Shown: positions 1-64,000 of the stretch, one piece after another | Position numbering within the stretch: the first letter of the stretch is position 1 | Layout of the letters: every line of letters starts with the position of its first letter | NCBI RefSeq assembly: GCF_036327775.1 | Contig: NZ_CP109598.1 | Span: 5,716,001 to 5,780,000 of the forward strand | Reading direction: 5' to 3' | DNA: 64,000 nt | From: Streptomyces sp. NBC_01498 | Lineage (GTDB): Bacteria; Actinomycetota; Actinomycetes; Streptomycetales; Streptomycetaceae | Notes under the pieces: generated by a model | The model's database searches: none | Seen by the model: only the letters and a program-made list of their open reading frames with translations | Told to the model about the DNA's origin: nothing | Position numbers and translations under genes: made by a program

Positions 1-497
1 GGTACGTCGAGGATCGACTTCACGCCGGCGCAGACCACCGTGATCCGGGTCTCCGCGAGCAGCCGCAGATCCGCCGACTCGTCCTGCGCGCTGGTCCAGT
101 CGCGGTGGACACCGCCCAGCCCACCGGTGGCGAAGACCCGGATGCCCGCGCGGGCGGCGAGGAACGCCGTCGCGGACACCGTCGTCGCCCCGCTCGCCCC
201 CGTGGCGAGCGCGGGTGCCAGATCGCGGTGCCCGAGCTTGCGGACGGACACATCCCCGGCGATCCGCTCCAACTGGTCCTTGTCCAGGCCCACGTGAGCC
301 CTGCCGTCCAGTACGGCGACGGTGGCGGGCACGGCGCCGCCGGACCGTACGAGCGCCTCCAACTCCTCGGCGACGGCCAGATTGCGCGGGCGCGGCAGAC
401 CGTGTGCGATGATCGTCGACTCCAGGGCGACCACGGGCCGGCGCGCGTCGAGCGCCTCCCGTACCTCGGGGGACAACTGCGGTGTGGTGTCAGGCAT
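1..497 (-). CDS. psuG: Pseudouridine-5'-phosphate glycosidase (3' part outside window)
   Basis: The reverse strand reads from ATG at 497 to the window edge without a stop, giving about 165 residues. Seen in the translation are [16 protein letters not shown] near residues 24-39, a GLDKDQ segment, [13 protein letters not shown] and, at the cut end, [12 protein letters not shown]. These are family blocks of PsuG/indigoidine-synthase-A-like enzymes, which split pseudouridine 5'-phosphate into uracil and ribose 5-phosphate in the cytosol; the family normally has about 300 residues. It lies 140 bp downstream of the alkyltransferase gene on the same strand. A PfkB pseudouridine kinase often neighbours such genes and could lie beyond the edge, which cannot be checked here. 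Confidence 0.87.
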
Positions 498-637
498 GTC
501 CCATCCCTGGCGCGCGACGGCGCCCCGCAAACGTCGCCGCCCGCCGGAGAGCCGGCCGGGCCGGGCCGTGGACGGGCGCCGTACGCGCGCGGCACGCCGC
601 CGGGAACACGGCCGGGGCCCGTGCGGAAGCCCGGAGG

Positions 638-1180
638 TCAGAACAGCGGCGCGGGCAGCACCCCTTCCAGCGCCAGCAGCTGCCGCTTGGTCTCCAGGCC
701 GCCCCCGAAGCCGCCCAGCCCGCCGCCGCTCTCCACCACCCGGTGGCACGGCACCACGAGCGGCAGCGGATTCGACCCCATCGCCGCGCCCACCGCCTGG
801 GCCGAGCCCGGACTGCCGACCCGGTCGGCCAGATCGCCGTACCCGACGACCGTGCCGTACGGAACACCCGTCGCCAGCTCCCGCAGCACCTGCCGGTTGA
901 AGCCGCCCGACAGCGACCAGTCGAGCGGCAGCGTGAACTCCCGGAGGGTGCCGTCGAAGAACGCCGCGAGCTGACGTATCGGCTCGGCCAGCCGGCCCGC
1001 CGGATCCTCCACCGGCTCGCATCCGAACCGCCCCCCGAGCTGCCGGAGCGCCGCCTCCCGCCGCCTGTCCGTGGCGTGGAAGACAACTGTCACAAGTCCT
1101 TCACGGGTGGCGGCCAGCAGCAGCGGGCCGATGTCGCTTCCGACCACGGCCCACTCCACCGGCTGCGTGTCACTGTCCAT
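638..1180 (-). CDS. ogt: Methylated-DNA--protein-cysteine S-methyltransferase (O6-alkylguanine repair)
   Basis: A 180-residue protein starting at ATG 1180 ([10 protein letters not shown]); an upstream extension to 1237 is open but unlikely. The C-terminal half carries [13 protein letters not shown], then [13 protein letters not shown] and a [18 protein letters not shown] end. PCHRV holds the acceptor cysteine that irreversibly takes the alkyl group from O6-alkylguanine. The length matches single-domain Ogt/MGT proteins (160-180 residues), and no AdaA regulatory domain is present. It is a suicide repair protein working directly on DNA. It may share a transcript with psuG, and lies in a neighbourhood rich in excision-repair genes. 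Confidence 0.93.
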
Positions 1181-1315
1181 GCCCACCACGCTACGGCCCG
1201 GGTCTGACAACGGTCCCGAACCCGTCACGGCCCCCAACCCGTCACGGGCCCGTTCCCAGGAACGGAAACCTCCGGAACGGGCCCGCGCCGGACAGGCCCG
1301 CCCCGGGACCGCCGC

Positions 1316-2224
1316 TCAGCCCACCGCGTCCCGCACCACGTCGGGGCGGTTGGTGATGATGCCGTCGACACCGAATCCGGCCACCCGCCGCGCTCCCGCC
1401 GCGTCGTCGACCGTCCAGGTGCTGACCTGGAGTCGCTTGCCGTGGGCGCCCTTCAGCCGGTGCACGGAGGCCACGTACGCGGCCGTCAGCGAGGTGTGCG
1501 TCGGGTTGATCCGGTCGGTGAACTCCGCGTACGAGGGCAGGTCCGCCACGGCGGGCGTACCGAGGAAACCGGTGGTCACGTCGGGCCGCCGCTCGTGCAC
1601 GGCCCGCACGCTGTCCGCGCCGAAACTCTGCACGACCAGCCGGTCCCGTACGTGCGCGCCGTCCAGCCAGCCCTCCGTACGGAGCACCCGCAGGATGTCC
1701 CCCTCGATGCCGGGATACAGCTCGGGCGCCTTGATCTCCAGAAGAAGGTTCTGCCGGTTGGCCTCGACCGCCGCCAGGAATTCCTCCAGCGTCGGCACCC
1801 GCTCACCCGCCCACGCGGCGCTGAACCAGCTGCCCGCGTCCAGCCGTGCGATCTCGGCGGCGGTGAAGTCCTTCACATTCCACGGCGCCCGGCCGGGGAA
1901 GACCCGCTCGGCGTCGGTGGTGCGCCTCAGGTCGGTGTCGTGCAGCACGACCAGCCTGCCGTCCCGTGTCCGCTGGACGTCGTTCTCCACCCAGTCGACG
2001 TCCAGTTCCGCGGCCTTGTCGACGGCGGCGAGGGTGTTCTCCGGCGCGTACGCGGAGGCCCCCCGGTGCGCGATGACCAGCGGATCGGCGGCCTGCCGGG
2101 AGCACACCGGGGACATCTCGGGGGCCGTGGCCCGGGGCACGGCGGCCGAGGCGGTCCCCGGCAGAATCAGCGCGACGGCCCCCAGCAGCGCGACGGCCGC
2201 GGTCACAGAGGTGCGTGCGTACAC
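1316..2224 (-). CDS. Secreted glycerophosphodiester phosphodiesterase
   Basis: 302 residues from GTG 2224, chosen because AAGGAG lies five bases upstream and because translation then opens with a signal peptide (YARTSVTAAVALLGAVALIL, cleavage near TASA-A). The mature part has the GDPD pattern: IAHRGASAYAPENT (catalytic His and Glu), VENDVQRTRDG with LHD (metal-binding Glu/Asp and second His), LLEIKAP, VQSFG and the closing GIITNRPD. Family enzymes hydrolyse glycerophosphodiesters to glycerol 3-phosphate and an alcohol; the signal peptide places this one outside the membrane, suggesting phospholipid or teichoic-acid scavenging (inference). It is divergent from the MHYT gene. Confidence 0.92.
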   Translation of the reverse strand: MYARTSVTAAVALLGAVALILPGTASAAVPRATAPEMSPVCSRQAADPLVIAHRGASAYAPENTLAAVDKAAELDVDWVENDVQRTRDGRLVVLHDTDLRRTTDAERVFPGRAPWNVKDFTAAEIARLDAGSWFSAAWAGERVPTLEEFLAAVEANRQNLLLEIKAPELYPGIEGDILRVLRTEGWLDGAHVRDRLVVQSFGADSVRAVHERRPDVTTGFLGTPAVADLPSYAEFTDRINPTHTSLTAAYVASVHRLKGAHGKRLQVSTWTVDDAAGARRVAGFGVDGIITNRPDVVRDAVG

Positions 2225-2459
2225 GGGAACTCCTTGTGTCGATCGGGTCGCGGAGAGTCGAGGGTGGCAGTCGGCGGCCAACACGCGACGGGCGAAGGTT
2301 GGCCACAACGTGAACGGAATGCGCCCGAGCCGGACCCCGGCACGGTCGCCATGTCGACATACGGGTGGCCGGAAGTTTCCTTGCGCTGCCGCTGGTCATA
2401 CTCTCGCCCCCGAACCAGCGCTTCCGCAGACGGCTCACCAGGAGCGAAGGGCGTACCGC

Positions 2460-3374
2460 ATGCAGGGCACCACCGACGGATTCAGCTACGGCCTGATCAC
2501 CCCCGTGGCGGCCTTTCTCATGGCCTGCCTCGGTGGCACGCTGGGCCTGCGCTGCGCCATCAGATCCCTGCACACCTCCCAACGAGGACGCAAGGCCGGC
2601 TGGCTCGCACTCGCCGCCGTCGCGATCGGCTCGGGCGTCTGGACGATGCACTTCATCGCCATGACCGGCTTCTCCGTGGCGGAGACGCCCGTCACGTACG
2701 ACGCGGCCACCACCTTCGCCGGTCTCGCCGTCGCGATCGTCATGGTCGGCCTCGGCGTCTTCCTGGTGGGATACCGCGGCACGACCCCGATGGCCCTGGT
2801 CACCGGCGGCACCGTCACCGGTCTCGGCATCGCGAGCATGCACTACCTGGGCATGTCCGGGATGCGGCTCCACGGCACCCTCGGCTACGACACGGTGACC
2901 GTCGGCGTCTCCGTCGTCATCGCCGTCGTCGCGGCCACCACGGCGCTGTGGGCCGCCGCCTCCGTGCACAGCCTCCTGATGAGCGTGGCCGCCAGTCTCG
3001 CCATGGGCGTCGCCGTCACCGGAATGCACTACACGGGCATGGCCGCCGTGCATGTCCGGCTCGGCACCCCCGGCGGCCCCGCCGACGGGACCGAGGCCGG
3101 CGAACCGGTGGCGACCCTGCTCGGGCCCATGCTGGTCGGACCCGGTGTCTTCCTGCTGCTGGCGGCCGTCGTGGTGGTCTTCGACCCGCTCATGGTCGCG
3201 GGCGGCCGGCGCGCCGCCGCACCGGCTCCCGAGGGGCCGGACCGGGGCGCCCGTAGCCGCGCGCTGTCCGGCGTACCGGCCCAGCGGACCCGCCGGGAAC
3301 CCAGGTACGGCACGAGCCCCGAGGAGACGGCGGCCGGGCGGTCCGTCCCGTCGCGGGGCGTCCACGACTGGTGA
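2460..3374 (+). CDS. MHYT-domain integral membrane sensor protein
   Basis: 304 residues from ATG 2460, with AGGAGCGAAGG upstream. About seven hydrophobic segments fill residues 10-250. Three of them carry the MHYT-type signature: [24 protein letters not shown] and [12 protein letters not shown]. Conserved Met/His pairs in such domains have been proposed to bind copper and to sense small ligands such as O2 or NO (family proposal, not shown here). The C-terminal 50 residues are charged and Arg/Pro-rich, with no GGDEF, EAL or kinase domain, so the output partner is unknown. It ends 40 bp before uvrB and is divergent from the phosphodiesterase gene. Confidence 0.88.
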
Positions 3375-3414
3375 TCCACACCCGGCTGTCAGTGGGGGGT
3401 CGTACCGTGGAGTC

Positions 3415-5550
3415 ATGCGGCCAGTTTCCAAGATCGAACGTACTTTGGCGCCTTTTGAGGTCATCAGCTCCTACCAGCCCAGCGGCGACCAGCCGACGGC
3501 GATCGCCGACCTGGAGCGCCGCGTCCGCGCGGACGAGCAGGACGTCGTCCTGCTGGGCGCGACGGGTACGGGCAAGTCGGCCACCACGGCCTGGATGATC
3601 GAGCGGCTCCAGCGCCCCACCCTGGTGATGGCCCCGAACAAGACGCTGGCCGCCCAGCTGGCGAACGAGTTCCGCGAGCTGCTCCCCAACAACGCCGTCG
3701 AGTACTTCGTCTCGTACTACGACTACTACCAGCCCGAGGCGTACGTCCCGCAGTCGGACACGTACATCGAGAAGGACTCCTCGATCAACGACGAGGTCGA
3801 GCGGCTGCGCCACTCGGCGACGAACTCGCTGCTCACCCGCCGTGACGTGGTCGTGGTCGCCTCCGTCTCCTGCATCTACGGCCTGGGTACGCCCCAGGAG
3901 TACGTGGACCGCATGGTGTCGCTGAAGGTCGGCGAGGAGTACGACCGCGACGAACTGCTGCGCCGCTTCGTCGACATCCAGTACACGCGCAACGACATGG
4001 CGTTCACCCGCGGCACCTTCCGGGTCCGCGGCGACACCATCGAGATCTTCCCGGTCTACGAGGAACTGGCCGTCCGTATCGAGATGTTCGGCGACGAGAT
4101 CGAGGCCCTCTCCACCCTCCACCCCCTCACCGGCGAGATCATCAGCGAGGACGAGCACCTGTACGTCTTCCCGGCCAGCCACTACGTGGCGGGACCCGAG
4201 CGCATGGAGAAGGCCGTCAACGGCATCGAGCGCGAGCTGGAGGAGCGCCTCGCCGAGCTGGAGAAGCAGGGCAAGCTCCTGGAGTCCCAGCGGCTGCGGA
4301 TGCGCACCACGTACGACATCGAGATGATGCGCCAGATCGGCTCCTGCTCCGGTATCGAGAACTACTCGATGCACTTCGACGACCGCCTGCCGGGCACCGC
4401 GCCCAACACCCTCCTCGACTACTTCCCCGAGGACTTCCTGCTGGTCATCGACGAGTCGCACGTCACCGTGCCGCAGATCGGCGCCATGTACGAGGGCGAC
4501 GCCTCCCGCAAGCGCACGCTGGTCGACCACGGCTTCCGGCTGCCCTCCGCGCTGGACAACCGGCCGCTGAAGTGGGAGGAGTTCCAGCAGCGCGTCGGCC
4601 AGACCGTCTATCTGTCCGCCACCCCCGGCACGTACGAACTCTCCCGGGGCGACGGCTTCGTGGAACAGATCATCCGCCCCACCGGGCTCGTCGACCCCGA
4701 GGTCGTCGTCAAGCCCACCGAGGGCCAGATCGACGACCTGGTGCACGAGATCCGCCTCCGCACCGAGCGGGACGAGCGCGTCCTGGTCACCACCCTCACC
4801 AAGAAGATGGCCGAGGACCTGACGGACTACTTCCTCGAACTGGGCGTACAGGTCCGCTATCTGCACAGCGACGTCGACACCCTGCGCCGTATCGAGCTGC
4901 TGCGCGAACTGCGCGCCGGCGAGTACGACGTCCTGGTGGGCATCAACCTCCTCCGGGAGGGACTCGACCTCCCCGAGGTGTCCCTCGTGGCGATCCTCGA
5001 CGCCGACAAGCAGGGCTTCCTCAGGTCGGGGACCTCCCTGATCCAGACGATCGGGCGCGCGGCGCGCAACGTCTCCGGCCAGGTCCACATGTACGCGGAC
5101 CGGATCACCCCGGCGATGGAACAGGCCATCGACGAGACCAACCGCCGCCGCGAGAAGCAGATCGCGTACAACACCGAGCGGGGCCTGGACCCGCAGCCGC
5201 TGCGCAAGAAGATCAACGACATCGTCGCGACCATCGCGCGCGAGGAGGTCGACACCGAGCAACTGCTCGGCACCGGCTACCGCCAGGGCAAGCAGGCCAA
5301 GACACCCGTGCCGTCGCTCTCCGGCCGCGCGGGGGCCGAGACCGGGCGGCCGGGCCGGAAGACCGCCAAACAGGGCGCGGTGGTCACCGACCGGCCCGCG
5401 GCCGAACTGGCCGGAATCATCGAGGAGATGACCGAGCGCATGCGCGCGGCGGCGGCTGATCTCCAGTTCGAGGTGGCGGCGCGACTGCGTGACGAAGTGG
5501 GCGAACTGAAAAAGGAGTTGCGGCAGATGAGGGAGGTAGGACTCGCCTGA
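3415..5550 (+). CDS. uvrB: Excinuclease ABC subunit B
   Basis: 711 residues from ATG 3415 ([11 protein letters not shown]). Walker A is [11 protein letters not shown] near residue 48. The damage-probing beta-hairpin region is [27 protein letters not shown] is the Walker B box, helicase motif VI is QTIGRAARN, and the C-terminal UVR motif ([18 protein letters not shown]) contacts UvrC. UvrB receives damage from UvrA, opens the helix and forms the pre-incision complex. Length is normal for the family, with a lysine/glycine-rich stretch before the UVR motif. GGAG sits close to the start. It is followed 136 bp later by terD in the same direction. Confidence 0.98.
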
Positions 5551-5686
5551 CGCCGTCACACCTGGTGTGTTGCAGGAACGACACAAAAACGGCCGAAGTC
5601 TCCTGCGCTGTCAGTGCGACTGCGTAGGGTACGGGACAACCGCACACACGGACGGTTGCGGGGGAACTTCCGAGAGGGGACAGCGC

Positions 5687-6301
5687 GTGGTGGACGTATC
5701 CAAGGGCGGTACGCCCGGGGGCCCTGGGGTCAATCTGACCAAGGGGCAGGCCATCAGCCTGGAGAAGAGGGGCGGCGGCACCCTGACGGCCGTGCGCATG
5801 GGGCTCGGCTGGCAGGCCGCGCCGCGCCGCGGTCTGTTCGGGTCACGCACCCGTGAGATCGACCTGGACGCCTCGGCGGTGCTCTTCGCCGACAAGCAGC
5901 CGGTCGACGTGGTCTTCTTCCGCCACCTGGTCAGCGACGACGGTTCGGTGCGCCACACGGGCGACAATCTCGTCGGCGGCGCCGGACAGGGCGGCGACGA
6001 CGAGGCGATCCTCGTGGACCTCCAGCGGGTCCCGGTCCACATCGACCAGATCGTCTTCACGGTGAACTCGTTCACCGGCCAGACGTTCCAGGAGGTGCAG
6101 AACGCCTTCTGCCGCATCGTCGACGAGACCAACGGCGACGAGCTCGCCCGCTACACGCTGGACGGCGGCGGTCAGTACACGGCCCAGATCATGGCCAAGG
6201 TGCACCGCTCCGGCAGCGGCTGGCAGATGACCGCGCTGGGCAATCCGGCCAACGGCCGGACGTTCCAGGACCTGATGCCGGCGATCCTGCCGCACCTGTA
6301 G
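5687..6301 (+). CDS. TerD-family stress protein
   Basis: 204 residues. GTG 5687 is chosen because AGGGGA lies six bases upstream; the next in-frame GTG (5690) is also possible. The protein opens with VSKGG..VNLTKGQAISLEK and contains MGLGWQA, EIDLDASAVLF, the acidic SDDGSVRHTGDNLVGG loop, GDDEAILVDL and NSFTGQTFQEVQNAFCRI. These are hallmarks of the TerD fold; acidic residues in the SDD and GDD loops bind calcium in studied members. TerD proteins belong to membrane-linked stress systems named for tellurite resistance whose exact chemistry is unsettled. Together with the next gene and terC it makes a Ter neighbourhood. Confidence 0.93.
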   Translation: MVDVSKGGTPGGPGVNLTKGQAISLEKRGGGTLTAVRMGLGWQAAPRRGLFGSRTREIDLDASAVLFADKQPVDVVFFRHLVSDDGSVRHTGDNLVGGAGQGGDDEAILVDLQRVPVHIDQIVFTVNSFTGQTFQEVQNAFCRIVDETNGDELARYTLDGGGQYTAQIMAKVHRSGSGWQMTALGNPANGRTFQDLMPAILPHL

Positions 6302-6326
6302 GCACGGAAGGTCCGACGGCGCACGC

Positions 6327-6359
6327 GCAGCTCCCGGAGGCAAGGCCGCCGGGAGCTGC
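6327..6359 (+). terminator. Hairpin after the TerD gene
   Basis: A perfect 11-bp inverted repeat (GCAGCTCCCGG / CCGGGAGCTGC) encloses an 11-base loop, starting 26 bases after the terD stop. No T-run follows, which is usual for Streptomyces hairpin terminators. Confidence 0.65.
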
Positions 6360-6478
6360 ACCGCTTGCCGGACGGGAGCGGCCGGGGCTCCCCCCGGCCC
6401 GGCCGGCGGACCGGCGCAGCACCACCGAACGACATCACTACGGGCCACCGACGCGTGACCGACGAGGGGACAGAGGCG

Positions 6479-8500
6479 ATGACGGCCGAGCTGGTCCGGG
6501 GGCAGAACCATCCCTTGCCCCACAGCCGACTGGAGATCCGGGTGACGGCCGGCACACCGGTCATGGCGTGTGCCTCCCTCGCCGACGACCGGGGGACCAG
6601 CCTCGGCGTCGAGGGCATCGCCCACCCCGGCTCGCCCGCCCTGCCCGGCATCGAGGTCTCCAAGCAGGCCACCACCGGACTGCGCTTCCATGTCGACCTG
6701 GAGGCCGTACCCGACCGCGCGCACCTGGTGCACCTGCTGCTCGCACTCCCCGACGGGGTCGGCGGCCCCGCCCGGTTCGGCGCCACCGCGGCCCCGTTCG
6801 CCGCCGTCACCTCCACCGACGGCACCGAGATCGCCAGCTTCACCCTCACCGGCCTCGAAGCGGAGTCCGCCGTCGTCGCCCTGGAGCTCTACCGCCGCCA
6901 GGGCGCCTGGAAGGTCCGCGCCGTCGGACAGGGGTACGCGGGCGGCCTCGCCGAGCTCTTCGGCGACCAGGGGCTGCCGGGGGCCCGCGAGTTCGCCGCC
7001 GGGATCCAGGAGGCGGTCACCCGCCACATGGCCGGCGCGATCCAGGCACCGCCGACCGGCGTGCCCGGCGCCGCCCGGGTACGCCCGGACAGGTCCGCGG
7101 CGGCCACCACCCAGACCGGCCAGACCGCGGGCACCACGGGCGCGGCGGTCCCGCCGCCCGGGACCCCCGGCCCCCCGCCCCAGCAGTTGCCCGGCACCCC
7201 CGGTCCGCAGCCGGCCGGACCGCCGGACGGCCAGAGCCCCCCGCCGGCCGCCGCCCCGCACACCACCCCCGGCGGACGGGTCGACTACACCCACCCCCGC
7301 CGCCGGACCACCGCCCCGCCCACCCCGCCGCCCGCGTCACCGCTCCAGCCCGAGCCCGGCAGGCCGCCCCGCCCCGTCGCCGGGGACGCGACCGGCTGGT
7401 CCATGGAGGAACGCCTCTACAACCAGGTGTGGGGCATGTTCGAGGACCTGGCCCGCGCCACCGCCGCCTACCGCAGCGCCGTCGACTTCGCCGAGTCCCG
7501 CATGGACCAGGAGCTGGACGGGGTCCTGTCCGACCCGCGCAGCCGGATAGGCGGCACCGGCGACGCCGCCCGTGAGGCCGCCCGCGCCAAGCGCGACCGG
7601 CTCACCGGCCAGGCGCGCGAGGCCCTGGACCGGGACCTCGGCCAGCTGGCCGCCGAGTCGGAGGTCGTCGAGCCCGCCCTGCCGCCCGCGTACGCCCGCT
7701 GGGACAACCCCGTCTGGCACGCCTACCGCGTCCCGATGGACAACCCGATGGCCCTGCGCCTCGGCGATCTCCACCTGCCCGAGCGCACCGATCTGCGCAT
7801 CCCCATGCTGATCCGGCTCCCCCTGGAGCGCGGTCTGTGGATCGACAGCGGCCGGTCGGGCTCGGAAGGCGCCCTCATGCTGGACGAGAGCCAGCTGCGC
7901 GCGCTCGCCGTGGACCAGGCCGTCGGCCACGCCGCGCGTCTTCTCGCGGCGTACCCGCCCGGCGAGTTCAGCGTCCATGTCATCGACGCGGCGGGCGCCG
8001 CGGCCCGCTCGCTGGCCCCGCTGGTCGAGGCGGGCGTGCTGAGCCGGCCTCCGGCGGCCGGGGCCGCGGGGGTCGCCGCGGTGCTCGCGCGCCTCACCCG
8101 GCGGGTGGACCTGGTGCAGATGGCTGTCCGGGGCGGCGCGGCCGATTCCCTGCCGCCCGACCTGGACACCGGCGAGCAGCTGCTCATCGTGAACGACTTC
8201 CCGCACGGTTTCGACGACCGGGCGGTCACCCAGCTGCGCTATCTCGCCGACGAGGGCCCGGCCGTGGGCGTCCATCTGATGATGGTCGCCGACCGGGAGG
8301 ACGCGAGTGCGTACGGCCCGGTGCTCGACCCCCTCTGGCGCTCACTGCTGCGGGTCACGCCCGTCGCCGACGACCATCTCGCCGACCCCTGGGTCGGCCA
8401 CGCGTGGACGTTCGAGCCGCCGACCATGCCGCCGGGCAGCGCGATACTCCGGCGGGTGCTCGAACAGGTCGCCGAGGCGCGCCGCGCCTGGCGCCGCTGA
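6479..8500 (+). CDS. TerD-domain protein fused to a large C-terminal ATPase-like module
   Basis: 673 residues from ATG 6479, with AGGGGACAGAGG upstream. Residues 1-190 are a TerD-like beta-sandwich (KQATTGLRFHVDLEAVPD, FTLTGLEAESAVVALELYRRQGAWKVRAVGQGY). Residues 195-300 form a Pro/Gly/Gln-rich disordered linker. The C-terminal 370 residues resemble the FtsK/HerA-like module attached to some Ter proteins: helical part (EERLYNQVWGMFEDLARATAAYRSAVDF), IPMLIRLPLERGLWID, FSVHVIDAAG, QLLIVNDFPHGF and a final PPGSAILRRVLEQ. No intact Walker A is visible, so it may be a degenerate or non-hydrolysing module. The role is inferred as a scaffold for Ter-dependent stress signalling. Confidence 0.78.
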   Translation: MTAELVRGQNHPLPHSRLEIRVTAGTPVMACASLADDRGTSLGVEGIAHPGSPALPGIEVSKQATTGLRFHVDLEAVPDRAHLVHLLLALPDGVGGPARFGATAAPFAAVTSTDGTEIASFTLTGLEAESAVVALELYRRQGAWKVRAVGQGYAGGLAELFGDQGLPGAREFAAGIQEAVTRHMAGAIQAPPTGVPGAARVRPDRSAAATTQTGQTAGTTGAAVPPPGTPGPPPQQLPGTPGPQPAGPPDGQSPPPAAAPHTTPGGRVDYTHPRRRTTAPPTPPPASPLQPEPGRPPRPVAGDATGWSMEERLYNQVWGMFEDLARATAAYRSAVDFAESRMDQELDGVLSDPRSRIGGTGDAAREAARAKRDRLTGQAREALDRDLGQLAAESEVVEPALPPAYARWDNPVWHAYRVPMDNPMALRLGDLHLPERTDLRIPMLIRLPLERGLWIDSGRSGSEGALMLDESQLRALAVDQAVGHAARLLAAYPPGEFSVHVIDAAGAAARSLAPLVEAGVLSRPPAAGAAGVAAVLARLTRRVDLVQMAVRGGAADSLPPDLDTGEQLLIVNDFPHGFDDRAVTQLRYLADEGPAVGVHLMMVADREDASAYGPVLDPLWRSLLRVTPVADDHLADPWVGHAWTFEPPTMPPGSAILRRVLEQVAEARRAWRR

Positions 8501-8672
8501 CGCGTCCGGTCACCCCTCCGCCCGTCCGTCTCTCCGCCCGTCCGCCCGTCTCGGGACCGGACCGGATGCCTCCGGTTGTGCCTCGAGTGGTCTCCCGATC
8601 ACGCCCGATTCCGCCCGTATCCCGGCCTGAACAGCGCCCGACCCGCGCCCGCGCGCCCCCCTGGAGTGGGAC

Positions 8673-8702
8673 TTTACCTTTTCTTGGTGTTTCCTGTACT
8701 CT
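8673..8702 (+). promoter_or_regulatory. Candidate sigma70-type promoter for the terC transcript
   Basis: A short AT-rich island unlike its surroundings contains TTTACC (8673-8678) and, after 18 bases, TACTCT (8697-8702). The start point would fall just before the riboswitch-like leader that begins at 8711. Assigned by eye only. Confidence 0.4.
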
Positions 8703-8710
8703 CTGTTGAA

Positions 8711-8820
8711 CGGAGGGGAGTACTCCCGCACCGCGACGTACCCGTCAATACGGACCGCCATCGGTCCCGGGGCGTCGGCCCGCCGGCGCCGATCAGACGC
8801 ACGGGTGGAAGAGACCTCCG
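8711..8820 (+). promoter_or_regulatory. yybP-ykoY-type (manganese) riboswitch upstream of terC
   Basis: A closing helix CGGAGG (8711-8716) / CCTCCG (8815-8820) encloses the family signature. The GGGGAGTA block lies immediately inside the 5' arm, a GTCAATACGG loop segment follows, and GGAAGAGAC lies just inside the 3' arm, matching the GCAAGAC-type strand of yybP-ykoY RNAs. Members bind Mn2+ (and respond to pH in E. coli alx) and control TerC/Alx-family genes, which is exactly what follows at 8865. The helix-to-start distance of 44 bases would allow translational or transcriptional control. Covariance scoring was not possible. Confidence 0.72.
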
Positions 8821-8864
8821 GCAGCGACAACGCTGATCAGTAGCGGTACGAAGCCGGAGGCACA

Positions 8865-9923
8865 GTGGACGTTTCATGGACTCTCTGGGCGCTGACCATT
8901 CTTGGTCTGAGCGCCCTGATCGCGGTCGACTTCTTCATCGGGCGCAAGCCCCATGACGTGTCGATCAAGGAAGCCGGAATCTGGACGATCGTCTGGATCG
9001 TTCTCGCCGCGCTGTTCGGGATCGGGCTGCTCGTCTTCGGCACCAGTCAGGCGTCGGGCGAGTTCTTCGCCGGATTCATCACCGAGAAGTCGCTCAGCGT
9101 CGACAACCTCTTCGTCTTCGTCCTGATCATGGCGAAGTTCGCGGTGCCCACCCAGCTTCAGCAGCGGGTGCTGCTCATCGGTGTGCTCATCGCCCTGGTC
9201 CTGCGGGCCATCTTCATCGCGGCGGGCGCGGCGATCATCGCCAGCTTCTCGTGGGTCTTCTACCTCTTCGGCGCGTTCCTGATCTACACGGCCTGGAAGC
9301 TCGTCCAGGAGGCGCGTGCCGGTGACGAGGAGGACGAGTTCGAGGAGAACCGCCTCCTGAAGTCCATCGAGCAGCGCTTCGGCGTCGCCGACAAGTACCA
9401 CGGCACCAAGCTCTTCATACGGAACAACGGCAAGCGGGTGCTGACGCCGCTGATGGTGGTCATGCTCGCCATCGGCACCACCGATGTGCTGTTCGCGCTG
9501 GACTCGATCCCCGCGATCTTCGGCCTGACCCAGGACCCGTACATCGTCTTCACCGCCAACGCCTTCGCCCTGATGGGTCTGCGGCAGCTGTACTTCCTGA
9601 TCGGCGGACTGCTCAAGAAGCTGGTCCACCTCAGCTACGGTCTGTCGATCATCCTCGGCTTCATCGGTGTCAAGCTCGTGCTGCACGCGCTGCACGAGAG
9701 CGGGGTGCATGTCCCCGAGATCACCATTCCGTTCTCGCTCGCCGTCATCTGCGGTGTACTGATCATCACCACGATCACCAGCCTGATCGCCTCCCGCAAG
9801 CAGGCGGAACGCGAGGCGGCCGAGGCCGCGGCCGACGGCACGAACAGCGTCACGGACAGTGCCACGGACCGGGGTCCGACCACGGACAAGGACGGTGCGG
9901 GCAAGGCCGACGTCGACGCCTGA
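8865..9923 (+). CDS. TerC/Alx-family integral membrane protein
   Basis: 352 residues from GTG 8865, which has an ideal GGAGG four bases upstream. Seven to nine hydrophobic helices include the conserved blocks EKSLSVDNLFVFVLIMAKF and LAIGTTDVLFALDSIPAIFGLTQDPYIVFTANAFALMGLRQLYF. The acidic residues in SVDN and TTD..FALDSIPA are the putative metal-binding sites. The cytoplasmic tail (residues 300-352) is hydrophilic and acidic. Family members (Alx, MeeF/MeeY-like) are linked to Mn2+ export or to loading of exported metalloproteins. The upstream riboswitch-like leader supports manganese homeostasis rather than tellurite as the physiological role (inference). Confidence 0.94.
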   Translation: MDVSWTLWALTILGLSALIAVDFFIGRKPHDVSIKEAGIWTIVWIVLAALFGIGLLVFGTSQASGEFFAGFITEKSLSVDNLFVFVLIMAKFAVPTQLQQRVLLIGVLIALVLRAIFIAAGAAIIASFSWVFYLFGAFLIYTAWKLVQEARAGDEEDEFEENRLLKSIEQRFGVADKYHGTKLFIRNNGKRVLTPLMVVMLAIGTTDVLFALDSIPAIFGLTQDPYIVFTANAFALMGLRQLYFLIGGLLKKLVHLSYGLSIILGFIGVKLVLHALHESGVHVPEITIPFSLAVICGVLIITTITSLIASRKQAEREAAEAAADGTNSVTDSATDRGPTTDKDGAGKADVDA

Positions 9924-9961
9924 GACGCCCGACGCGCCTGATCGTGGCGCGGAAACGGGAT

Positions 9962-9991
9962 CGGGGCGGGTGGCCGATGCCACCCGCCCCG
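9962..9991. terminator. Bidirectional terminator between terC and the metallo-hydrolase
   Basis: A perfect 13-bp stem (CGGGGCGGGTGGC / GCCACCCGCCCCG) with a four-base CGAT loop lies between two convergent genes, 38 bases after terC and about 60 bases after the minus-strand hydrolase. It can serve both. Confidence 0.8.
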
Positions 9992-10053
9992 GTCCGTGTC
10001 GTCCTCCGACTGCCCGACTGCCTACCTGCCCGACGCCGGACAGCGGCCGTCGG

Positions 10054-10710
10054 CTACCAGCCGCGTGCGCGCCAGGCGGGAAGATGCGGGCGCTCGGCGC
10101 CGAGCGTCGTGTCGTCGCCGTGGCCCGGATAGACCCAGGTCTCGTCCGGCAGCAGATCGAACAGCTTGGTCTCGACATCGTCGATCAGACGCGTGAAGGC
10201 GGCCGGGTCCTGTCGCGTGTTGCCCACCCCGCCGGGAAAGAGGCAGTCGCCCGTGAAGAGATGCGGGTGACCGTGCGGGTCGTCGTACGCCAGGGCGATC
10301 GAGCCCGGCGTATGTCCGACGAGCCGGCGCGCGGTCAGCTCGATCCGCCCGACCCGGACGGTGTCGCCGTCCTCGACGGGCACATCGGTCGGGACCGGGA
10401 TCCCCTCCGCGTCGTACCGTCCGGCGTACGTCGTCGCGCCGGTGGCGGCCACCACCTCGGCCAGCGCCTGCCAGTGGTCCGCGTGCCGGTGCGTGGTGAC
10501 GACGGACGCGATGCCGTCGTCACCGATCAGCGTGAGAAGCGTGGCCGCGTCGTTCGCGGCGTCGATCATCAGCTGCTCGCCGGTGGCCCGGCAGCGCAGC
10601 AGATAGGCGTTGTTGTTCATCGCGCCGACGGCGACCTTGGAGATCACGAGATCCGTCAACTCGTGCACGTCGGCCGGTCCGTCGAGCTTCACGGCTCCGC
10701 TGTACGTCAT
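10054..10710 (-). CDS. Metallo-beta-lactamase-fold hydrolase (glyoxalase II-like)
   Basis: 218 residues from ATG 10710. The zinc-binding motif is TTHRHADHWQAL (HxHxDH), followed by RRLVGHTPGSIALAY, LFTGDCLFPGGVGNT and YPGHGDDTT; these supply the conserved His and Asp ligands of two metals. The order and spacing fit the glyoxalase II / persulfide-dioxygenase branch of the fold. In mycothiol-using actinobacteria such proteins may act on mycothiol thioesters, and the neighbouring mycothiol-type enzyme (stop only 10 bp upstream) is consistent with that; the substrate is not readable from the sequence. Confidence 0.88.
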   Translation of the reverse strand: MTYSGAVKLDGPADVHELTDLVISKVAVGAMNNNAYLLRCRATGEQLMIDAANDAATLLTLIGDDGIASVVTTHRHADHWQALAEVVAATGATTYAGRYDAEGIPVPTDVPVEDGDTVRVGRIELTARRLVGHTPGSIALAYDDPHGHPHLFTGDCLFPGGVGNTRQDPAAFTRLIDDVETKLFDLLPDETWVYPGHGDDTTLGAERPHLPAWRARGW

Positions 10711-10720
10711 ACGACGCAGC

Positions 10721-11407
10721 CTATAGCGCGGGCAGTACGGGCAGCGGGGAGAGCGCCGTGCGGAGCGCCGACCCGTCACGGCGTCCGGCCAGCCAGCCCA
10801 TCAGGTCCGCCGCCGGGCCGGTGACCGGGACCGCCGTGCCGTCGGCGCGGCCGGTCCGCCAGCCGCGTCCGTCCGGCGTGCTCAGGGCGAGCGGCGGCAC
10901 GTCCGGGTGCCCGGCGAAGCGCTCGGTCAGGAAGTCGATCTCGCGCCCGGTGAAATCGTCGGGCAGGTCTTCGAGCTCCAGGCCGATGTCCAGGTCGACA
11001 TGGTGGATCCACACCTCGACCAGCCTGCGGAACGGCACCCGGGCGGCTATGTCCGTGACCCCGTTGCGCAGGGCGACCGTGCGTGCCCAGTCGGCGGGGA
11101 CGGCGGCCACCCGCCGGAAGTGCTCGGCCGTGGCGCGTACGTCGGCGACCTGTGCGGCCGGGGTGCGGGGCGCGTCCCGCACGATCTCGGCCTCGCGGGT
11201 GGCGGTGTCCGGGTACATGGGCCGGCCTTCGAGCACATTGACGAGCGCGTCCGCGTTTCTGGCCAGATGCGCCAGTACGTGGCCACGGCTCCAGCCCGGA
11301 AGCCGTGACGGCCCGGCCACGGATCCGTTGTCCAGACGGGCGGCCGCGGTGAGGAGCCGCTCGGTCGCCGTGTGCAGGGATTCCAGGTCGCGCACATGAT
11401 CGAGCAT
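10721..11407 (-). CDS. Maleylpyruvate isomerase-family mycothiol-dependent protein
   Basis: 228 residues from ATG 11407 (MLDHVRDLESLHTATERLL). The N-terminal DinB-like four-helix part carries LPGWSRGHVLAHLARNADALVNVLEG, whose His is a usual metal ligand; EVWIHHVDLDIG supplies the downstream Glu and His. The C-terminal domain (GRGWRTGRADGTAVPVTGPAADLMGWLAGR) is the SCP2-like MDMPI C-domain. The family uses mycothiol as cofactor in thiol-transfer or isomerisation reactions. It is first gene of a two-gene transcript with the hydrolase and divergent from uvrA. The exact reaction is unknown. Confidence 0.87.
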   Translation of the reverse strand: MLDHVRDLESLHTATERLLTAAARLDNGSVAGPSRLPGWSRGHVLAHLARNADALVNVLEGRPMYPDTATREAEIVRDAPRTPAAQVADVRATAEHFRRVAAVPADWARTVALRNGVTDIAARVPFRRLVEVWIHHVDLDIGLELEDLPDDFTGREIDFLTERFAGHPDVPPLALSTPDGRGWRTGRADGTAVPVTGPAADLMGWLAGRRDGSALRTALSPLPVLPAL

Positions 11408-11464
11408 GGCGCCGACGATAGCCCACCACTCCTTCGGGTGAACGAGGTTGCCGAGCGCCGTAAA

Positions 11465-11486
11465 TCGAATGTGCGTGCTATAGGCT
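11465..11486 (+). promoter_or_regulatory. Candidate uvrA promoter with degenerate LexA-like box
   Basis: TCGAATGTGCGTGCTA (11465-11480) matches nine of the twelve arm positions of the actinobacterial LexA palindrome TCGAAC-N4-GTTCGA, and abuts TAGGCT (11481-11486), a plausible -10 element. The second arm is clearly degraded, so SOS control is a suggestion only. Confidence 0.35.
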
Positions 11487-11571
11487 CGGCGGAGGCATCC
11501 TGGAAAGGAGCCCTCGCGGCCCGGTGGACCAGTGACCCGGGTCATCCCGTTCGGCAGTCCCTCGCTCCGGC

Positions 11572-11606
11572 GAGCCCCCTTACTCTGGGAAGGGGGCTCC
11601 GCCCCT
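11572..11606 (+). promoter_or_regulatory. Overlapping hairpins in the uvrA leader
   Basis: GAGCCCCCTT (11572-11581) pairs perfectly with AAGGGGGCTC (11590-11599). The second arm can instead fold with the following bases as GGGGC-TCC-GCCCC (11594-11606). The two structures exclude each other and end about 28 bases before the uvrA start, so the leader could act as a switch, a pause site or a weak terminator. Confidence 0.45.
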
Positions 11607-11634
11607 GCTTCTCTCCAGAAAGGTGCGGACCGGC

Positions 11635-14600
11635 GTGGCCGACCGTCTCATCGTCCGTGGCGCTCGCGAACACAATCTCAAGAACGTCTCGCTCGACCTT
11701 CCCCGTGACTCCCTGATCGTCTTCACCGGGCTCTCCGGGTCGGGCAAGTCCTCCCTCGCGTTCGACACGATCTTCGCCGAGGGGCAGCGCCGCTATGTCG
11801 AGTCGCTGTCCTCCTACGCCCGGCAGTTCCTCGGCCAGATGGACAAGCCGGACGTCGACTTCATCGAGGGTCTCTCCCCGGCCGTCTCCATCGACCAGAA
11901 GTCCACCTCCCGCAATCCGCGCTCGACGGTCGGCACGATCACCGAGGTCTACGACTACCTCCGGCTGCTCTTCGCCCGTATCGGCAAGCCGCACTGCCCC
12001 GAGTGCGGCCGGCCGATCACCCGCCAGTCGCCGCAGGCCATCGTGGACCGGGTGCTGGAGCTTCCCGAGGGCAGCCGGTTCCAGGTGCTGTCGCCGCTGG
12101 TCAGGGAGCGCAAGGGTGAGTTCGTCGACCTGTTCGCCGACCTTCAGACGAAGGGGTACAGCAGGGCGCGGGTCGACGGGCGGACGATCCAGCTGAGCGA
12201 GCCGCCCACGCTCAAGAAGCAGGAGAAGCACACCATCGAGGTGGTGGTCGACCGCCTCACGGTGAAGGGCGGCGCCAAGCGCCGGCTGACCGACTCGGTC
12301 GAGACCGCGCTCGGTCTCTCCGGCGGCATGGTCGTGCTCGACTTCGTGGACCTCCCCGAGGACGACCCCGAGCGCGAGCGGATGTATTCGGAGCATCTGT
12401 ACTGCCCGTACGACGACCTGTCGTTCGAGGAGCTGGAGCCCCGCTCGTTCTCGTTCAACTCGCCCTTCGGCGCCTGCCCGGACTGCACGGGCATCGGCAC
12501 CCGTATGGAGGTCGACCCGGAGCTGATCGTCCCGGACGAGGAGCGTTCGCTGGACGACGGCGCCATCCACCCCTGGTCGCACGGCCACACGAAGGAGTAC
12601 TTCGGCCGGCTCATCGGCGGACTGGCCGAGTCGGTCGGCTTCCGTACGGACATCGCCTGGGCGGGACTGCCGCAGCGCGCCAAGAAGGCGCTGCTGTACG
12701 GCCACAAGACCCAGGTCGAGGTGCGGTACCGGAACAGGTACGGCCGCGAGCGGGCGTACACGACGCCCTCCTTCGAAGGCGCGGTCTCCTTCGTCAAGCG
12801 GCGGCACTCCGAGGCGGAGAGCGACACCAGCAGGGAGCGCTTCGAGGGGTACATGCGGGAGGTGCCCTGCCCGACGTGTCACGGCACCCGGCTCAAGCCG
12901 CTCGTCCTCGCCGTCACGGTCATGGACCGGTCCATCGCCGACATCTCCTCGATGTCGATCAGTGAGTGCGCCGACTTCCTCGGCAGGATGACGCTGAACG
13001 CCCGGGACAAGAAGATCGCCGAACGGGTCCTCAAGGAGGTCAACGAACGGCTGCGGTTCCTGGTCGACGTCGGTCTGGACTATCTCTCGCTCAATCGCGC
13101 GGCCGGCACCCTCTCCGGCGGCGAGGCCCAGCGCATCCGGCTCGCCACCCAGATCGGTTCCGGTCTGGTCGGGGTGCTGTACGTGCTGGACGAGCCGTCC
13201 ATCGGCCTGCACCAGCGGGACAACCACCGGCTGATCGAGACCCTGATCCGGCTGCGCGACATGGGCAACACCCTGATCGTGGTGGAGCACGACGAGGACA
13301 CCATCAAGGTGGCCGACTGGGTCGTGGACATCGGCCCCGGCGCGGGCGAGCACGGCGGCAAGGTCGTCCACTCCGGCCCGTTGAAGGAGCTCCTGGACAA
13401 CGAGGAGTCGATCACCGGGCAGTATCTGTCCCGCAAGAGGGCCATCCCGACGCCGGAGGTCCGCCGACCGGTCGACCCCGGCCGCAGGCTCACCGTGCAC
13501 GGCGCGCGGGAGAACAATCTGCGGGACATCGACGTCTCGTTCCCGCTCGGTCTGTTCACCGCCGTCACCGGCGTCTCCGGATCCGGCAAGTCGACGCTGG
13601 TCAACGACATCCTCTACACACATCTGGCCCGTGAGCTGAACGGCGCCAAGTCGGTGCCGGGGCGCCATGTCCGGGTCGACGGGGACGACCAGGTCGACAA
13701 GGTGGTCCATGTGGACCAGTCGCCCATCGGCCGTACGCCCCGGTCCAACCCGGCGACGTACACCGGGGTCTTCGACCATGTGCGCAAGCTCTTCGCCGAG
13801 ACGATGGAGGCGAAGGTCCGCGGTTATCTCCCCGGACGCTTCTCCTTCAACGTCAAGGGCGGTCGCTGCGAGAACTGCGCGGGCGACGGCACGATCAAGA
13901 TCGAGATGAACTTCCTGCCGGACGTGTACGTCCCGTGCGAGGTCTGCCACGGCGCGCGCTACAACCGGGAGACCCTGGAGGTCCACTACAAGGGCAAGTC
14001 CATCGCCGAGGTGCTGGACATGCCGATCGAGGAGGGGCTCGACTTCTTCGAGGCCGTCCCGACCATCTCGCGCCACCTCAGGACACTCAACGAGGTGGGG
14101 TTGGGGTACGTGCGGCTCGGCCAGTCCGCGCCGACGCTCTCCGGCGGTGAGGCGCAGCGCGTGAAGCTCGCCAGCGAACTCCAGAAGCGGTCCACCGGCC
14201 GCACGGTGTACGTGCTGGACGAGCCCACCACCGGTCTGCACTTCGACGACATCAGCAAGCTGATCAGCGTGCTGTCCGGGCTGGTCGACAAGGGCAACTC
14301 GGTGATCGTCATCGAGCACAACCTGGACGTCATCAAGACGGCGGACTGGGTGGTCGACATGGGTCCCGAGGGAGGCAACGGCGGCGGTCTCGTCGTCGCC
14401 GAGGGCACCCCGGAGCAGGTGGCCGGGATCGCGACCAGCCACACCGGGAAGTTCCTGCGGGAGATCCTGGACGCGGAGCGGATCAGCGACGCCGCGTCCT
14501 CGGGCCGTACGAAGCCGGCGGCCCGCAGGACGGCGGCGAAGAAGACCGCTGCCAGGACCGCTGCCGAGAAGACCCCCGCCAAGTCCGCGGCGAAGGGCGC

Positions 14601-14676
14601 GAACACGTCCGCCGCCCAGGGCGCGGAGAAGGCTCCCGCCGCCAGGCGGACGGCCGCGAAGTCCCGCACGTCGTGA
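11635..14676 (+). CDS. uvrA: Excinuclease ABC subunit A
   Basis: 1013 residues from GTG 11635 ([16 protein letters not shown] follows); GTG 11623 lies too close to the AAAGG to be used. Two ABC ATPase cassettes are present: Walker [11 protein letters not shown] near residue 31 and GVSGSGKST near 645, with signatures [12 protein letters not shown] and [12 protein letters not shown]. Zinc-finger cysteines are in CPECGRP, CPTCHG and CENCAGDG...CEVCHG. UvrA dimers scan DNA for distortions and load UvrB. The last 50 residues form a Lys/Ala/Thr-rich tail ([20 protein letters not shown]), longer than in enterobacterial UvrA and reminiscent of histone H1 tails, likely to help DNA binding. Confidence 0.98.
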
Positions 14677-14679
14677 CGC

Positions 14680-14719
14680 CGTTCGGCCGGGGCGCCCCCA
14701 AGGGGCCCTCGGCCGAACG
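14680..14719 (+). terminator. uvrA terminator
   Basis: A perfect 10-bp outer stem (CGTTCGGCCG / CGGCCGAACG) encloses a G/C-rich core that can extend the pairing. It begins three bases after the uvrA stop, which separates uvrA from the peptide-synthetase genes that follow. Confidence 0.82.
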
Positions 14720-14780
14720 TATGCGCGGGATCTGGGTCAGAATGGGCACCTTCCATCAATCGGCAGGATGAGAGACGAAG

Positions 14781-15026
14781 GTGTCCGAGCAGCAGCGCGC
14801 CGAGAGCGCTTCCATCGTCCGGATCATGGCAGAGGTCCTCGGAGCCGACGAGGTGAAGCCGTCCGACAGCTTCTACGACTTCGGCGGTACGTCCCTCCAG
14901 GCGGTACGCATATGCACCCGCGTCAAGCGGGAGTTGGGCATCCGGGTCTCGCCCGACACGCTCCTCGACAGCGACACGGTCGCCGACTTCCAGGCCGCCG
15001 TCCTCGCCCACGGCGAAACCGTCTGA
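14781..15026 (+). CDS. Free-standing peptidyl/acyl carrier protein
   Basis: 81 residues from GTG 14781. It is a single carrier domain: IVRIMAEVLGADEVKPSDSFYDFGGTSLQAVRICTRVKRELGIRVSPDTLL. The serine of GGTSLQA is the expected 4'-phosphopantetheine site; NRPS carriers usually have GGDSL or GGHSL, so the Thr is a variant. It starts 104 bp after the uvrA stop, behind that gene's terminator, and ends 22 bp before the adenylation gene, so the two are almost certainly co-transcribed. The likely role is to hold the aminoacyl thioester made by the adjacent enzyme and present it to the C domain of the large synthetase. No phosphopantetheinyl transferase is nearby. Confidence 0.9.
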   Translation: MSEQQRAESASIVRIMAEVLGADEVKPSDSFYDFGGTSLQAVRICTRVKRELGIRVSPDTLLDSDTVADFQAAVLAHGETV

Positions 15027-15048
15027 CGGGGACGGGGACCGGCTTCTC

Positions 15049-16713
15049 ATGTCCCGCATGTCCCGCGAGCCCGGTGCCCGGCTCATCCACGAGGCGGTCG
15101 GGCACCAGGCCCGGCTCCGCCCCGACGCCGTCGCGCTCGTCCACGCCGGGCGGCGCGTCGGCTACCGGACGCTCGACCTGGCGGCGGAGGCGTACGCCGA
15201 GGAACTCGGCCGCCTCGGCGTGGGCCCCGGCCGCCTCGTGCCCGTGCTGCTGCCGCGCTCGCCCCAACTCGTGGCCGTACTCCTCGCCGTACTCAAACGC
15301 GGCGCCGCCTACGCGGCGCTCGATCCGGCACTGCCCGCCGGCCGGCTGCGGGCCCTGCTCGGCATGCTGGCGCCGCCCGTCGTCGTGGGCCCCGCCCCCG
15401 GCGGGCCCGGCGTGCCGCACGACGGCATCGACGGGATCGACGGGACCGACAGACACACCGTCTGGGCGCCGCCCGCCGAGGAGTTGAGCCAGGCCGCCCG
15501 GCGGGCACCGGCCGTCCCCCTGCGGCTGCCGGAGCCGGCCGACGGGTCCGCACCGGCCGCCGTGTTCTTCACCTCGGGCACCACCGGCACCCCCAAGGCC
15601 GTGGTCTCGCCACACCGTGCCACCACCCGGCTTTTCGGCCCGGACAGCTTCGCCGACTTCGGCCCCGGCCGGGTGATGTCCCAGACGGCACCCGTCTCCT
15701 GGGACGCGTTCGGCCTGGAGCTGTGGGGCATGCTGACCACCGGCGGCACGGCCGTCCTGCCCGACGGCGGCTACTTCCTCCCCGACGACCTGGCCGAACT
15801 CGTCACCGGCACCGGCCTGGACACCGTCTGGCTCACCGCCGCCCTCTTCAACCTCTTCGTGGACGAGGACCCCGACTGCTTCACCGGCCTGCGCCAGGTC
15901 CTCACCGGCGGCGAGCGGATGTCCGTCCCGCACGCCCGGACCTTTCTCGCCCGCCACCCGGACATCACGCTGCTCAACGGATACGGCCCGGTCGAGTGCT
16001 GCGTCTTCGTCACCACCCACCGGGTCCGCCCGGCCGACTGCGAGGCCGGGCACGGCATCCCGCTCGGTACGGCGGTCCCCGGCACCGGGATCCATGTCCT
16101 GGACGGCGCCACGGCCGTTCCGCCGGGCACGCTCGGCGAGATCTGTGTCTCCGGCGAGGGCCTGGCCGACGGCTATCTCGGCGACGAGGCGGCCACGGCG
16201 GCGGGTTTCACCACGTTCGACCCCGGCGGCGGCCCCCGCCGGATCTACCGCACCGGCGACCTCGGCCGGCTGGACGACGAGGGTGTCCTGCACTTCCACG
16301 GCCGCGCCGACCGGCAGGTCAAGATATCCGGGCACCGGGTCGAACCCGCCGAGACGGAGGCCGCGGCCCTGCGCCTGCGGGGGGTCCGGGAGTGCGTCGC
16401 CGTTCCGGTCGCGGGTGCGAGCGGCGCGTACGAACGGCTCGCGCTCTTCTACACCGGGGAACCGCCGTCCGACCGGGCCGACGGGACCACCGACGACCAC
16501 CCGGCCACCGGACCGGAGGCCGGTCCCGGAACCGGACGTGGACCCGGATCCGAGTCCGACGGCGCCGCACCGGACGCCGAGACCGTACGCCGCGCGCTCG
16601 CCGCCGTACTGCCACGCGCCCAAGTGCCCCACGACATCCGCCGGATCACTTCCTTCCCACGGACGCCGCGCGGAAAGACCGACATCGCCGCCCTGTTGGA
16701 CCCACCGGGCTGA
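15049..16713 (+). CDS. Free-standing amino-acid adenylation enzyme
   Basis: 554 residues from ATG 15049; ATG 15058 is an alternative. Core motifs appear in order: A3 FFTSGTTGTPKAVVSPH (residue 172 on), A4 SWDAFGLELWGML, A5 NGYGPVECCVF, A7 IYRTGDLGRLDDEG (about 399), A8 GRADRQVKISGHRVEPAETE and A10 PRTPRGKTD with the catalytic lysine (about 540). There is no carrier, condensation or thioesterase part. A5 has PVE where PTE is usual. Read against PheA, the pocket begins D-A-L and contains G-G at positions 301/322, resembling valine-type codes; this is tentative. A Gly/Pro/Asp-rich insertion (about 470-510) lies in the C-terminal subdomain. Expected role: activate an amino acid and load the preceding carrier protein. 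Confidence 0.88.
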   Translation: MSRMSREPGARLIHEAVGHQARLRPDAVALVHAGRRVGYRTLDLAAEAYAEELGRLGVGPGRLVPVLLPRSPQLVAVLLAVLKRGAAYAALDPALPAGRLRALLGMLAPPVVVGPAPGGPGVPHDGIDGIDGTDRHTVWAPPAEELSQAARRAPAVPLRLPEPADGSAPAAVFFTSGTTGTPKAVVSPHRATTRLFGPDSFADFGPGRVMSQTAPVSWDAFGLELWGMLTTGGTAVLPDGGYFLPDDLAELVTGTGLDTVWLTAALFNLFVDEDPDCFTGLRQVLTGGERMSVPHARTFLARHPDITLLNGYGPVECCVFVTTHRVRPADCEAGHGIPLGTAVPGTGIHVLDGATAVPPGTLGEICVSGEGLADGYLGDEAATAAGFTTFDPGGGPRRIYRTGDLGRLDDEGVLHFHGRADRQVKISGHRVEPAETEAAALRLRGVRECVAVPVAGASGAYERLALFYTGEPPSDRADGTTDDHPATGPEAGPGTGRGPGSESDGAAPDAETVRRALAAVLPRAQVPHDIRRITSFPRTPRGKTDIAALLDPPG

Positions 16714-16808
16714 CCGGCGCATGATCGGTGTCTGATTATCGCCGTACCGGCCTCCTCAGCCACCCCCAGAGGTCCGTCCCAGTCGTTCGCACCACGAAGC
16801 GAGAAGCG

Positions 16809-19800
16809 ATGGAACCGCGTACCTATCCCATGTCGTTCGAGCAGGAATCGATCTGGCTCAACGACCAGTATCAGCAGGGTGTCTCGCGCTATCTGGAGTC
16901 GTGGGTCCACCGGCTGCGGGGCCCCGTCGACATCGTTGCCGTCGAGACCGCGCTGACCGGAATCGTGGCCCGGCACGAGGCGCTGCGCAGCAGACTGGTG
17001 CTGGTCGGCACAATGCCCCGGCAGATCGTCGTACCGCCGCCGCGCGTCCCGGTCGACGTACGGCGGATCACGGCGGACCAGTGCGCGACGGCGCTCACGG
17101 ACGCCGTCACCCGGCAGACGGACCTGGGTGAACCGCCCCTGCTGCGGGCCACGTTGCTGCTGATCGCCGCCGACGGCGCGCCCGCGCCCGGCCCCGACGA
17201 CCGGGAGCACGCGGACAGGGGCGACGAGAGGGACCGGGCGCACGCGGGCGAGGACCCGGAGCGCGCGACCGATGAGTCCGTACTGGCCGTGGCGATCCAC
17301 CACGCCGTCATCGACGGCTGGTGCTTCAGCCTCCTCGACCGGGAGTTCAGCGAGCTCTACCGCGCCGCGGTGGAGGGCGGCCCGCCCCGGCTCCCCGACC
17401 TGCCGCTCCAGTCCGGGCCGTACGCCGAGCGGCAGCGCGGCACCGGTGCCGCGCACCGCGCCGAACTGGTCGAGCACTGGCGGGCCGAACTGGCGGGCGC
17501 GCCCGGCGAGTCGTCCTTCCCGGCCGACCGCCCCCGGCCGCCGGCGCTCAGCCACCACGGCGGCCGGGCCGAGTTCACCGTCGACGCCGCCACCGGGGAA
17601 CGGATACGCGGCCTCGCCGCCCGGCTGCGGACCACCCGCTTCGTCGTGCTGGCCGCCGCGCTGACCGCGCTGATCGGGCGCCACACCGGCCAGGACGACG
17701 TCGTCATCGGCACCCCCGTGTCACGGCGCGACGAACCGGAGACCGAGGACCTCATCGCCTGTCTCACCGACCTGCTGCCGCTGCGCGGACGGCCCCGCCA
17801 CGACCGGACCTTCACCGACCTGGTGACGGAGACGAAGCACCAGGTCAGGTCGGCCGTCCGGCACAAGGACGTGCCGTACGGGCGACTGGTGCGGGAGTTG
17901 GGCGTCGAGCGCACACTGAGCCGGTTCCCGCTGTTCCAGGTGGTGTTCGCGGTCGACGACGCGCCCCCGTCGGCGCTGACCCTGCCGGGTGTCGAGGCCG
18001 AGCGGGTCCAGGTGCACGCCGGGACCGCCAAGTACGACGTGTTTCTGCATCTGATACCCGACGGGGGCGGCTACCGGGGGCTGTGGGAATACACCGCCGA
18101 CCTGTTCGAACACACCACGGCCGAACGTCTCGCGGCCCGCTTCCGTACCCTCCTCGCCGACGCCGTCGCCCACCCGGAGACCGCCCTTCAGGACCTCGCC
18201 CTCCTGCCCGCCGACGAGGAGCGCCGGGCGCTCACCGAGTGGGCGCACGGAAAGCCCCCGCCCGCCGGCGTGCCGCTCGTGCACGAGGCGTTCGCGCGCG
18301 TGGCGCGGCGTACCCCGGACGCCCCCGCCGTCGTCGCGGACGGGCGGAGCCTGACGTACGCGGAGGTGGACGCCGCCGCCGACCGGATCGCCGCGCTGCT
18401 CCTCGCGCGGGGCGCCGTACGCCGCCCCGTGGGTGTGTGCCTGGAACGGACGGCCGATCTGCCGGTGGCCGTTCTCGGGGTGCTGCGGGCGGGCGGCAGC
18501 TGTGTGCCGGTCGACCCGGGCCACCCGGCGGAGCGGATCGCGTTCACGGTGCGGGACAGCGGGATCGACGTGCTCCTCACCCAGCGCGGGTGCCGGCCGG
18601 AGGGGCTGCCCGCCGGGGTCGAGGCGCTGCTCCTGGACGACCTGCCGGACCCCCCGCACCTGCCGGACGCGTCTGCCCCCTCGGACCTCTCGGACCTCTC
18701 GCATCTGCCGGTTCGGCTGGACGCCCCCGCTCCGGCCCCGGTCGTCCCCGTGGCCCCCGACGACCTCGTGTACGTCATCTACACCTCGGGGTCCACGGGC
18801 CGCCCCAAGGGCGTCGCCATGGAGCACGGCCCGCTCGCCAACCTGGTCGACTGGCAGCGCCGCCGGTCGGCGGCCGGGTCGTCCGGCGGCGCCGGGCCCC
18901 GCACACTCCAGTTCGCACCCCTCGGTTTCGACGTCGCGTTCCAGGAGATCTTCGCCACCTGGGCGGCGGGCGGCGCCCTCGTCCTCGTCGGCGAAGAGGC
19001 CCGCAGAGATCCCCACCAACTCCTCGACCTGATCGACTCGGAGCGGATCCAGCGGCTGTTCCTGCCGTTCGTCGCGTTGCAGCGGCTGGTGGAGTACGCG
19101 TGCGCCACCGACCGGCGCTGCGACTCTCTTGAAGAGGTCCTCACGGCGGGCGAACAGCTTCAGGTCACACCCGCCCTGCGGCGGTTCTTCGGCACGCTCA
19201 CCCGGGCCACGCTGGAGAACCAGTACGGCCCCTCGGAGACCCATGTCGTGACGGCGGAGCGGCTGGGGCCCGACCCGGCCCGCTGGCCCGATCTGCCGAG
19301 CATCGGCCGCCCCGTCGACGGCGCCGTCGTCGTCCTGCTCGACGAACGGCTGCGGCCCGTTCCGCCGGGCGCCGTGGGCGAGTTGTGCGTCGGCGGCCCG
19401 GTGGTCGCACGCGGCTACATGGGGCTGCCCGGACCGACGGCCGAACGGTTCGTCACCGGCGACCTCCCGGGCACCCGGCCCGCCACGCCTCCCCGAACCC
19501 GGGCCGGTCGCTTCTACCGCACCGGGGACCTGGCCCGGCTGCTGCCCGACGGCCGCATCCAGTACATCGGGCGGAGCGACGGCCAGGTCAAGATCCGGGG
19601 CCACCGGGTGGAGACCGGCGAGGTGGAGGCCGCCGTACGCGCCCTGCCCGGGGTCGCCGACGCGGCGGTCGTGGCGCGGGACCTCGGACCGGGCGCCGGA
19701 AAACGGCTGATCGCCTACTACCTCACCGGCGACCGGGCGAAGGCCCGCCCGGGGGAGATACGCGAGAGGCTGCGCGCCGTGCTGCCCGACCCGCTGGTCC

Positions 19801-21530
19801 CGGCGCGCTGCGTCCCGCTCGACCGCTTCCCGCTCACCTCGACCGGCAAGGTGGACCGGGCCGCGCTCGCCGCACGGGCCGACGGGGACGAGGAGGGGGA
19901 CGGGAACGACGGCTCCGTACGGGACGCTGCCACGCCCCTCACCGTCACGGAGGAGCGCGTCGCACAGCTCTGGTCCGCGCTGCTCGGCCGGGGCACCGTC
20001 GGCCCGCAGGACGACTTCTTCGTACTCGGCGGCGACTCCCTGCTCGCGACCCGGCTGGTCCTCGCGCTCCGGGAGGAGCTGGGCGTCCGGATGCCGCTCC
20101 GTTCGGTCTTCACCACACCGACGCTCGCGGGCCTCGCCGCACTGGTCGACGCCGCCGCCGGGACACCGCGACCCCTCGCGGACCACTCCTCCGCAGAAGG
20201 ACACGCGACAACAGACCGGCACGCCTCAGCAGAAGGGCACGCGACAGGGGAAGGGCACCCGACGGACATCCCCGGGCTGAGCGGCGACATCCGGCTCGCC
20301 CCCGACATCGTCGCCGCCGACGAGGTGCGCGCCGTCGTCCCCGACCCGGACCAGGTCCTGCTGACCGGGGCCACCGGCTTCCTCGGCGCCTTTCTCCTGA
20401 GGGAGCTGCTGCGCCGGACCGGCGCCACCGTCCACTGCCTGGTCCGGGGGAGCGACCGGCACGACGCCGGGAAACGGCTGCGCTCCGCCCTGGAGTCGTA
20501 CGGCCTGGCCGACCCGGCCACCGAACACCGTGTGCGTGTCGTCGTGGGCGACCTCGCCCGGCCCCGCCTCGGTCTCACGACGGCCGGCTTCGACCGCCTC
20601 GCCCGGACCGTCGACGCCGTCTACCACTGCGGAGCCGCCGTCAACCTGGTCTTCTCCTACGGACAGTTGAGAGACACCAACGTCCACGGCACCCACGAGA
20701 TCCTGCGGCTCGCCGCCCTGCACCGCACCGTGCCCGTCCATCACCTGTCCACCGCCGGGGTGTACGGAGGCGGCCCGTCCACGGGCCCCGGCGCCACCGG
20801 AGAGGGCCCCGGACGTCCTGTCCGTCCCGAGGACCCGACCGGACCGCCGGAGGCGCTGGAGCACGGCTACACGCAGAGCAAGTGGGCCGCAGAGCGGCTC
20901 GCCGACGCGGCACGGGAAAGGGGGCTGCCCGTCACCGTGTACCGGCCGACGCGGATCACCGGCGAGTCGACCACCGGCGTGTGCCAGACGGGCGACTTCA
21001 TGTGGCTCCTGCTGAAGGGCTGTGTCCAGGCGGGCGTCGCCCCGGCCGGGGTCGACACGGCCTTCGACCTCGTACCGGTGGACTTCGTCGCCGCCGCCGT
21101 CGTGGCGCTGTCCCGCCAACCCCGTTCGGCGGGGCGGACGTTCCACCTCACCGGGAAGCGCCCGTTGCGGCTGGACACCGCCGTGGCCCGCCTGCGCGCA
21201 CTCGGCCACCCCATGATGGACGTGCCGCCCGCCGACTGGCTCGCCGCCACCGAGGCGGACCCCGGCAACGCCGCCTTCCCGCTGCTCTCGGCGATGGCCG
21301 CCGAGACCCGCGGCGGTGGCTCGGAGGGCAGCCTGCTCCTCGACGGGGAGGGCACCCGGCGCGCGCTGGAGGGCACCGGCATCGTCTGCCGCGAGGTGGA
21401 CGACGCGGTCTTCCGTACCTACGTGGAGTACTTCACCCGCACGGGGTTCCTGCCGCCCCCGCCACCCTCCCGCGCGGTCGGCGTCCCCCGCCCCACCGCC
21501 CCGCCCCGCTACACCACCTCGGCCTCATAA
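16809..21530 (+). CDS. Non-ribosomal peptide synthetase, C-A-T-R (reductive release)
   Basis: 1573 residues from ATG 16809, where MEPRTYPMSFEQESIWL is a normal C-domain start; GTG 16728 would add 27 residues. Condensation domain: IHHAVIDGW near residue 163. Adenylation domain (about 490-1010): YVIYTSGSTGRPKG, FDVAFQEIF, NQYGPSETH, FYRTGDLARLLPDG, STGKVD. Carrier: FFVLGGDSLLATR (Ser about 1076). Thioester reductase (1180-end): LLTGATGFLGAFLLREL for NADPH and GYTQSKWAAERL with catalytic Tyr and Lys. A linker at 1110-1165 repeats AEGHAT-like units. The pocket starts D-V-Q, as in proline-type codes, but Q at position 322 departs from them. Reductive release predicts an aldehyde or alcohol product. 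Its 3' end overlaps the convergent kinase by 22 bp. Confidence 0.94.
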   Translation: MEPRTYPMSFEQESIWLNDQYQQGVSRYLESWVHRLRGPVDIVAVETALTGIVARHEALRSRLVLVGTMPRQIVVPPPRVPVDVRRITADQCATALTDAVTRQTDLGEPPLLRATLLLIAADGAPAPGPDDREHADRGDERDRAHAGEDPERATDESVLAVAIHHAVIDGWCFSLLDREFSELYRAAVEGGPPRLPDLPLQSGPYAERQRGTGAAHRAELVEHWRAELAGAPGESSFPADRPRPPALSHHGGRAEFTVDAATGERIRGLAARLRTTRFVVLAAALTALIGRHTGQDDVVIGTPVSRRDEPETEDLIACLTDLLPLRGRPRHDRTFTDLVTETKHQVRSAVRHKDVPYGRLVRELGVERTLSRFPLFQVVFAVDDAPPSALTLPGVEAERVQVHAGTAKYDVFLHLIPDGGGYRGLWEYTADLFEHTTAERLAARFRTLLADAVAHPETALQDLALLPADEERRALTEWAHGKPPPAGVPLVHEAFARVARRTPDAPAVVADGRSLTYAEVDAAADRIAALLLARGAVRRPVGVCLERTADLPVAVLGVLRAGGSCVPVDPGHPAERIAFTVRDSGIDVLLTQRGCRPEGLPAGVEALLLDDLPDPPHLPDASAPSDLSDLSHLPVRLDAPAPAPVVPVAPDDLVYVIYTSGSTGRPKGVAMEHGPLANLVDWQRRRSAAGSSGGAGPRTLQFAPLGFDVAFQEIFATWAAGGALVLVGEEARRDPHQLLDLIDSERIQRLFLPFVALQRLVEYACATDRRCDSLEEVLTAGEQLQVTPALRRFFGTLTRATLENQYGPSETHVVTAERLGPDPARWPDLPSIGRPVDGAVVVLLDERLRPVPPGAVGELCVGGPVVARGYMGLPGPTAERFVTGDLPGTRPATPPRTRAGRFYRTGDLARLLPDGRIQYIGRSDGQVKIRGHRVETGEVEAAVRALPGVADAAVVARDLGPGAGKRLIAYYLTGDRAKARPGEIRERLRAVLPDPLVPARCVPLDRFPLTSTGKVDRAALAARADGDEEGDGNDGSVRDAATPLTVTEERVAQLWSALLGRGTVGPQDDFFVLGGDSLLATRLVLALREELGVRMPLRSVFTTPTLAGLAALVDAAAGTPRPLADHSSAEGHATTDRHASAEGHATGEGHPTDIPGLSGDIRLAPDIVAADEVRAVVPDPDQVLLTGATGFLGAFLLRELLRRTGATVHCLVRGSDRHDAGKRLRSALESYGLADPATEHRVRVVVGDLARPRLGLTTAGFDRLARTVDAVYHCGAAVNLVFSYGQLRDTNVHGTHEILRLAALHRTVPVHHLSTAGVYGGGPSTGPGATGEGPGRPVRPEDPTGPPEALEHGYTQSKWAAERLADAARERGLPVTVYRPTRITGESTTGVCQTGDFMWLLLKGCVQAGVAPAGVDTAFDLVPVDFVAAAVVALSRQPRSAGRTFHLTGKRPLRLDTAVARLRALGHPMMDVPPADWLAATEADPGNAAFPLLSAMAAETRGGGSEGSLLLDGEGTRRALEGTGIVCREVDDAVFRTYVEYFTRTGFLPPPPPSRAVGVPRPTAPPRYTTSAS

Positions 21531-22447
21531 GGAGGTTCGGCGCCCGTACGCGAGCAGGTGACGGCGGCGGCCCGCGCGGCGTACCGAAGGACGTCCCGCC
21601 ACCCCGCCGCCCCGAGCCCGTCCAGTGCCCGCTCCGACAGGGCGTCGCGGGCGGCCAGCCCGTGCAGCAGCGCGGCGTTCACCGTGTCGCCCGCGCCGAT
21701 CGTGTCGACGACGTCCACCGGGACGGCCGGTACGGAGACCTCCACCCCGGCCCGTGTCCGTACGCTCAGCCCGGCCCCGCCCCGCGTCAGCACCACCGCC
21801 GCCGGACCGCGCGGCACGCCCCCGAGCCATCGCGCGTCCTCCTCGGAGAGCTTCAGCAGCGTCACGTACGGCAGCCGGCCGGCGAAGCGCGCACGGCCGG
21901 CGCCGGCGTCCGGGATCAGCGCGGGCCGGATGTTCGGGTCGAGGAGGGTGAACAGCCCGCGCTCCGCCTCGCGGCGCAGCAGCGCCTCGTAGGCACGCGC
22001 ACCCGGCTCCAGCACCAGTGAACATCCTCCGAGGGCCAGCGCCGTCGCCGACGGCGGGAGCGGCGGCGGCAGTTCGAAGAGCCGGTCGGCGGTGCCCCCG
22101 GCGTAGAAGACGTAGTCGGCCCCGCCGTCGCCTCCCGGAGAGGCGACGGCGAGCGTCGTCGGTTCGGGGCCCCTCTGTACGAGGGAGGTGTCCACGCCCG
22201 CCGTACGGAGCCCCGCCAGCAGCGCGGTGCCGAAGCCGTCCGTGGAGACCCGCGAGCAGAAGGCGGCCGGGGAGCCGAGCCGGCCGAGGGCGACGGCGGT
22301 GTTGTACGGGCCGCCGCCGAGCCGGGGCAGCAGGGGCGGCAGCGGGCCGTCCGTCCCGGCGGCGACCGCGCCCCCGTTTCCGGCACCACTCGCCGGGTCC
22401 CGCCGGGGAACCAGGTCGACCAGGGACTCTCCAGCGACGACGATCAC
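21509..22447 (-). CDS. PfkB-family carbohydrate kinase
   Basis: 312 residues from GTG 22447 (IVVAGESLVDLVPR follows). PfkB signature 1 is LPRLGGGPYNTAVALGRLG, and signature 2 is DVVDTIGAGDTVNAALLHG with the catalytic Asp of GAGD. FCSRVSTDGFG and LLDPNIRP are further ribokinase-fold blocks. It phosphorylates a sugar or sugar-like alcohol with ATP in the cytosol; fructose or ribose are common substrates, but the sequence does not settle this. It converges on and overlaps the end of the peptide synthetase, and is divergent from the Rieske gene. The N-terminal region has an unusual Gly/Ala insertion (residues 20-40). Confidence 0.9.
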   Translation of the reverse strand: MIVVAGESLVDLVPRRDPASGAGNGGAVAAGTDGPLPPLLPRLGGGPYNTAVALGRLGSPAAFCSRVSTDGFGTALLAGLRTAGVDTSLVQRGPEPTTLAVASPGGDGGADYVFYAGGTADRLFELPPPLPPSATALALGGCSLVLEPGARAYEALLRREAERGLFTLLDPNIRPALIPDAGAGRARFAGRLPYVTLLKLSEEDARWLGGVPRGPAAVVLTRGGAGLSVRTRAGVEVSVPAVPVDVVDTIGAGDTVNAALLHGLAARDALSERALDGLGAAGWRDVLRYAARAAAVTCSRTGAEPPYEAEVV

Positions 22448-22594
22448 GCCGCCGAACGTACCCGTCGTCCATGCGTGCGACAGCGCCCGCGGCGCCGGCC
22501 GCGCCCGGACGGGGGAACCGGACGCCCCATGCCGGTGGCGCGACCGCCCCGGTAAGGTCGGGCGCAGTGCCAGCCCCCGAGCATTGGAGACGCC

Positions 22595-23023
22595 ATGCCC
22601 GCCCGGCCCACCCCCCGTCGTACCGTCCTCAAAGGGGCCGCGCTCGCCGGCGCCGCCGGTGCCGGTCTGGCCGCCTGTTCCACCGAGTCCAAGGTCGGCC
22701 ACGCCGAGGAGCCGACCCCGACCGCCCCGGTGGACCTCGGCCCGGCCGACGCCGTACCCGTCGGCGGCGCCAAGCTCTTCCAGGACCAGCGTCTGGTGGT
22801 GAGCTGCCCCGCCGAGGGCCAGTACCGGGCCTTCAGCGCGCAGTGCACCCACGCGGGCTGCCTGCTGGACAAGGTGGAGGGCACCGAGGGCAACTGCCCG
22901 TGCCACGGCAGCCGGTTCGACGTCACGACGGGCAAGGCGACGAGGGGGCCGGCGACGGAGCCGCTGCCCGAGGTCCCGGTCAGCGCGAAGGACGGCAAGC
23001 TCGTCGCGGGCCCCGGCGCCTGA
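22595..23023 (+). CDS. Exported Rieske (2Fe-2S) lipoprotein
   Basis: 142 residues from ATG 22595, with GGAG upstream and a TAAGGT -10-like element at 22552-22557. The N-terminus is a Tat signal (PRRTVLKGAALAGAAGAG) ending in a lipobox, LAAC, so the mature protein should be folded in the cytoplasm and then anchored outside by a lipidated cysteine. The cluster ligands are CTHAGC and CPCHGS, two Cys and two His. The domain is small, like the Rieske proteins with high-potential clusters in electron transfer; no oxygenase domain is attached. The partner is unknown; its conserved neighbour is uvrC, which gives no functional hint. Confidence 0.93.
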   Translation: MPARPTPRRTVLKGAALAGAAGAGLAACSTESKVGHAEEPTPTAPVDLGPADAVPVGGAKLFQDQRLVVSCPAEGQYRAFSAQCTHAGCLLDKVEGTEGNCPCHGSRFDVTTGKATRGPATEPLPEVPVSAKDGKLVAGPGA

Positions 23024-23055
23024 GCCGAGAGGAACCGGCCCCGGCGCCTGAGCCG
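23010..23055 (+). repeat. 18-bp direct repeat spanning the Rieske stop codon
   Basis: GCCCCGGCGCCTGAGCCG occurs at 23010-23027, containing the gene's TGA, and again at 23038-23055, period 28. The rest of the 297-bp stretch to uvrC is GC-rich and Pro/Arg-codon-like with no credible gene. TAGGGT at 23308-23313 could be the uvrC -10 element. Confidence 0.85.
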
Positions 23056-23320
23056 GTACCCCGAAGCCCGTGCCGACGGTAGCGGGCCCCGGCTCCCGGC
23101 CCGGGTGCACCCCGACCCCGGGCCCGTACCGCCTGCCGCGCACCCCTGCCGTACCCTTCCCGCCCGGCCCTCACCGGCCCCGGGCGCACCACCCGGCGGG
23201 AACCCACCCCCGGGCGCCCCGCCGACACCCCGGCGGGAGCGCCCCGGGGGCCCGCCCGACACCCGCGCGGAGCCATCCGGCGTGGCCCGGCTGTCGGTGC
23301 CCGCACGTAGGGTGGAGACC

Positions 23321-25378
23321 ATGGCAGACCCCTCCAGCTACCGCCCCAAGCCGGGACAGATCCCCGACTCCCCGGGGGTCTACCGCTTCCGCGACGACCA
23401 CCGCCGGGTGATCTACGTCGGGAAGGCCAAGAGCCTGCGCCCCCGGCTCTCCAGTTACTTCCAGGACCTGGCCAATCTCCACCCGCGCACCCGCACGATG
23501 GTCACCACGGCCGCGTCCGTCGAGTGGACCGTCGTCTCCACGGAGGTCGAGGCACTCCAGCTGGAGTACTCGTGGATCAAGGAGTACGACCCCCGGTTCA
23601 ACGTCAAGTACCGGGACGACAAGAGCTACCCGTATCTCGCGGTCACCCTCAACGAGGAGTTCCCGCGCGTGCAGGTCCTGCGCGGCGCCAAGCGCAAGGG
23701 CGTGCGCTACTTCGGGCCGTACGGGCACGCGTGGGCCATCCGCGAGACCGTCGACCTGATGCTGCGTGTGTTCCCCGTACGCACCTGCTCCGCCGGGGTG
23801 TTCAAGAACGCCGAGCGCACCGGCCGCCCCTGCCTCCTCGGCTACATCGGCAAGTGCTCGGCGCCCTGCGTCGGCCGCGTCACCCCGGACGAGCACCGTG
23901 AACTCGCCGAGGAGTTCTGCGACTTCATGGCCGGCCGCACCGGCGCGTACATCCGCCGGCTGGAGCGCCGGATGGCCGACGCCGCCGAGGACATGGAGTA
24001 CGAGCGGGCCGCCCGGCTGCGCGACGACATAGGGGCGCTGCGCCGCGCGATGGAGAAGAACGCCGTCGTCCTCGCCGACGCCACCGACGCCGATCTGATC
24101 GCCGTCGCCGAGGACGAGCTGGAGGCGGCCGTCCAGATCTTCCACGTGCGCGGCGGACGGGTCCGGGGCCAGCGCGGCTGGGTCACCGACAAGGTCGAGG
24201 CGGTCGACACGTCGGGCCTCGTCGCGCACGCCCTCCAGCAGCTCTACGGGGAGGAGACCGGCGACTCGGTTCCCAAGGAGGTGCTCGTCCCCGCCCTGCC
24301 CGGGGACGAGAAGGAGACCGACGCGCTCGCCCAGTGGCTGAGCGACCGGCGCGGCTCGTACGTCTCCCTGCGGATCCCGCAGCGCGGCGACAAGAAGGAC
24401 CTGATGGCGACGGTGGAGCGCAACGCCCAGCAGTCGCTCGTCCTGCACAAGACGAAGCGCGCCAGCGACCTGACGACCCGCTCACGCGCCCTGGAGGAGA
24501 TCGCGCGGGCGCTGGAGCTGGACAGTGTGCCGCTGCGGATCGAGTGCTTCGACATCTCGCACCTCCAGGGGGAGGACGTGGTCGCCTCGATGGTCGTGTT
24601 CGAGGACGGCCTGGCGCGCAAGAGCGAGTACCGCCGCTTCCAGATCAAGGGCTTCGAGGGCCAGGACGACGTCCGTTCCATGCACGAGGTGATCAGCCGG
24701 CGCTTCAGGCGCTACCTCGCGGAGAAGGAGCGGACCGGCGAGTGGACGGAGGAGGACGCGGCACCGGCCGTCTTCCCGCCGCCGGCCGATCCCGCCGCAC
24801 CCGACGGCGGCCCGGACCTGGCACGGCCGCCCTCTCCCAAGGAGGACGACGGCCGGCCGAAGCGCTTCGCCTACCCGCCCCAGCTCGTCGTGGTCGACGG
24901 CGGGCAGCCCCAGGTGGCCGCCGCCCAGCGGGCCATGGACGAGCTCGGCATCGACGACGTCGCGGTGTGCGGGCTCGCCAAACGCCTCGAAGAGGTCTGG
25001 GTGCCCGGCGACGACGACCCGGTGGTGCTGCCGCGCTCCAGCGAGGGCCTGTACCTCCTCCAGCGCGTACGCGACGAGGCGCACCGCTTCGCCCTCAGGT
25101 ATCAGCGGTCCAAACGGGCCAAACGTGTCCGGAGCAGCCCCCTGGACGAGGTCCCCGGCCTCGGCGAGACCCGGAAACAGGCACTCATCAAGCATTTCGG
25201 CTCGGTGAAGAAGCTCCGGCAGGCCACAATCGAGCAGATCTGCGAGGTGCCAGGACTCGGCCGCAAGACGGCCGAATCCGTGGTCGCGGCCCTCGCCGGG
25301 GCCGCACCGGCGGCACCCGCGGTGAACACCGCGACAGGAGAGATCATGGAAGACGACGGGGGCAGCACGGATGACTGA
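23321..25378 (+). CDS. uvrC: Excinuclease ABC subunit C
   Basis: 685 residues from ATG 23321 ([12 protein letters not shown]), GGAG four bases upstream. An N-terminal GIY-YIG nuclease ([29 protein letters not shown]) makes the 3' cut. A UVR motif ([25 protein letters not shown]) binds UvrB. An RNase H-like domain ([39 protein letters not shown]) makes the 5' cut, and a tandem helix-hairpin-helix ([34 protein letters not shown]) binds DNA. A Pro/Asp-rich insertion of about 40 residues before [13 protein letters not shown] is typical of actinomycetes. Its stop overlaps rapZ by eight bases, so repair and the rapZ-yvcK-whiA genes share a transcript. Confidence 0.98.
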
Positions 25379-26405
25379 GCAGGAGCGGGACGGAGTGGCG
25401 GACATGAGCACGGATGAGCCCGAGGAGACCGCGAAGGGAGCGGCGGGGGCGGTGGACGGGACCGCCGGGGAGACGGCCGGCGGGGAGCCCGGGAACGGCC
25501 GGGCGGCCGGGCCGGCCGCCCCCGAGGGGATGGTGCCCGAGCCCGCCATTCCCGAGCTGGTGATCATCTCCGGCATGTCGGGCGCGGGCCGCAGCACCGC
25601 CGCCAAGTGTCTGGAGGACCTCGGCTGGTTCGTGGTGGACAACCTGCCGCCCGCGCTGATCCCCACCATGGTCGAGCTCGGCGCCCGCTCCCAGGGCAAC
25701 GTGGCCCGCATCGCGGTGGTGGTCGACGTCCGCGGACGCCGCTTCTTCGACAACCTCCGCGAGTCACTGGCCGACCTCGACGCCAAGCACGTCACCCGGC
25801 GGATCGTGTTCCTGGAGTCGTCCGACGAGGCACTGGTCCGCCGCTTCGAGTCCGTACGCCGCCCGCACCCCCTCCAGGGCGACGGCCGGATCGTGGACGG
25901 CATCGAGGCCGAGCGCGAACTGCTGCGCGAACTGCGCGGCGACGCCGACCTGGTCATCGACACCTCCAGCCTCAACGTCCACGAGCTGCGCGCCAAGATG
26001 GACGCCCAGTTCGCGGGCGACGAGGAGCCGGAGCTGCGGGCCACCGTCATGTCGTTCGGCTACAAGTACGGCCTGCCGGTCGACGCCGACCTGGTGGTCG
26101 ACTGCCGCTTCCTGCCCAACCCGCACTGGGTCCCCGAGCTGCGCCCCTTCACCGGCCTCAACGAGGAGGTGTCCGGCTATGTCTTCAACCAGCCGGGCGC
26201 CAAGGAGTTCCTGGACCGCTACACGGAGCTGCTGGAGCTGATCGCCACCGGCTACCGCCGTGAGGGCAAGCGCTATGTCACCGTCGCCGTCGGCTGCACC
26301 GGCGGCAAGCACCGTTCCGTCGCCATGTCCGAGAAGCTCGGCGCCCGGCTGGCCGCGGAAGGCGTCGAGACCGTGGTCGTCCACCGGGACATGGGGCGCG
26401 AGTGA
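25371..26405 (+). CDS. rapZ: RNase adapter RapZ / P-loop nucleotide-binding protein
   Basis: 344 residues from ATG 25371. The first 60 residues are a Gly/Glu/Ala-rich extension; the conserved part begins [34 protein letters not shown], with Walker [10 protein letters not shown]. Later blocks are [57 protein letters not shown] and [21 protein letters not shown]. In E. coli RapZ guides RNase E to a small RNA controlling glucosamine-6-phosphate synthase; Gram-positive homologues bind nucleotides and their target is not settled. It overlaps uvrC by 8 bp and yvcK by 4 bp, the standard uvrC-rapZ-yvcK-whiA block. Confidence 0.96.
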
Positions 26406-27436
26406 CCGGACGCAACTTCCGGCTGCGACGGCTGCGCAGGACCACGCCGACGCTGTCCGGCCGGGGACGCGGCGCCCAGCCCAAGGTCGTCGCGCTCGGC
26501 GGCGGCATGGGACTGTCCGCGTCCCTGACGGCGCTGCGCCGGATCACCGGCGACCTCACCGCCGTCGTCACCGTCGCCGACGACGGCGGCTCCAGCGGCC
26601 GGCTCCGTGAGGAGCTGGGCGTGCTGCCGCCGGGGGATCTGCGCAAGGCGCTGGCGGCGCTCTGCGGCGACGACGACTGGGGCCAGACCTGGGCCCGGGT
26701 CATCCAGCACCGCTTCCAGTCCAAGGGCGACCTGCACGAGCACGCGGTCGGCAATCTGCTGATCGTCGCCCTGTGGGAACAGCTCGGCGACCATGTCCTC
26801 GCTCTGGACCTGGTCGGCAAGCTCCTCGGCGCCCACGGCAGGGTGCTGCCGATGTCCGCCGTGCCGCTGGAGCTCCAGGCGCTCGTACGGGGCCACGACC
26901 CGGACCGCCCGGACGACATCGACACCGTGCGGGGACAGGCCACCGTCGCCCTCACCCGCGGCGAGGTGCAGTCCGTGCATCTCGTGCCGAACGACCCGCC
27001 GGCCGTCCCCGAGGCCGTCGCCGCCGTCCTCGACGCGGACTGGGTGGTGCTCGGTCCCGGCTCCTGGTTCTCCTCCGTGATCCCCCATCTGCTGGTGCCC
27101 GAACTGCTGGACGCGCTCGTCGAGACGAAGGCCCGGCGGGTCCTCTCGCTGAACCTCGCGCCACAACCCGGTGAAACCGAAGGGTTCTCACCGCAGCGTC
27201 ATTTGGAGGTTTTGGGACGACACGCCCCTAAACTCGCCCTGGACGTGGTGCTGGCCGACGAGGCCGCCGTGCCCGACAGCGAGTCACTCTCCGATGCCGC
27301 GCGACGGTTCGGTGCCGCGGTCGAGCTGGCTCCCGTGGCCCGGCCCGACGGACTTCCGAAGCACGACCCGGAGCTGTTGGCCGCCGCGTACGACCGTATT
27401 TTTCGGATGCATGGAAGGATCGGCCCATGGCGATGA
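26402..27436 (+). CDS. yvcK: Gluconeogenesis factor / UDP-sugar-binding regulator YvcK (CofD-like)
   Basis: 344 residues from GTG 26402, which overlaps the rapZ stop (GTGA). Family blocks: [19 protein letters not shown] (nucleotide loop), [65 protein letters not shown]. Such proteins bind UDP-GlcNAc and link central carbon state to cell-wall synthesis and shape, and are needed for growth on gluconeogenic carbon in Bacillus. It is placed directly before whiA, overlapping by 10 bp. The N-terminal 25 residues are Arg-rich and specific to actinomycetes. Confidence 0.95.
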
Positions 27437-28416
27437 CGGCAGCGGTGAAGGACGAGATCGCCCGGCTCCCCGTCACCCGTACGTGCTGCAGGAAGGCCGA
27501 AGTCTCGGCGATTCTCCGGTTCGCGGGTGGTCTCCACCTGGTGAGCGGGCGCATTGTGATCGAGGCGGAGCTGGACACCAGCATCGCCGCGCGCCGGCTC
27601 CGCAAGGACATCCTGGAGATCTTCGGACACAACTCCGAACTGGTGGTGATGGCCCCCGGCGGCCTGCGCCGCGGCAGCCGCTACGTCGTGCGGGTGATCA
27701 CCGGCGGTGATCAGCTGGCCCGTCAGACGGGTCTGGTCGACGGCCGGGGACGGCCGATCCGCGGTCTGCCCCCGCAGGTGGTCTCCGGCGCGACCTGCGA
27801 CGCCGAGGCGGCCTGGCGGGGCGCGTTCCTCTCGCACGGCTCGCTCACCGAGCCGGGCCGCTCCTCCTCGCTGGAGGTGACCTGCCCGGGGCCCGAGGCG
27901 GCCCTCGCGCTGGTGGGCGCCGCCCGCAGACTCCAGATCCCGTCCAAGGCCCGTGAGGTGCGCGGGGTGGACCGGGTCGTCGTACGGGACGGGGACGCGA
28001 TCGGGGCACTGCTGACGCGGCTCGGGGCGCATGAGTCGGTGCTGGCGTGGGAGGAGCGGCGGATGCGCCGCGAGGTCCGTGCCACGGCCAACCGGCTCGC
28101 CAACTTCGACGACGCCAATCTCCGCCGCTCGGCGCGCGCGGCCGTGGCGGCCGGTGCCCGGGTGCAGCGCGCCCTGGAGATTCTGGGCGACGAGGTGCCC
28201 GAACACCTCGCCGCCGCCGGGCGGTTGCGGATGGAGCACAAGCAGGCGTCGCTGGAGGAGCTGGGCGCGCTCGCCGACCCCGCGCTCACCAAGGACGCGG
28301 TGGCCGGACGGATCCGCCGGCTGCTGGCCATGGCGGACAAGAAGGCGCAGGACCTGGGGATTCCGGGGACCGAGTCGACGCTGTCGGAGGAGATGGCGGA
28401 CGGGCTGGTCGGCTGA
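27427..28416 (+). CDS. whiA: Sporulation transcription regulator WhiA
   Basis: 329 residues from ATG 27427. The N-terminal half is a degenerate LAGLIDADG endonuclease-like domain ([48 protein letters not shown]); the C-terminal helix-turn-helix includes [29 protein letters not shown] and [28 protein letters not shown]. In Streptomyces WhiA acts with WhiB to start sporulation septation, activating genes such as ftsZ and repressing filP. The length is exactly that of the family. It is the last gene of the uvrC-rapZ-yvcK-whiA unit, and its own transcription may also start within yvcK, as is known in Streptomyces; no such promoter was located here. Confidence 0.98.
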
Positions 28417-28450
28417 GAACGGCCGCCACCGTCCCGCGCTCCGCTTCGGA

Positions 28451-28577
28451 CAGCACCGAAGAACAGCGCGACGAACCGCACCGAAGAAGCACCGGGAAGC
28501 ACCGAAGACGGACCCGGGAAGCACCGAGAGCAGCACCCGAGAAACGCCACCGAAGCACCGTCGAAGAACAGCACGAG
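28451..28577 (+). repeat. Phased GCACCG repeats between whiA and its terminator
   Basis: GCACCG (mostly within GAAGCACCGAA) occurs at 28453, 28478, 28489, 28499, 28521 and 28555, with a GCACCC variant at 28533. Spacings are 25, 11, 10, 22, 12 and 22, close to multiples of one helical turn. Unit conservation is partial, so this is either a decayed 11-bp tandem repeat or a phased binding array. Confidence 0.6.
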
Positions 28578-28608
28578 CGGAACGTCTCGTACCGCTGTAC
28601 GTCAACCT

Positions 28609-28650
28609 CGCCGCTGCCGGTACCCCCACGGGTACCGGCAGCGGCGTTTT
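28609..28650 (+). terminator. Strong intrinsic terminator of the uvrC-whiA unit
   Basis: A perfect 17-bp stem (28609-28625 with 28630-28646) closed by a CCAC loop and followed by TTTT. It is the most classical rho-independent terminator in the window, 190 bases after the whiA stop. Confidence 0.92.
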
Positions 28651-28669
28651 GCCGGGCCTTGAGGGGGTC

Positions 28670-28698
28670 TTGACATGGCCATGTGGGTTGAGGAGCCT
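28670..28698 (+). promoter_or_regulatory. Candidate promoter of the M14 carboxypeptidase gene
   Basis: A perfect TTGACA -35 hexamer (28670-28675) lies 17 bases before a weak GAGCCT -10 (28693-28698). It is placed between the whiA terminator and the carboxypeptidase start. Confidence 0.5.
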
Positions 28699-28707
28699 GA
28701 CGGCGTC

Positions 28708-28725
28708 CCGTCACGCCTGTGACGG
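28708..28725 (+). promoter_or_regulatory. Inverted repeat in the carboxypeptidase leader
   Basis: CCGTCAC (28708-28714) and GTGACGG (28719-28725) flank GCCT, just downstream of the presumed start point and 20 bases before the gene. This is a suitable position for an operator or an mRNA-stabilising hairpin. Confidence 0.45.
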
Positions 28726-28744
28726 ATCACAGCAAGGGGGGCAC

Positions 28745-31072
28745 ATGAGACGTGGAGCGAGATCCATAGTCGCGGCGGGCGCGCTGTTGCTGAGCGGAAT
28801 CACGGCAGCACCAGGAGCGTTCGCCGAGAGTTCCACCGAGAAGTCCCCTGCCGCGGCCGGGGACAGCGTGAAGGTCTTCGACGCTGGGGTCACCGCCGAG
28901 CAGGTGCCGCTGCTCCTCGCGGCCGGCCAGGACGCCCACGAGCTGGGTGAACAGGTGCCCGAGGGCGGTACCGCGAAGGTCCAGCTCTTCCTCACCGACG
29001 ACGAGGCGCGCGGCCTGGAGGCCCAGGGCGTCGACGTCACCGAACGACAGGTGTCCGCCAAAGCGGAATCCCGGCTGAGGGCGGCCGGGGACGGTGTCTT
29101 CCGTCCGTACAGCGGCCCCGGAGGTCTCCAGGAGGAGATCGTCGAGACGGCCGCGGCCCACCCCGGACTCACCAAGGTCGTCTCCCTCGGCAAGACGGTC
29201 CAGGGCAAGGACATCCTGGCCCTCAAGCTCACCAAGGGCGCGGCCAGGAGCAAGGACGGCTCCAAGCCCTCCGTCCTCTACATGTCCAACCAGCACGCCC
29301 GGGAGTGGATCACCCCCGAGATGACGCGGCGGCTGATGCACCACTATCTGGACGGCTACGGCAAGGACCGGCGGATCACGAAGCTCGTCGACTCCACCGA
29401 GATGTGGTTCGTGCTCTCCGCCAACCCCGACGGCTACGACTGGACGCACGCCGCCGACGCCAACCGCCTCTGGCGCAAGAACCTCCGTGACGTCAACGCC
29501 GACGGAGTGACCGGCCGCGGCGACGGCATCGACCTCAACCGCAACTTCACCTACAAGTGGGGCTACGACAACGAGGGTTCGTCCCCGCAGCCGACCAGCG
29601 AGACCTACCGGGGCGCGTCCCCCGGCTCCGAGCCCGAGACCCGGGCGATCGACCGCCTCCAGAAGAGGATCGGCTTCGACTACGGCGTCAACTACCACTC
29701 CGCCGCCGAACTGCTGCTCTACGGCGTGGGCTGGCAGGTCGCCATGCCGACCCCCGACGACGTGCTCTACCGCTCGCTCGCCGGCACCCCGGAGAACTCC
29801 GCCGTTCCCGGCTACTACCCGCAGGTGTCCTCCGAGCTGTACACCACCAACGGCGAGGCCGACGGACACGGCGCGAACGTCAACGGGATCCTGATGTTCA
29901 CCCCGGAGATGACCACCTGTGAGGTGGCGTCCGACAGCGTCCCCGACGACGCCTGGGTGGCGGACGACTGCCGCTCCGGCTTCAACTTCCCCGACGACGA
30001 GAAGCTGATCCAGGCGGAGTTCGCCAAGAACATCCCCTTCGCGCTCTCCGTCGCCGAGACCGCCGCCCACCCCGACCAGCCGAAGTCGTCGGTCGGCCTG
30101 AGCGCCCCCGACTTCACCCCCGACACCTTCACCACCTCCCACGCGCGCGGCGCCGACCAGGAGGTCGCCGTCACCGCCCGCAAGTCGGTGCGCGACAAGG
30201 AGCTGAACTACCGGATCAACGGCGGCCGTACGCACGACGAGACGCTCCGCGCCTGGAAGGGCGGGGAGACGTACGGCGGCGAGGACAACCTCTACTTCGA
30301 CGAGTACCGCGCCGAGGTCGAGGACGCCGATCCGGGCGACCGCGTCGAGGTCTGGTTCACCGGCCGCACCAAGAGCGGCAAGCGCACCACCAGCGACCGC
30401 TTCACCTACACCGTCGCCGAGCGGCCCCGGGCCGACGTCCTCGTGGTCGCCGACGAGGGCGCCCCCACGCAGCACGCGCGGACCTATGTCGACGCCCTGC
30501 GGGCCAACGGCCGCAGCGCCGTCGTCTGGGACGTCGCCACCCAGGGCACACCGCACCACCTGGGTGTGCTCAGCCACTACTCCACCGTCGTCCACCACAC
30601 CGGTGCCGTCGCCCCGAGCGGCGACACCCAGGTCGCCGTGCGTGACCACCTCAACGAGGGCGGCAAACTGATCGAGGCGGGCGAACAGGCGGGCGGCAAC
30701 GCGCAGGTCGGCCGTACCCGTACGAATGACTTCAGCCAGTACTACCTCGGCGCGTACGGGCGGAGCTCCACGGCCGCCGCGACCGCCTTCACCGGCGCCG
30801 GTCCGCTCCTCGGAACGTCGGGACCGCTCGCCGCGGCGACCGGCAACCCGCTGGACGCGGCCGGTACGTACACCGTCACCTCCTCCGTCCTCGCGCCGGA
30901 CCTGTTCCCGCAGTTCGCCAGCGCGGCGGCGGGAACGTACGACACCGGCACGGGTGCGGCGGCCGTCACCACGAAGGACACCGTCCTGCTCGGCTTCGGA
31001 CTGGAGCACGTCACCGGCGCGGAGCAGCGCGCGGCGCTGCTCGGAAAGGCACTGGGGGCCCTGAGGCGCTGA
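28745..31072 (+). CDS. Secreted M14-family zinc carboxypeptidase
   Basis: 775 residues from ATG 28745, preceded by AAGGGGGG. A Sec signal peptide (IVAAGALLLSGITAAPGAFA) is followed by a propeptide-like region to about residue 120. The catalytic domain shows NQHAREW near 183 (His and Glu zinc ligands), DLNRNFTYKWG, VNYHSAAELLLY near 317 (third ligand) and LMFTPEM near 386 (general base Glu). Downstream are a beta-sandwich-like segment and a ThuA/glutamine-amidotransferase-like region (ADVLVVADEG, STVVHHTGAV) that extends it well beyond pancreatic-type enzymes. Family members remove C-terminal residues from peptides outside the cell. It has its own promoter and is bounded by terminators on both sides. 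Confidence 0.93.
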   Translation: MRRGARSIVAAGALLLSGITAAPGAFAESSTEKSPAAAGDSVKVFDAGVTAEQVPLLLAAGQDAHELGEQVPEGGTAKVQLFLTDDEARGLEAQGVDVTERQVSAKAESRLRAAGDGVFRPYSGPGGLQEEIVETAAAHPGLTKVVSLGKTVQGKDILALKLTKGAARSKDGSKPSVLYMSNQHAREWITPEMTRRLMHHYLDGYGKDRRITKLVDSTEMWFVLSANPDGYDWTHAADANRLWRKNLRDVNADGVTGRGDGIDLNRNFTYKWGYDNEGSSPQPTSETYRGASPGSEPETRAIDRLQKRIGFDYGVNYHSAAELLLYGVGWQVAMPTPDDVLYRSLAGTPENSAVPGYYPQVSSELYTTNGEADGHGANVNGILMFTPEMTTCEVASDSVPDDAWVADDCRSGFNFPDDEKLIQAEFAKNIPFALSVAETAAHPDQPKSSVGLSAPDFTPDTFTTSHARGADQEVAVTARKSVRDKELNYRINGGRTHDETLRAWKGGETYGGEDNLYFDEYRAEVEDADPGDRVEVWFTGRTKSGKRTTSDRFTYTVAERPRADVLVVADEGAPTQHARTYVDALRANGRSAVVWDVATQGTPHHLGVLSHYSTVVHHTGAVAPSGDTQVAVRDHLNEGGKLIEAGEQAGGNAQVGRTRTNDFSQYYLGAYGRSSTAAATAFTGAGPLLGTSGPLAAATGNPLDAAGTYTVTSSVLAPDLFPQFASAAAGTYDTGTGAAAVTTKDTVLLGFGLEHVTGAEQRAALLGKALGALRR

Positions 31073-32272
<1,200 letters not shown>

Positions 32273-32307
32273 CAGCCGCGCTGGAGACAGGGCAACTCCC
32301 GATGTGA

Positions 32308-32355
32308 ACGACAGGGCTCGTGCGGCGCGACGTGGCGCCGGCCGGGCCCTGTCGT
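32308..32355 (+). terminator. Hairpin between gap and pgk (attenuator or terminator)
   Basis: ACGACAGGGC (32308-32317) pairs perfectly with GCCCTGTCGT (32346-32355) around a GC-rich loop. Such a structure after gap could reduce read-through into pgk or end a gap-only transcript. Confidence 0.6.
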
Positions 32356-32436
32356 CCGTGTGCCGCCTGTGCTCGCCCCGCTGTCCGCCCGTGCGCGTCA
32401 CGGGCCGTGGAGCCGCTCCCAAGGAGTCACTGATAC

Positions 32437-33648
32437 ATGAAGACGATCGACGAACTTCTCGACGAAGGGGTCACCGGCAAGCGCGTCTTCGTCCGGGCCG
32501 ACCTCAACGTGCCGCTCGACGGCACCACCATCACCGACGACGGCCGCATCCGCGCCGTGCTCCCGACCGTCTCCCGGCTCGCCGGGGCCGGCGCCCGGGT
32601 GATCGTGGCCTCCCACCTCGGCCGCCCGAAGGGCGCGCCGGACCCCGCCTTCTCGCTGGCCCCCGCCGCCGCGCGGCTCGGTGAACTCCTCGGCGCCGAC
32701 GTCGCGTTCGCGACCGACACCGTCGGCGACTCCGCCAAGGCCGTCGTCGCCGCGCTCGGGGACGGACAGGTCGCCGTCGTGGAGAACCTGCGCTTCAACG
32801 CCGGGGAGACCTCGAAGGACGCCGCCGAGCGCGGCGCCTTCGCCGACCGGCTCGCCGAACTGGCCGACCTCTACGTGGGCGACGGCTTCGGCGCCGTCCA
32901 CCGCGCGCACGCCTCGGTCGTCGACCTGCCGGCCCGGCTCCCGCACGCGGCGGGCGGTCTCATCGCCACCGAGGTCGGGGTGCTCAAGAAGCTCACCGAG
33001 AACGTCGCCCGGCCGTACGCGGTCGTCCTCGGCGGCGCCAAGGTCTCCGACAAGCTCGGCGTCATCGACCATCTGCTGGAGAAGGCCGACCGCATCCTGA
33101 TCGGCGGCGGCATGGCGTACACCTTCCTCAAGGCCCAGGGTCACGAGGTCGGAGTCTCGCTGCTCCAGGAGGACCAGATCCCGGCCGTCCAGGAGTATCT
33201 GAAGCGCGCCGAGGAGCGGGGCGTGGAATTCGTCCTGCCGGTCGACGTCCTGGTCGCGTCCGCCTTCCCCGACCTGAAGACGAAGGCGCCCGCCCACCCG
33301 CAGACCGTCCCCGTCGACGCCATCCCCGCCGACGGGATGGGCCTGGACAACGGTCCGGAGACCAACCGGCTGTACGCGGCGAAGCTCGCCGACGCGGCCA
33401 CCGTCTTCTGGAACGGCCCCATGGGCGTCTTCGAGCACCCCGACTACGCCGAGGGCACCCGGGCCGTCGCCCAGGCCCTGATCGACTCCGACGCCTTCAC
33501 GGTCGTCGGCGGTGGCGACTCCGCCGCCGCCGTCCGGATCCTCGGCTTCGACGAAACCGCATTCGGCCACATTTCGACCGGTGGCGGCGCCAGCCTCGAA
33601 TATCTCGAAGGCAAGACGCTTCCCGGCCTCGCCGCTCTGGAGGACTGA
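32437..33648 (+). CDS. pgk: Phosphoglycerate kinase
   Basis: 403 residues from ATG 32437. Signature [14 protein letters not shown] is near the N-terminus, then [53 protein letters not shown] and the nucleotide-loop [14 protein letters not shown]. It transfers phosphate from 1,3-bisphosphoglycerate to ADP. Full length for the family. It stops seven bases before tpiA, so the two are translated from one message. Confidence 0.98.
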
Positions 33649-33655
33649 CCAACTG

Positions 33656-34456
33656 ATGGCAGCTGACACCCCGACCGAGAAGACCGCCCGTACCCCGCTG
33701 ATGGCGGGCAACTGGAAGATGAACCTCAACCACCTCGAGGCCATCGCGCACGTCCAGAAGCTCGCCTTCGCGCTGACCGACAAGGACCACGACGCGGTCG
33801 AGACGGCCGTCCTGGTGCCGTTCACCGACCTGCGCTCCGTGCAGACACTGGTCGACGGCGACAAGCTCAAGATCAAGTACGGCGCCCAGGACATCTCCCG
33901 GCACGACTCCGGCGCGTACACCGGCGAGGTCTCCGGGCCGATGCTGGCGAAGCTGAAGTGCGCGTATGTGGCCGTCGGCCACAGCGAGCGCCGGCAGTAC
34001 CACGCCGAGACGGACGAGGTCTGCAACGCCAAGGTCAAGGCCGCGTACAAGCACGGGCTGACCCCCATCCTCTGCATCGGCGAGGGCCTGGACATCCGCA
34101 AGGCGGGCGAGCAGGTCCCGTACACGCTCGCGCAGCTCGACGGCGGTCTGAAGGACATCCCGGCCGACCAGGCCGAGTCGGTCGTGATCGCGTACGAGCC
34201 GGTGTGGGCCATCGGCACCGGCGAGGTCGCCACTCCTGAGGACGCCCAGGAGGTGTGCGGGGCGATCCGTGCCCGGCTCGGTGAGCTGTACTCGCCCGAG
34301 CTGGCCGAGCGGGTCCGTATCCAGTACGGCGGTTCGGTGAAGGCCGGGAACGTGGGTGCGATCATGGCGCAGCCGGACGTGGACGGCGCCCTGGTCGGCG
34401 GTGCGGCACTGGACGCCGAGGAGTTCGTCAAGATCGTCAGGTTCCGTGACCAGTAA
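33656..34456 (+). CDS. tpiA: Triosephosphate isomerase
   Basis: 266 residues from ATG 33656, with GGAGGAC overlapping the pgk stop as ribosome site. Blocks: [13 protein letters not shown] (catalytic Lys), [11 protein letters not shown] (catalytic His), [17 protein letters not shown] (catalytic Glu) and [11 protein letters not shown] for phosphate binding. It interconverts dihydroxyacetone phosphate and glyceraldehyde 3-phosphate. A 12-residue Thr-rich N-terminal extension is typical of actinomycetes. Followed by a clear terminator before secG. Confidence 0.98.
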
Positions 34457-34487
34457 GTAGGCGACCGCGCGGATCCGTCGTACCCTG

Positions 34488-34531
34488 ACGGGGGCCGAGC
34501 GGGCATGCTCAGCTGTGCCGCCGGCCCCCGT
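34488..34531 (+). terminator. tpiA terminator
   Basis: ACGGGGGCCG (34488-34497) and CGGCCCCCGT (34522-34531) pair perfectly; GGCA and TGCC within the loop can extend the fold. TTGTCCCTC follows. It separates the glycolytic genes from secG. Confidence 0.8.
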
Positions 34532-34618
34532 TGTCCCTCGCAGTCTGTTCCGTCAGTCTGTGCGGTCCCGTTCAGTCCCGATTCAATTCGAGAGAATTCC
34601 GGAAAGTAGGGTCCAGCC

Positions 34619-34855
34619 GTGATTATGGGGTTCTCGATCGCCCTGATCGTCTTCAGCCTGCTGCTGATGCTGCTGGTGCTGATGCACAAGGGGAAGGGCG
34701 GCGGCCTCTCCGACATGTTCGGTGGCGGCATGCAGTCGTCCGTCGGTGGTTCCTCGGTCGCCGAGCGCAACCTCGACCGCATCACCATCGTGGTCGGTAT
34801 GGGATGGTTCGCCTGCATTGTCGTGCTTGGCCTGCTGATGAAGCTGGACAACTGA
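34619..34855 (+). CDS. secG: Preprotein translocase subunit SecG
   Basis: 78 residues from GTG 34619; ATG 34625 is a possible alternative. Two hydrophobic helices (GFSIALIVFSLLLMLLVLMHKGKGGGLSDMFGGG and ITIVVGMGWFACIVVLGLLMKL) flank the conserved KGKGGGLSDMFGGG turn. SecG assists SecYE and SecA in protein export through the inner membrane. The place right after tpiA is the classic actinobacterial and firmicute arrangement. AT-rich sequence with GAATTC motifs (34582-34605) precedes it and may hold its promoter. Confidence 0.95.
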   Translation: MIMGFSIALIVFSLLLMLLVLMHKGKGGGLSDMFGGGMQSSVGGSSVAERNLDRITIVVGMGWFACIVVLGLLMKLDN

Positions 34856-35034
34856 CCAGTCGTACGGTACGTCGCCCGGGGCGCGGCCTATCATGAGGCC
34901 CTGCGTCCCGGCGGTAAGGGTGTGACTCCGCTCACCGGACGCGTGTTTGGCCATACGTGGACGGGGCGCCCGACAGCGGAGCCGCCTCTCGACGCTTGAT
35001 GCTTGCGGCACCATTCACGCAGGGAGTTACGACC

Positions 35035-35370
35035 GTGGCAAGTGGCAACGCGATCCGGGGAAGCCGGGTCGGAGCGGGGCCGATGGGCGAGGCCGAGCGT
35101 GGCGAGTCCGCGCCACGCGCGCGCATCTCCTTCTGGTGCTCCAACAGGCACGAGACGCAGCCGAGCTTCGCCAGTGACGCGCAGATCCCGGACATCTGGG
35201 ACTGCCCCCGCTGCGGCTTCCCGGCCGGCCAGGACCCGGACAACCCGCCGGACCCGCCGCGCACCGAGCCCTACAAGACCCACCTCGCCTACGTACGCGA
35301 GCGGCGCACGGACGCGGACGGCGAAGCGATCCTCGCCGAGGCCCTCGCCAAACTGCGTGGCGAGATCTAG
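35035..35370 (+). CDS. rbpA: RNA polymerase-binding protein RbpA
   Basis: 111 residues from GTG 35035, with GGGAG upstream; longer upstream readings lack a ribosome site. The sequence ASGNAIRGSRVGAGPMGEAERG is the RbpA N-terminal/core linker, RISFWCSNRHETQPSFASD and WDCPRCGFPAG form the zinc-binding core domain, and the end (DADGEAILAEALAKLRGEI) is the sigma-interaction domain. RbpA binds primary-type sigma factors and stabilises the open promoter complex; it is an essential or growth-limiting actinobacterial factor. A consensus SigR promoter, as described for rbpA in S. coelicolor, was not found by eye in the 180 bases upstream. Confidence 0.95.
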   Translation: MASGNAIRGSRVGAGPMGEAERGESAPRARISFWCSNRHETQPSFASDAQIPDIWDCPRCGFPAGQDPDNPPDPPRTEPYKTHLAYVRERRTDADGEAILAEALAKLRGEI

Positions 35371-35377
35371 ACACTGA

Positions 35378-35409
35378 TCCGGCCGGACCCCCGAGGGGAT
35401 CCGGCCGGA
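35378..35409 (+). terminator. rbpA terminator
   Basis: TCCGGCCGGA occurs at 35378-35387 and 35400-35409. Because it is its own complement, the two copies pair, with CCCC/GGGG extending inwards to a CGA loop and one bulged A. Confidence 0.75.
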
Positions 35410-35479
35410 GCCGTCTTCGCGACCGCCCGTTGTCAGTGGCATCCCCTACGGTCCCCACAGGACGACCGAGGGGGACGAG

Positions 35480-36712
35480 GTGACCACACACGGGGTGACG
35501 GCCGGCACGGCGGTGACGGACACCGCACGGGCGCCCGCGTGGCGCGGCGGATTCGGGCGGCTCTGGAGCGCCGCGATCATCTCCCGGTTCGGCGACGGAC
35601 TGCGCACCGCCGCGCTGCCGCTGCTCGCCGCCTCGCTCACCGACGACCCGCTGCTCATCGCCTCGGTGACGGCCTGCGGTTTTCTGCCCTGGCTGCTGTT
35701 CGGCCTGCTGGGCGGGGCCCTCGCCGACCGGGTGGACCAGCGCCGCGCGATGTGGACCGCCGACCTGCTGCGCGCCGCCCTGATGGCAGGCTTCGCACTC
35801 GCCGTGGCGCTGGACCTCGCCGGTATCGCGCTGCTCCTCGCCCTGGCGTTCCTGCTCACCACCGTCCAGACGCTTTTCGACAACGCCGCCACGGCCCTGC
35901 TGCCCGCCGTCGTCCCCCGATCCGCGCTCGCCGGTGCCAACGCCCGTCTCATGGCGGGCCAGCAGGTCGCCGGCGGCTTCCTGGGGGCTCCGCTGGTCCC
36001 CGCCCTGCTGGTCCTCGGCGCCTCCGCGCCGTTCACGGTCAACGCCGCCACGTATCTCGTCGGCGCGCTGCTCATCGCCTCCCTGCGGACGCGCGCACCG
36101 GACAGGGCCCCGAAAGCGGTCGGCGGCACCCTGCGGGCGGAGATGGCGGAGGGGATGCGCACCCTGTGGCGGGACGGCCCGCTCCGGGGCCTCGCCGTGG
36201 CGACAGCTCTGTCGAACGTCGGCATCGGTGCGCTGATCGCCACGCTGGTGCTGCACATCACCGGCTGGCTGGACGCGGGCAACAGCGGGTACGCGGCGGC
36301 CCTCACCGCGTACGGCGCCGCCAGTGTCGCGGGCGGACTCCTGGCACCCCGCCTCGCGCTCCGGATCGGCCGAATACGGAGCGTCCTCGTCGCGGGGATC
36401 GTCCAGACCTGCGCGCTCCTCGTACTCGGCACGGTCCGTGAACTGTGGGCGGCGATCGGTGTGATGGCGCTGTTCGGCGTGATGGGCATGGTCTGGAACG
36501 TGAACCAGGCGACGCTCGTGCAGGAGCGGAGCCCCGCCGGGATGCTGGGCCGCATCAGCTCCGCCTTCCGCACGCTCGCCGTCGCCGGGGCACCCCTCGG
36601 CGCGCTCCTCGGCGGTCTGGCCGCGAGCGCCTGGGGGCTGAACGCGCCCGCGCTGCTGGCGGCCGGAGCGTTCACGCTCGCCGTCGCCTCGCTGGGCGTT
36701 CTGATCAATTAG
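35480..36712 (+). CDS. MFS transporter (macrolide-exporter-like)
   Basis: 410 residues from GTG 35480, behind GAGGGGGACGAGG. About twelve hydrophobic segments are seen. The first (FGRLWSAAIISRFGDGLRTAALPLLAASLT) and the loop GGALADRVDQRRAMWTADLLRA are typical of the DitE/MefA-like drug-efflux branch; the second half repeats the loop as APRLALRIGRIRSVLV. It is a proton-driven exporter in the plasma membrane; the substrate is unknown. It stands between the rbpA terminator and pgi, with its own start but no clear terminator after it. Confidence 0.87.
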   Translation: MTTHGVTAGTAVTDTARAPAWRGGFGRLWSAAIISRFGDGLRTAALPLLAASLTDDPLLIASVTACGFLPWLLFGLLGGALADRVDQRRAMWTADLLRAALMAGFALAVALDLAGIALLLALAFLLTTVQTLFDNAATALLPAVVPRSALAGANARLMAGQQVAGGFLGAPLVPALLVLGASAPFTVNAATYLVGALLIASLRTRAPDRAPKAVGGTLRAEMAEGMRTLWRDGPLRGLAVATALSNVGIGALIATLVLHITGWLDAGNSGYAAALTAYGAASVAGGLLAPRLALRIGRIRSVLVAGIVQTCALLVLGTVRELWAAIGVMALFGVMGMVWNVNQATLVQERSPAGMLGRISSAFRTLAVAGAPLGALLGGLAASAWGLNAPALLAAGAFTLAVASLGVLIN

Positions 36713-36781
36713 GTTGGGAGGGCAGCTGGGCACCGCACTCACGCAGGCAGTCACGTACGAGAAGAAGTGGGCTGAAGCAAG

Positions 36782-38461
36782 ATGTCCGAGAACAAGGCAG
36801 AAGGCCGCGCCAGGCTCAACCGGACGCCCGAGTGGAGCGCACTGGGCACGCACCGCGAGCAGTTGGGGGAGACGAGCCTGCGCGAGCTGTTCGCCGAGGA
36901 CCCGGCACGCGGCACCGGCTACACGCTCCGGGTCGGTGACCTCTATCTCGACTACTCCAAGCACCTGGTGACGGACGAGACGCTCACCCTCCTGCGCGAC
37001 CTGGCCGCCGCCACGGGCGTCGCCGGGCTGCGCGACGCGATGTTCCGCGGCGAGAAGATCAACACCACCGAGGACCGGGCGGTGCTGCACACCGCCCTGC
37101 GCGCGCCGCGGGACGCCGTGGTCGAGGTCGACGGCGAGAACGTCGTACCGGGCGTGCACGCCGTCCTGGACAGGATGGCCGCCTTCGCCGACAAGGTCAG
37201 GGCCGGCGAATGGCTCGGCCACACGGGCCGCCCCGTCCGCAACATCGTCAACATCGGCATCGGCGGCTCCGACCTCGGCCCCGCGATGGCCTACGACGCG
37301 CTGAAGTCCTTCACCCACCGCGACCTGACAGTCCGTTTCGTGTCGAACGTCGACGGCGCCGACCTGCACGAGGCCGTCCGCGACCTGGACGCCGCCGAGA
37401 CGCTGTTCGTCATCGCGTCCAAGACGTTCACCACCATCGAGACCATCACCAACGCCACCTCGGCCCGCAACTGGCTGCTGACCGAGCTCCAGTCCGACGA
37501 GGAGGCCGTCGCCAAGCACTTCGTGGCGCTCTCCACCAACGGCGACAAAGTCTCCGAGTTCGGTATCGACACGGCGAACATGTTCGAGTTCTGGGACTGG
37601 GTCGGCGGCCGCTACTCGTTCGACTCCGCCATCGGCCTCAGTCTGATGATCGCCATCGGCCCCGGCCACTTCCGCGAGATGCTCGACGGCTTCCACCTCG
37701 TCGACGAGCACTTCCGCACCGCGCCCCCGGAGTCCAACGCGCCGCTGCTCCTCGGCCTGTTGGGGATCTGGTACGGCTCCTTCTTCGACGCCCAGTCGCA
37801 CGCCGTCCTGCCCTACAGCCACTATCTGTCCCGCTTCACGGCGTACCTCCAGCAGCTCGACATGGAGTCCAACGGCAAGTCGGTGAACCGGGACGGCGAG
37901 CCCGTGGACTGGCAGACCGGACCGGTCGTCTGGGGCACCCCCGGCACCAACGGGCAGCACGCCTACTATCAGTTGATCCACCAGGGCACGAAGGTCATCC
38001 CCGCCGACTTCATCGGCTTCGCCCGCCCGGTGGACGATCTGCCGCACCGCCTGGTCGCCCAGCACGACCTGCTGATGGCCAACTTCTTCGCGCAGACCCA
38101 GGCACTGGCCTTCGGCAGGACGCCGGACGAGGTGCGCGCCGAGGGCGTCCCCGACGCACTCGTCCCGCACAAGACGTTCCGGGGCAACCACCCCACCACC
38201 ACGATCCTCGCGAAGTCCCTGACCCCCTCCGTACTCGGCCAGTTGATCGCGCTGTACGAGCACAAGGTCTTCGTCCAGGGCGCGGTGTGGAACATCGACT
38301 CCTTCGACCAGTGGGGCGTCGAACTCGGCAAGGTCCTCGCCAAGGAGATCGAGCCGGTCCTCACCCAGATCGACGGCGGCCGGGAGACCCCGGACACCAC
38401 GCCGCTGGACGCCTCGACGGCCGAACTGGTCGCGAAGTACCGGGCGCTGCGGGGGCGTTGA
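36782..38461 (+). CDS. pgi: Glucose-6-phosphate isomerase
   Basis: 559 residues from ATG 36782. Signatures include [81 protein letters not shown] and [29 protein letters not shown], with active-site Glu and His in the last; [10 protein letters not shown] lies near the end. It interconverts glucose 6-phosphate and fructose 6-phosphate, joining glycolysis to the pentose phosphate genes on the other strand downstream. Normal family length. The PH-domain gene follows after four bases, so the three are probably one transcript. Confidence 0.98.
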
Positions 38462-38465
38462 TCCG

Positions 38466-38975
38466 ATGACCGAGGGGGAGCGGCAGCCCGGACGGACCCT
38501 CAGACCGCCCGGCAACACACTCGACGTGCGGGCGGTCGCCTGGTGGCGGACCCGCTGGCTGCTGCTCACCCTGGCACCGGTCGCGGTCCTCGGGATCCTG
38601 GGCGCGCTGATAGCCCCGGCCCGGACCTGGCTGCTGGCGCCGGCGGCCGTCCTCGCGGTGGTCGGCCTGGCCTGCGCGGTGTTCATGCCGCGGTGGTGGT
38701 TCCGGGTGCACCGCTGGGAGGTGACGGACGAGGCGGTCTACGTCCGTACCGGCTACTTCTGGCAGGAGTGGCGGATCGCGCCGATGTCCCGGATACAGAC
38801 CGTGGACACCGTACGGGGGCCGCTGGAGCAGCTGTTCACGCTCTCCACCGTCGTCGTCACGACCGCCTCCGCGAAGGGCGCGATACGGATCGCGGGACTC
38901 GGCCACGAGCCGGCCGCCGAACTGGCCGAGCGGCTGACCCGGATCACGCAGGCGACGCCCGGGGACGCCACATGA
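38466..38975 (+). CDS. Bacterial PH-domain membrane protein (YdbS-like)
   Basis: 169 residues from ATG 38466. Two hydrophobic helices (WWRTRWLLLTLAPVAVLGILGALI and WLLAPAAVLAVVGLACAVF) are followed by a bPH2 domain: WWFRVHRWEVTDEAVYVRTGYFWQEWRIAPMSRIQTVDTVRGPLEQLFTL. This is the short partner of YdbS/YdbT pairs, membrane proteins of unknown function; Bacillus members help resist certain antimicrobials. It overlaps the next, longer PH-domain gene by four bases (ATGA), which supports a two-protein complex. Confidence 0.85.
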   Translation: MTEGERQPGRTLRPPGNTLDVRAVAWWRTRWLLLTLAPVAVLGILGALIAPARTWLLAPAAVLAVVGLACAVFMPRWWFRVHRWEVTDEAVYVRTGYFWQEWRIAPMSRIQTVDTVRGPLEQLFTLSTVVVTTASAKGAIRIAGLGHEPAAELAERLTRITQATPGDAT

Positions 38976-40483
38976 GCACGGCCGCGCCGGTCCGCCCGGG
39001 GGAGGAGTGGCGCACCCTCGACAAGCGGACCCTGCTGGTGACGGCCGCCGTCATGGCGGGCGTCGTGACCGGCGCCGGGGTGCCCACCGTCCTCGGTCTC
39101 TCCGGCGGCACGGGACCCGGGCGGGCGCTCGCCTGGGTGCTGCCCCCGGCCCTGCTGCTGATGGCCGGCTCCATCGGCGCCGACTACATCCGCTGGCGCC
39201 GCACCCGCTACCGCATCGGCGCCGAGCGGGCCGAGCTGCACACCGGACTGCTCGTGGTCCGCCGCCGCTCACTGGCCCGCGAGCGGATCAGAAGCGTGGA
39301 CCTGACGGCCAACCCGCTGCTGCGGATCCTCGGCCTGGTCAAGGTCCGGATCGGTACGGGGGAGCAGACCGGCGGCGCATCCACCCTGGAACTCGACCCG
39401 GTCACCCGCGCGGAGGGCGAGCGCCTCCGTACGGAACTGCTGGACCGGGTCCCGTCCGCCTCCGCTGCACACCCCGACGGCATGCTGGCCGCACTCGACC
39501 CGCGCTGGATCCGGTACGCGCCGCTCTCCTTCGTCGCACCGCTGCTCGGGGGGACTGCGGCGGGCGGGGTGATGCAGGTCAGCGACTGGTTCGGGGTCCA
39601 GAACGAGGTGATCGGGTGGATCGGCGACCGGTTCCGGGACACTGCGGTCCTCACGATGATCGTGGTCCTCGCCGTCGCGGCGCTCCTCGCGGGTGTCGTC
39701 GGCTCGCTCGGCCTCTGGATCGAGATGTGGTGGAACCACCGCCTGGAACGCGAGCCCGGCGGCACCCTGCGAGTCCGGCGCGGGCTTCTGACCTCGCGGT
39801 CCGTCTCCATCGAGGAGCGCAGGCTGCGGGGCGTGGAAGTGGTCGAGCCGCTGGGGGTGCGGCTGGTCGGGGCGGCGCGGGTCGACGCCGTCGCCACCGG
39901 GATCGCCCAGGACGACGAGGACGAACACACCGACCTGAAGACCCTGCTGCCCGCCGCGCCGAAGGCGGTCGCCGACGCGGTGGCCGCGCGGGTGCTGCGC
40001 GAGACGTCCGCGCCGACGAGTACGGCCGTACTGGTCCCGCACCCGCTCGCCGCGCGGGGGCGGCGGCTTCGCTGGGCGGTGGGCGCGGCCCTGGTACCGG
40101 TGGTTCCGCTGGTGGTCCTCGGGCTGCTGGTGACGGAGGTGCTGCTCGTGGTCGCCGCGGTGTCTGCGGCGGTGCTGGTGCCGGTGGCGGTGCTGGGGGC
40201 ACTCGACGCGTACCGGAACCTCGGCCACGGGCTGAGCGGGGACTACCTGGTGGCCCGGTCCGGGACGGTGCGGCGGTCCACGGTGGCGCTCCAGCGGGGC
40301 GGGGTGATCGGCTGGACGGTGAAGCAGTCGTACTTCCAGCGGCGGGCCGGGTTGGTGACGGTCGTGGCGACGACGGCGGCGGGGGCGGGGGCGTACGCGG
40401 TGCCTGACGCGGCGGTGGGGGAGGGGCTGGGCTTCGCGGCGGAGGCGGTACCGGGGCTGCTGGGGCCGTTCCTGGAGGGGTAG
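38972..40483 (+). CDS. Multi-PH-domain membrane protein (YdbT-like)
   Basis: 503 residues from ATG 38972. Hydrophobic pairs near residues 20-65, 180-250 and 350-400 alternate with three PH2-type modules: YRIGAERAELHTGLLVVRRRSLARERIRSVDLTANPLLRILGL, TLRVRRGLLTSRSVSIEERRLRGVEVVEP and YLVARSGTVRRSTVALQRGGVIGWTVKQSYFQRRAGLVTV. This triple repeat is the YdbT layout. It is translationally coupled to the YdbS-like gene and downstream of pgi. The stop codon lies directly at the start of a run of G-tracts. Confidence 0.87.
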   Translation: MSTAAPVRPGEEWRTLDKRTLLVTAAVMAGVVTGAGVPTVLGLSGGTGPGRALAWVLPPALLLMAGSIGADYIRWRRTRYRIGAERAELHTGLLVVRRRSLARERIRSVDLTANPLLRILGLVKVRIGTGEQTGGASTLELDPVTRAEGERLRTELLDRVPSASAAHPDGMLAALDPRWIRYAPLSFVAPLLGGTAAGGVMQVSDWFGVQNEVIGWIGDRFRDTAVLTMIVVLAVAALLAGVVGSLGLWIEMWWNHRLEREPGGTLRVRRGLLTSRSVSIEERRLRGVEVVEPLGVRLVGAARVDAVATGIAQDDEDEHTDLKTLLPAAPKAVADAVAARVLRETSAPTSTAVLVPHPLAARGRRLRWAVGAALVPVVPLVVLGLLVTEVLLVVAAVSAAVLVPVAVLGALDAYRNLGHGLSGDYLVARSGTVRRSTVALQRGGVIGWTVKQSYFQRRAGLVTVVATTAAGAGAYAVPDAAVGEGLGFAAEAVPGLLGPFLEG

Positions 40484-40551
40484 GGGGTGCGGGGGTGTTG
40501 GAGCCGGGGGTGGGGGCGGTGCGGGGGTTCGTGGGGGTGGGGGTGGGGGTG
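40483..40551 (+). repeat. G-tract array with strong G-quadruplex potential
   Basis: Starting at the last base of the YdbT-like stop codon, at least eight runs of five Gs lie within about 70 bases, separated by one to ten bases. The last four are separated mostly by single Ts. On the coding strand, and hence in the mRNA, this satisfies any quadruplex rule. Confidence 0.85.
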
Positions 40552-40616
40552 GCGCCTGCGGCGGGCCTGTTCCCCTCCCCGCCCCTTCCCGAAACCGGGG
40601 TGCCGCCCCGGACCCC

Positions 40617-40968
40617 GCTCCTCAATCGCCGGAGGGGCTGAACGCGGCCCCCGCCCCGGACTCCGCGCTCCTCAGACGCCGGAGGGGCTGACATGCCCTG
40701 GCTCCTCAGGGCGGCGGACAGACTGAGGTGACCGCGCTCCTCAAGCGCCGGAGAGGCTGGAAGCGGTCCCCGTCCCTCGGACAGCGGCGAGGCTGAGGCG
40801 CCAGCGCTCCTCAATCGCCGGAGAGGCTGAACGCGGCCCCCGCCCCGGACTCCGCGCTCCTCAGACGCCGGAGGGGCTGACATGCCCTGGCTCCTCAGGG
40901 CGGCGGACAGACTGAGGTGACCGCGCTCCTCAAGCGCCGGAGAGGCTGGAAGCGGTCCCCGTCCCTCG
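40617..40968 (+). repeat. Duplicated array of a dispersed Streptomyces intergenic repeat
   Basis: 163 bases at 40617-40779 are repeated at 40806-40968 (period 189) with one mismatch (GGAGGGGCTG versus GGAGAGGCTG). Each copy contains several units of the form CGCTCCTCA-N-(A/C)GCGCCGGAG-GGCTG, the kind of element found in many Streptomyces intergenic regions. No credible gene lies in 40484-41037, a 554-base stretch filled by the G-tracts, this repeat and a terminator. Confidence 0.88.
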
Positions 40969-41012
40969 AACCGCCGGGTCGGCTGTCACGGCAGCCGGCC
41001 CGGCGGTTCGAG
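40965..41012 (-). terminator. Terminator of the tkt-tal-zwf-opcA-pgl operon
   Basis: CTCGAACCGCCGGG (40965-40978) and CCCGGCGGTTCGAG (40999-41012) form a perfect 14-bp stem, and CGGCTG/CAGCCG lengthens it inside. It is 26 bases past the pgl stop on the minus strand and uses the edge of the repeat array as one arm. Confidence 0.85.
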
Positions 41013-41037
41013 CGTGTGGGCCAGGAGGCGGGCGGGC

Positions 41038-41793
41038 CTACGGCAGCTTTGCCGCCGCCGGTTCGTCCAGCAGCCACAGCGTGCGCGTGCGGCCCCGGGC
41101 GCACGAGGCCGGGGTGGCCGGGTCGTCCGGTGATGCGAGGGCCGTCCGTGCCGCCTCCGCCTTGTCGTCGCCCGCCGCCAGGAGCCAGACCTCGTCCGCC
41201 GACCGGATCGCCGGGAGCGTCAGGGAGATCCGCAGGGGCGGCGGCTTGGGGGCGTCCCGGACCGCGATCACCGTACGGTCCGTCTCCCGGACGCCAGGCA
41301 GGCCCGGGAAGAGCGAGGCCACGTGCGTGTCCGGCCCCACCCCGAGCATCAGGACGTCGAAGGACGGCACTCCGGCGTGGTCGTCCGGGCCCGCCGCCGC
41401 GGCGAGGGCCGTCGCGTACGCCGCTGCCGCCGCCTCGATGTCGGAGCCGTACGCGCCGTCCGAGGCCGGCATCGCGTGGACCCGCGCGGGGTCCAGCGGC
41501 ACCGAGTCCAGCAGCGCGGCCCGTGCCTGGGTGACGTTGCGCTCCGGGTCGCCCTCCGGCAGGAAGCGCTCGTCGCCCCACCAGAGGTCGACCCGGGACC
41601 AGTCGACCGCGTCGCGGGCGGGCGCCTCGGACAGGGCGGCCAGCAGGCCGTTGCCGTTGCGTCCGCCCGTCAGGACGGCCGACGCCCGGCCGCGCGCGGC
41701 CTGGGCGTCCACGAGCTTCGTGATCAGCCGGGCCGCCGTGGCCCGTGCCATCAGCTCCTTGTCGCGGTGGACGACAAGCTCGGGAGCGGTCAC
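41038..41793 (-). CDS. pgl: 6-phosphogluconolactonase
   Basis: 251 residues from GTG 41793, which overlaps the opcA stop as GTGA. Motifs: SAVLTGGRNGNGLLAAL, DWSRVDLWWGDERFLPEGDPERN, MLGVGPDTHVASLFPG, RISLTLPAIRSADEVWLLAAGDDKAEA. It hydrolyses 6-phosphogluconolactone, the product of Zwf, completing the oxidative entry to the pentose phosphate pathway. Family members normally have GG(R/T)TP and MG(M/L)GEDGHTASLFPG; here GRNGNG and VGPDTHVASLF show Gly-Pro-Asp-Thr for the usual acidic loop, a modest change that probably keeps the His. Last gene of a five-gene unit. Confidence 0.95.
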   Translation of the reverse strand: MTAPELVVHRDKELMARATAARLITKLVDAQAARGRASAVLTGGRNGNGLLAALSEAPARDAVDWSRVDLWWGDERFLPEGDPERNVTQARAALLDSVPLDPARVHAMPASDGAYGSDIEAAAAAYATALAAAAGPDDHAGVPSFDVLMLGVGPDTHVASLFPGLPGVRETDRTVIAVRDAPKPPPLRISLTLPAIRSADEVWLLAAGDDKAEAARTALASPDDPATPASCARGRTRTLWLLDEPAAAKLP

Positions 41794-42812
41794 TTCGACG
41801 CCGCCTTCTTGGCCGCCGACGCGTTCCCGGACGCCGCCTTCTTCGCCGGGGCGCCGCCGTCCCCGGCACCGGCCCCGTCCGCGATCTCCGCTTCCAGCCG
41901 CTCGACACCGAACCGCAGCGTCGACGCGTACGTGTCGTCCGGGTCCAGCCGCCGCAGCTCCTCGGCGATCAGCTCCGAGGTCTCCCGCCGGTTGAGCGCC
42001 ACCGCCCGGTCCGGCTGGCCCTCGATGGCCAGCGTCGCCAGCGAGCCGTCCGTCCGGCGCAGTTCGATCGGCCCGCAGTCGGTGTCCAGCCGGACGGCCG
42101 TCAGACCGGGGCCCGCCGAGACCGAGCGGACCACCGGCACCTTCAGCCGCTCGGCGAGCCACATGCCGAGCAGTTCGCAGCTCGCGTTCAGCTCCTCGCC
42201 CTCCACCCGGACCGAGGTGACCTTGCAGTCGACCTGGTCCAGCGCGGCGGCCAGCATCGAGCGCCACGGGGTGATCCGGCTCCACGCGAGGTCCGTGTCG
42301 CCGGGGGTGTAGACGGAGGCACGGGCCTTCAGTTCGTCGATCGGGTTCTCGGCGGCGTACGTGTCCGTCACCCGCCGCTGGGCCAGGGCGCCCAGCGGGT
42401 CCTTCGCCGGGTTGTCGGGCGCGTTGGCCGCCCACCACACCACCACCGGCGCGTCGGGCAGCAGCAGCGGCAGGACGACCGACTGGGCGTGGTCGATGAC
42501 CTCGCCGTACAGCCGCAGGACGACCGTCTCACCGGTCCCGGCGTCCACCCCGACCCGCACCTCGGCGTCGAGCCGGGCCTTGGACCGGTCGCGCGCCGAG
42601 CGGGAGACCCGCTTGACGACGACCAGCTTGCGCGAGGGGTGCTCGCGGGACGCCTCGTTGGCGGCCTTGAGGGCGTCGTACGCGTTCTCCTCGTCGGTGA
42701 CGAGGACCAGCGTGAGGACCATGCCGACGGCCGGGGTGCCGATCGCCCGGCGGCCGTCGACCAGCGCCTTGTTGATCTTGCTGGAGGTGGTGTCCGTAAG
42801 GTCGATCTTCAT
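41790..42812 (-). CDS. opcA: Glucose-6-phosphate dehydrogenase assembly protein OpcA
   Basis: 340 residues from ATG 42812. It begins MKIDLTDTTSSKINKALV and contains VLTLVLVTDEENAYDALKAANEASREHPSRKLVVV, LPLLLPDAPVVVWWAANAP, ASVYTPGDTDLAWSRITPWRSMLAAALDQ and IEGQPDRAVALNRRETSELIAEELRRLDPDDTYASTLRFG. OpcA is needed for active, oligomeric and often redox-controlled Zwf in actinobacteria and cyanobacteria. It overlaps both zwf and pgl by four bases, so synthesis is coupled. A Lys/Ala tail (APAKKAASGNASAAKKAASK) resembles the uvrA tail and is not part of the core fold. Confidence 0.96.
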   Translation of the reverse strand: MKIDLTDTTSSKINKALVDGRRAIGTPAVGMVLTLVLVTDEENAYDALKAANEASREHPSRKLVVVKRVSRSARDRSKARLDAEVRVGVDAGTGETVVLRLYGEVIDHAQSVVLPLLLPDAPVVVWWAANAPDNPAKDPLGALAQRRVTDTYAAENPIDELKARASVYTPGDTDLAWSRITPWRSMLAAALDQVDCKVTSVRVEGEELNASCELLGMWLAERLKVPVVRSVSAGPGLTAVRLDTDCGPIELRRTDGSLATLAIEGQPDRAVALNRRETSELIAEELRRLDPDDTYASTLRFGVERLEAEIADGAGAGDGGAPAKKAASGNASAAKKAASK

Positions 42813-44341
42813 GGCCGACGCCAGCTCCGTCCGTGTCGTGCGAGCATCTCGTCCGCCTCGACCGGTCCCCAGGTCCCGGACTCGTACTGCGCGGGCTTGC
42901 CGTGCTTGTCCCAGTACTGCTCGATCGGGTCGAGGATCTTCCAGGACAGCTCGACCTCCTCCGTGCGCGGGAAGAGGTTCGAGTCGCCGAGCAGCACGTC
43001 GAGCAGCAGCCGCTCGTACGCCTCCGGGCTGGACTCCGTGAAGGACTCGCCGTACGCGAAGTCCATCGAGACGTCCCGCACCTCCATCGCCGTGCCGGGC
43101 ACCTTCGAGCCGAACCGCATGGTCACGCCCTCGTCCGGCTGGACCCGGATGACCAGGGCGTTCTGTCCCAGCTCCTCGGTGGCCGTGTGGTCGAAGGGGG
43201 AGTGCGGGGCCCGCTGGAAGACGACCGCGATCTCGGTCACCCGGCGGCCGAGCCGCTTGCCGGTACGCAGGTAGAACGGGACGCCCGCCCAGCGGCGGTT
43301 GTCGATCTCGACCTTCACCGCGGCGTAGGTGTCGGTCTTCGACCGGGGGTCGATGCCGTCCTCCTGGAGATAGCCGACGGCCTTCTCGCCGCCCTGCCAG
43401 CCCGCGGCGTACTGCCCGCGCACCGTGTTCCGGCCGAGATCGCGCGGCAGCCGGACGGCGCCGAGCACCTTGGTCTTCTCGGCGGCCAGGGCGTCCGCGT
43501 CGAAGGAGGCGGGCTCCTCCATCGCGGTGAGCGCGAGGAGCTGGAGGAGATGGTTCTGGATGACGTCCCGCGCGGCGCCGATGCCGTCGTAGTAGCCGGC
43601 CCGGCCGCCGATGCCGATGTCCTCGGCCATGGTGATCTGCACGTGGTCGACGTACGACCGGTTCCAGATCGGCTCGAACAGGGTGTTCGCGAAGCGCAGC
43701 GCCAGAATGTTCTGGACGGTCTCCTTGCCGAGGTAGTGGTCGATCCGGAAGACCTCGTTCGAGGGGAAGACCTCGTGCACGACCTTGTTCAGCTCCTGCG
43801 CCGAGATCAGGTCGTGGCCGAACGGCTTCTCGATGACGGCGCGCCGCCAGGAGCCCGCCTTCTGGTCGGCCAGCCCGTGCTTCTTGAGCTGCTTGACGAC
43901 CTTGGGGAAGAACTTCGGCGGTACGGACAGGTAGAAGGCGAAGTTGCCGCCCGTGCCCTGCACCTTGTCGAGGTCCTCGATCGTGGTCTTCAGATTCTCG
44001 AACGCCTGGTCGTCCTCGAAGTCGCCCTGGACGAAGCGCATCCCCTGGATGAGCTGCTGCCAGACCTCCTCACGGAACGGCGTACGGGCGTGCGCCTTGA
44101 CGGCGTCGTGGACCTCCGCGGCGAAATCCTCGTCCTGCCATTCGCGGCGGGCGTAGCCGACGAGCGAGAAGCCCGGTGGCAGCAGGCCGCGATTGGCCAG
44201 GTCATAGACGGCAGGCATCAACTTTTTACGGGACAAATCGCCCGTGACGCCAAAGATGACCAGGCCCGACGGCCCCGCGATACGCGGGAGCCGTCGGTCC
44301 GCGGCGTCACGAAGCGGATTCGCTCCGTGGGTTGCGGTCAA
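42809..44341 (-). CDS. zwf: Glucose-6-phosphate 1-dehydrogenase
   Basis: 510 residues from TTG 44341, supported by GGAGG nine bases upstream; no better ATG or GTG keeps the N-terminus. The coenzyme loop is VIFGVTGDLSRKKLMPA, the substrate site is RIDHYLGKETVQN, and WNRSYVDHVQITMAEDIG, RTGKRLGRR and FAYGESF follow. It oxidises glucose 6-phosphate with NADP (or NAD) to the lactone. The tal stop lies inside the zwf ribosome-binding region, four bases before the start, and opcA overlaps its stop: all marks of coupled expression. Confidence 0.97.
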   Translation of the reverse strand: MTATHGANPLRDAADRRLPRIAGPSGLVIFGVTGDLSRKKLMPAVYDLANRGLLPPGFSLVGYARREWQDEDFAAEVHDAVKAHARTPFREEVWQQLIQGMRFVQGDFEDDQAFENLKTTIEDLDKVQGTGGNFAFYLSVPPKFFPKVVKQLKKHGLADQKAGSWRRAVIEKPFGHDLISAQELNKVVHEVFPSNEVFRIDHYLGKETVQNILALRFANTLFEPIWNRSYVDHVQITMAEDIGIGGRAGYYDGIGAARDVIQNHLLQLLALTAMEEPASFDADALAAEKTKVLGAVRLPRDLGRNTVRGQYAAGWQGGEKAVGYLQEDGIDPRSKTDTYAAVKVEIDNRRWAGVPFYLRTGKRLGRRVTEIAVVFQRAPHSPFDHTATEELGQNALVIRVQPDEGVTMRFGSKVPGTAMEVRDVSMDFAYGESFTESSPEAYERLLLDVLLGDSNLFPRTEEVELSWKILDPIEQYWDKHGKPAQYESGTWGPVEADEMLARHGRSWRRP

Positions 44342-44345
44342 GGGT

Positions 44346-45464
44346 TCAGTCCTCCGAAGGGGCGAGGCGCTTGAGCTCGGCCTCGGTCGACGTGAGCAGG
44401 TCGGTCCAGGACTTCTCGAACTTCTCCACGCCCTCGTCCTCCAGCACCTGGACGACGTCGTCGTAGGAGATGCCCAGCTTCTCGATGGCGTCGAGATCCG
44501 CGCGCGCCTGGTCGTACGTACCCCTCACGGTGTCACCGGTGACCGATCCGTGCCCGGCGACCGCGTCCAGCGTGGCCTCCGGCATGGTGTTCACCGTGTT
44601 CGGGGCGACCAGGTCGTCCACGTACATCGTGTCGCGGTACTCCGGGTCCTTGACGCCCGTCGAGGCCCACAGCGGGCGCTGCTTGTTGGCCTGGGCACGG
44701 TCCAGCGCCGTCCAGCGGTCGGAGCCGAAGACCTCCTCGTACGCCTCGTAGGCCAGCCGGGCGTTGGCGACGGCGGCCTTGCCGCGCGCGGCCTTCGCCT
44801 CGTCCGTGCCCAGCGCGGCGAGCCGCTTGTCGATCTCGGTGTCCACCCGGGACACGAAGAAGGACGCCACCGAGTGGATCGTGGAGAGGTCGAGGCCCGC
44901 GTCCTTCGCCTTCTCCAGACCGGTGAGGTAGGCGTCCATGACCTTGCGGTACCGCTCCAGCGAGAAGATCAGCGTCACGTTCACACTGATGCCCCGGGCG
45001 ATCGTCTCGGTGATCGCCGGGAGCCCCGCCTCGGTGGCCGGGATCTTGATGAGCGTGTTCGGACGGTCCACCAGCCAGGCCAGCTGCTTGGCCTCGGCGA
45101 TCGTCGCCCGGGTGTTGTGCGCCAGCCGGGGGTCGACCTCGATGGAGACCCGGCCGTCCTGGCCCTGGGTCTCGTCGAAGACCGGACGCAGGATGTCCGC
45201 GGCGTCGCGGACATCAGACGTCGTGATCATGCGGACGGCTTCCTCGACGGTCACCCGGCGGGTCGCGAGGTCGGTGAGCTGGGTGTCGTACCCGTCACCG
45301 TCCGAGATCGCCTTCTGGAAGATCGAGGGATTGGTCGTCACGCCCACAACGTGCTGCTGATCCATCAGCTCGGCGAGGTTGCCGGATGTGATGCGCTTGC
45401 GCGACAGGTCGTCGAGCCAGATCGCGACGCCTTCGTCGGAGAGGCGCTTGAGTGCGTCTGTCAT
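44346..45464 (-). CDS. tal: Transaldolase
   Basis: 372 residues from ATG 45464, with AGGAG eleven bases upstream. It begins [25 protein letters not shown] and has [13 protein letters not shown], the Schiff-base lysine in [25 protein letters not shown] and [16 protein letters not shown]. This is the actinobacterial/cyanobacterial long type (about 370 residues). It transfers a dihydroxyacetone unit between sugar phosphates. It lies 34 bp after tkt and just before zwf, the usual oxidative/non-oxidative pentose phosphate operon. Confidence 0.97.
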
Positions 45465-45498
45465 GAGAGTTGCATCTCCTGATTGTCGTATACCGGCG

Positions 45499-47577
45499 TC
45501 AGCGCGCCACGGCTTCGAGAGATTCCCGGGCGGCGGTCGCGACCGCGTCCGCGGTGAATCCGAACTCCCGGAACAGGACCTTGGCGTCGGCCGAGGCACC
45601 GAAGTGCTCCAGCGAGACGATCCGGCCGGCCTCGCCCACGAACCGGTGCCACGTCAGCCCGATCCCGGCCTCGACCGCCACCCGCGCCTTCACGGAGGGC
45701 GGCAGGACACTGTCCCGGTACGCCTGATCCTGCTCCTCGAACCATTCGACCGACGGCATCGACACCACCCGGGTCGCGATGCCCTCCGCCTGGAGCCGCT
45801 CGCGCGCCTCGACGGCCAGCTGCACCTCGGAGCCGGTGCCGATCAGCACCACCTGAGGCTCGCCGCCCTCGGCCTCGAACAGCACGTAACCGCCCTTGGC
45901 GGCACCTTCGTCGGGCTCGTACGTCGGTACGCCCTGACGGGTCAGCGCCAGCCCGTGCGGCGCGCCCTTGCCGTGCCGCTTGAGGATCTCGCGCCAGGCG
46001 ATCGCCGTCTCGTTGGCGTCGGCGGGCCGCACGACGTTGAGACCGGGAATCGCGCGCAGCACGGCGAGGTGCTCGACGGGCTGGTGCGTCGGGCCGTCCT
46101 CGCCCAGACCGATCGAGTCGTGCGTCCAGACATAGGTGACCGGCACCTGCATCAGCGCGGCGAGCCGGACGGCCGGGCGCATGTAGTCGGAGAACACCAG
46201 GAACGTGCCGCCGTAGATACGGGTGTTGCCGTGCAGCGCGATGCCGTTCATCGTCGAACCCATCGCGTGCTCGCGGATGCCGTAGTGCACCGTGCGGCCG
46301 TACGGGTCGGCCTCCGGCAGCGGGTTGCCCGCCGGGAGGAACGACGACGTCTTGTCGATCGTGGTGTTGTTCGAGCCCGCGAGGTCGGCGGAGCCGCCCC
46401 ACAGCTCGGGGATGACCGCGCCCAGCGCCTGGAGCACCTTGCCGGAGGCGGCGCGGGTCGCGAGACCCTTGCCGGTCTCGAAGACCGGCACCTTCTCCTC
46501 CCAGCCGGCGGGCAGCTCGCCCGCGCGGATCCGGTCGAACGTCGCGGCGCGCTCCGGGTTGGCCGTACGCCACGCGGCGAACGTCTTCTCCCACTCGGCG
46601 CGCGTCTCACGGCCCCGGTCGAGCGCCTCGCGCGTGTGCGCCAGCACCTCGTCGGCGACCTCGAAGGTCTGCTCCGGGTCGAAGCCCAGCACCCGCTTGG
46701 TGGCGGCGACCTCCTCGTCGCCCAGCGCCGAGCCGTGCGCGGCCTCGGTGTTCTGCGCGTGCGGCGCCGGCCAGGCGATGATCGAGCGCGCGGCGATGAA
46801 CGAGGGCCGCGAGGTCTCCGCCTGCGCCTCCTTCAGCGCGCGGGCCAGGCCCGCCGGGTCGAGGTCGCCGGACGGCAGCTGCTCGACACGCTGGACGTGC
46901 CAGCCGTACGCCTCGTAGCGCTTCAGGACGTCCTCGGAGACGGCCGTCTCGGTGTCGCCCTCGATGGAGATGTGGTTGTCGTCCCAGAGCAGGACGAGAT
47001 TGCCCAGCTTCTGGTGGCCGGCCAGCGACGACGCCTCACCGGAGACACCCTCCTGGAGACAGCCGTCACCGGCGATCGCCCAGATGGTGTGGTCGAACGG
47101 AGAGGTGCCGGGGGCCGCCTCCGGGTCGTACAGGCCGCGCTCGTAACGGGCGGCCATCGCCATGCCCACGGCGTTGGCGACACCCTGGCCGAGCGGCCCG
47201 GTGGTGGTCTCGACACCGACCGTGTGGCCGTACTCCGGGTGGCCCGGGGTCTTCGACCCCCAGGTGCGGAACGACTTCAGGTCGTCGAGTTCGAGACCGT
47301 AACCCGCCAGGTACAGCTGGATGTAGAGAGTCAGCGACGAGTGGCCCACGGAGAGGACGAACCGGTCACGTCCGGTCCACTGCGCGTCGGCCGGGTCGTG
47401 GCGCATCAGCTTCTGGAAGAGCACATAGGCGGCGGGCGCCAGGCTCATCGCCGTACCGGGATGGCCGTTGCCGACCTTCTGTACGGCATCCATGGCCAGG
47501 ACGCGGACGGTGTCGACCGCCTTGCGGTCCAGGTCGGTCCACTCTTCGAGGTCTGTGGTGGTCGGCTTGGTGCTCAC
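45499..47577 (-). CDS. tkt: Transketolase
   Basis: 692 residues from GTG 47577, opening the operon that runs to pgl. Thiamine-diphosphate site: [32 protein letters not shown]. Other blocks are [76 protein letters not shown] and [10 protein letters not shown]. It moves two-carbon units between ketose and aldose phosphates. Normal length. It is divergent from ctaB across a 405-bp region; a TAGGCT -10-like element on the minus strand at 47641-47646 could be its promoter. Confidence 0.98.
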
Positions 47578-47982
47578 CCTGAGTCAGGGCTCCTCTCCAC
47601 ATGTCGAATCCCGGTGTCTGAGGGCGCACCGGTTCGCTGTGAGCCTACCCTTGCGGCGCCGCGCGATCCTGACTGTCCATATCCGTGAGAAGCCGTACGG
47701 CGCCCGCCCTCCCGCCTCCGCGGAGACCCGCGTGACGGCCTCCGTGAAGAGGAGGCGGCGCCGGGATGCCGGACGGGTGCCCCGGGGGTGTCCGACACGT
47801 TGCGCGAAGGCCATCGGGAGGCGGACCCGGACCCCGCGGGAAGGGCTCCGCGCGGGCGCCAACACGAGCCCACCCCGGCGGAGAACGGCAACTGGGCAAC
47901 GTCTAGAGTGGCGTGGTACGCGCAAGTCCTCACCGGGCCTTCACACCGGTGACTTGCTGGGATTTCTCTGTCTGGGGTGTGC
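47578..47982. promoter_or_regulatory. Divergent tkt/ctaB control region
   Basis: 405 bases with no credible gene. On the plus strand TAGAGT (47904-47909) is a likely -10 element for ctaB. Its leader contains an imperfect hairpin: CAAGTC (47923-47928) and ACCGG (47932-47936) pair with CCGGTGACTTG (47946-47956), leaving a CTC bulge, about 26 bases before the start codon. The tkt promoter should lie near 47640-47690 on the minus strand. The middle part shows nothing distinctive. Confidence 0.5.
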
Positions 47983-48930
47983 GTGACGGCCGTCGAGTCC
48001 CGACCCGCAGGGGTCGTCCTGACTCCGAGCCCGGGGGGCCATCGGCCGTTCGGGGCCCGCGTCAAAGCGTTCGTGGCGCTGACCAAACCACGGATCATCG
48101 AGCTGCTGCTCATCACGACTGTGCCGGTGATGTTCCTGGCCGAGCAGGGCGCGCCGGACTTCTGGCTGATGGTCGTCACCTGCGTCGGCGGCTATCTGTC
48201 CGCGGGCGGCGCCAACGCGCTGAACATGTACATCGATCGCGACATCGACGCCATGATGGACCGCACCTCGCAGCGCCCGCTGGTGACCGGCATGGTGTCG
48301 CCCCCCGAGGCCCTCGTCTTCGGGCTGTCACTGGCCGTCGTCTCGACGCTCTGGTTCGGCCTGCTGGTCAACTGGCTGTCGGCGGCGCTCGCCCTCGGCG
48401 CGCTCCTCTTCTACGTCGTCGTCTACACGATGATCCTCAAGCGCCGCACCTCGCAGAACATCGTCTGGGGCGGTATCGCGGGCTGCATGCCGGTCTTCAT
48501 CGGCTGGTCGTCCGTGACCGGCACGCTGTCCTGGGCCGCGGTCATCCTCTTCCTGGTCATGTTCTTCTGGACGCCGCCGCACTACTGGCCGCTGTCGATG
48601 AAGGTCCGCGCGGACTACGCGCGCGTGGGCGTGCCCATGCTGCCCGTCGTCGCGTCGAACCAGGTCGTCGCCCGCCAGATCGTCCTCTACAGCTGGGTGA
48701 TGGTCGCGGTGTCGCTGCTGCTGACCCCGCTCGGCTACACCGGCTGGTTCTACACGTCGGTGGCCCTGGTGGCCGGCGGCTGGTGGCTGTGGGAGGCGCA
48801 CGCGCTCCAGTCGCGCGCCAAGTCCGGTGCCACGGGCGGCAAGCTGAAGGAGATGCGGCTGTTCCACTGGTCGATCACCTATGTGTCGCTGCTCTTCGTG
48901 GCCGTCGCGGTGGACCCCTTCCTGAGGTAG
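47983..48930 (+). CDS. ctaB: Heme O synthase (protoheme IX farnesyltransferase)
   Basis: 315 residues from GTG 47983 ([10 protein letters not shown] follows, as usual in Streptomyces); GTG 47977 would add two. Nine hydrophobic helices are seen. The first Asp-rich prenyl-binding motif is [24 protein letters not shown], the second [16 protein letters not shown], and [12 protein letters not shown] lies between. It adds a farnesyl group to heme B, giving heme O, the first step to heme A of aa3-type cytochrome oxidase; ctaA for the second step is 1.3 kb away on the other strand. Its stop codon lies inside a 21-bp tandem duplication. Confidence 0.96.
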
Positions 48931-48960
48931 GGCCGGGTCTTCCTGAGGTAGGGCCGGGTC
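48919..48960 (+). repeat. 21-bp tandem duplication over the ctaB stop codon
   Basis: TTCCTGAGGTAGGGCCGGGTC is present at 48919-48939 and again, without a gap, at 48940-48960. The TAG of ctaB (48928-48930) lies in the first copy. Confidence 0.95.
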
Positions 48961-48991
48961 GCGTGCGGCGGCCGGGCCTGGCCGGGTACGA

Positions 48992-49005
48992 CTACCGGTC
49001 GGTAG
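48992..49005 (+). promoter_or_regulatory. Small inverted repeat before the 49016 gene
   Basis: CTACC-GGTC-GGTAG sits just upstream of the start codons at 49007/49016, where a ribosome site would be expected but none is seen. It could be an operator for a dimeric repressor or a start-proximal hairpin. Confidence 0.4.
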
Positions 49006-49015
49006 CATGGCGCTC

Positions 49016-49393
49016 ATGACCGAGACCGAGACTGAGACCGGCGGGGCGACCGGCGGCGGCCCCCGCCCGACCCGGCGGGAGGCCCGCGACGAGCGGCGCG
49101 CGGCCCGGCTGGCCAAGCAGATCGGCGCCTTCGCGCGCCGGCACGACGGCGCCGTCGAGGGCCAACTCGCGTATCTGGGACAGGCGGGCGCCCGGGTCGT
49201 GCTCGTCGCGGCGGACGGCGACTGGGGCGACCTCGTCGCCCCCACACACGACGTGGCGCTGAAGGCCGCCGAGAAGGCGGGGATCACCCTGCACGAGTCC
49301 TTCGACGGCGAGTTCGCCGCGAAGGTCCGGACCGGCCCGTACGAATGGACCCGCATGGCCGGCATCCAGCTCGGCGGCCCCGCCAACGGCTGA
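49016..49393 (+). CDS. Small conserved-type hypothetical protein
   Basis: 125 residues from ATG 49016; ATG 49007 is an in-frame alternative. No family is recognised. The N-terminal 20 residues are Thr/Glu/Gly-rich; a basic helix (RREARDERRAARLAKQIGAFARRHD) follows; then an alternating hydrophobic/charged part (GQLAYLGQAGARVVLVAADGDWGDLVAPTHDVALKAAEKAGITLHESFDGEFAAKVRTGPYEWTRMAG) looks like a compact alpha/beta domain. There is no signal peptide or membrane helix. Its codon use matches real genes nearby and it sits between ctaB and a repeat tract. Probably cytosolic; function unknown. Confidence 0.8.
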   Translation: MTETETETGGATGGGPRPTRREARDERRAARLAKQIGAFARRHDGAVEGQLAYLGQAGARVVLVAADGDWGDLVAPTHDVALKAAEKAGITLHESFDGEFAAKVRTGPYEWTRMAGIQLGGPANG

Positions 49394-49426
49394 GGCCCGG
49401 TGGGGCAGCAGCCCGCCGGGTCGACC

Positions 49427-49840
49427 GACCAGCACCGGGGTGTGCCTGTCCCGTGGGGACGGCAGAGATGCGGTTCATGGCCGGGAACGGCATGACCGCT
49501 GTGACCGGGAGCACGACGCCGGTGGAGCGGACCGTCACCGGGGTGTGCTGTCCCGTGGGGACGGCGGGGACACGGTTCATGGCCGGGAACGGCTGACCGC
49601 TGTGACCGGGAGCACGACGCCGGTGGAGCGGACCAGCACCTGGGTGCGCCTGTCCCGTGGGGACGGCGGGGACACGGTTCATGGCCGGGAACGGCATGAC
49701 CGCTGTGATTGGGACGTTGCCGCGGGTGGAGCGGACCAGCACCGGGGTGTGCTGTCCCGTGGGGACGGCAGAGACACGGTTCATGGCCGGGAACGGCATG
49801 ACCGCTGTGACCGGGACCGTGACGCGGGTGGAGCGGACCG
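49427..49840 (+). repeat. 102-bp tandem minisatellite, about four copies
   Basis: Units begin with GACC at 49427, 49530, 49631, 49734 and 49836 (spacing 103, 101, 103, 102); GTTCATGGCCGGGAACGGC recurs at exactly 102-base steps (49473, 49575, 49677, 49779). Each unit contains two small hairpins, GTCCC-GTG-GGGAC and GCCG-GGAA-CGGC, the latter a GNRA tetraloop. Single-base indels between units break any shared reading frame, so it is probably non-coding. With the next repeat it fills the 831-base gap to ctaA. Confidence 0.92.
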
Positions 49841-50069
49841 CCACGGTGTCCTCCGTACGGAGGTGGCACTCGGCGGGCCCGCCAGGCCCGCCCGCCTCCG
49901 GCGCGGCCCCCTCCGGCGCCGGATTCGCCGCCCGCCGTCGGCCGCCCCGGCTCGGCAGGGGGCGCCGCCGTGCTGCGCGCCGCCGAAATGCCCGCCTCGG
50001 GCGAAACCCGCCGGGCTCGCCACCCGGACCCGAGTCCGGGCGCGGACCGACGGCCCGTCAGAAAGGCTG

Positions 50070-50283
50070 TTGGCTCGGGCCGTGGACAGTGCCGGGGCAG
50101 CGGGGTCCTTGCGGGGTGGGATCTCCGGTTCCGCCCATGGGCGGTTGGCTCGGGCCGTGGACAGCGCCGGGTCCGCCGGGTCCTTACGGGGTGGGATCTC
50201 CGGTTCCGCCGAAGGGCGGTTCGCTCAGGCCGTGGACAGCGCCGGGTCCGCCGGGTCCTTACTGGCCGGGATCTCCGGTTCCG
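50070..50283 (-). repeat. 75-bp tandem repeat extending from the ctaA 3' end
   Basis: Three copies start at 50070, 50145 and 50220 (period exactly 75, 25 codons). The third encodes the CtaA C-terminus. The other two lie beyond its stop and would read EPEIPPRKDPADPALSTARAN-type units in the same frame. The ctaA TGA (50225-50227) corresponds to CGA in both other copies. The 49841-50069 stretch before it is plain GC-rich DNA in which I see nothing else. Confidence 0.93.
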
Positions 50284-51202
50284 ACACGGGCCGCTCCCGC
50301 AGGCTCAGCGCGAGTCGCAGCACGGCGACCCAGGTCAGCGCGGAGCCGAGCATGTGCAGCCCGACCAGGAACTCGGGTACGTCGGTGAAGTACTGGACGT
50401 AGCCCACGGCGCCCTGCGCCAGCAGGACCACGAGCAGGTCGCGCGCCCGCGCGCGGGTGTCGTCCGGGGCGTCCACGACCCGCAGCACCAGCCACATCGC
50501 GACGGCCAGCGCGCAGACCAGCCAGGCCGTCGCCGCGTGCACGTGCGCCGCGTCGACCCAGTTCCACGGCATCCGCGGCACCTCGCTGCTGTCGCCCGCG
50601 TGCTTCCCGGACCCGGTCACCGTCGTTCCGACGGCGACCAGCAGGGCCGTCGCGGCGACCAGGGCCCAGGCCAGCTTCCGTACCGGACGCGGGACCCTCG
50701 GCCGGGGCGGCGCGTCGCCCTCGCGGGTGCGCTGCCAGACGACGACCGCGACGGTCAGCAGGGCGTTGGCGAGCAGGAAGTGGACGGCCACCGTCCAGGG
50801 GTTCAGCTCCGTGTGGACCGTGACGCCGCCCATGACGGCGTTGAGCACCACGACCCAGAACATGCTCCAGGCGAGCCGCGTCAGACCGCGCCGCCGGGGC
50901 TCGACCGACCGGGCCGCGACGATCGCCCAGCCGACGGCCGCCGACAGGACGTACGTCAGCATGCGGTTGCCGAACTCGATCGCCCCGTGCAGCCCCTGCT
51001 CGGGGGTCGCGAACAGGCTGTCGTCCGTGCACTTCGGCCAGGTGTCGCAGCCGAGCCCGGAGCCGGTGAGCCGTACGGCGCCGCCGGTGACGATGATGAC
51101 GACCGTCATCACGACGGCGGAGAGCGCGGCACGGCGCAGCGTACGGGGGGAGGGCGTCCAGCGCTGGGCGACGTAGTCGAGGGGGTTCCACACGGCAACC
51201 AT
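50225..51202 (-). CDS. ctaA: Heme A synthase
   Basis: 325 residues from ATG 51202; the ribosome site is weak and longer forms are possible. Eight hydrophobic helices; conserved His-bearing segments are GAIEFGNRMLTYVLS, NPWTVAVHFLLANALL, DAAHVHAATAWLV and GLHMLGSALTW. GCDTWPKC in the first outer loop gives the paired cysteines of the actinobacterial type. It oxidises the methyl group of heme O to the formyl of heme A. The last 20 residues (RPVSEPEIPASKDPADPALSTA) are one unit of a 25-codon repeat that continues past the stop, so this tail is not part of the conserved enzyme. Confidence 0.94.
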   Translation of the reverse strand: MVAVWNPLDYVAQRWTPSPRTLRRAALSAVVMTVVIIVTGGAVRLTGSGLGCDTWPKCTDDSLFATPEQGLHGAIEFGNRMLTYVLSAAVGWAIVAARSVEPRRRGLTRLAWSMFWVVVLNAVMGGVTVHTELNPWTVAVHFLLANALLTVAVVVWQRTREGDAPPRPRVPRPVRKLAWALVAATALLVAVGTTVTGSGKHAGDSSEVPRMPWNWVDAAHVHAATAWLVCALAVAMWLVLRVVDAPDDTRARARDLLVVLLAQGAVGYVQYFTDVPEFLVGLHMLGSALTWVAVLRLALSLRERPVSEPEIPASKDPADPALSTA

Positions 51203-51281
51203 GGTAGGCGGGGGGTTTGTGAACGCGGTCACGAGGGGTGCCGCGAGGCGTCCCGCCCGGCCCGCCCCGGCCGAACCGCCC

Positions 51282-52091
51282 CTATTCCCAGCGGAAGAGA
51301 CGCGCCGCCGCCCCGAGCCCCAGTACCGCCCAGACACCCAGCACCCCGAGGTCGCCCCAGGGCATCCCGGCCCCGTGCTGGAGTACGTCGCGCAGCCCCC
51401 CGGACAGCGCCGAGATCGGCAGCAGGCCGAGCAACTCCCGCGCGAGGTCCGGGAACTTGTCCAGCGGCACGATCACCCCGCCGCCCACCAGCAGCAGGAC
51501 GAACACCAGGTTCGCGGCGGCCAGCGTCGCCTCCGCCCGGAGTGTGCCCGCCATGAGCAGCCCGAGCCCGGAGAAGGCGGCCGTCCCGAGGACGAGCAGG
51601 AGTACGACGGCGAGGGGGCCGCCCTGCGGGGACCAGCCCAGCGCGAACGCGAGGACCGTCAGCAGGGTGATCTGAAGCACCTCGGTCACCAGGACCGAGA
51701 GGGTCTTGGCGGTCATCAGCGCCCAGCGGGGCAGCGGTGACGCCCCCAGCCGCTTGAGCACCCCGTACCGCCGCTCGAATCCCGTCGCGATGGCCTGCCC
51801 GGTGAAGGCGGTCGACATCACGGCCAGCGCGAGAACACCGGGGGTGAGGAAGTCGACCGACGCGCCCGAGCCCGTGTCGACGACGTCGACGGTCGAGAAC
51901 AGGACCAGCAGCAGACTCGGGATGATCACGGTCAGCAGCAGTTGCTCACCGTTGCGCAGCAGCATCCTGGTCTCGAAGACCGTCTGCGCGGCGATCATCC
52001 GCGACAGGGGCGCCGCGCCCGGCGCGGGGGCGTATCTGCCGGCGGCGGCACCCGTCCCGGCGCCCGTGTCCGTGTCCGTACCGGTGGTCAT
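51282..52091 (-). CDS. ABC-2-type transporter permease
   Basis: 269 residues from ATG 52091, which overlaps the ATPase stop (ATGA). A Thr/Gly-rich cytosolic start is followed by six helices: LLLTVIIPSLLLVLFSTV, FLTPGVLALAVMSTAFTGQAIATGFERRYGVLKRLGASPLPRWALMTAKTL, the VLLLVLGTAAFSGLGLLMAGTLRAEATLAAAN block and a C-terminal GGLRDVLQHG...LGVWAVLGLGAAARLFRW. This is the ABC-2/DrrB-like exporter fold. The substrate is unknown; the position between ctaA and sufR is conserved in Streptomyces to my knowledge. It ends 79 bp from the ctaA start. Confidence 0.92.
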   Translation of the reverse strand: MTTGTDTDTGAGTGAAAGRYAPAPGAAPLSRMIAAQTVFETRMLLRNGEQLLLTVIIPSLLLVLFSTVDVVDTGSGASVDFLTPGVLALAVMSTAFTGQAIATGFERRYGVLKRLGASPLPRWALMTAKTLSVLVTEVLQITLLTVLAFALGWSPQGGPLAVVLLLVLGTAAFSGLGLLMAGTLRAEATLAAANLVFVLLLVGGGVIVPLDKFPDLARELLGLLPISALSGGLRDVLQHGAGMPWGDLGVLGVWAVLGLGAAARLFRWE

Positions 52092-53023
52092 GGCCGCAGC
52101 TCCTTGCCGGTCAGTTCGAGGAAGACGTCCTCCAGCGTGTGCCGCTCGACGGAGATCCGGTCCGGCATCACCCCGTGCTGGGCGCACCAGGTCGTCACCG
52201 TCGCGAGCAGCTGCGGGTCGATCGTGCCGCCGATCCGGTAGGTGCCGGGGGTCGGTTCGCCGGCGGCCGACCCGTCGGGCAGCGCCTTGAGCAGGGAGCC
52301 GAGGTCGAGTCCGGGGCGGCCGGTGAAGCGCAGGGTGTTCTCGGCGCCGCCCCGGCACAGCTCGTCGGGGGAGCCGTGGGCCACGGTCCGGCCGGCGTCC
52401 ATGATGGCGACGTCGTCGGCCAGTTCCTCGGCCTCGTCCATGAAGTGCGTGGTGAGGACCGTGGTCACGCCGTCGGCGCGCAGTTCGCGCACCAGGTCCC
52501 AGGTGGACCTGCGGGCCTGTGGGTCGAGCCCGGCGGTCGGCTCGTCCAGGAACACCAGCTCGGGGCGGCCGACGACCGCCATGGCGAGCGAGAGGCGCTG
52601 CTGCTGTCCGCCGGAGAGCCGCCGGTAGGCCGTACGGCCGCAGCCGCCGAGGCCGAGCCGCTCGATCAGCTCGGGGACGTCCAGCGGGTTCGCGTGCAGT
52701 GCGGCCATGTGGCGCAGCATCTCGTCCGCGCGGGCCCCCGAGTACACACCGCCCGACTGGAGCATCACGCCGATCCGGGGGCGCAGCCGGGCCGCGTCGG
52801 CGACGGGGTCGAGCCCGAGGACGCGTACGGTCCCCTCGTCCGGGACCCGGTAGCCCTCGCAGGTCTCGACGGTGGTGGTCTTGCCGGCCCCGTTGGGCCC
52901 GAGGAGGGCGGAGACGGTGCCCGCGCGGAACACCAGATCCAGTCCGTCCACCGCGTTCCGGGCCCCGTACCGCTTGACCAGGCCCCGGATCTGTACGGCC
53001 GGTTCTCCGACGACGCTGCGCAT
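52088..53023 (-). CDS. ABC transporter ATP-binding protein (DrrA-like)
   Basis: 311 residues from ATG 53023. Walker A GPNGAGKTTTVETCEGY, Q-loop VMLQSGGVYSGARADEML, signature LSGGQQQRLSLAMAVVG, Walker B ELVFLDEPTAGLDPQARR, and H-loop TTHFMDEAEELADD. The C-terminal 80 residues are a regulatory extension ending in HTLEDVFLELTGKELRP, typical of DrrA-type exporter ATPases. It powers the permease whose start overlaps its stop. It is divergent from sufR; the shared 168-bp region includes the palindrome at 53106. Confidence 0.96.
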   Translation of the reverse strand: MRSVVGEPAVQIRGLVKRYGARNAVDGLDLVFRAGTVSALLGPNGAGKTTTVETCEGYRVPDEGTVRVLGLDPVADAARLRPRIGVMLQSGGVYSGARADEMLRHMAALHANPLDVPELIERLGLGGCGRTAYRRLSGGQQQRLSLAMAVVGRPELVFLDEPTAGLDPQARRSTWDLVRELRADGVTTVLTTHFMDEAEELADDVAIMDAGRTVAHGSPDELCRGGAENTLRFTGRPGLDLGSLLKALPDGSAAGEPTPGTYRIGGTIDPQLLATVTTWCAQHGVMPDRISVERHTLEDVFLELTGKELRP

Positions 53024-53105
53024 GCCGTGAGTCTAGGCAGCGCGCCCGGAGCGCCGGTTCCAGGGGGCGGCGAACCCGGGCGCGAACCCCGGGCCGCCCG
53101 GCTGA

Positions 53106-53119
53106 TTAGGTAACCCTAA
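53106..53119. promoter_or_regulatory. Palindrome TTAGGTAACCCTAA in the sufR/ABC intergenic region
   Basis: TTAGG and CCTAA arms flank TAAC in an otherwise GC-rich region between divergent promoters. It could be the SufR operator of the suf operon. It also resembles one half of an actinobacterial iron box (TTAGGTTAGG...CCTAA), so iron control by an IdeR/DmdR repressor is the other reading. Confidence 0.5.
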
Positions 53120-53191
53120 GTGACGTAGCGCACCGCGCGTCGCCACGGACGGCTGTTGTCACTCGCGAAGGAATTACGCAACAATGGCGTT

Positions 53192-54004
53192 GTGAAATAC
53201 GCTGGCGAGCCTCACCAGGAGGACCTCGCGACCGGTGAGCGCTCCACGCGCAACCGGGTCGCGCGCTCCATCCTGGATCACGGCCCGTCCACCGTCTCCG
53301 ACCTGGCCGGGCGGCTGGGCCTCACCCAGGCCGCCGTCCGCCGCCATCTCGACGCGCTCGTCGCCGACACCGTCGTGGAGCCCCGTGACCAGCGAGTCTA
53401 CGGCTCACGCGGACGCGGCAGGCCCGCCAAGGTGTTCGCCCTCACCGACTGCGGCAGGGACGCCTTCGACCAGTCCTACGACCAGCTCGCCGCCGACGCC
53501 CTCGACTGGATCGCCCGCGCCGCCGGCGGCGGCCCCGAAGGTGACGCCGCGGTCACCGCCTTCGCGCGCGACCGGATCGCCACCCAGGCGGAGCCGTACC
53601 GGGAAGCGGTCGCCGCCGCGCCCCCCGAGAGGCGTACGGAGGCACTCGCCAGGGCGCTGAGCGCGGACGGGTACGCTGCTACGGCTCGCGGCGCGCCGAG
53701 CCGGCAGGGCGAGCAGCTCTGCCAGCACCACTGCCCCGTGGCCCATGTGGCCGAGAAGTATCCGCAGTTGTGCGAGGCGGAGACGGAGTTCTTCTCCGAG
53801 CTGCTCGGCACCCATGTGCAACGGCTGGCGACCATCGCCCACGGCGACGGGGTGTGCACGACGTTCATCCCCCACGGCGCGGGCCACGGCGCTCCACCGG
53901 GTGCCACGGCGCGGGACGGCACCCCGGGCACCGGGGGACCGCGTATCAGCCAGCAGACCGATCACCACGCATCCGAAAGCACGGCCGGGAGGAACCCCGC
54001 ATGA
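53192..54004 (+). CDS. sufR: SufR-type Fe-S-sensing transcriptional repressor
   Basis: 270 residues from GTG 53192; TTG 53156 is in frame but lacks a ribosome site. A winged helix-turn-helix ([48 protein letters not shown]) with the wing [15 protein letters not shown] occupies residues 20-90. The C-terminal sensory part holds cysteines in [19 protein letters not shown] and GVCTTF, the expected ligands of a [4Fe-4S] cluster. With its cluster SufR represses the suf operon and lets it rise when clusters are lost. It overlaps sufB by four bases (ATGA) and so controls its own operon. Confidence 0.94.
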
Positions 54005-55422
54005 CGCTCCCCACGGAGACCGCCCACCCTGAGCTCGAAGGACTGGGCAAGTACGAGTACGGCTGGGCCGACTCCGACACGGCCGGAGCCGCCGCCAAGC
54101 GCGGTCTCTCCGAAGAGGTCGTCCGGGACATCTCGGCCAAGAAGAGCGAGCCGGAGTGGATGCTGAAGCTCCGTCTCAAGGGCCTGAAGCTGTTCGGCAA
54201 GAAGCCGATGCCGAGCTGGGGCTCCGACCTGTCGGGCATCCACTTCGACAACATCAAGTACTTCGTCCGGTCGACGGAGAAGCAGGCGGAGTCCTGGGAG
54301 GACCTGCCCGAGGACATCAAGAACACGTACGACAAGCTCGGTATCCCGGAGGCGGAGAAGCAGCGCCTGGTCGCCGGTGTCGCCGCGCAGTACGAGTCGG
54401 AGGTCGTCTACCACCAGATCCGTGAGGACCTGGAGGAGCAGGGCGTCATCTTCAAGGACACCGACACCGCGCTCAAGGAGCACCCCGAGCTGTTCCAGGA
54501 GTACTTCGGCACGGTCATCCCGGTCGGCGACAACAAGTTCGCGTCGCTGAACTCGGCCGTGTGGTCCGGCGGTTCCTTCATCTACGTGCCGAAGGGTGTG
54601 CACGTCGAGATCCCGCTCCAGGCGTACTTCCGTATCAACACGGAGAACATGGGCCAGTTCGAGCGGACACTGATCATCGTCGACGAGGACGCCTACGTCC
54701 ACTACGTCGAGGGCTGCACGGCGCCGATCTACTCCTCGGACTCGCTGCACAGCGCCGTCGTCGAGATCATCGTCAAGAAGGGTGGCCGCTGCCGTTACAC
54801 GACCATCCAGAACTGGTCGAACAACGTCTACAACCTGGTCACCAAGCGCGCCGTGGCCTACGAGGGCGCGACCATGGAGTGGGTCGACGGCAACATCGGC
54901 TCCAAGGTCACCATGAAGTACCCGGCGGTCTACCTGATGGGCGAGCACGCCAAGGGCGAGACGCTGTCCATCGCCTTCGCGGGCGAGGGCCAGCACCAGG
55001 ACGCCGGCGCCAAGATGGTCCACATGGCTCCGAACACCTCCTCGAACATCGTCTCCAAGTCGGTGGCGCGGGGCGGCGGCCGTACGTCCTACCGAGGTCT
55101 CATCGAGATCGGTGAGGGCGCCGCCGGATCCAAGTCCAACGTGCTCTGCGACGCGCTGCTGGTCGACACCATCTCGCGCTCCGACACCTACCCGTACGTG
55201 GACGTCCGCGAGGACGACGTGTCGATGGGCCACGAGGCGACGGTCTCCAAGGTCTCCGAGGACCAGCTCTTCTACCTGATGAGCCGCGGCATGACCGAGT
55301 TCGAGGCCATGGCGATGATCGTGCGCGGCTTCGTGGAGCCGATCGCCAAGGAACTGCCCATGGAGTACGCCCTGGAGCTCAACCGGCTGATCGAGCTCCA
55401 GATGGAAGGCTCCGTCGGCTGA
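54001..55422 (+). CDS. sufB: Fe-S cluster assembly scaffold SufB
   Basis: 473 residues from ATG 54001, with GGGAGGA upstream inside sufR. Blocks: [125 protein letters not shown] and [13 protein letters not shown]. The Cys in NVLCDALL matches the cluster/sulfur-accepting cysteine of SufB. It forms the SufBC2D complex, on which clusters are built. Complete and of family length; no intein, unlike mycobacterial sufB. Confidence 0.98.
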
Positions 55423-55497
55423 CCCTGCCCCCGGCGGCAGGTTCTCCGCAGCAGCGACCGATTTCCCCAGAGGCAGAGAGAGAGCACGACGACAGCC

Positions 55498-56676
55498 ATG
55501 GCTGAGGCTCAGAACATTCCGGTGGGTTCCACCACCGCCGGTTCGATCGCGGTGGCCGCCGAGTCGACCGTCGCCACGCGCGTGAGCGCGCCGCCGTCCT
55601 ACGACGTCGCGGACTTCCCCGTCCCGCACGGCCGCGAGGAGGAGTGGCGCTTCACACCGCTGGAGCGGCTGCGCGGTCTCCAGGACGGTACGGCCGTCGC
55701 CGACGGTCTCATCCGTACGGAGGTGTTCACGCCCGAGGGCGTCACCCAGGAGACCGTCGGGCGCGACGACCCGCGCGTGGGCAGGGCCGGTACGCCGGTC
55801 GACCGGGTGGCCGCCCAGGCGTACACCTCGTTCGAGAAGGCGTCCGTCGTCTCCGTGCCCAAGGAGACCGTGCTCACCGAGCCGATCCGGATCACCGTGC
55901 ACGGCCAGGGCGGCACCGCCTTCGTGCACCAGGTGATCGAGCTGGGCGCCTTCGCCGAGGCGGTCGTGGTCATCGACCACACCGGTGACGCGGTGGTCGC
56001 CGCCAACGTCGACTTCCTCGTCGGCGACGGCGCCAAGCTCACCGTCGTGTCCGTACAGGACTGGGACGCCAAGGCCGTCCATGTCTCCCAGCACAACGCG
56101 CTGGTCGGCCGGGACGCCTCGTTCAAGTCGATCGTGGTGACCTTCGGCGGCGACGTCGTACGGCTCCACCCGCGCGTGCGGTACGCGGGCCCCGGCGGCG
56201 CGGCCGAGCTGTTCGGCCTGTACTTCACCGACAAGGGCCAGCACCAGGAGCACCGTCTCCTGGTCGACCACGACGCCCCGCACTGCACGTCCAACGCCGT
56301 CTACAAGGGCGCGCTCCAGGGCGACGACGCGCACGCCGTCTGGATCGGCGACGTGATCATCCGCGCCGTCGCGGAGGGCACCGACACCTACGAGATGAAC
56401 CGGAACCTGGTCCTCACGGACGGCGCCCGGGTCGACTCCGTACCCAACCTGGAGATCGAGACCGGCGAGATCGCCGGCGCCGGTCACGCCTCGGCCACCG
56501 GCCGGTTCGACGACGAGCAGCTGTTCTACCTGATGTCGCGCGGGATCCCGCAGATCGAGGCGCGCCGCCTCGTCATCCGCGGCTTCTTCGCCGAACTGGT
56601 CCAGCAGATCGGACTGCCCGACGTCGAGGAACGCCTGATCGCCAAGATCGAGGCGGAGCTGGAGGCGTCGATCTGA
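55498..56676 (+). CDS. sufD: Fe-S cluster assembly protein SufD
   Basis: 392 residues from ATG 55498; a GGCAGAGAGAGAG purine stretch precedes it. Early GREEEWRFTPLERL is the SufD entry motif. A right-handed beta-helix region (VSVPKETVLTEPIRITVHGQGG, VVIDHTGDAVVAANVDFLVGDGAKLTVVSVQDWD, DKGQHQEHRLLVDHDAPHCTSNAVYKG) carries the His of DHDAPHCTS shared with the SufBD interface. The C-terminal [34 protein letters not shown] parallels SufB. It pairs with SufB and helps bring in iron. Located 75 bp after sufB and touching the ferredoxin gene. Confidence 0.97.
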   Translation: MAEAQNIPVGSTTAGSIAVAAESTVATRVSAPPSYDVADFPVPHGREEEWRFTPLERLRGLQDGTAVADGLIRTEVFTPEGVTQETVGRDDPRVGRAGTPVDRVAAQAYTSFEKASVVSVPKETVLTEPIRITVHGQGGTAFVHQVIELGAFAEAVVVIDHTGDAVVAANVDFLVGDGAKLTVVSVQDWDAKAVHVSQHNALVGRDASFKSIVVTFGGDVVRLHPRVRYAGPGGAAELFGLYFTDKGQHQEHRLLVDHDAPHCTSNAVYKGALQGDDAHAVWIGDVIIRAVAEGTDTYEMNRNLVLTDGARVDSVPNLEIETGEIAGAGHASATGRFDDEQLFYLMSRGIPQIEARRLVIRGFFAELVQQIGLPDVEERLIAKIEAELEASI

Positions 56677-56993
56677 TGGCCTTCGTCCGAGTCTGCGGAC
56701 TGAGCGAGCTGGAGGACGACACCCCTAAGCGGGTGGAGCTCGACGGCACACCGGTCTCGGTCGTCCGTTCCGGGGGAGAGGTGTTCGCGATCAACGACAT
56801 CTGCTCGCACGCGAACGTCTCCCTCTCGGAGGGCGAGGTCGAGGACTGCTCCATCGAATGCTGGCTGCACGGCTCCACCTTCGACCTCCGGACCGGAAAG
56901 CCGAACGGCCTGCCCGCGACGCGACCCGTCCCCGTATACCCCGTACAGATCCAAGGGGACGATGTGCTCGTCTCCGTCACCCAGGAGTCCTGA
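56676..56993 (+). CDS. Rieske-type ferredoxin of the suf operon
   Basis: 105 residues from ATG 56676, which shares one base with the sufD stop (TGATG). Rieske ligands are CSHANVSLSEGEVED and CWLHGSTFD, two Cys and two His. There is no signal peptide, so it is cytosolic, unlike the exported Rieske lipoprotein encoded at 22.6 kb. Small proteins of this kind resemble dioxygenase ferredoxins and are inserted between sufD and sufC in many actinobacteria; an electron-donor role in cluster assembly is inferred from that position. It stops seven bases before sufC. Confidence 0.95.
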   Translation: MAFVRVCGLSELEDDTPKRVELDGTPVSVVRSGGEVFAINDICSHANVSLSEGEVEDCSIECWLHGSTFDLRTGKPNGLPATRPVPVYPVQIQGDDVLVSVTQES

Positions 56994-57000
56994 GTCACCC

Positions 57001-57765
57001 ATGGCAACCCTCGAAATCACCGACCTGCACGTCTCCGTCGCCGCGGAGGGCGGTGCCCGCGAGATCCTCAAGGGCGTCGACCTGACCGTCAAGCAGGGCG
57101 AGACCCACGCCATCATGGGCCCCAACGGCTCCGGCAAGTCGACCCTCGCGTACTCCATCGCGGGCCACCCCAAGTACACGATCACCGGTGGCACCGTGAC
57201 GCTGGACGGCGAGGACGTCCTGGAGATGACCGTCGACGAGCGCGCCCGCGCCGGCCTCTTCCTCGCGATGCAGTACCCCGTCGAGGTCCCCGGCGTCTCC
57301 GTCTCCAACTTCCTGCGCACCTCCGCCACCGCCATGCGCGGCGAGGCACCCAAGCTGCGTACCTGGGTGAAGGAGGTCAAGGGCGCGATGGAACAGCTCC
57401 AGATGGACCCGGCCTTCGCCGAGCGCAACGTCAACGAGGGCTTCTCCGGCGGCGAGAAGAAGCGCCACGAGATCCTTCAGCTCGAACTGCTCCGGCCCAA
57501 GGTCGCGATCCTCGACGAGACGGACTCCGGTCTGGACGTCGACGCGCTGCGCGTCGTCTCCGAGGGCGTCAACCGCGTCCGCGAGAGCGGCGAGGTCGGC
57601 ACGCTCCTCATCACGCACTACACGCGCATCCTGCGCTACATCAAGCCCGACTTCGTGCACGTCTTCGCCCAGGGCCGGATCGCCGAGTCCGGCGGCGCCG
57701 AGCTCGCCGACAAGCTGGAGAACGAGGGCTACGAGGCGTACGTGAAGGGCGGCGTGTCCCAGTGA
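57001..57765 (+). CDS. sufC: Fe-S cluster assembly ATPase SufC
   Basis: 254 residues from ATG 57001. Walker A IMGPNGSGKSTLAYSIAGHPKY, Q-loop FLAMQYPVEVPGVSVSNFLR, signature FSGGEKKRHEILQLELLRPKVAILDETDSGLDVDAL and H-loop LLITHYTRILRYIKPDFVHV. The ILDETDSGLD box is the SufC form of Walker B. It is an ABC-type ATPase without a membrane partner that drives conformational change in SufBD. Followed by 88 bases that can fold (CGCGAGGC at 57774-57781 with GCCTCGCG at 57817-57824), perhaps an RNA-processing or attenuation site before sufS. Confidence 0.98.
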   Translation: MATLEITDLHVSVAAEGGAREILKGVDLTVKQGETHAIMGPNGSGKSTLAYSIAGHPKYTITGGTVTLDGEDVLEMTVDERARAGLFLAMQYPVEVPGVSVSNFLRTSATAMRGEAPKLRTWVKEVKGAMEQLQMDPAFAERNVNEGFSGGEKKRHEILQLELLRPKVAILDETDSGLDVDALRVVSEGVNRVRESGEVGTLLITHYTRILRYIKPDFVHVFAQGRIAESGGAELADKLENEGYEAYVKGGVSQ

Positions 57766-57853
57766 GCGACGCACGCGAGGCCACCGGCCCGCGGCCGTCC
57801 CGCGACTCGCGGACGCGCCTCGCGGGCGGACAAGCGAACGAAAGGGCAGGCAC

Positions 57854-59128
57854 GTGACACAGCCGTCGAGCCTCCTCACCGGGTCGGGCCGATTCCTCGA
57901 CGAGGCGGTCCGCAAGGACTTCCCGCTGCTGGACCGCCTGGTCCACGACGGGAAGAAGATCGTTTACCTGGACAACGCGGCGACGTCCCAGAAGCCGCGC
58001 CAGGTCCTCGACGCCCTCAGCGAGTACTACGAGCAGCACAACGCCAACGTGCACCGCGGCGTCCATGTGCTCGCCGAGGAGGCCACGGCGCTGTACGAGG
58101 GCGCGCGGGACAAGGTGGCCGCCTTCATCAACGCGCCCAGCCGCGACGAGGTGATCTTCACCAAGAACGCCTCCGAGTCGCTGAACCTCGTGGCGAACAT
58201 GCTGGGCTGGGCCGACGAGCCCTACCGGGTGGACCACGAGACCGAGATCGTCATCACGGAGATGGAGCACCACTCCAACATCGTTCCGTGGCAGCTGCTC
58301 TCGCAGCGCACCGGGGCGAAGCTGAAGTGGTTCGGTCTCACCGACGACGGCCGCCTCGACCTGTCGAACATCGACGAGATCATCACCGAGAAGACGAAGA
58401 TCGTCTCCTTCGTGCTGATCTCGAACATCCTGGGCACGGTCAACCCGGTCGAGACGATCGTCCGGCGCGCCCAGGAGGTCGGCGCGCTCGTGCTGATCGA
58501 CGCCTCGCAGGCGGCGCCGCACGTGGCCGTCGACGTCCAGGCGCTCCAGGCCGACTTCGTGGCCTTCACCGGCCACAAGATGTGCGGACCGACCGGGATC
58601 GGCGTCCTGTGGGGCCGCCAGGAACTCCTGGAGGACCTTCCGCCGTTCCTCGGCGGCGGCGAGATGATCGAGACCGTGTCGATGAGCTCGTCCACGTACG
58701 CCCCGGCGCCGCACAAGTTCGAGGCGGGCACGCCCCCGATCGCCCAGGCCGTCGGCCTCGGCGCGGCCGTGGACTATCTCACCGCGATCGGCATGGACAA
58801 GATCGCGGCGCACGAGCACGCCCTCACCGAGTACGCGGTGAAACGGCTGCTCGACGTCCCCGACCTGCGGATCATCGGCCCGTCCTCGGCCGAGGAGCGC
58901 GGCGCCACGATCTCCTTCACACTCGGAGACATCCACCCGCACGACGTGGGCCAGGTACTGGACGAGCAGGGCATCGCCGTCCGGGTCGGACACCACTGCG
59001 CGCGTCCGGTCTGCCTGCGGTACGGAATTCCCGCGACCACGCGGGCGTCGTTCTATCTGTACTCCACGCGGTCCGAGGTCGACGCCCTGGTCGACGGGCT
59101 GGAGCACGTCCGTAATTTCTTCGGATGA
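57854..59128 (+). CDS. sufS: Cysteine desulfurase SufS
   Basis: 424 residues from GTG 57854. Pyridoxal-phosphate lysine in VAFTGHKMCGPTGIGVLWG; VYLDNAATSQKPRQVL, NANVHRGVHVLAEEAT, FTKNASESLNLVA, EMEHHSNIVPWQLL, LIDASQAAPHVAVDVQ; active cysteine in VRVGHHCARPVCLRYG. This is a group II enzyme that removes sulfur from cysteine as a persulfide. The SufU protein encoded next is its usual sulfur acceptor in Gram-positive bacteria. 11 bp separate it from sufU. Confidence 0.98.
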   Translation: MTQPSSLLTGSGRFLDEAVRKDFPLLDRLVHDGKKIVYLDNAATSQKPRQVLDALSEYYEQHNANVHRGVHVLAEEATALYEGARDKVAAFINAPSRDEVIFTKNASESLNLVANMLGWADEPYRVDHETEIVITEMEHHSNIVPWQLLSQRTGAKLKWFGLTDDGRLDLSNIDEIITEKTKIVSFVLISNILGTVNPVETIVRRAQEVGALVLIDASQAAPHVAVDVQALQADFVAFTGHKMCGPTGIGVLWGRQELLEDLPPFLGGGEMIETVSMSSSTYAPAPHKFEAGTPPIAQAVGLGAAVDYLTAIGMDKIAAHEHALTEYAVKRLLDVPDLRIIGPSSAEERGATISFTLGDIHPHDVGQVLDEQGIAVRVGHHCARPVCLRYGIPATTRASFYLYSTRSEVDALVDGLEHVRNFFG

Positions 59129-59139
59129 GGGATTGACCG

Positions 59140-59604
59140 GTGAAGCTGGATTCCATGTACCAGGACGTCATCCTGGATCACTACAAGCACCCCCACGGAC
59201 GCGGTCTGCGGGACGGCGACGCCGAGGTGCACCACGTCAATCCGACGTGCGGCGACGAGATCACGCTGCGGGTGAAGTACGACGGCACCCGGATCGAGGA
59301 CGTGTCGTACGAGGGCCAGGGCTGCTCCATCAGCCAGGCCAGCGCGTCCGTGCTCAACGACCTGCTGGTCGGCAAGGACCTCGCCGACGCGCAGAAGATC
59401 CAGGGCACCTTCCTGGAGCTGATGCAGTCCAAGGGCCGGATCGAGCCCGACGACGCGATGGAGGAGGTGCTGGAGGACGCCGTGGCGTTCGCCGGCGTCT
59501 CGAAATATCCCGCCCGTGTGAAGTGCGCGCTGCTGAGCTGGATGGCGTGGAAGGACGCGACGGCCCAGGCACTGGGCGACACCGCGCAGAAGGAGACGGC
59601 ATGA
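59140..59604 (+). CDS. sufU: Zn-dependent sulfurtransferase / scaffold SufU
   Basis: 154 residues from GTG 59140, with GAGGGA upstream. Three conserved cysteines with Asp: HHVNPTCGDEITLRV, YEGQGCSISQASASVLNDLL and PARVKCALLSW; the stretch EDVSYEGQGC marks the SufU branch with its typical insertion (AQKIQGTFLELMQ...). The zinc-bound site accepts the persulfide from SufS. No frataxin or HscA genes are present, as expected for a SUF system. Its stop overlaps the sufT start (ATGA). Confidence 0.96.
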   Translation: MKLDSMYQDVILDHYKHPHGRGLRDGDAEVHHVNPTCGDEITLRVKYDGTRIEDVSYEGQGCSISQASASVLNDLLVGKDLADAQKIQGTFLELMQSKGRIEPDDAMEEVLEDAVAFAGVSKYPARVKCALLSWMAWKDATAQALGDTAQKETA

Positions 59605-59939
59605 GCGAGAACGAGACCGTGACGATGAAGCCCGCCTCCGAGGAGGAGGTCCGCGAGGCGCTGTACGACGTCGTGGACCCCGAGCTGGGGATCGACGTCG
59701 TCAATCTGGGCCTGATCTACGGCGTCCACATCGACGAGTCCAACGTCGCCACCCTCGACATGACACTGACGTCGGCGGCCTGTCCGCTGACCGACGTGAT
59801 CGAGGACCAGGCGAAGTCGGCGACCGAGGGACTGGTCAGCGAGCTGAAGATCAACTGGGTCTGGATGCCCCCGTGGGGCCCCGACAAGATCACGGACGAC
59901 GGCCGCGAGCAGCTGCGCGCGCTGGGCTTCAACGTCTGA
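59601..59939 (+). CDS. sufT: SufT / MIP18-family (DUF59) Fe-S assembly protein
   Basis: 112 residues from ATG 59601, with AAGGAG six bases upstream. It contains VREALYDVVDPELGIDVVNLGLIYGVHIDE and MTLTSAACPLTDVIEDQ, with the conserved Cys of SAACP, and ends KITDDGREQLRALGFNV. Proteins of this family help to mature Fe-S proteins in bacteria (SufT) and eukaryotes (Cia2). Last gene of the suf operon, followed by a G-rich repeat and a long hairpin terminator. Confidence 0.95.
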   Translation: MSENETVTMKPASEEEVREALYDVVDPELGIDVVNLGLIYGVHIDESNVATLDMTLTSAACPLTDVIEDQAKSATEGLVSELKINWVWMPPWGPDKITDDGREQLRALGFNV

Positions 59940-59947
59940 GCTAGTCG

Positions 59948-60008
59948 CTGCCCGGCCCGGCTGCCCGGCCCGGCTGCCCGGCCCGGCTGTCCGGCCCGGC
60001 TGCCCGGG
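59948..60008 (-). repeat. 13-bp tandem repeat with G-quadruplex potential
   Basis: The unit CTGCCCGGCCCGG is repeated about 4.7 times with one substitution, starting nine bases after sufT. On the minus strand each unit gives GGG-CC-GGG with five-base spacers, which meets the four-GGG-run rule several times over. Confidence 0.92.
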
Positions 60009-60028
60009 CTGGTCGCCCGACCGCGTGA

Positions 60029-60072
60029 CGAAGGCGTGGTGCGTCCCCTGGCGGGGGCGTGCCACGCCTTCG
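60029..60072 (+). terminator. suf operon terminator
   Basis: CGAAGGCGTGG (60029-60039) pairs with CCACGCCTTCG (60062-60072); inner bases continue to a stem of about 20 bp with three G-T pairs and a four-base loop. The rest of the 377-base gap to the SMR gene shows no gene. Confidence 0.85.
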
Positions 60073-60280
60073 CGTATGCCGGCCCCGGTGCCGTCCCGTC
60101 GCGCCGCCGGCGCCTTCGCGTTTCGCGCGACGCCGGACACCGTTCGCGCCGTGGTGCACCGGTCAGGACGTCGGCCGCGGGGAACCCGCGGCCTGCGGGT
60201 GCCGGGCCCACGGACAGGGCTCCCGGGGATGCGGGGGCGCGGGAACGTGGCCGCTCGGGCAGATGGACGGGGGCCTTTAT

Positions 60281-60317
60281 GTACGCGCGTACGCAGCCGT
60301 GCGTACCCTCGTACGCA
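60281..60317. promoter_or_regulatory. Twin palindromes before the SMR pump: probable TetR operator
   Basis: GTACGCGCGTAC (60281-60292) is a perfect palindrome. TGCGTAC-CCTC-GTACGCA (60300-60317) is a perfect interrupted one that reaches into the start codon. The shared GTACG half-sites suit two TetR dimers. CTTTAT (60275-60280) just upstream could be the -10 box. Confidence 0.6.
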
Positions 60318-60643
60318 TGGGACTGGGATACGCACTGCTCGCCGTGGCGATCGCGGCGGAGGTGGCCGGGACGACGGCCATGAAGTACAGCGAGGGGTTC
60401 ACCCGGCTCTGGCCGTCGCTGGGGGCCGTGGGCGGGTACCTGGTGGCGTTCGTGCTGCTCGCGCAGACGTTGAAAACCCTTTCCGTCGGCACCGCGTACG
60501 CGATCTGGGCGGGCGTCGGTACCGCCGCCGTCGCGGCCATCGGGATGGTCTTCCTCAGTGAGGCGGCCACCCCCGCCAAGCTCGCCGGTATCGCCCTGGT
60601 CATCGCCGGGGTCGTCCTGCTCAACGTGGGCGGGGCCCACTGA
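60317..60643 (+). CDS. SMR-family multidrug/quaternary-ammonium efflux protein
   Basis: 108 residues from ATG 60317. Four membrane helices; the essential Glu is in AVAIAAEVAGTTAMKYSEGFTRLWPS, then LVAFVLLAQTLKTLSVGTAYAIWAGVGTAAVAAIGMVFLSEA. The AYAIWAGVG sequence follows EmrE/QacC-type pumps rather than the guanidine exporter Gdx. It works as an antiparallel dimer exchanging protons for lipophilic cations. Its stop shares bases with the TetR start (TGATG), and operator-like palindromes lie at its own start, so it is probably repressed by that neighbour. Confidence 0.94.
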   Translation: MGLGYALLAVAIAAEVAGTTAMKYSEGFTRLWPSLGAVGGYLVAFVLLAQTLKTLSVGTAYAIWAGVGTAAVAAIGMVFLSEAATPAKLAGIALVIAGVVLLNVGGAH

Positions 60644-61212
60644 TGGCCCGGCGGTACGACCCCGGGCGGCGGCAGCGGATCATCGACGCGGCGCTCCGGG
60701 TGGTCGGGCGAGCGGGGATCGCCGGGCTGAGTCACCGGACCGTCGCCGCCGAGGCCGATGTGCCGCTCGGCTCCACGACGTACCACTTCGCGTCCCTGGA
60801 CGAGCTGTTGGTCGCCGCGCTGCGACAGGCCAACGAGGGCTTCGCCGCCGCCGTCACCGGGAGCGCCGTCCGCACCGACCCGGAGTGCGACCTCGCGGCC
60901 GAGCTGGCCCGGCTCACCGGGCAGTGGCTGGCGGCGGACCGGGCGGGCGTCGAGCTGGAGTACGAGCTGTATCTCGCCGCCCTGCGCCGTCCCGCCCTGC
61001 GGCCGGTGGCCGCCGAGTGGTGCGACGAGGTCGTACGGGCCCTGGCCGGCCGGGTCGACGCCGGTACGGCCCGCGCGCTGGCCGCCGTACTCGACGGGGT
61101 CTGCCTCCATGTCCTGCTCACCGGGCGGGAGTACGACGCCGGGCACACGGCCGAGACGCTGCGCCGGGTTCTCGCCGGGGCGTCCCCGGGCGGCGCCCTT
61201 GGCGTCACGTGA
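60643..61212 (+). CDS. TetR-family transcriptional regulator
   Basis: 189 residues from ATG 60643, coupled to the SMR gene. The N-terminal helix-turn-helix is RQRIIDAALRVVGRAGIAGLSHRTVAAEADVPLGSTTYHFASLDELLVAALRQ, a typical TetR DNA-binding domain; the C-terminal helices (FAAAVTGSAVRTDPECDLAAELARLTGQWLA...) make the ligand and dimer part. It most likely represses the pump-regulator pair through the GTACG palindromes and is released by pump substrates (inference from gene order). Confidence 0.92.
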   Translation: MARRYDPGRRQRIIDAALRVVGRAGIAGLSHRTVAAEADVPLGSTTYHFASLDELLVAALRQANEGFAAAVTGSAVRTDPECDLAAELARLTGQWLAADRAGVELEYELYLAALRRPALRPVAAEWCDEVVRALAGRVDAGTARALAAVLDGVCLHVLLTGREYDAGHTAETLRRVLAGASPGGALGVT

Positions 61213-61235
61213 GCTGTTGCCGGTAACTTGACGGG

Positions 61236-61640
61236 ATGAGCGTTCCGCCCGACATGCCCGACCCCGCTTCGACCGACCCCGCTTCGACCGAACCCGGCGC
61301 GCCCGAACTCGTCGTGACCGGACCGGAGTCCACGCGCGCGACCGGCGTTGTGCCGGGCCCCGCGACCGGACCTTCGACCGCCGCTGCTTCGGCCGTTCCT
61401 TCCGCCGCGCCGGAGCCCACCGCGAAGCCCGCGACGGAGCACGCGGTGGCCATCGGGCCGGAGATCACCTACGCCGAGTGCCGGCAGTGCGGCACGCTCA
61501 TCGCCGGGCTCGACGGCCGCTACAGCTGTGGCGTCTGCGGCTGGGTGAACCACCACTCCGAGGGACACCGCACCCTGCCCCGCGCCGAGGACGACACCGA
61601 CCGCGCGCCGGGCCACATCGACGGCAACCGGCTCGGCTGA
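61236..61640 (+). CDS. Zinc-ribbon hypothetical protein
   Basis: 134 residues from ATG 61236. The first 70 residues are Pro/Ala/Thr/Ser-rich and low-complexity (PASTDPASTEPGAPE repeats). The C-terminal part, EITYAECRQCGTLIAGLDGRYSCGVCGWVNHHSEGH, has two CxxC pairs (CRQC, CGVC) for a zinc ribbon. There is no family name I can defend; such small ribbons often bind protein or nucleic acid. It lies alone between the TetR gene and the sigma-factor gene, 23 bp after the former. TAACTT at 61224-61229 directly before the start may be a -10 element of a leaderless or short-leader message. Confidence 0.75.
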   Translation: MSVPPDMPDPASTDPASTEPGAPELVVTGPESTRATGVVPGPATGPSTAAASAVPSAAPEPTAKPATEHAVAIGPEITYAECRQCGTLIAGLDGRYSCGVCGWVNHHSEGHRTLPRAEDDTDRAPGHIDGNRLG

Positions 61641-61755
61641 ACCGGCGCGGGCGCCCCGCCCGCCGGCACGCGCGTCGCGTGAACCCGTCACGGCACATCG
61701 GGAAACAGGCAGTGGAAGCACGACCACACCTGGACATGCCGCAGACGGAGGGCCT

Positions 61756-62358
61756 GTGACCGGAATACCCCCGGACGGCGACGACGCAGCCGTCATCAGC
61801 CAATCCCAGGAGCGCCCCGAGATATTCGCGCTCCTCTACGACCGGTACGCCCCCGACATCCACCGCTACGCCGCCCGCCGGCTCGGCGACGGCGCGGCCG
61901 ACGACATCACCGCCGAAACCTTCCTGACGGCCTTCCGCCTCCGTGCCCGGTACGACACCACGCGGGAGAACGCCCGGCCCTGGCTGTACGGCATCGCGGC
62001 CAATCTGATCGGCAAGCAACGCCGCGCGGAGGTACGGGGCTTGCGCGCACTCGCGCGTACCGGTCGCGACCCCGTGGCCGAGTCCTGGGTCGAGCACGCC
62101 GACAGCCGGGTCACCGCCGAGGCCGCGCAGGCCGCGCTCGCCGGGGCCGTCGCCGGTCTGTCCGGCGGGGACCGGCACGTCCTGCTGCTGGTCGCCTGGG
62201 CGGACTTCAGCTATCAGGAAGTCGCCGACGCGCTCTCCCTGCCGATCGGCACGGTCCGCTCCCGGCTCAACAGGGCCCGGCGCAAGGTACGTACGGCGCT
62301 GGGCGGCGACGACCCCACCCGAGTGACAGACGTTGCGGAGGCGACGAGCCATGGATGA
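61756..62358 (+). CDS. ECF-type RNA polymerase sigma factor
   Basis: 200 residues from GTG 61756, with GGAGGG upstream. Region 2: FALLYDRYAPDIHRYAARRLGDGAADDITAETFLTAFR and NARPWLYGIAANLIGKQRR, the -10-recognition helix. Region 4: AVAGLSGGDRHVLLLVAWADFSYQEVADALSLPIGTVRSRLNRARRKVR, the -35 helix-turn-helix. Region 3 is absent, as in all ECF sigmas. It overlaps the next gene by eight bases, the normal sigma/partner order. The stimulus is unknown; the partner suggests envelope stress. Confidence 0.95.
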   Translation: MTGIPPDGDDAAVISQSQERPEIFALLYDRYAPDIHRYAARRLGDGAADDITAETFLTAFRLRARYDTTRENARPWLYGIAANLIGKQRRAEVRGLRALARTGRDPVAESWVEHADSRVTAEAAQAALAGAVAGLSGGDRHVLLLVAWADFSYQEVADALSLPIGTVRSRLNRARRKVRTALGGDDPTRVTDVAEATSHG

Positions 62359-63469
62359 GACGACGATCGTCGGCGAACTGCGCGCCGATGCACCGCTTCC
62401 CGACCGCGCCAGGCTGGCACCGGGCCGGCAACGGCTGCTCGACTCGGCGCGGTCGGGCGGCGGCCGGGTCCGCGGGCTGCGCTCCGACTGGCGTACGGCG
62501 GCGGCCGGCGCCGTGGTCGCGATCACGGTGGCCGCTGTGACGACCACCCTGCTGGTGGGGGGCGACGGGCACGACCGGGCGCCCGTGTCGCTGGTGGGCG
62601 GAGCGGGGAAGGTCGGCAGCGCGAGGGACGTCCTGCTGGACGCCGCCGCGATGGTGGAGGACGACCCGGTGCCGAGGCCCGGCGCCGAGCAGTGGATCTA
62701 CACCCGCGAGAGCACCTACAACGCGTCTATGAGCGGGAGCAGCGGCATCATGATCCCGCTCGATCCCGGCCAGGAGCCCCCGCCGGGGGCGACGCCCACG
62801 CACATGCCCGGTGTGGGGAGGAGCGTTTTCCTGACCGGCCCCGGGCCGCACGAGGTCGAGGAGTGGACGCCCTTCGCCGACCCGGCGGCGGAGAAGGGAA
62901 AGAAGGACGACGACTACTCCGCCCGTGAGATCTTCGCCTTCCTCGCCGATCTGCCCGACGACCCGGAGAAGGTGCTCGACAAGGTCCTGGCGTTCTACCC
63001 GACCGGCCCCGCGAGCGCGGAGACGCCCGAGGAGCACGCGTTCCGGGCACTCGGACTGCTGACCACCGAGCAGCCGATCGTCCATCCCGAGGGGCTGGCG
63101 AAGGTCTACCGCGCGATGGCCGGGGTCCCCGGCTTGAAGGCGGGCCGGGTCACCGACACGGCGGGCCGGGAGACGGTCGCCATCGGCCGGAAGGAGTCCG
63201 GAGGCGCCGGCAAGGACGCCGACATCCGGATGTATCTGCTGGATCCGGCGACGGGTCTGCCGGTCGGTGAGCTGTGGACGGCGGGCAAGGACAGCCCCAC
63301 TCCCGGCGAGGGAGGCAGCGAGGGAGGCAGCGAGGGGGACAGCGAGGGGAAGGGCGCCGGGGGACGGCCCTTGCCCGGCAAGGGCCCCGGATGGAAGAAG
63401 GGCGACGTCTACATGGCGAACCTGGTGCTGGAGTCGGCTCTGGTCGCCGAGGAACACGAGCGACCCTGA
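62351..63469 (+). CDS. CU044_5270-type membrane partner of the ECF sigma factor
   Basis: 372 residues from ATG 62351. A cytosolic first 45 residues (ETTIVGELRADAPLPDRARLAPGRQRLLDSARSG) precedes one membrane helix (AAAGAVVAITVAAVTTTLLVGG); the rest is extracytoplasmic. It contains EQWIYTRESTYNAS, EEWTPFADP, EIFAFLADLPDDPEKVLDKV and MYLLDPATGLPVGE blocks of the actinobacterial CU044_5270 family, which accompany ECF sigma genes. The topology is that of an anti-sigma factor, but no zinc-binding HxxxCxxC is seen, so the inhibitory role is unproven. A Gly/Ser/Glu-rich repeat (EGGSEGGSEGDSEG) lies near residue 325. Confidence 0.85.
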   Translation: MDETTIVGELRADAPLPDRARLAPGRQRLLDSARSGGGRVRGLRSDWRTAAAGAVVAITVAAVTTTLLVGGDGHDRAPVSLVGGAGKVGSARDVLLDAAAMVEDDPVPRPGAEQWIYTRESTYNASMSGSSGIMIPLDPGQEPPPGATPTHMPGVGRSVFLTGPGPHEVEEWTPFADPAAEKGKKDDDYSAREIFAFLADLPDDPEKVLDKVLAFYPTGPASAETPEEHAFRALGLLTTEQPIVHPEGLAKVYRAMAGVPGLKAGRVTDTAGRETVAIGRKESGGAGKDADIRMYLLDPATGLPVGELWTAGKDSPTPGEGGSEGGSEGDSEGKGAGGRPLPGKGPGWKKGDVYMANLVLESALVAEEHERP

Positions 63470-63588
63470 GTCCACGACGGCCGTCGAGTTCGCGCGAGCG
63501 CCTCTGCCGCGACGGCCGTTGAGCCGCCGGGGGCGCACCACGAGGGCGCCGTCGGAGCGCGGGGCCCCTCGGACCGTGGGAGCGGCCG

Positions 63589-63624
63589 CCCGTACGCCGA
63601 GACCGGTTGGCCTCGGCGTACGGG
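63589..63624. terminator. Terminator between the sigma operon and dapD
   Basis: CCCGTACGCCGAG (63589-63601) and CTCGGCGTACGGG (63612-63624) form a perfect 13-bp stem with a ten-base loop. TAGGTT (63632-63637) follows seven bases later and may be the dapD -10 element. Confidence 0.82.
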
Positions 63625-63643
63625 TGCCCGTTAGGTTTCGCTC

Positions 63644-64000
63644 ATGACCGACACGACTGCTATTCGCACCACCGGCGCCGTCGCCGCCGGGCTCGCCACC
63701 CTCACCGCGGACGGCACCGTCCTCGACACCTGGTACCCCGCCCCCGCCCTGGCCGACGAGCCGGGCCCGGCCGGCACCGAGCGGCTGGACGCCGGCCGCG
63801 CCGCCGAACTGCTCGGAGACGCCGCAGGCAAGGCCACCGGCCCCGACACCCGGCGCGGCGTCGAGGTCGTAGCCGTCCGTACGGTCATCGCCTCGCTGGA
63901 CGACAAGCCGCTCGACGCCCACGACGCCTACCTGCGGCTGCACCTGCTCAGCCACCGGCTGGTCAAGCCGCACGGCCAGAACCTCGACGGACTCTTCGGC
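63644..64000 (+). CDS. dapD: Tetrahydrodipicolinate N-succinyltransferase (5' part)
   Basis: 119 residues from ATG 63644 to the window edge, no stop. The N-terminus MTDTTAIRTTGAVAAGLATLTADGTVLDTWYP and the block VEVVAVRTVIASLDDKPLDAHDAYLRLHLLSHRLVKPHGQNLDGLFG are those of actinobacterial DapD. The left-handed beta-helix catalytic part lies beyond the window. The enzyme adds succinate to tetrahydrodipicolinate on the way to diaminopimelate and lysine. No ribosome site is present, and TAGGTT ends six bases before the ATG, so the message is probably leaderless. Confidence 0.88.
   Translation, partial: MTDTTAIRTTGAVAAGLATLTADGTVLDTWYPAPALADEPGPAGTERLDAGRAAELLGDAAGKATGPDTRRGVEVVAVRTVIASLDDKPLDAHDAYLRLHLLSHRLVKPHGQNLDGLFG

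Follow-up and report, generated by a model that had tools for sequence, protein, structure and literature searches.

A compact trio of genes probably encodes a minimal, self-contained dipeptide synthetase whose product, H-Xaa-prolinal, would close to a fused imine (probability roughly 0.6). The trio consists of a free carrier protein (T1), a free adenylation enzyme (A1), and a synthetase with condensation, adenylation, carrier, and reductase domains (C-A-T-R, here CATR). It lies in a 64,000-nucleotide stretch, hereafter the window, of the 7.27-Mb, single-contig genome of Streptomyces sp. NBC_01498 (Table 1). The split architecture itself is not new because a free A, a free T, and a C-A-T-R protein with prolinal release have been published for tilivalline. 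What is new here is the assignment of proline, the insertion history of the locus, and the presence of two strongly conserved untranslated stretches.

Table 1. Features of the locus and its immediate surroundings, in window positions.
Feature	Position	Strand	Basis
T1, free carrier protein	14781-15026	+	Pfam PP-binding, 57.9 bits, 1.2e-15
A1, free adenylation enzyme	15049-16713	+	Pfam AMP-binding, 218.9 bits, 1.3e-64
CATR, C-A-T-R synthetase with terminal NAD(P)H-dependent thioester reductase	16809-21530	+	Pfam, NCBIfam, motifs
uvrA, left neighbour, outside the pathway	11623-14676	+	UvrA_inter, UvrA_DNA-bind
pfkB-family sugar kinase, right neighbour, outside the pathway	21509-22447	-	PfkB, 9.3e-37 on 21509-22486
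Rieske-type protein, right neighbour, marker for the empty site	22595-23023	+	Rieske, 1.7e-13
Conserved untranslated stretch before T1	14721-14780	+	53/60 sites invariant in six orthologues
Intergenic stretch between A1 and CATR	16714-16808	+	87/95 sites invariant in six orthologues

The original prediction had read a free T, a free A, and a C-A-T-R protein, consecutive and on one strand, and this reading is confirmed by Pfam and NCBIfam matches and by intact catalytic motifs. CATR matches the Pfam families Condensation (242 bits), AMP-binding (274.3), AMP-binding_C (38.4), PP-binding (58.4), and NAD_binding_4 (234.1), and its C domain carries the motif HHAVIDGW. The carrier motif is GGTS in T1 and GGDS in T2, and the serine of the surrounding DFGGTSLQ in T1 is the predicted phosphopantetheine site. 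In the R domain the nucleotide motif TGATGFLG, STAGV, and the Thr/Ser-Tyr-Lys motif GYTQSK are all intact, and the domain scores above the curated cut-off of NCBIfam Thioester-redct (TIGR01746; 321.9 vs. 213.35 bits). These motifs support reductive release, as had been predicted, and do not have the look of the inactive reductase that would have spoken against it. The Pfam family AMP-binding_C is absent from the free A1, which has a Gly/Pro/Asp-rich insert at that place. A1 keeps the A10 lysine, K543, and the Asp235 equivalent, D219, and it scores slightly below the cut-off of the NCBIfam model AA-adenyl-dom (313 vs. 317.4 bits).

The trio has a GC3 of 0.90-0.92 and contains no TTA codons. Among six aligned orthologues, codon positions 1 and 2 are invariant at 835 of 1108 sites in A and 2418 of 3146 in CATR, and third positions at 302 of 554 and 791 of 1572, respectively; three of the orthologues (L031, L134, and L135) are mutually close, which raises all of the invariant-site fractions. 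Because positions 1 and 2 are conserved above third positions, the reading frames are not due to chance.

The pocket code of the second adenylation domain, A2, carries the assignment of proline. Codes were read by alignment to motif anchors, whose placement we take from general knowledge. The window's A2 gives DVQFLAQVVK, while the pattern across all 25 cassettes is DVQ[FIH][ILVA][AS]Q[VI]VK and several relatives have DVQFVAQVVK. Among PDB chains with a single matched stretch, the best for A2 is tyrocidine synthase 2, and the matched stretch is presumably its proline module. The window's A2 code agrees with VQ(Y/F)IAHVV, the signature of modular proline or methylproline domains, at six of eight places, and it departs from the usual proline code in having Gln for His and Leu for Ile. 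That signature comes from a passage of PMC3874040, which also describes the pyrrolobenzodiazepine domains taking branched prolines as remodelled, and a table in PMC9113097 gives DVQFVAQVVK and DVQFVSQVMK as Pro. Since its code fits published Pro codes, A2 likely takes proline, and a methylproline is a possible substrate.

A proline-type A2 bears directly on the model that had been proposed, the aureusimine/phevalin synthetase AusA, in which two primary-amine amino acids yield a dipeptide aldehyde and from it a monocyclic 2(1H)-pyrazinone. AusA is one protein. The two modules here are spread over three open reading frames, and once these are combined the domain order is the same A-T-C-A-T-R, as predicted and as the Pfam matches support; release is also reductive, and the AusA model NF047350 (length 2373) ranks third for CATR. 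As a model, however, AusA is poor. NF047350 gives only 432.7 bits with CATR and 206 with A against a cut-off of 2500, and the AusA R domain is only distantly alike, with a partial match of 36 bits. A monocyclic pyrazinone is thus improbable. Because the A2 code is proline-type and the aldehyde would sit on a prolinal, the simple 2(1H)-pyrazinone gives way to a fused pyrrolo[1,2-a]pyrazinone. If the product were just another pyrazinone, little would change.

The first residue is less clear. The A1 code, DALLLGGVFK, varies by at most one change in all 24 trio relatives, and the Asp that binds the alpha-amine is kept in 81 of 81 A1-family sequences (with the relatives drawn from the best 80 of 228 loci). 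Valine codes have a broadly similar look, so one might guess at an aliphatic, Val/Ile/Leu-like residue. This is not secure because the code read from the alignment with SlgN1 (4gr5), the best PDB match of A1 at 290.8 bits, is identical to the A1 code at eight of ten places, and no published code of the A1 type was found: eight strings of the DALLxGGVFK kind had no match in the open-licence literature searched. SlgN1, from the streptolydigin pathway, differs from A1 in having an MbtH-like domain and is listed for 3-methylaspartate in PMC11253843. The neighbours of other A1 relatives, the A-T-C proteins, were examined for a hint of the A1 substrate and gave none. If the main reading holds, an Xaa-prolinal product would show what a DALLxGGVFK-type A1 pocket recognises.

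The closest published layout is that of the tilivalline/tilimycin synthetase. PMC5698749 covers npsA, thdA, and npsB: NpsA and ThdA are predicted to handle anthranilate and NpsB to handle proline, and reductive release gives an N-acylprolinal, which cyclises. PMC5875774 describes NpsA and ThdA as freestanding A and T proteins, respectively, and NpsB as a C-A-T-Re protein, and it notes that A and T are fused in most Xenorhabdus versions. The likeness thus extends to the free A, the free T, and the C-A-T-Re protein, 6.4 kb in total, with proline second; the layout and code here likewise indicate separate A and T proteins and a putative proline-type C-A-T-R. The gene order here is T-A-CATR, unlike that of the tilivalline system.

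This likeness raises the alternative that the trio makes a tilivalline- or tomaymycin-like pyrrolobenzodiazepine, with A1 loading anthranilate and the product closing to a seven-membered diazepine imine. The split is identical, proline again comes second, and T1 has a tomaymycin carrier among its PDB matches (26.4 bits). We nevertheless consider it very improbable. A1 and its relatives keep the alpha-amine Asp in all 81 sequences read, the best PDB match of A1 activates an amino acid, and no anthranilate-supply gene is present among ten neighbours scanned with Pfam at 1e-10. The first residue of tilivalline, by comparison, is described as 3-hydroxyanthranilate, supplied by an aroX operon in its cluster.

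In the favoured reading, the free A1 would activate an alpha-amino acid and load it in trans onto the free T1. In CATR, A2 would load L-proline on T2, the C domain would join the first residue to it, and R would reduce the thioester with NADPH, freeing H-Xaa-prolinal. The free N-terminal amine and the proline amide would then allow spontaneous closure to a fused six-membered cyclic imine, a tetrahydropyrrolo[1,2-a]pyrazin-4-one, which could oxidise to a bicyclic pyrazinone. For Val-Pro, the computed [M+H]+ values are 199.144 (aldehyde), 181.134 (imine), and 179.118 (oxidised ring), each 14.016 higher for Leu-Pro or Ile-Pro. The genes, their motifs, their conservation, and the insertion are observed; we infer proline as the second residue from the pocket codes, and two-electron release and ring closure from the chemistry of the family. 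Closure to a six-membered imine follows by reasoning of the same logic as that by which the N-acylprolinal of tilivalline cyclises. The proposed imine is likely to be a six-membered cousin of the pyrrolobenzodiazepine core.

Whether R performs a two- or a four-electron reduction is not fixed by the sequence because the closest matches of R are a type I PKS chain (8v1x, 342 bits) and MxaA (4u7w, 284 bits), and the AusA R domain is far off, matching over 133 residues only. We take both 8v1x and MxaA to release polyketide-type chains. A four-electron reduction, giving an aminoacyl-prolinol and not an aldehyde, would fit the second-ranking match, as the MxaA R domain presumably gives an alcohol. 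It would also fit the best NCBIfam model for CATR, the myxochelin synthetase MxcG (NF038078), a family with alcohol or amine release. CATR falls short of that model's cut-off (677.9 vs. 2300 bits). The best match of R, however, is the type I PKS chain, and release domains of this kind can give aldehydes, so that an alcohol product seems unlikely.

The surroundings of the trio bear on its self-contained character. The convergent pfkB gene overlaps the end of CATR by 22 bp, and the order to the right is pfkB, Rieske, uvrC, rapZ, a CofD-family gene, and whiA. As had been predicted, no thioesterase or MbtH gene lies at the locus, and none was found among the ten neighbours scanned with Pfam at 1e-10. 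These include one TerC-family membrane protein and one protein without any Pfam family. Elsewhere, the genome has three MbtH genes, and of its 19 condensation-domain matches two are the halves of the locus's own C domain. There are also two further R-domain matches, C1:6931387-6932496 and C1:7003302-7004273, the first inside an open frame of 1494 amino acids near several condensation domains.

To collect relatives of the trio, genomes sampled one per species were searched with an alignment of 15 A proteins; 228 loci were confirmed, and the best 80 of them were analysed. The order T-A-C-A-T on one strand was found at 24 of these 80 loci, and R is also present at 23 of them; the contig of the remaining one ends before R. 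The 24 trio loci are from Streptomyces (22), Micromonospora (one), and Paractinoplanes (one). Searches of the flanks (up to 10 kb, some of them short) with the domains of the window found other NRPS pieces at five of the 24 (L033, L034, L039, L042, and L060) and none at the other 19. Homologues are thus not always found beside further NRPS modules, a pattern that would have refuted the original prediction. In three of the 24 loci T and A are fused in one open frame, and PP-binding and AMP-binding occur together in 12 of 120 homologues among the matches listed. That the two share a frame in these three relatives supports a pairing of T1 with A1 and agrees with the predicted loading in trans.

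An alternative to self-containment is that the trio assists a larger NRPS encoded at another place in the genome, or that its loading module serves another assembly line. The other condensation domains and MbtH genes of the genome would suit such a role, as would the five relatives with NRPS pieces in the flank. The 19 clear flanks and the housekeeping-type genes annotated beside some trio relatives argue against it, as does the release domain within the locus itself. We regard this helper role as improbable, and a self-contained synthetase remains the favoured reading.

Of 150 genus genomes sampled separately, 99 had an R-domain match of some kind at 1e-30, which is not a count of trios. Single-protein A-T-C-A-T-R relatives, suspected from R matches in frames of about 2200 amino acids, were not confirmed in 20 fetched stretches. 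Two of these held the trio (L152, whose CATR is identical to that of L037, and L153), and one (L161) held a C-A-T-R protein with other modules. The other 17, three of them short (1.8-5.5 kb), had an R match without a C-domain match, and one had a weak A match (29%); these R matches are taken for putative PKS release domains.

The trio directly follows uvrA in six genomes: the window's, L029 (S. niveus), L030, L031, G377, and G367. The Rieske gene follows in five of the six, while the contig of L031 ends in pfkB. The CATR proteins of these genomes form one clade (support 100/100); the tree had 28 rows, 12 of them with untrimmed N-terminal ends, and left out L040. For the empty site, the Rieske gene was searched for in 61 genomes, and 16 of the 60 others, with Rieske identity of about 71% or more, were fetched; this sample left out G028, G063, and G077. 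In all 15 relatives that reached uvrA the gap between uvrA and Rieske was 267-2258 bp and without matches to T, A, or C-A-T-R, and in one more relative the contig ended too early. In L137, uvrA lies about 196 bp from a pfkB that is 74% identical. A DNA query spanning the junction of A and CATR had a full match in three of 392 genus genomes, the window's own included, and in 18 further genomes the match was confined to the start of a C domain. Among 72,556 plasmid records there was one partial match, again in the start of a C domain. On the simplest reading, the trio is an inserted block that was acquired once at uvrA in one clade.

Comparison of the six orthologues also revises one start codon. 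CATR had been given the start GTG 16728. This GTG is found in all six but is in the CATR frame only in the window, since the other five have one base more, and in L029, L030, and L031 the gene caller's first start past the preceding stop is the ATG aligned to 16809. Because GTG 16728 is out of frame in five of six and these three offer no earlier start, ATG 16809 is the most likely start. At the T start (14775-14783), five of the orthologues have ATG AAG GTG, with the ATG two codons upstream of the window's GTG 14781. The window has ACG AAG GTG, which leaves that GTG, so its T1 seems to use a weaker start than its orthologues.

Both untranslated stretches are conserved above coding third positions in the six orthologues, whereas directly 3' of CATR only 10 of 70 sites are invariant. 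The stretch before T1 is a probable promoter or leader. A 10-bp inverted repeat there, GGGCACCTTC / GAAGGTGTCC, which includes one G-T pair, can form a stem across the GTG start; a search of the stretch for a sigma-70-type promoter found none. The stretch between A and CATR probably has a regulatory function or controls translation. Its 3' end holds the only 50-nt windows in the locus without a single variable site; these 18 overlapping windows start at 16759-16776, span 16759-16825, and extend 17 bases into CATR. Structured RNA was considered for the conserved intergenic stretches and rejected, with fold z-scores of -1.68 (16714-16808), -1.43, and -1.08 (14721-14780), none significant. Rfam gave no family in the intergenic stretches and one chance-level match elsewhere. 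A four-codon frame, ATGATCGGTGTCTGA (16721-16735), is identical in the six orthologues; no claim is made for it because its surroundings are equally identical.

With a scaffold encoded in under 7 kb and no tailoring gene seen beside it, the product could be tested by moving the three genes into a laboratory host. An Xaa-prolinal would link this orphan locus, which recurs in Streptomyces, Micromonospora, and Paractinoplanes, to a protease-inhibitor-like warhead or a bicyclic imine, as prolinals inhibit proline-specific peptidases. A wider proposal, which we offer tentatively and hold to be possible rather than probable, is that the trio makes a recurrent, overlooked actinobacterial product. An aminoacyl-prolinal would become a pyrrolo[1,2-a]pyrazin-4-one imine, which might target proline-specific peptidases or serve as a signal; the genes would have been dropped beside uvrA in one Streptomyces clade, with translation or transcription tuned by the two conserved untranslated elements. 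No Streptomyces pathway to a prolinal or pyrrolopyrazinone was recognised in those parts of the open-licence literature searched, an absence that is weak.

The neighbourhoods of some relatives offer minor observations. The next gene is of one common family in L043, L046, L060, and L089, and the L046 copy is a monomeric isocitrate dehydrogenase according to Pfam. A MalK-like ABC ATPase follows C-A-T-R in L048 (7307-8515, by Pfam) and L102 (16429-17568, of the same homologue cluster). In a single relative, L044, a FemAB-like acyltransferase (15959-17128) starts 10 bp past C-A-T-R and may carry out tailoring in that relative. A1-like domains also form a second large group (L067, L075, L087, and similar loci, from about 10001 onward), in which a weak C-domain match follows the A1-like domain and many members have the code DALLMGGVFK. 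A single A-T-C protein in L087 has an FMN-dependent dehydrogenase and an MFS protein as neighbours, and in L075 a KS-AT-T protein lies near the A1-like domain.
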